Source: Calocera cornea HHB12733
Lineage: Eukaryota; Basidiomycota; Dacrymycetes; Dacrymycetales; Dacrymycetaceae
Direction: 5' to 3'
DNA: 17,595 nucleotides
NCBI GenBank assembly: GCA_001632435.1
Contig: KV423976.1
Location: forward strand, 154,103-171,697
The position numbers and the translations under genes were made by a program. Shown in pieces: positions 1-17,595 of this stretch. Positions within the stretch are counted from its first letter, which is position 1; the number at the start of each line of letters is the position of its first letter. A model generated the notes under the pieces. That model did no database searches. It was not told the DNA's origin and worked only from the letters and a program-made list of their open reading frames with translations.

Positions 1-1045
1 TCCTCCATAACAATCTGCTTGACGCCTGGACCCAAATTGCCACTTGCAATCCGTGGAACGACTCCTTCTGGGCTGCTCATGAGCCCTATTCTGTGACCCT
101 CATGTATGGTCAGAATAGTCCCGTTACACTGGACTCCCTGGGTGGCTTCAATAGCCTGGAGAGCCAGATCAGCAGTGAACACAACTGCGCACTCATCGAT
201 CGCTATGTGATTGCGCTTGTTTATGTTCAGTAGTAAGACCCCATCCAATACCATCGAGTTCCAACCTAGCCTCTCACCCCGCTCAGTGCTTCTTATGCTA
301 ACCAACCTGTGCCCGTGATTGGTGATCGCGCCGGCATAACCTGCCAGTTCACCGACGAATAGGATCGCGTCCACAAGCACGATATCTATCCCGTTGCTTT
401 TTCCAAGGACATTTGCAATGTCCAGGCGCGCGGCCTGCCAAACTTCCTTGCGCAGCGTCTCGCCACCCTCAACACGACTCATTCCCAGGAGGACAACACA
501 GAGCCGCCGTTACGCGGTATTCGCTATCAAGGGTATGGCACGGACAAGACGGTCTATCGCCACACTCGGCAAGAGCACGACGCCGTATTGGGTGAAGAAA
601 CCGCGTGTCTTGTTGCAGGTGGCACCCCAGGATCCCACGTGATTAAGCGGGATCGGTTCATCCGCAGGATCAATGACATCCGTCCTTGGGAAAGAACGCG
701 CGACCGAGTTGTTGCGAGCATCCCTAGTCTTGGACATCGGAGCGAAGCAGAGTATGCGATTATTCTGAGCAATCCCCCCCGGGAGAAACGCAATGCGAGG
801 TGACTGCGCCCTGCTACCCCCATTGTACCTTCTGCTCATTGCCCCAAGGTCCATTGTGCACGAGCTCATCAAGCCTATGATCCTGCCTTACACATTGAAG
901 ACACACGGGAAAGCGGACTTCCGTTCCACCCTGCGTGTCTTGAACCCCGGTGTAAGCTTTCACGCTGCTCCTGCGCAGGAGCAGCGTGTACATGAGCATT
1001 GCCGTTCCACGTTTGGCCGGCATAGGAGGATCGTGAAACTGATCA
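1..1045 (+). pseudogene. Broken partial copy of alpha-1 (exon 2 to intron 4)
   Basis: This stretch aligns without a gap to 6141-7185 inside alpha-1. By eye I count about 45 mismatches in the first 960 bases, so it is roughly 95% identical. It begins inside the second coding exon, so the 5' part lies beyond the window or is missing. The exon and intron borders of alpha-1 are kept. In the third exon a GAG codon has become TAG at 360-362, which stops the reading frame about 25 codons into that exon. The match ends at about 1045, inside the counterpart of intron 4 and just after its second palindrome, so the last two exons are absent. It is a non-functional duplicate fragment. An expressed truncated peptide cannot be ruled out but is unlikely. 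Confidence 0.85.
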
Positions 1046-1101
1046 TTGCCCCACGGCCTCACATAGACCGTTTCACGCTGCTCCTGCGCAGGAGCAGCGT
1101 G
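961..1101. repeat. Three Pal-1 palindromes (961-988, 1008-1035, 1074-1101)
   Basis: Each copy is 28 nt. The first is a perfect palindrome of half-site CACGCTGCTCCTGC. The second is degenerate and starts exactly 47 bp after the first. The third is perfect and extends to 32 bp (1072-1103). The first two match the pair in intron 4 of alpha-1. The third lies past the end of the duplicated segment and has no counterpart there. Confidence 0.9.
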
Positions 1102-1280
1102 AACACACAGGCGAGGAACACCGTATCATTAGGTGGAAACTAGCTACTACATGACCGATTAGATGCTAGGGAAAACCACCCCACAGCGAGGAGACTACAT
1201 ATAAGCCGCGCGCGAGGCTGAGCTGACCGAGGAGAGAGAAGAGGAGCGCGATGGTGTTTTCTCAACCTGGAATCGGAGAG

Positions 1281-4200
1281 TCAGTATGGACAGCATGGCA
1301 CAACCGTGGGACGAACGAGGAGCGCACCGCGTCTGGCCGACTTGTTTCCTGCCTTGCCGCCCTTGCCTGCGGTGGGCGACTCGGCTGCGCCGGAAGTCTC
1401 TGCCGTCTCTGCGCGCTTTTTAGCCTCCTTTTCCTCCTTCTTGCGGGCCTTGGTGAGAGCACCCTTTTGCGCGGGGGTGAGGTTGGCACCCGGGTCGGGA
1501 GCGGGGGGTGCCGTCGCCGCCGCCTTGCCCTGTTTCTTCTTCTTGGGCGGTTCGGGGGCGGGTTCTTCGTCCTCTTCACGGCCCCGCTTCTTGCCCGCGG
1601 TCTTGGAGGGCTTGCTGGGACCGGCTTCGGGCTGCTCCGTGTCCGAGTCGATGACCATGCGAGTGCCGGGGCGGATCGCAGCCTGTCCGGCCGCCCTGTT
1701 GGGCGTTTTCAGCGGGCGTCGATCGCCGCCATTGTTCTCCTCCTCGTCCTCCTCCCCCTCAGTTGGGCCGGACGGATCTCCGAGGAGGTCGTCATCCTCC
1801 TCCTCATCGCCGCCGTCTTGGCCGCCGTCCTCGCCGCCGTCCTCGGCGCCGGCATTGTCGTCCTCATCACTGAGCTCAGACAACACCACCGGCACGTCCT
1901 TGCTCGCCCCGACCTTGGGCGAGTCGCTGAGGCGCCCACGCTCCTCCTGCGCAGGAGGAGCGTGAGATGGTCCAGCGGACGGTAGCCCCGGCTTCGTCAC
2001 TTTGCGGGGGCGAGGGCGCTCCGCGGGGGCCTTCCCCTTGTCGTTGCCCGACTTCTCTTTGACGTCGGCTTTGCCTGCGACTTCTGGCAAAAGAGTCAGC
2101 TCACGCTCGCCCTGCGCAGGAGCTCCGTGAGGCTCACCTTTGGCTTTCTTCTTCTTCTCCGGCGATACCATGCCGGTCTTGAGCTCCTGCACCCGGAGGA
2201 GCTCGTTCGTCATGACGTCCTCGTCGCCCCTGCCGTCGAGCTCGTATAAGAAGTGGTCCCTAGAGGCGCGCTCGACCAGGCGAGCGATGTCGTACTTCAA
2301 GATGCTCCCGGCAGCCTTGTTGAACAGGCCGCACAGGTCGTCGATAGCCTGCTCGGCGCTAGCGGCGAGATCCTTCCTGCTTCTCCTGACCTCCGCGGTG
2401 AACTTCTTGGCGGGACGCTTGATCTTGAGCGAGGTCGAAAGCTCGGCTTCCTCCTTGACCTCCATGGTCGGATCGTCCTTCTGACTGGGGATGTTGCCGT
2501 CTGCGCCCGCTTCAGGGCGCGCAACAAGTCGTTTGGGGACGACCGTCAACTTCTTGTCGAGGTACGACAATATGTCGATCCAATCTTCGCACTTGAGGAT
2601 CTCGCCGAGGCGAGTCTCTGCACGGGCAGCGAGGGGGATGAACCGATTCAGACGCTCCAGGACCCTTTGCTTGAAGACGGGATCGCTCGGTGGCATCGGC
2701 GGGGTGAGCACGTGCATGGAATCCTCCGCCCAGGATTTCCAGACGGTGAGCTGCTTGGGCGTCTGGATGGCGGGGTACTGTTTGCCCCAGCCCTTGCGTG
2801 CGGCCAGGTGGTTGTAGAGATTCTTCGCCATAACGGTGGCACCCTCGGAGTTGGCCAGAAGCAATTTGCACGGATCGATCGTTTCGAGCTTAGTCTTCGG
2901 ACACATCTCGTCGATGAGCTTGACCGAGTTGAGACAGAGGGAGAGCTCCTTGACGTTGAAGTTGGGACTGAATGAGCTCAAGATCTGCATGCGGTCAGTG
3001 TTGTCACTTAACCCTCTATGGACTACTCACGTCCATGTACGTGTCCCACAATTTGTCGTTGGGCCATGCCGATCTCTTCGCGAGGGCCGTTTTCTCCACG
3101 ATGCTTAGGGCGAGCAGACGAAAGGCGGAATCCTCAAAGAGCGTGCCTTGGGCGTTCGACAACGGTCCGTAGGACGCGTACGAGGGGGAGAGGTAATGGC
3201 CAATCTGCAGAAGATCGTCAGTCTCACGCTCGCCCTGCGCAGGAGGAGCGTGACCCACGATTTCGAACACAGGGCCAAACCCTCCCGGCCGATCTTCCGC
3301 CTTGATCTGCTCGGTGTACGTTGTTGGCGTGCCTGGGACGAACCACATGAACTCGCGCATCTTCCGTTCGACATACGTGATGAACTTTTCGCCATGTTGA
3401 TAATGGCTGGCAGGGAGCTTGTCGTCCTTCACGTGGTGCACAATTTTCTTCTTCGTTGCCACGCCGTCTTCAGCGATCTTGAGGGACAGACCGTCTTTAG
3501 CGTCGAAGAGCTTGGTGAGCTCTTCGACGAGAACGCTCCCGTAGTCCCGCCAGGAGGCATTGCGACCGCGGGCGCGCGCTTCGGCCATCTTGTCGTACCA
3601 GATCTTGCGCGCGCGGCCGAGGGTGAGCCACACCTGAGGATGCATCATCGCACCAAAACCGATCGCAGCCTCCAGCGCCTGATGACCGAATATTTGAACG
3701 AGGAGGATGAAGTTAACCGCCCAATACTGAAGAGTTGTCAGCGATATTCACGGAGCTCCTGCGCAGGAGGAGCGTGAGACTTACATCGCGAAGGTGACCA
3801 GCGTGCGCCACGGTGACGAAGTTCATGGGGACGTCTTCCCACCCAGTCAGGTGGAAGACGTCCCTCACGGGGACGGCGAAGGACGGGTCGAGCACGGCGC
3901 GCGCGGCCTCGTCGCTCGGAGCCATTTCCGCGCGGATTGACACGACGCGCTCCTCCTGCGAGATGGACTCGTTGCCGAGGATCTGGAGACAATTGTCCCA
4001 CTTGTTCTTCGCGCTCGCGTCCTTGCCGATCTCGCGCCGGTTCGAGACGAGCTTGCGGTACAGCTCGCGGCCGGCGTCCGTGTCAAGAATAGCTGTGGTT
4101 CATCAGAGAGGGAAACAACTTATATTGCGTCAGGTACTAACACTCATCGAACACGTGGACGATCCACCACACGTCCTCGTCCTTCGACCCAAATATATGC

Positions 4201-4676
4201 TGGTACAGCTCGAACTCCTTCATGCACTGCTCGTAGGTCATGTGCGCCGCGATCTGACGATGTTGCCCAGCACTGTTCTTCACCGCCGTGATGTCCTCGA
4301 ACTCGACCTCGATGTACGTGTCCGCATTGAGGGGGTTGACGACGTTGTTGGCGATCTCGTCGGCGTTGCGGATGTTGCTCCTTTTCGTGAGGGCGAACAT
4401 CGGATACTCGAACCTGCGCATGCCGTTCTTGAAAGACGCGACGAGCGCATTAATATTGTTGAAGTCGGCGTCGCGGCCCAGTTCGCGCTCGAACGTATTG
4501 CAGGGCTCTTGCTTATTGCGCGGGTCGGGCATCACCCAGTATCCTTCGCCGAGCTTGTACTTCTTGAGCTCCTCGGCGAAGTTGACGCTCTTGATGTCCT
4601 GGGTGGAGGGGACGATCTTCTTCGCTTTCGCCTTGCCTTTCGCGGCCTTCGCATCGGAAGCGGAGTCACCGGCCAT
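1281..4676 (-). CDS. beta-1: large protein of unknown function with acidic and lysine-rich tail
   Basis: I do not recognise a known family. Six coding exons (4676-4142, 4092-3785, 3726-3259, 3204-3031, 2984-2138, 2074-1281) join in frame to 1041 residues. The start is the first ATG after a 5' UTR intron, because upstream reading in that phase meets TAA. Residues about 88-107 carry a PM...T..SNI.N..E block that is also found in beta-2 (about 79-96), which is why the two are paired. The middle is mixed alpha-helical-looking sequence. From about residue 770 the protein becomes low complexity: a KKKKAK patch, a long Asp/Glu/Gly run (about 843-896), nuclear-localisation-like KKRGR and KKKKQGK clusters (about 938-960), then a Lys/Glu stretch near 990. 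This suggests a nuclear protein. Introns at 3727, 3205 and 2075 each hold one Pal-1 palindrome, while those at 4093 and 2985 hold none. It diverges from alpha-1. Confidence 0.8.
1937..1964. repeat. Pal-1 palindrome in the last exon of beta-1
   Basis: This is a perfect 28-bp palindrome of half-site CACGCTCCTCCTGC. It is the only copy without a clear surrounding intron. The beta-1 frame stays open through it and would read HAPPAQEER on the minus strand. A weak donor GTGACG (from about 2004) with in-frame acceptors at the palindrome centre or at CCCAAG could remove it, so intron versus coding is undecided. Confidence 0.75.
2075..2137 (-). repeat. beta-1 intron 5 built around one Pal-1 copy (2102-2129)
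   Basis: The intron is 63 nt. It has donor AAAG/GTGAGC, a palindrome starting 8 nt later, then branch-like GCTGAC and acceptor TCGCAG. Because the length is a multiple of three and stop-free, a simple ORF finder reads straight through it as false protein (HGAPAQGERE). Confidence 0.85.
3205..3258 (-). repeat. beta-1 intron 3 built around one Pal-1 copy (3225-3252)
   Basis: The intron is 54 nt. Its donor is GTGGGT, the palindrome begins 6 nt later, branch-like ACTGAC follows at once, and the acceptor is TTCTGCAG. It is stop-free and a multiple of three, so it also masquerades as coding sequence. Confidence 0.85.
3727..3784 (-). repeat. beta-1 intron 2 built around one Pal-1 copy (3749-3776)
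   Basis: The intron is 58 nt. It has donor GAT/GTAAGT, a palindrome 8 nt into the intron, branch CGCTGACA and acceptor TCTTCAG. Splicing joins RD to YWAVNF in frame. Confidence 0.88.
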
Positions 4677-4781
4677 CTGCGTCGCGGTCAGCTCACGATG
4701 CTCCTGCGCCGGGGGAGCGTGAGATGGGACCAGCCCGGTCACGTGCTCCCCCATAGAGTGATGGGCGCGGGAGGGACTTAC
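4677..4781 (-). repeat. beta-1 5' UTR intron with Pal-1 (4694-4721)
   Basis: A perfect AAG/GTAAGT donor at 4781 and a GAGCTGAC...CGCAG end at 4677 define a 105-nt intron that stops directly before the ATG. One imperfect palindrome lies near the 3' end. A left half-site-like TCACGTGCTCCC 46 bp away (from 4740) suggests a second, decayed copy, which would fit the length of about two units. Confidence 0.75.
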
Positions 4782-5246
4782 CTTGGGCGGGGGACTTGGT
4801 TGATTTGGATGGTCGGTTCGTACACGCCAAGGCCCTCCTTATGTACCTCACTGACCGATGCACGGGCCACCGTTTCAACCTGCGCACGGACTCCACATCA
4901 CGCGGATGCATTTGAGGGGCTGTGCTAAATCCATAACCCACGGTTCAGCCTCACTCACGCTCGCTCTGGGCAGGGCCAGCGTGAGTGGCTTCGATATCGT
5001 ACAACCCTTCGCTTACACGCTGCCCCTGCGCAGGAGCACCGTGAACCGACATTGTATCCGCTACTTTGCGGAAGTTTTTCTGACAGGAGCACGTCATCCT
5101 AGACATCAATAAACAATAAACAATGTTCTTGCTTCCGTGCTGCCCAGCCATTATATCAAGGTGCCCGTTAGCCTTGGGGTAAGGGTTGGGCACACCTCAT
5201 TCTCTCCCACCACTTGCTCCCCAGTTGCCGTGCCCGTCTTACCATC
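4782..5246. promoter_or_regulatory. Divergent intergenic region between beta-1 and alpha-1
   Basis: This region must hold the 5' UTR and promoter of both genes. A TATA-like TTATATCA at 5151-5158 lies about 95 bp before the alpha-1 ATG. A pyrimidine-rich stretch (about 5200-5245) precedes that ATG. Two Pal-1 copies lie at 4956-4983 and 5016-5043, on the beta-1 side. On the minus strand a GTAAGC donor next to the second copy and a GGATTTAG acceptor could make a further UTR intron around the first. No complete additional gene is visible. Confidence 0.55.
4956..5043. repeat. Two Pal-1 palindromes (4956-4983, 5016-5043)
   Basis: Both are 28 nt and imperfect, with CACG and CGTG ends and GC-rich arms. 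The first keeps extra symmetry outside the core (CACTCACG and CGTGAGTG). Their spacing is 60 bp rather than the usual 47. Confidence 0.8.
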
Positions 5247-8200
5247 ATGTCCGACACCGACGATGTTGACATGGATCTTCTCAACTACGACTCCGAGGCG
5301 TCCAACCACTCCGAGCCGTCGAACCACCAGGATACCGACGACGATGACAGTGACTTGGACCCCGGCCTTGTTCAGCCAGACCGTCTCCCCCAGGCCAACG
5401 CCGCGTTCTTCAGCACGACGGACAGCTCGAGCCATCCATCCGTCCGCAGAGTCCCACCCACTTTTCTGCAGGAGACTCGCCATCATGTCCGGCCGGACAA
5501 TGCCTACTTCCGCGACCCCGGTCAATCCGTACATGACACCGAGGATGTCATTCGTCAGTATTGCTTCGAGCCCTTGGAAATCGATTTCAAAGACCCGTCC
5601 GCCTCGTTTGGCAATATTCGCGCTAGCGGCTTGGATTGGTCGAATGCTGCATTGTTCGTCGATTGTTTCGGGGCATTGTCGAATTCCCCTGGTCTCGGTG
5701 TATTGTTCCCTGGGTCGCCCACCGTCGTCTCTTTGGCCGACTATCTCGTCCTCCGCCCAGCGAAATATCTCACCTTCCTCAGAGACCACGACGGTTTCAT
5801 TGGTTATCCTACCAAGCACCTGACCTTCTATCTTGGGCTCTGCCACGATCGTCCCGTCTGGCTTCTATTTCGTCCCAAAGACAGAAACGCGCGCATTCGG
5901 GGAAACAAAGACGGGGTCGCAAAATGGGAACTACGTGCGAGACAGATGCGGGGTATTCTGGCATACGCAGTCGGCAAACTGCCCGGCAGCCATATTCACA
6001 GTCGCAACCCCGCCCTGCATGCGCCTGAGGATATCGCTACTTTCCTGTGTGTCCACTCATTTTCCATCATGCTGCTCTTGCGCTCACCATCAATGTCAGT
6101 GCCATGGATTCAATAAACCTCAGCGCCGTTCAAGTCGATCTCCTCCATAACAATCTGCTCGACGCTTGGACCCAAATCGCCACTCGCAATCCGTGGAATG
6201 ACTCCTTCTGGGCTGCTCATGAGCCCTATTCTGTGACCCTCATGTATGGTCAGAATAGTCCCGTTACACTGGACTCCCCGGCTGGCTTCAATAGCCTGGA
6301 GAGCCAGATCAGCACGGAACACAACTGCGCACTCATAGATCGCTATGTGGTTGCGCTTGCCTATGTTCAGTAGTAAGTCCCCATCCAATACCATCCAGTT
6401 CCAACCCAGCATCTCACCCGGCTCAGTGCTTCTTATGCTCACCAACCTGTGCCCGTGGTTGGTGATCGCGACGGCATAACCCGCCAGTTCACCGACGAAG
6501 AGGATCGTGTCCTCAAGCACGATATCTATCCCGTTGCTTTTTCCAAGGACATTTGCAATGTCCAGGCGCGCGGCCTGCCAAACTTCCTTGCGAAGCGTCT
6601 CGCCACCCTCAACACGACTCATTCCCAGGAGGACAACACAGAGCCGCCGTTACGCGGTATTCGCTATCAAGGGTATGGCTCGGACAAGACGGTCTATCGC
6701 CACACTCGGCAAGAGCACGACGCCGTATTGGGTGAAGAAACGGCGTGTCTTGTTGCTTGTGGCACCACAGGATCTCACGTGATTAAGCGGGATCGGTTCA
6801 TCCGCAGGATCAATGACACCCGTCCTTGGGAAAGAACGCGCGACCGAGTTGTTGCGAGCATCCCTAGTCTTGGACATCGGAGCGAAGCAGAGTATGCGAT
6901 CATTCTGAGCAATCTCCCCCGGGAGAAACGCAATGCGAGGTGACTGCGCCATGCTACCCCCATTGTACCTTCTGCTCATTGCCACAAGGTTCATTGTGCA
7001 CGAGCTCATCAAGCCTATGATCCTGCCGTACACATCGAAGACGCACGGGAAGGCGGACTTTCGTTCCACCCTGCGTGTCCTGAAGCCCGGTGTAAGCTTT
7101 CACGCTGCTCCCGCGCAGGAGTTCCGTGTACCGAGGCTTTTGCGTTTCACGCTCGGCCTGCGCAGGAGGATCGTGAAACTGATCAGCGCTTCCACAGGTC
7201 ATCCCTTCCGCATTGCTGGACTGCTCTATCGCCTGGGAATGCCTTGCCGCGACATTGTGGAAACAAGCCATGACCCTTACCGATAACGGCAGGAAATATT
7301 GTTCATGGGATCTCATCGAAGGCATCGCCATCGCCACCGCGAATATCGCGCTGTGCCAGACGGGCGACCTCCGTGTGACCGATACAAAGATCTATCAGAG
7401 TTCCGGAATGCTCGCTGCGTTGAAAGCCACGGGTGTGCCCACCTTGGATCCCAGCTTCTGGCCGGCCGCGCCTGAGGGCCGCCTTCTACCGGATGCTTGG
7501 CCTCGCAACCCGGTCACCAACGTGCCTCGGTCGCTCGCGTTCCGTTCAGCGAAGTATCATTTCAATGCAGACGTCGCCTATGTACACGTGTGCCCTGTCT
7601 CTTGCTGACCTCCGCTGACCTCTCTGTAGGCCTACTTGTCCCGTTTCAAAATTGAGCTGCATCTGGAACTCTATCGTCTTCGGGGCGCGCTCGACGCCGA
7701 CGGTGTGCGCGCCCGAATGGCACACCTCGTCATGGACGCCTGGCTAGAGGAATGCCGCACCAATATCACCACCACCGGCGCCAAAGCCCTTCGGCGCAAG
7801 CGCGATCGCATAAGCACTGTGCGAACCATCAGTCGGGCGGCGAGAGACATTGGGTTTGGAAAGATCGACGAACTCCAGCGCCAGCTTGATGATTGGCTCC
7901 AAAACGACTCACCCCTTCATGGCTGGGAGGCCGAGCAGCTTTTTGCCAATATTTTTGGCGTTGCGCTTCAAGATACAACCTCCGCGCTCCCCCTGGCGCC
8001 TGCTGCATCCATGAATGTGTCTCAGTGGGCCGAGCGAATGGTCAACATGGCGACCACCGGGGAGCATATTGGCGCTCCGTTCTTCTCAAGGAATGGTGGC
8101 AGCTTGGCTGCCTTAAGCCAATTCGTTGAACAACTCACTTACGGGCAATCACCGGATGCGGCCAAGAACCAGCGCATGTGGCTGCAGGACGCCATCCAGA

Positions 8201-8640
8201 ATCAATTGATCACTCGCTCTATCAAGATCGCACCCTGGTCTAATGGACATGGCCTCGCTAATGCCGAAACTTGGATACGCCTCCACTCTACTGGCACTGC
8301 CGATCCCACCTGGAATCATCAGCCTCGTCCCCGCAACGAGCAAGACGCGGCTCGCCAGGCATACAATGACCGCATTGTGCGTGAACGCGCTTCGGCCATC
8401 TGGTACGCGAGAGATCCCCTGGCCCTCACCGCCATTGAGCTGTCCCGCGATCGCCTCTCCCATGAGATGGTAGCAGGATTCTCGGCACTTCAAACGGGTG
8501 GCGGTAGGGCGCCGTCAGACATGAATTATCCAAGCGCATTCCGATTCCTACGTAACCGATTCGAATCTAAGGGGGTTTTTCGAGAAGTTACGGTTACAGT
8601 TGTAGTCCCCAGGATGAAATATCCAGAAAAGCTACCCTGA
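5247..8640 (+). CDS. alpha-1: large protein of unknown function, C-terminally truncated
   Basis: I do not recognise the family. Six exons (5247-6046, 6100-6372, 6427-6939, 6989-7091, 7198-7581, 7630-8640) join in frame to 1027 residues. The start ATG gives an Asp/Ser-rich N-terminus like that of alpha-2. Shared motifs in order are FIG[YF]P with GxCxDR and FRxKD (about 181-212), DIA.FL at the exon 1 end, YGQN, CNxQ...LPNFLA, RSE.E then P...RNA[RK], K[IV]Y..SGMLA....TG.P.L...FWP, and PW...G.AN...W[IV]R. Introns 1, 2, 3 and 5 match the splice positions of alpha-2. Intron 4 (7092-7197) is unique to this gene and holds two Pal-1 copies. Homology stops at about residue 1006, after YP.A.R....RF. About 20 unrelated residues follow, while alpha-2 continues for some 260 more, so the 3' end has been lost at a junction. 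It may be non-functional. Confidence 0.78.
7092..7197 (+). repeat. alpha-1 intron 4 with two Pal-1 copies (7101-7128, 7148-7175)
   Basis: The intron is 106 nt, with donor GGT/GTAAGC, branch-like ACTGATC and acceptor TTCCACAG. The two palindromes start exactly 47 bp apart. Alpha-2 has uninterrupted coding sequence at this point, so the intron was gained here or lost there. Confidence 0.88.
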
Positions 8641-8670
8641 GACGGAGGCACAATGCACCTGCGGAGCAAG

Positions 8671-8747
8671 ATGTGACAAGATTCTAGTCTTGTCGCATCC
8701 ACATGCTCCAGGGTGTATGATGCAACAAGATAAAAGTCTTTTCACAT
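8671..8747. repeat. Two Pal-2 palindromes (8671-8698, 8720-8747)
   Basis: The first is near-perfect, with arms ATGTGACAAGA and TCTTGTCGCAT. The second is more decayed. They start 49 bp apart. Read on the minus strand, the first is followed after 12 nt by CAG, as in the intron arrays. Confidence 0.85.
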
Positions 8748-9032
8748 CCTAATACCTACACACACGCATAAACAGTTAGGTAACAGCACTTTGTGTACTT
8801 CATACAGTCTCTATGTAACCTATATAGGACACCATATGTACCAAAGACTAGGCTGCACACAAATAGTTACTGTAACGGAACACACTTAGTCTAAACAAAT
8901 CCCGATTATGATTGTTAACCACCTTAAATGATATAAATAGCATGAATAAGCATCTTAATGCACTTATTCTTGGCCATTATCAATGACCGTAATCCTTCCG
9001 AGACTACTTTGTTCCCAATACTGGGGGGGACA

Positions 9033-9060
9033 ATGTGACAAGATTTATATCTTGTTGCAT
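9033..9060. repeat. Single Pal-2 palindrome downstream of alpha-2
   Basis: The copy is 28 nt with arms ATGTGACAAGAT and ATCTTGTTGCAT. On the minus strand it is followed by a 12-nt C-rich tail ending in CAG, which resembles a 3' splice site, but no donor is evident before it. Confidence 0.88.
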
Positions 9061-9126
9061 TGATGTGTTTGGAGTGGTGTTTTCATTGATGTTTGCCGTA
9101 TTTACATGTCCACTACAAGCTATAGA

Positions 9127-12100
9127 CTAATACTGGCGGCGTCTTTTTGCTGCCTCAATATCCAATAGTGTAGTTGCACGGCGGCGCCGTATGTTCTGGC
9201 CATCAGGAGGAGGCCGAGAAGCAGGCCTTGTATCAGCTACTGGATCCTCGGCAGTCATAACCCGTGCTGCCGGTGGGGCCGGTGGGGCCAGAATCAGGTT
9301 CTTCTCTTTGAAGACCGCAACATTATGCTCCCCAAACAGATCGGTTAGCACCCCCTCAATATCGTGGGCCCGCCACCGCTCTTGAATACGGTTCCAGTCA
9401 TAAAGGAGTGCCGCTTCACGATTCCAAGCGTAGTTTGGTCCCTCGGGTGCTCCTGCCGTGAGCAGCCGTGCATCTGTGCCATGCACATGGAACAATCGCA
9501 AGTTGCAGAACAATGCCAATTGTAGCCGCTTATTGGCTATGCAGTAGTTAGACACATACTCCTTAGACTTAGTGGAACACATACAGTGCACTTTGTTCTT
9601 TAGGTCGGCAAGTGTCACCTTTGTGGCGGACAGGATCTCTGCTTCCATTTTGTGGAAGCGATAAACACAGTAGATGAGGAAGAAAGCCAGGATGCGTTCT
9701 GGGTCCTTTGCCCCCTTCTTGTTATTGCTTGGTGGGCCAAACCGGAGCTGATGTTGTTCTTCCCGCACCCGTTCTGCACTGTTCAGATTCCGGAATTGGC
9801 TCTGAGCGGGAGGCTGGTACTGGTAGTTTGGCAGAAGGTGCCCAATCACCGTCGTAAGAAACAAAAAGTACTGATGGATCGGACTTGTGAGGTCCCGCAA
9901 GAACCGCTGTTCGATCAGACGGATTGCCTTTGGGTAATCCATGTCTTTCTTCTGCGAGTCCTTACCTGCTTTGAGATCATGTAAAGCTGACTTGAGCTCG
10001 GTGGACAAGCATGAACGGTGGAGCGGAATCGAGTTGAACTCGGGATGGAGTGGATCGGTGGCCATCCAGTCTTCCTCATCCTCGAAATCCCGTTCCTGTT
10101 CTTGGGCAAGATGTGCTTCCATGGCTGACTCCTCATCTTCCTCTTCCGAGTTATGGACAATGTCCTCGGTGTCAAGATCGGCAGGCATTGCAGCCGCTGT
10201 TCCTTCATACAGCACGCGTACCCAGTGCTTGGGATTAGCAAAACCAGTGCCGGCACTATTCCATGGGAGGATGTCGACCCTTGCATTGTATAGCGCTTGC
10301 TGCAAACCTTTGCGGAGCCAGACATTGAAGTTGCCTCCCATTGATACACTGTGCTGAGCGCGAAGCATCAGCAGTACTGACTTGAGCATGGCCAGTGCGG
10401 TGCTATGTCGGGATGCAAATGGCACCGTGGCATTGACGGTCTCAGCGTTAGCCTGCTTGAACATAAGCTCGGTGACATCGTTGATTGACACTCGAGAGAT
10501 TGGCGCCCAAGGGAACTTTGGTTGTGCGGTGGAACCAGTACCAAGGGCACGGTTGATCTTCATATGGCCTTCCACCGCATCCCAGAGGCCGCCTGTTTCA
10601 GCCCAAGCACTGAGCGCTATCTTCCTGCGTTCCAGTGCAGCTACGGTGGCCCGACTCTCTTCTGGAGCCGATGTTGAACGTTGTCGGGCTTCCACAATAT
10701 CCTTCTCCAGACTGGCAGTCCCCTTCCGAAGGACATGAGCCGACAGCTCAGCCAGCAGTGCACGGATGACTTGACCGCATGCCAGCTGTCGGCGGTATGT
10801 TGGAGTATCCAGCCTTGTTCCATCGAGCCGATCCATTTCAAACTCCAATGCTGCCCGTTTGCGGTATTCCTATCATTAATTCAGTTAGAGTGTCTATGTG
10901 AATGCTCCTCCACTCACCTCCGCAACATCGGGGCCCCAGTTCTTTAATGCGGCCCACCATCCGAGCAAAGGTAAGTCCTTCGATGATGTGTAGCTTGGCC
11001 AAGCCTTAGCCAGCATTGACATGGCCCCTGTTCGTGCATTGGTTGGCCAAAACTCTTCTGACAAGCTCGGGAACCCGGTCTCCCGGTAATTTGCGAGCAT
11101 TCCCGATGCCACATAGACTTTGCTATCCATAATGATCTGGTTGCCGGACATGGCCAAAATGATGTTCCGCTCACAGACGGCGGCCTCTTCAATGGTTTGC
11201 CAGCGGACCGGGTAGACCCCCCAGTTGGATTGCTTCATACCCTCAGCAAAGACGCGGTTGAGCGTGAGATTCCACATGAATGCCACAGTGACCATCAGCC
11301 GTGGCCATACCTCCTCACAGAAGACCATGAGGCCATCCCGGAAGCGGTCCTCGTTCTCCGTATAGACCAATGGAATCTCACTCAGCACGTTCACAAAGAT
11401 CCTATGCATTATCAGCTATGTCCAAGGCTGAGATTGGGGACATACTTGGCATTGCGATCGGCAGGAGGGAAACGGTCCGGGAAGAATACAAACTCTGGCT
11501 CCGATCGCACACCAATCAAGGTGTTTCCCACTAGCAACCGATCCGCGGCTCTGGCAAAGGGTGTCTTCCGCTTAATCCGGTCAATCAGCCGCTTGACAGC
11601 TGCTGCCTTTGAGCCTGACTGTCCGCATCCGACCAATGCTGCAGTCATCTTTCCGAGCCGTAGATCATTGTGAGCATTTGTTGCTGGACGGAGGCGGTTC
11701 TTCGGGCAAGCATACAGCTGATAGCTTGAAGCCATCACTGCTTGGCTGGCATTTGCTGGAGCATTCCGTCTCTTTGCAATCCGCTCGTTGACACTATGCA
11801 ATCCTTCTGCCAGGAAGTTTGGGAGAGTGTCGGTCTGGATATTGCAGGCTGTCTTTGTGTATGCCAATGGAAACATGTTGATCTTTCGAAAGGTTCCATT
11901 TGGATTCATGAACTCTGCCTTGACTCCATTAGCATCGGCCACAACTCCAAGTGGAGTCTCCCCATCAAAGTCGGACACTGCCCTATAACAATGTCAGCTT
12001 AATGTCCAAGCAGTGTTAATGTGACAAGATTTAAATCTTGTCGCATCGTCGACCTCAGCCATGTAATGTGACAAGATTAAAATCTTGTCACATCCATGGT

Positions 12101-13288
12101 CTGGGTTAGGCAATGTGACAAGATTTAAATCTTGTCGCATGACTTACTCCTGGACGATAGCCAAGGCCACAGTGAAGCGTCCAAGCTTCTCCATGGAATA
12201 CTTCGTCCCCCACGTTTCGGTGAGCCCATCCCATCCTTCATCCGAGAGTGTAAGGCCTGCGTTCTGACCGTACTTCAGGATCACAAGGAACAGTTCATAT
12301 TTCGAGAAGTAGTCATCATCGGCCTTCCATGGGGCATTCTCGGCCCATCCTTCATAGAGGTTGATCCAGTCTCGGTTCAGTCTCTGCAATTGTGGAAGGT
12401 CCAGGCTGACCTCTCGCATCTCACTGGATGGATCTTAGTATGAACTCGGTGAAAGCATAGATTGACATACAGAAAGGAGGCAATGTCCTCATTGCCATAC
12501 CGGTATTGATCGTGGCAGATGATTGGGAGATCACCTAACTCGGACAGACAGAACACCAAGAAGGCACGGAACTGCCGCATCCGTCGGTCAACGACCTCTG
12601 CGGGTGGTGCTGTCTGCCGCTTTCGCAGGGCGGGATCCTTGTGACGGAATGCAAAGCCACAGGTGCGGTCTTGACAGATACCAATATGGAAGTAGTTGTT
12701 CTCCCATGGAAAGCCGATGAATGCGTGCTTGTCCCGCAAACGGCGTCGGTATTGATCAGGCTGGATTGTCAACCAGCGATCATCATGCATGGTATTGCGG
12801 GGGGGGATAGCAGCATCCCAGTTCGGGAGGGCCGAGATGGCCCCAACACAATCAATGTATGCACGGAGTGGCTCCCATTTGACATTGTCGGTCCAGTCGT
12901 CCTTGGCATAGACAGCCGGGTTACCGTCATTGTACAGATCCACCTCGACTTGGCTTGAGCGTAGCCACTCAAGGTCTGACTCCGCACCTTCGGCATAGTT
13001 ATCATTGAACCACCCTTCCGGCAACTTCAATAGACCCGCTGCTGTGCCTTCTTCCGGCTCATCGGCAAAATAATCGATGCCGCCCTGCTCCTGACCAGTC
13101 ACATCGTCAACCAAGAGTGGATCCACAATGTCAAATACAGGGGCGAAGGCGGCCTCTTCGGGTGCTACAGGGAGCGGCACTGCATCACGTGATTGTGCTG
13201 GCTCAGTGCGTCCAGTGGCTTCCAGGATGGTATCTGAAGTGTATCCGAGTTCCGCATCTGAGGCCTCTTCGATATCGGAGTCTGCCAT
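9127..13288 (-). CDS. alpha-2: large protein of unknown function, apparently full length
   Basis: I do not recognise the family. Five exons (13288-12471, 12423-12148, 11982-11446, 11401-10918, 10869-9127) join in frame to 1285 residues. The start MADSD was chosen because it aligns with MSDTD of alpha-1 and follows a CT-rich leader; the frame is open further upstream. Motifs shared with alpha-1 are FIGFP...GxCxDR...FRxKD (about 189-220), YGQN, CNIQ...LPNFLA, SGMLA...FWP and PWN...FANP..WVR. Features not seen in alpha-1 are a long Glu/Asp insertion (about 935-980) and a C-terminal region ending in two basic clusters, RRRR and KRRR (about 1264-1283), that look like a bipartite nuclear signal. 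Introns 1, 3 and 4 are 44-48 nt and have no palindrome. Intron 2 is 165 nt with three Pal-2 copies, at the position where alpha-1 has a plain 54-nt intron. It lies downstream of beta-2 on the same strand. Confidence 0.82.
11983..12147 (-). repeat. alpha-2 intron 2: array of three Pal-2 copies (12019, 12066, 12113)
   Basis: The copies occupy 12019-12046, 12066-12093 and 12113-12140, with starts exactly 47 bp apart and 19-nt spacers. The intron runs from GA/GTAAGT to TTATAG with branch AAGCTGAC. The first unit alone would already be a complete 47-nt intron (GTAAGT, palindrome, CCTAAC, CCCAG). Alpha-1 has a 54-nt intron without palindromes at the same place. Confidence 0.92.
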
Positions 13289-13581
13289 ATCAGGAAGGTG
13301 GTGGTAGGAGAAAGAGAGAGAGAGACCTGTGCATTGTGGCCCACGGTTCTGGATAGTACTGAGCACGCAATCTCTGTCACGTGATACTTGTATTGGGTTT
13401 TCACTCACTCAACGATTGGGTTGAACCAAAATTTATATTTTCAGGTACCGACTGCATACAACAACAAGGAGGAAGAAGGAAGAAATGCCAGAGATTATAC
13501 AGATTCTTTTTTTTTGCTTTTCACTCGTTTTATCCTTTTTTTGGTTGAGACTGTTGAAGTCTCAGACAAGCGGGTGGCTTA
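13289..13581 (-). promoter_or_regulatory. alpha-2 promoter and leader
   Basis: On the minus strand there is a TATA-like AAATATAAAT at 13431-13440, about 145 bp before the ATG, a CACGTGA element near 13377-13383, and a CT-repeat leader (about 13299-13326) typical of fungal core promoters. The region also contains the beta-2 3' UTR. No further gene is seen. Confidence 0.55.
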
Positions 13582-16500
13582 TTACAAGTCACGACGTCGG
13601 TAGGGAGCCGATGGGCCCGGAGACTGAGTGGCCTGCTGACCATGGCGGGGACGCAACTCTGGTACCCAGGTGAGTGATGTGACAAGATTTAAATCTTGTC
13701 ACACTTACCACGCCGGGGCGCCACAATTGGTGGAGCCGTCTTCTTCCCACTCCTCTGATGGGCGGGAGTGTGCGGTTCTTCAATCTCACCATCCTCAGTC
13801 TCGTCCACATGGCTGGGCTCATACTCTTGGGAATCGGGGACAATGAAGCCAGACAGTGAGGAGCCCCGCTCGTTCTCATCATCCTCTGGTTCCTCCTCCT
13901 CGTCATCCATGCGATCGTCTTCAGCTTCATCGTCAATAAAGCGGCGGACATTCACAGGCTCGTCTTCATCTTCCAAATCATCAGCCTCATCCTCCTGTGT
14001 GCCAGACATACTCTGGCTGAGTCGGGCCAGAATCTTCTTCTTGCCTTCAAGAGAAGCCTTATCGAAGGCCTGCTGCGCCTTTAGCAGACGGTTCTCCTCA
14101 GCCTTCTGGGATGCGGTGGCCTTGGTTGATGCCTCGGAGGCCTGGGCAGCGGCCTTCGTTTCTTGCAGCTTGCCTTTGGCGGCCTCTTTGATGCGGGTCA
14201 TTGCCCCACGGATGGCATCGCTCGTGAAGGCCTTACGACCATCGGCATCCTTGAAATACTTGATGGCCACTGGCTCGAGTGCCTTGAGGATCTCGCTGGT
14301 GATGCCATCGGCTGCATCCTGCAAGGCATCGGCATTCACCTCTGCCCGCTTTCTCTTGGCCACAGCCCAGTCCGCACCCATGTCGAAGAGTGTTGTTGGT
14401 GGGACTCCTGCACCCCAAGTCGACCGAAGGATGGCATAGTCGGCGCGCCACTCTGCATTGCTCATGAGGCCGGGCAGATACTTCTCCTGAACGTGCATTG
14501 GGCCAAGCACACGGGTGAGAATCCGTTCTTCAATCGTCCGCACGGTGCCTGTGTAGGTCCACTGGATATGCCTCATGTAACGAGCCAGCACCGGATACAC
14601 AATGTCAAAGTGTTCGGGACGGCCCTCCTTGGGGGGTTCAACACCTTCACTCCAGTTGCGAACAGATTGGAGGTAGGTCCCCCACTTCTGCCCAAACGTG
14701 CTCGGATATTGATCGAACTTGGCCATGATCGTCAGAGGGGTGAGCTCCGTGCTGAGTTCCTTCTTCCGAAGGTTGGCCTTCAGCTCGTTCTGCTGAGACG
14801 TCATCCAAGCCTTCTTTGTATTCGGGCTGTACTGAGCGGCAAGCTTGGTGAACCGCTCCATACCCTTAGGGGTGTCCAGGCTGGTGGCTTCAGCTGCATT
14901 CAAGATGCACATGAGGGGACCAGGCATCCGATGGGGTGCATTCTGGACACGGGAGCCGGGACCCGAAGACAGAATGGTGATTTCGAGATGAGCCGCTTTC
15001 TGTTAGAACACAAGTCAGCCATGGCTCTCAATGTAACAAGATATATATCTTGTCACATCCGATTCCCGAGGGCATCGAATGCGACAAGATAGAAATCTTG
15101 TCGCATCATAACACTGAGTAGGGCAATGCGACAAGATTGGGGTCTTGTTGCATTCCGCTATCTGAGTGATGGAATAGGGATCGCAGAGTACGTACCGCAT
15201 ATAACAAGGGGGCAAACCTTTCCCACTTCTCGACCTCACGCTTGAAGTTGCCGGGGGTAACCAGAACGAAATCATGGCCCAGTGCCTTGCACCGCTCAGT
15301 GATGGCCTTGGTAATGGCCGAGCGGTATGTGTAGATGTCCGGTGCAAACTTGGCCTTCTCGACATTTGTTGGTGGGAGGAACAAGTGCTCCAGTGCCTCG
15401 GCCACATGCTGATGATATGGGCCCGTATTCCGGGGGATGCGGTAAGATGCCCATGGAGCCTTGCCGTCCCCGTTGTGGAAGTTGTGGAGACTGTAGATGT
15501 CGGTGAAGCCACCAATCGTCATGTTCTTGGTGAACACGTCCAGAACTTTGCCGTCAAATGTGCGGAGGCTCTCGTCAAAGATGATGTCGAGCGTGCCACG
15601 AAGCAGCCACTCTCCAATCTCAGGGACGCGGTTGATAAGGGCATCCAGAAGATTGGCACCACTCTTGAGGGTATCCCACCCAGGAACACGCATCAGCCTT
15701 GTAATGAGGTCTCGCTTCGTGGGATCGGAGAGCGCCTGCTTGTTGGTACTGTTGGCCGTGAGGTGCGTGAGGGCCAGCTTATACCCAGCATCGGAGTATT
15801 GGGTGATTTCGAGAGTGTGGATCGCCTCCGTCCAGTTGCGGGCAAATGTCGGGAGAATGGCCAACGGCTTGGTGTTTGAGGTGAGGTACTGGATGATTGG
15901 CAGCCAGACACGGTGATCGGGATCATTGTCATCGAGGAGTTCTATAAGTGGTGTCAGACATGAAATGTAACAAGATTTAAATCTTGTGACATTCGTACCT
16001 TTGGGATAGAACTCAACCGACCACTGCATCTCGACACCACTCTTACCGCGTGTCCGGCCCCAGTACTGAGAGCCTTTGAGCCGATGGTTGCCGGCACCAA
16101 GAATAGCATCATCCCAGTTCAGGACCTCAACGACCAAGTCCAAAGAAGCTGGGTCGGCCGGATCGGGGTACTTGCCAAGAACCTCCTTGATGTTCTTGAT
16201 GTTCGACATCGGCGTGAACACACGCATGGGGAACTGGCCATCAAGCTTGTTGTTGTCGAAGGCGTTCGCGAACTGCTCCATGGCAGACTCCGTGACCACA
16301 CGGAGCTGACGTTCGTAGACACGGGGGTTTGTCTTCTCTGTGATCTCGATCTTGGCCACGAGATAACACAGTCGGTTGGCTATGGTGGCTGCCGTCTGTT
16401 GGATGACGGTGTCATCGAAAGTGCGAAGCATAGCCGCCACCTTGCGGGGATCCTATACAGTGTGTCAGACCATAAAATGCGAAGAGATAAAAATCTTGTC

Positions 16501-16619
16501 GCATCCGCTTCCTCAGCACGTGGATGCGACAAGATACTGATCTTGTCGCATTTCCCGTCTGGGGAAGGTGGATGCGACAAGACTGGGATCTTGTCGCATC
16601 TTACCTCAGCGCCGGGCAT
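13582..16619 (-). CDS. beta-2: protein of unknown function with acidic tail; every intron carries Pal-2
   Basis: I do not recognise the family. Five exons (16619-16605, 16452-15999, 15941-15196, 14999-13709, 13658-13582) join in frame to 860 residues. The first exon is only five codons, MPGAE. Its GAG/GTAAG donor and the TCTGACAC...TATAG acceptor are clear. The block PMRVFTPMSNIKNIKEV (about 79-96) matches beta-1. Residues about 405-620 are Trp- and Arg-containing globular-looking sequence ending in a basic KRKR cluster. An Ala/Lys/Glu-rich probable coiled coil follows (about 685-725), then an acidic run (about 741-785) and a short tail. The last splice was set at GTACCAG (branch CTCAC), which gives a stop at 13582. 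A later acceptor would change the final 13 or so residues. All four introns contain Pal-2: three, one, three and one copies. Confidence 0.8.
13659..13708 (-). repeat. beta-2 intron 4 built on a perfect Pal-2 copy
   Basis: Positions 13678-13703 are a perfect 26-bp palindrome with TTTAAA at the centre. The 50-nt intron has donor GTAAGT, whose last bases overlap the palindrome arm, branch ACTCACC and acceptor GTACCAG. The plus strand across the same palindrome also starts with CAG/GTGAGT. Confidence 0.82.
15000..15195 (-). repeat. beta-2 intron 3: array of three Pal-2 copies (15031, 15079, 15126)
   Basis: The copies lie at 15031-15058, 15079-15106 and 15126-15153, spaced 48 and 47 bp. The intron is 196 nt, from GCG/GTACGT to TTCTAACAG with branch GGCTGAC. 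A 42-nt stretch between the donor and the first palindrome contains ACTCAG and may be the remains of a fourth unit. Confidence 0.9.
15942..15998 (-). repeat. beta-2 intron 2 built around one Pal-2 copy (15965-15992)
   Basis: The intron is 57 nt with donor AAAG/GTACGA, a palindrome 6 nt later, branch GTCTGACAC and acceptor CTTATAG. It is a multiple of three and stop-free, so unspliced reading gives a false in-frame insert. Confidence 0.9.
16453..16604 (-). repeat. beta-2 intron 1: array of three Pal-2 copies (16477, 16524, 16572)
   Basis: The copies lie at 16477-16504, 16524-16551 and 16572-16599, spaced 47 and 48 bp, in a 152-nt intron directly after the five-codon first exon. The first begins 5 nt after the donor. 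The spacers, read on the minus strand, contain CCCAG and GCTGAG, each ending 12-13 nt after a palindrome. Confidence 0.92.
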
Positions 16620-16743
16620 TGCTTATGTAATGTTCCTAATTAGGAAGGAGGAAGAAGCGAGAAGAGATGGGAAGAGACACAGGGCCCTGAGTTGGCTCTT
16701 TGGCTGTATATTTAAGTCATTTAGCCGTGGCTGCGCAGAAGCG
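16620..16743. promoter_or_regulatory. beta-2 promoter/leader, possibly bidirectional
   Basis: Read on the minus strand, a pyrimidine-rich leader precedes the beta-2 ATG. An AT core around 16706-16716 reads TGTATATTTAAG on the plus strand and CTTAAATATACA on the minus strand, so it could serve as a TATA element in either direction. It is about 95 bp from the beta-2 start and about 35 bp before a plus-strand ATG. Confidence 0.45.
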
Positions 16744-17080
16744 ATGGAAGCAAAGCCGCATGGGTGCCGCATGGCCGCTTACTCAGCGTGGCTGCGCTCG
16801 CTGACTCCAGGTGAGTCAAATGCAATGATGCGACAAGACTTGGATCTTGTCGCATCAGATCTTCAGATCAATCGATGTGACAAGATCCCAGTCTTGTCGC
16901 ATCCATTGCACCTGAGCCATGCAAACGATATTGACACACTCTGGTATTGTCTTTCTAGAATACGTGTCTCAGTCGCTATTTTGTTCTACCACTAAGGATT
17001 TGGGGAATTGGAAATATACATCCTGTATCTGTGCCCGGCTGATACCCACACTTCTTAGAGTAGCGATGACAATACTTTGA
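16744..17080 (+). CDS. Possible small two-exon gene opposite beta-2
   Basis: This is a tentative model. Exon 16744-16810 begins MEAKPHG and ends at CCAG/GTGAGT. A 148-nt intron (16811-16958) would end at GTCTTTCTAG with branch-like ATTGACA. The second exon, 16959-17080, stays open for 40 codons to TGA, giving 62 residues in total with no known motif. Support comes from a TATA-like element at a sensible distance, a strong donor, and the fact that the putative intron contains two Pal-2 copies, as the beta-2 introns do. The short length and the lack of any homologue mean it may be chance. Confidence 0.25.
16828..16902. repeat. Two Pal-2 palindromes upstream of beta-2 (16828-16855, 16875-16902)
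   Basis: Both are well preserved 28-nt copies, starting exactly 47 bp apart. The pair is bracketed by inverted CAGGTG and CACCTG motifs with CAATG and CATTG next to the palindromes, so the whole block is roughly symmetric. No Pal-2 copy is seen further right. Confidence 0.92.
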
Positions 17081-17164
17081 TGAGTCACCGTCCAGTCTGA
17101 ACTGTCATACATGCATGGGTAATGCTATACACGGCTGTGTTGTATGAGTCAGCATGCTTGAGTC

Positions 17165-17595
17165 AGAGTTCATTGACAATGTGATGGCTGTGTCAACTTG
17201 GTCATGGCCGATGACCAACGATTGCTGGATGATGCGATGGCTATGCTTGTGACATCATCGCTATTTGATCGGAGTGTAGTGACGATGCAATAGCTATGTC
17301 CACTTAGTCGTGGCCCATGACCAATGATCGGGAGATGATGCAATGGCTATGCCTGTGACATCATCACTATTTGTTCGGAGTGTATTGACGATGTGATAGC
17401 TGTGTCCACTTAGTCGTGGCCGATGACCAACGATCACTGAATGATGCGATGGCTATGCCTGTGACGTCATCGCTATTTGATCGGAGTATATTGACGATGC
17501 GATAGCTGTGTCCACTTAGTCGTGGCCCATGACCAATGATCGGGAGATGATGCGATAGCTATGCCTGTGACGTCATCGCTATTTGATTGGAGTAT
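17165..17595. repeat. 106-bp tandem repeat, four units, continuing past the window
   Basis: Units begin at 17165, 17271, 17377 and 17483, and a fifth begins at 17589. Each unit is a dimer of two related halves: the motif GATGYRATRGCTRTG recurs 53 bp apart within a unit (for example 17284 and 17337). The later two units contain a perfect TGACGTCA (17462-17469, 17568-17575) where the earlier ones have TGACATCA. No gene is seen in 17081-17595. Confidence 0.9.

Follow-up and report, generated by a model that had tools for sequence, protein, structure and literature searches.

The two gene modules of the window, the whole 17,595-nucleotide stretch of Calocera cornea DNA analyzed here, probably represent mobile-element families, many of them located at chromosome ends, in which alpha would act as a dimeric protein that binds the DNA of its own element, with the palindromes as its operators. 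A consensus scan, with thresholds of 8 mismatches for Pal-1 and 5 for Pal-2, located 12 Pal-1 and 16 Pal-2 copies in the window, each 28 bp long and differing from the consensus at 0-7 and 0-3 positions, respectively. These counts equal those reported by the first-pass annotation, and its statement that the two families do not mix in the window was confirmed: in the scan, module 2 was free of Pal-1 and module 1 of Pal-2 (Table 1). First-order shuffles of the window (20 trials for each family) returned 0-1 Pal-1 and 0 Pal-2 copies. Spacing within arrays is 47-49 bp, with exceptions at 1008-1074 (66 bp) and 4956-5016 (60 bp). Pal-2 copies are found in introns (11/16) and intergenic DNA (5/16) and never in coding exons (0/16), yet coding sequence makes up 6441 of the 8310 bases between positions 8641 and 16950. 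Five of the 12 Pal-1 copies are located in listed introns and five outside genes, while the copy at 1937 lies in an open frame and that at 2102 in an extra GT-AG intron of alpha-1 (2084-2137, read by eye). Two of the five Pal-1 copies outside modelled genes belong to a duplicated beta-1 intron; since positions 1-1045 duplicate 6141-7185 at 94%, those at 961 and 1008 are not independent of their counterparts at 7101 and 7148.

Table 1. Genes, introns, palindromes, and terminus identified in the window
Feature	Positions	Strand	Remark
Pal-1 at 961-988, 1008-1035, 1074-1101	961..1101		first two inside duplicated beta-1 intron
Pal-1 copy in alpha-1 open frame	1937..1964
alpha-1 gene (alpha family)	1281..4676	-	C-terminal end partly modelled
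alpha-1 intron with Pal-1 2102-2129	2084..2137	-	by eye
alpha-1 conserved phase-0 intron with Pal-1 3225-3252	3205..3258	-
alpha-1 intron with Pal-1 3749-3776	3727..3784	-
alpha-1 leader intron with Pal-1 4694-4721	4677..4781	-
Pal-1 at 4956-4983 and 5016-5043	4956..5043		between divergent alpha-1 and beta-1
beta-1 gene	5247..8564	+	3' end cut by element 2 at 8565
beta-1 private intron with Pal-1 7101-7128 and 7148-7175	7092-7197	+
Terminus T-B of element 2	8565..8602	-	minus-strand reading ...ACCCCCTTAGAT; common to 8 other contigs
Pal-2 at 8671-8698, 8720-8747, 9033-9060	8671..9060		first two near terminus
beta-2 gene	9127..13288	-	1285 aa, 4 introns
beta-2 intron with Pal-2 at 12019, 12066, 12113	11983-12147	-
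alpha-2 gene	13582..16619	-	860 aa, 4 introns, Pal-2 in 4/4
Pal-2 in alpha-2 introns, by intron	13677; 15031, 15079, 15126; 15965; 16477, 16524, 16572
Pal-2 at 16828-16855 and 16875-16902	16828..16902		upstream of alpha-2

Beyond the window, Pal-3 was identified at a beta-like locus (C236), Pal-4 at an alpha-like tandem (C296, 20 copies in 12 kb), and Pal-5 at an alpha-like locus (C7, 6 copies). The five loci thus compared carry five unrelated families, Pal-1 to Pal-5, with no family at the locus of another, and each element has its family-private motif repeated in its non-coding DNA. A motif-free search for recurring dyads yielded families of 7, 13, 3, 12, and 4 members at module 1, module 2, C236, C296, and C7, respectively, and none at C49. 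Six of seven control stretches had at most 2 members, and C181 contained a 24-bp minisatellite of 7; C5 and C183, whose weak alpha matches were treated as spurious, served as controls, and L013 (999 readable bases, zero palindromes) was left out of the control count. Pal-4 is also matched at C138:83070 and C4:123868, on both strands and with 2 mismatches. The alpha gene on C7 is supported by a profile built without it (E = 5e-9 among 3299 frames; 0 matches in 2400 decoy frames). It is a lone gene inside its contig, Pal-5 being present on either side of it and, as read by eye, within two of its introns, and no beta was detectable beside alpha on C296 (12 kb) or C7 (8 kb examined). The reverse arrangement is found on C236, which carries beta and Pal-3 and no alpha, the contig beginning inside beta. 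The expectation of the first-pass annotation that additional modules would carry additional families was therefore borne out at C236, C296, and C7; it failed at C49 (beta-like, 25% identity), where 5.0 kb of readable sequence contained no recurring palindrome, and it holds weakly for the beta-4 fragments (C25/C270), which have just one longer inverted repeat, of 63 bp, near their terminus. Its idea of a self-specific address is likewise upheld in part, by the new families at C236, C296, and C7; C49, which has none, and C270, a single mosaic contig that combines a beta-4 fragment with Pal-1 and Pal-4-like copies, speak against it.

Genome-wide, 34 Pal-1 and 31 Pal-2 sites were found at up to 3 mismatches, compared with 0 for a reversed-pattern control. 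Every site outside C63 (17 other contigs) is at most 5.4 kb away from a contig end and shares its contig with the terminus of its own family, T-A on 7/7 Pal-1 contigs and T-B on 8/8 Pal-2 contigs; at the same threshold, Pal-1, Pal-2, and Pal-3 sites occur only on contigs with the matching terminus. Confinement to modules holds in the window, and elsewhere Pal-1 and Pal-2 sit in element remnants. The module-independent scatter that would have counted against the annotated pattern was not observed for these three families at this threshold, Pal-3 also being restricted to remnants of its own element. Eight recurrent termini account for 36 copies on 20 contigs, all 36 pointing inward, and module 2 of the window stops at one of them, T-B, within beta-1. 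Many copies thus resemble what is left of elements from chromosome ends; not all members are near ends, those on C7 and C25 being 94 kb and 37 kb inside their contigs, respectively. A telomere array is present on only one of the 20 terminus contigs (C181), and a contig may end simply where the assembly broke off. In C181, the 4.5 kb next to the telomere matched the terminus expression twice, neither match being recurrent, and 4 kb of C271 gave no match. An inverted repeat precedes the terminus by 45-156 bp in 9 of 13 examined copies, representing 7 of 8 terminus families; at the set score, no inverted repeat of their own was found for T-A on C270, T-E on C94, T-F on C55, and T-G on C270, the last of which offered only 106 bp. 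AT is common to 8 of 9 junctions having a known uninterrupted partner.

These sites could also serve autoregulation only, with alpha (or beta) acting as a transcription factor of its own genes through intron and flank sites and having no role in mobility. We consider this unlikely. The contig-internal lone alpha on C7 and the spread of sites throughout genes, not just near termini, agree with it, but truncated copies devoid of alpha and beta (e.g., on C104, C141, C181, and C42) keep sites near the inward terminus, and autoregulation alone does not easily account for the site density of C296 (20 in 12 kb).

The two arms of a palindrome are no more alike within a copy than between copies (P = 0.40, 0.36, 0.57, and 0.63 for Pal-1, Pal-2, Pal-4, and Pal-5, respectively), and no covariation of arms was detected, the lowest P being 0.16 (outer half of Pal-2). 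Because the arms of a copy vary independently, a dimer reading two half-sites fits better than a hairpin. Hairpins in RNA or DNA, acting as a splicing aid, a transcription end, or a 3' signal recognized by a reverse transcriptase (RT), are thus improbable, even though the terminus-near inverted repeats of seven families recall the structured 3' ends of retroelements, and 13 sub-threshold Rfam matches in the window, mostly to miRNA hairpins, lie over palindrome arrays. No Rfam match reached the gathering score in 10 sources, intron copies would be removed from mature RNA by splicing, and none of the 35 RVT_1 matches in the genome falls on the 20 terminus contigs, which may end before any RT.

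Homologous introns provide a further comparison. One conserved phase-0 alpha intron holds a palindrome in 5 of 6 paralogues (Pal-1, three Pal-2, Pal-4, Pal-4, and Pal-5) and none in copy C of C296, while the beta-2 intron with a Pal-2 array corresponds to a same-place beta-1 intron without a palindrome. The first-pass annotation had alternatively proposed that each module was colonized by its own introner, a tiny intron-making transposon. Many copies do nearly fill GT-AG introns of 50-60 nt, and the Pal-1 intron of beta-1 has no counterpart in beta-2, but this proposal is very improbable given the introns shared with palindrome-free paralogues in both alpha and beta, the copies outside modelled genes, the presence of up to three copies per intron, the restriction of Pal-1, Pal-2, and Pal-3 elsewhere to contigs with their own terminus, and the independent variation of arms. 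Passive repeats that no protein reads, propagated by gene conversion and recombination in subtelomeres, would suit contig-end mosaics rich in duplicated blocks and the near-tandem Pal-1 arrays of C270 and C174 (mostly of 73 bp period), but are hardly credible when C7 and C296 copies keep their half-sites despite divergence outside them and unrelated palindromes occupy homologous introns.

Searches in Pfam, NCBIfam, PDB profiles, PADLOC, and PHROGs found no known DNA-binding domain in alpha or beta. Ten exon frames and six alpha segments had no credible Pfam match, including to MuDR-type transposase or VANC domains, and the 10 alpha/beta exon frames had no Rep/helicase match. PADLOC gave no match and PHROGs none that was credible (best E = 0.0093 over a 29-residue stretch), and no relative of the beta-2 exon was found in viral or bacterial/archaeal contigs. 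A ParB-like fold of alpha, prompted by a GxxR motif, was unsupported in Pfam, NCBIfam (3 sequences), and a PDB profile search. Among the best 60 of 88 PDB matches (E ≤ 10), designed armadillo chains (E = 0.0004 and 0.0083) and Ras chains (from 0.047 up) were short or compositional and were not trusted. Two AlphaFold models were of low confidence (mean pLDDT 36.7 and 37.6). The Pal-2 core pattern was also encountered in 25 stretches of viral contigs, with one palindromic site each, and was taken as chance.

In the favored model of mobile elements with their own operators, each family would encode alpha, and some also beta, diverged jointly with its own 28-30 bp palindromes. A palindrome would be a predicted protein-dimer site comprising two outer half-sites, each about 8 bp long, with centers about two helical turns apart. 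Such sites would be placed where DNA drifts freely, in introns and intergenic flanks and often 45-156 bp from an inward terminus, in part paired or tripled at 47-49 bp, and through them the protein would recognize its own element only. Most likely, the sites would tag the element so that its own machinery can find it, either to mobilize or maintain it in trans or to protect it from silencing. Beta may instead be the predicted binder, since C236 has beta and Pal-3 without alpha. More tentatively, the modules could form an RT-less (none detected) chromosome-end superfamily, in which protein and palindromic operators co-diversified into at least five orthogonal pairs, with the operator replaced in place within homologous introns, dyad length kept near fixed, and a subterminal operator attaching or protecting the element at ends. 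Because the predicted binding site of each paralogue is legible in its own introns, the modules form a natural series in which the evolution of orthogonal protein-DNA specificity becomes directly testable and from which candidate orthogonal DNA-binding proteins can be drawn. They also point to a kind of chromosome-end element matching no family that could be named.

Several known systems can be compared with these modules. Helitrons are characterized by Rep/helicase, a 3' CTRR with a hairpin just before it, and an AT target; here, AT is common to 8 of 9 junctions, the alpha/beta frames gave no Rep/helicase match, and the inverted repeats lie 45-156 bp away rather than adjacent. Introners are short near-palindromic introns present in many near-identical copies over unrelated genes, each copy making a new intron. 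In contrast, a search allowing 3 mismatches did not show Pal-1, Pal-2, and Pal-3 scattered over unrelated genes; palindromes accompany their own element, occur also between genes and in introns that palindrome-free paralogues share, and do not each create a new intron, although the Pal-1 intron of beta-1 is private. In ParB-parS, a protein dimer binds palindromic sites, and a conserved G-x-x-R of alpha (GQHR/GNHR/GATR) resembles that of ParB/Srx-type proteins; however, alpha has no profile, PDB, or structure support, and its sites are 28-30 bp long and private to paralogues. Telomere-attached retroelements, including HeT-A/TART, the EN-deficient Penelope-like Coprina/Athena terminons, and MoTeR, are similar in having copies near sequence ends, with a precise inward end and a truncated other end that in several cases abuts the next element, but differ in that no RVT_1 was matched on the 20 contigs, gene order varies (alpha-1 and beta-1 being divergent), and palindromes are family-private. 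The plant VANDALs (Arabidopsis), which are DNA transposons of the MuDR-like kind, have VANC anti-silencing proteins, each thought to read short non-coding motifs that belong to its family only and differ between families; binding of the motif by the protein lowers DNA methylation. Unlike VANDALs, alpha and beta have no matched MuDR or VANC domain, the motifs are palindromes of 28-30 bp, and many copies, having a terminus on one side only, are found close to the ends of contigs, but both systems have in common family-private motifs repeated in the non-coding DNA of the element.

The comparison of introns is the strongest single result. Five genes of the alpha family (alpha-1, alpha-2, C296-A and C296-D from a tandem of alpha-like genes on contig C296, and the gene on C7) have a phase-0 intron at the same place, preceded by the strand FGPVFEI in alpha-1, FAPLLYA in alpha-2, RDVIGL in C296-A and C296-D, and NNLFKE in C7. 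This intron holds Pal-1 in alpha-1, three copies of Pal-2 in alpha-2, Pal-4 in C296-A and C296-D, and Pal-5 in C7. Inspection by eye found no Pal-4 in the corresponding stretch of C296-C, and the count is therefore 5/6. Another intron that alpha genes have in common is of phase 1 and follows F/Y-D-E or FYPK; alpha-2 has Pal-2 in it, C296-B and C296-D have Pal-4, and it is palindrome-free in alpha-1 and, by eye, in C296-C and C7. In beta-1, a 54-nt intron without a palindrome corresponds to the beta-2 intron that contains three copies of Pal-2. Since shared introns contain differing palindromes or none, the palindromes arose or changed within pre-existing introns, with the exception of beta-1's private intron.

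The gene models rest on splicing by eye and homology; introns of the window genes are short, GT-AG, with CTGAC/CTAAC-like branch sites, features that point to a fungal and probably basidiomycete origin. Beta-1 and beta-2 share 29% identity over ~900 compared columns, and alpha-1 and alpha-2 ~19% over ~210 columns (E 0.001 or less), and domain searches, including Pfam over 10 exon frames and six alpha segments, gave no credible match. Across six aligned alphas, a G-x-x-R motif (GQHR, GNHR, GATR; alpha-1 residues 137-140), R68, and N101 are invariant, reminiscent of ParB/Srx or DGQHR proteins.

Features of the window and of related contigs (C, contig; L, stretch label; T-F, one of eight recurrent element termini)
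Feature	Location	Description
Window	C63 154103-171697 (of 171697)	right end of contig
alpha-2		860 aa, 4 introns; model by eye and homology
beta-2		1285 aa, 4 introns; model by eye and homology
beta-1		1027 aa frame, 5 introns; model by eye and homology
alpha-1		most of gene modelled, by eye and homology
Duplicate of beta-1 segment	window 1-1045	94% to 6141-7185
Match to first 386 bases of this duplicate	C154 3546-3931	99.5% identical
Duplicated Pal-1 copies	window 961, 1008	duplicates of copies at 7101, 7148
Element 2 (module 2) terminus	window 8565	inside beta-1
Tandem satellite	window 17158-17595	106-bp unit, reaching contig end
GC-rich palindromes	C163 (L009) 47-168	three, at contig start; not related to Pal-2
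Perfect palindrome	C243 (L012) 5544-5577	34 bp, 147 bp from T-F; not seen at C55 T-F
Lone Pal-4-like sites	C138:83070-83097, C4:123868-123895	2 mismatches on both strands; away from known modules
Inverted repeat of contig-end blocks	C236 (L020) 261-285; C25 (L026); C55 (L027); C270 (L028)	GGGTCCAAATG-N3-CATTTGGACCC, common to all four

Scans of the window reproduced the 12 Pal-1 and 16 Pal-2 copies counted in the first-pass annotation, with no mixing between modules, and shuffled windows gave 0 or 1 copies per scan. Although 6441 of the 8310 bases of the module 2 region are coding, no Pal-2 copy lies in a coding exon: 11/16 are in introns (4/4 alpha-2 introns, 1/4 beta-2 introns) and 5/16 between genes. 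The 47-bp spacing proposed for both families stood in part, as pairs of either family recur at 47-49 bp, but some Pal-1 arrays are spaced at 60-73 bp; spacing in Pal-3, Pal-4, and Pal-5 is wider and irregular.

With up to 3 mismatches, the genome (32.1 Mb in 302 contigs) contains 34 Pal-1 sites. Nine of these are on C63, where three of the 12 window copies have too many mismatches to be counted, and the other 25 are spread over C118, C154, C243, C55, C78, C174, and C270. Pal-2 has 31 sites: 16 on C63, 7 on C163, which carries a 96% copy of beta-2 plus the end of alpha-2, and 8 on C104, C141, C175, C3, C181, C203, and C42. Reversed control patterns gave 0 sites genome-wide. On the 17 contigs outside C63 with Pal-1, Pal-2, or Pal-3, every such site lies ≤5.4 kb from a contig end, and the matching family's terminus is present on each.

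Alpha and beta paralogues were sought throughout the genome. The suggestion that further modules carry their own palindromes held at C236, C296, and C7, but not at C49 (beta-like, 25% identity; 3197/8201 bases N), where a motif-free search found no recurring dyad. C236 has a beta-like gene (37% identity) followed by three copies of Pal-3 (TGCCAAAAGTCT-N6-AGACTTTTGGCA), whose sole other site, on C94, lies within a 97% copy of the C236 tail. The C296 genes (30-36% to alpha-1 in five matches) are surrounded by 20 copies of Pal-4 (CTCGCGAY-N12-RTCGCGAG), found at ≤2 mismatches on C296, at C207:12, and at C270:40, 84, and 612; 12 additional places at 2 mismatches are similar in number to the reversed control (13 per strand). 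The C7 alpha-like gene, detected at E 5e-9 with a profile built without C7 sequence (decoy frames 0/2400), has six copies of Pal-5 (AATCAATG-N12-CATTGATT in the best copies). At the five loci module 1, module 2, C236, C296, and C7, each family is absent from the loci of the others, and the motif-free search, run without the fragment loci C163, C25, C270, C55, C154, and C118, gave 7, 13, 3, 12, and 4 members, respectively. Six of seven control stretches gave ≤2; the seventh, on C181, gave a 24-bp minisatellite. Likeness between half-site consensuses is at chance level (10 pairs; nearest Pal-2/Pal-3, P 0.07).

Left-right agreement within copies was compared with that of permuted arms. It reached 135/168 positions in the 12 Pal-1 copies (permuted 133.8; P 0.40), 184/224 in the 16 of Pal-2 (182.2; P 0.36), 183/280 in the 20 of Pal-4 (183.4; P 0.57), and 59/84 in the six of Pal-5 (59.3; P 0.63), with a lowest sub-test P of 0.16. 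Selected hairpins would need the arms of one copy to change together, which those of Pal-1, Pal-2, Pal-4, and Pal-5 do not. Each arm is instead kept independently to a common half-site, as for a dimeric DNA-binding protein; in the 28-bp families, the outer 8-mer centres lie ~20 bp apart, which would correspond to two helical turns.

The modules end at precise termini. Among 20 contig stretches holding a palindrome or paralogue fragment (C296, C7, C49, and C138 left out), eight recurrent termini have the form C-T/TA/TAT-AG-A/G/AA-T, beyond which the sequence is unrelated; 14 more matches to this expression were excluded as non-recurrent or conserved on both flanks. The 36 copies, on 20/20 contigs, all face inward (the left end is nearest on 16 contigs, the right end on 4), an agreement expected by chance ~2 times in a million with contigs as units, regardless of whether the contigs end in telomeres. 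All these stretches are near an end except that of C25, at 37 kb from its contig start; C181 starts with a telomere array, which lies 4.7 kb outside its Pal-2 tail. Truncated distal ends adjoin another element's terminus in several cases (C203, C175, C3, C55, C270), and the terminal AT is common to 8/9 junctions with an uninterrupted partner (of 29 junctions; exception C78). Because element 2 ends within beta-1, it supplies roughly the final 25 codons of the beta-1 frame. On C154 (L011), C118 (L010), and C55 (L027), a block of terminus and two Pal-1 copies is fused to beta-1 from window position 6044 onward, as in a non-autonomous deletion derivative.

An inverted repeat lies 45-156 bp before the terminus in 9/13 copies examined, representing seven of eight terminus families, and differs by family (Pal-1, Pal-2, Pal-3, and four others); T-D and T-H are preceded by inverted repeats other than the 34-bp palindrome near T-F on C243. 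None was found before T-E on C94, T-F on C55, or T-G on C270 (within just 106 bp of sequence), and T-A on C270 has none that scores, its Pal-1 at 2020 being too asymmetric.

Most likely, an alpha dimer would bind the palindromes of its own module. Judged from gene content, alpha is preferred to beta as the candidate, since no beta is detectable beside the alpha genes of C296 and C7 (12 and 8 kb examined, respectively); C236 leaves room for beta, which may be the binder. On copies that lack the genes, the subterminal site would point to a role in mobilisation or maintenance; the abundant intron sites would point to one in the element's chromatin or expression, as with VANC proteins on VANDAL transposons. 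No relative of one beta-2 exon was found in viral or bacterial/archaeal contigs. The orientation of the termini would be compatible with HeT-A or Coprina-like retrotransposition, but the 20 terminus contigs have no RVT_1 match (0, with 35 elsewhere in the genome) and the module 1 genes are divergent.
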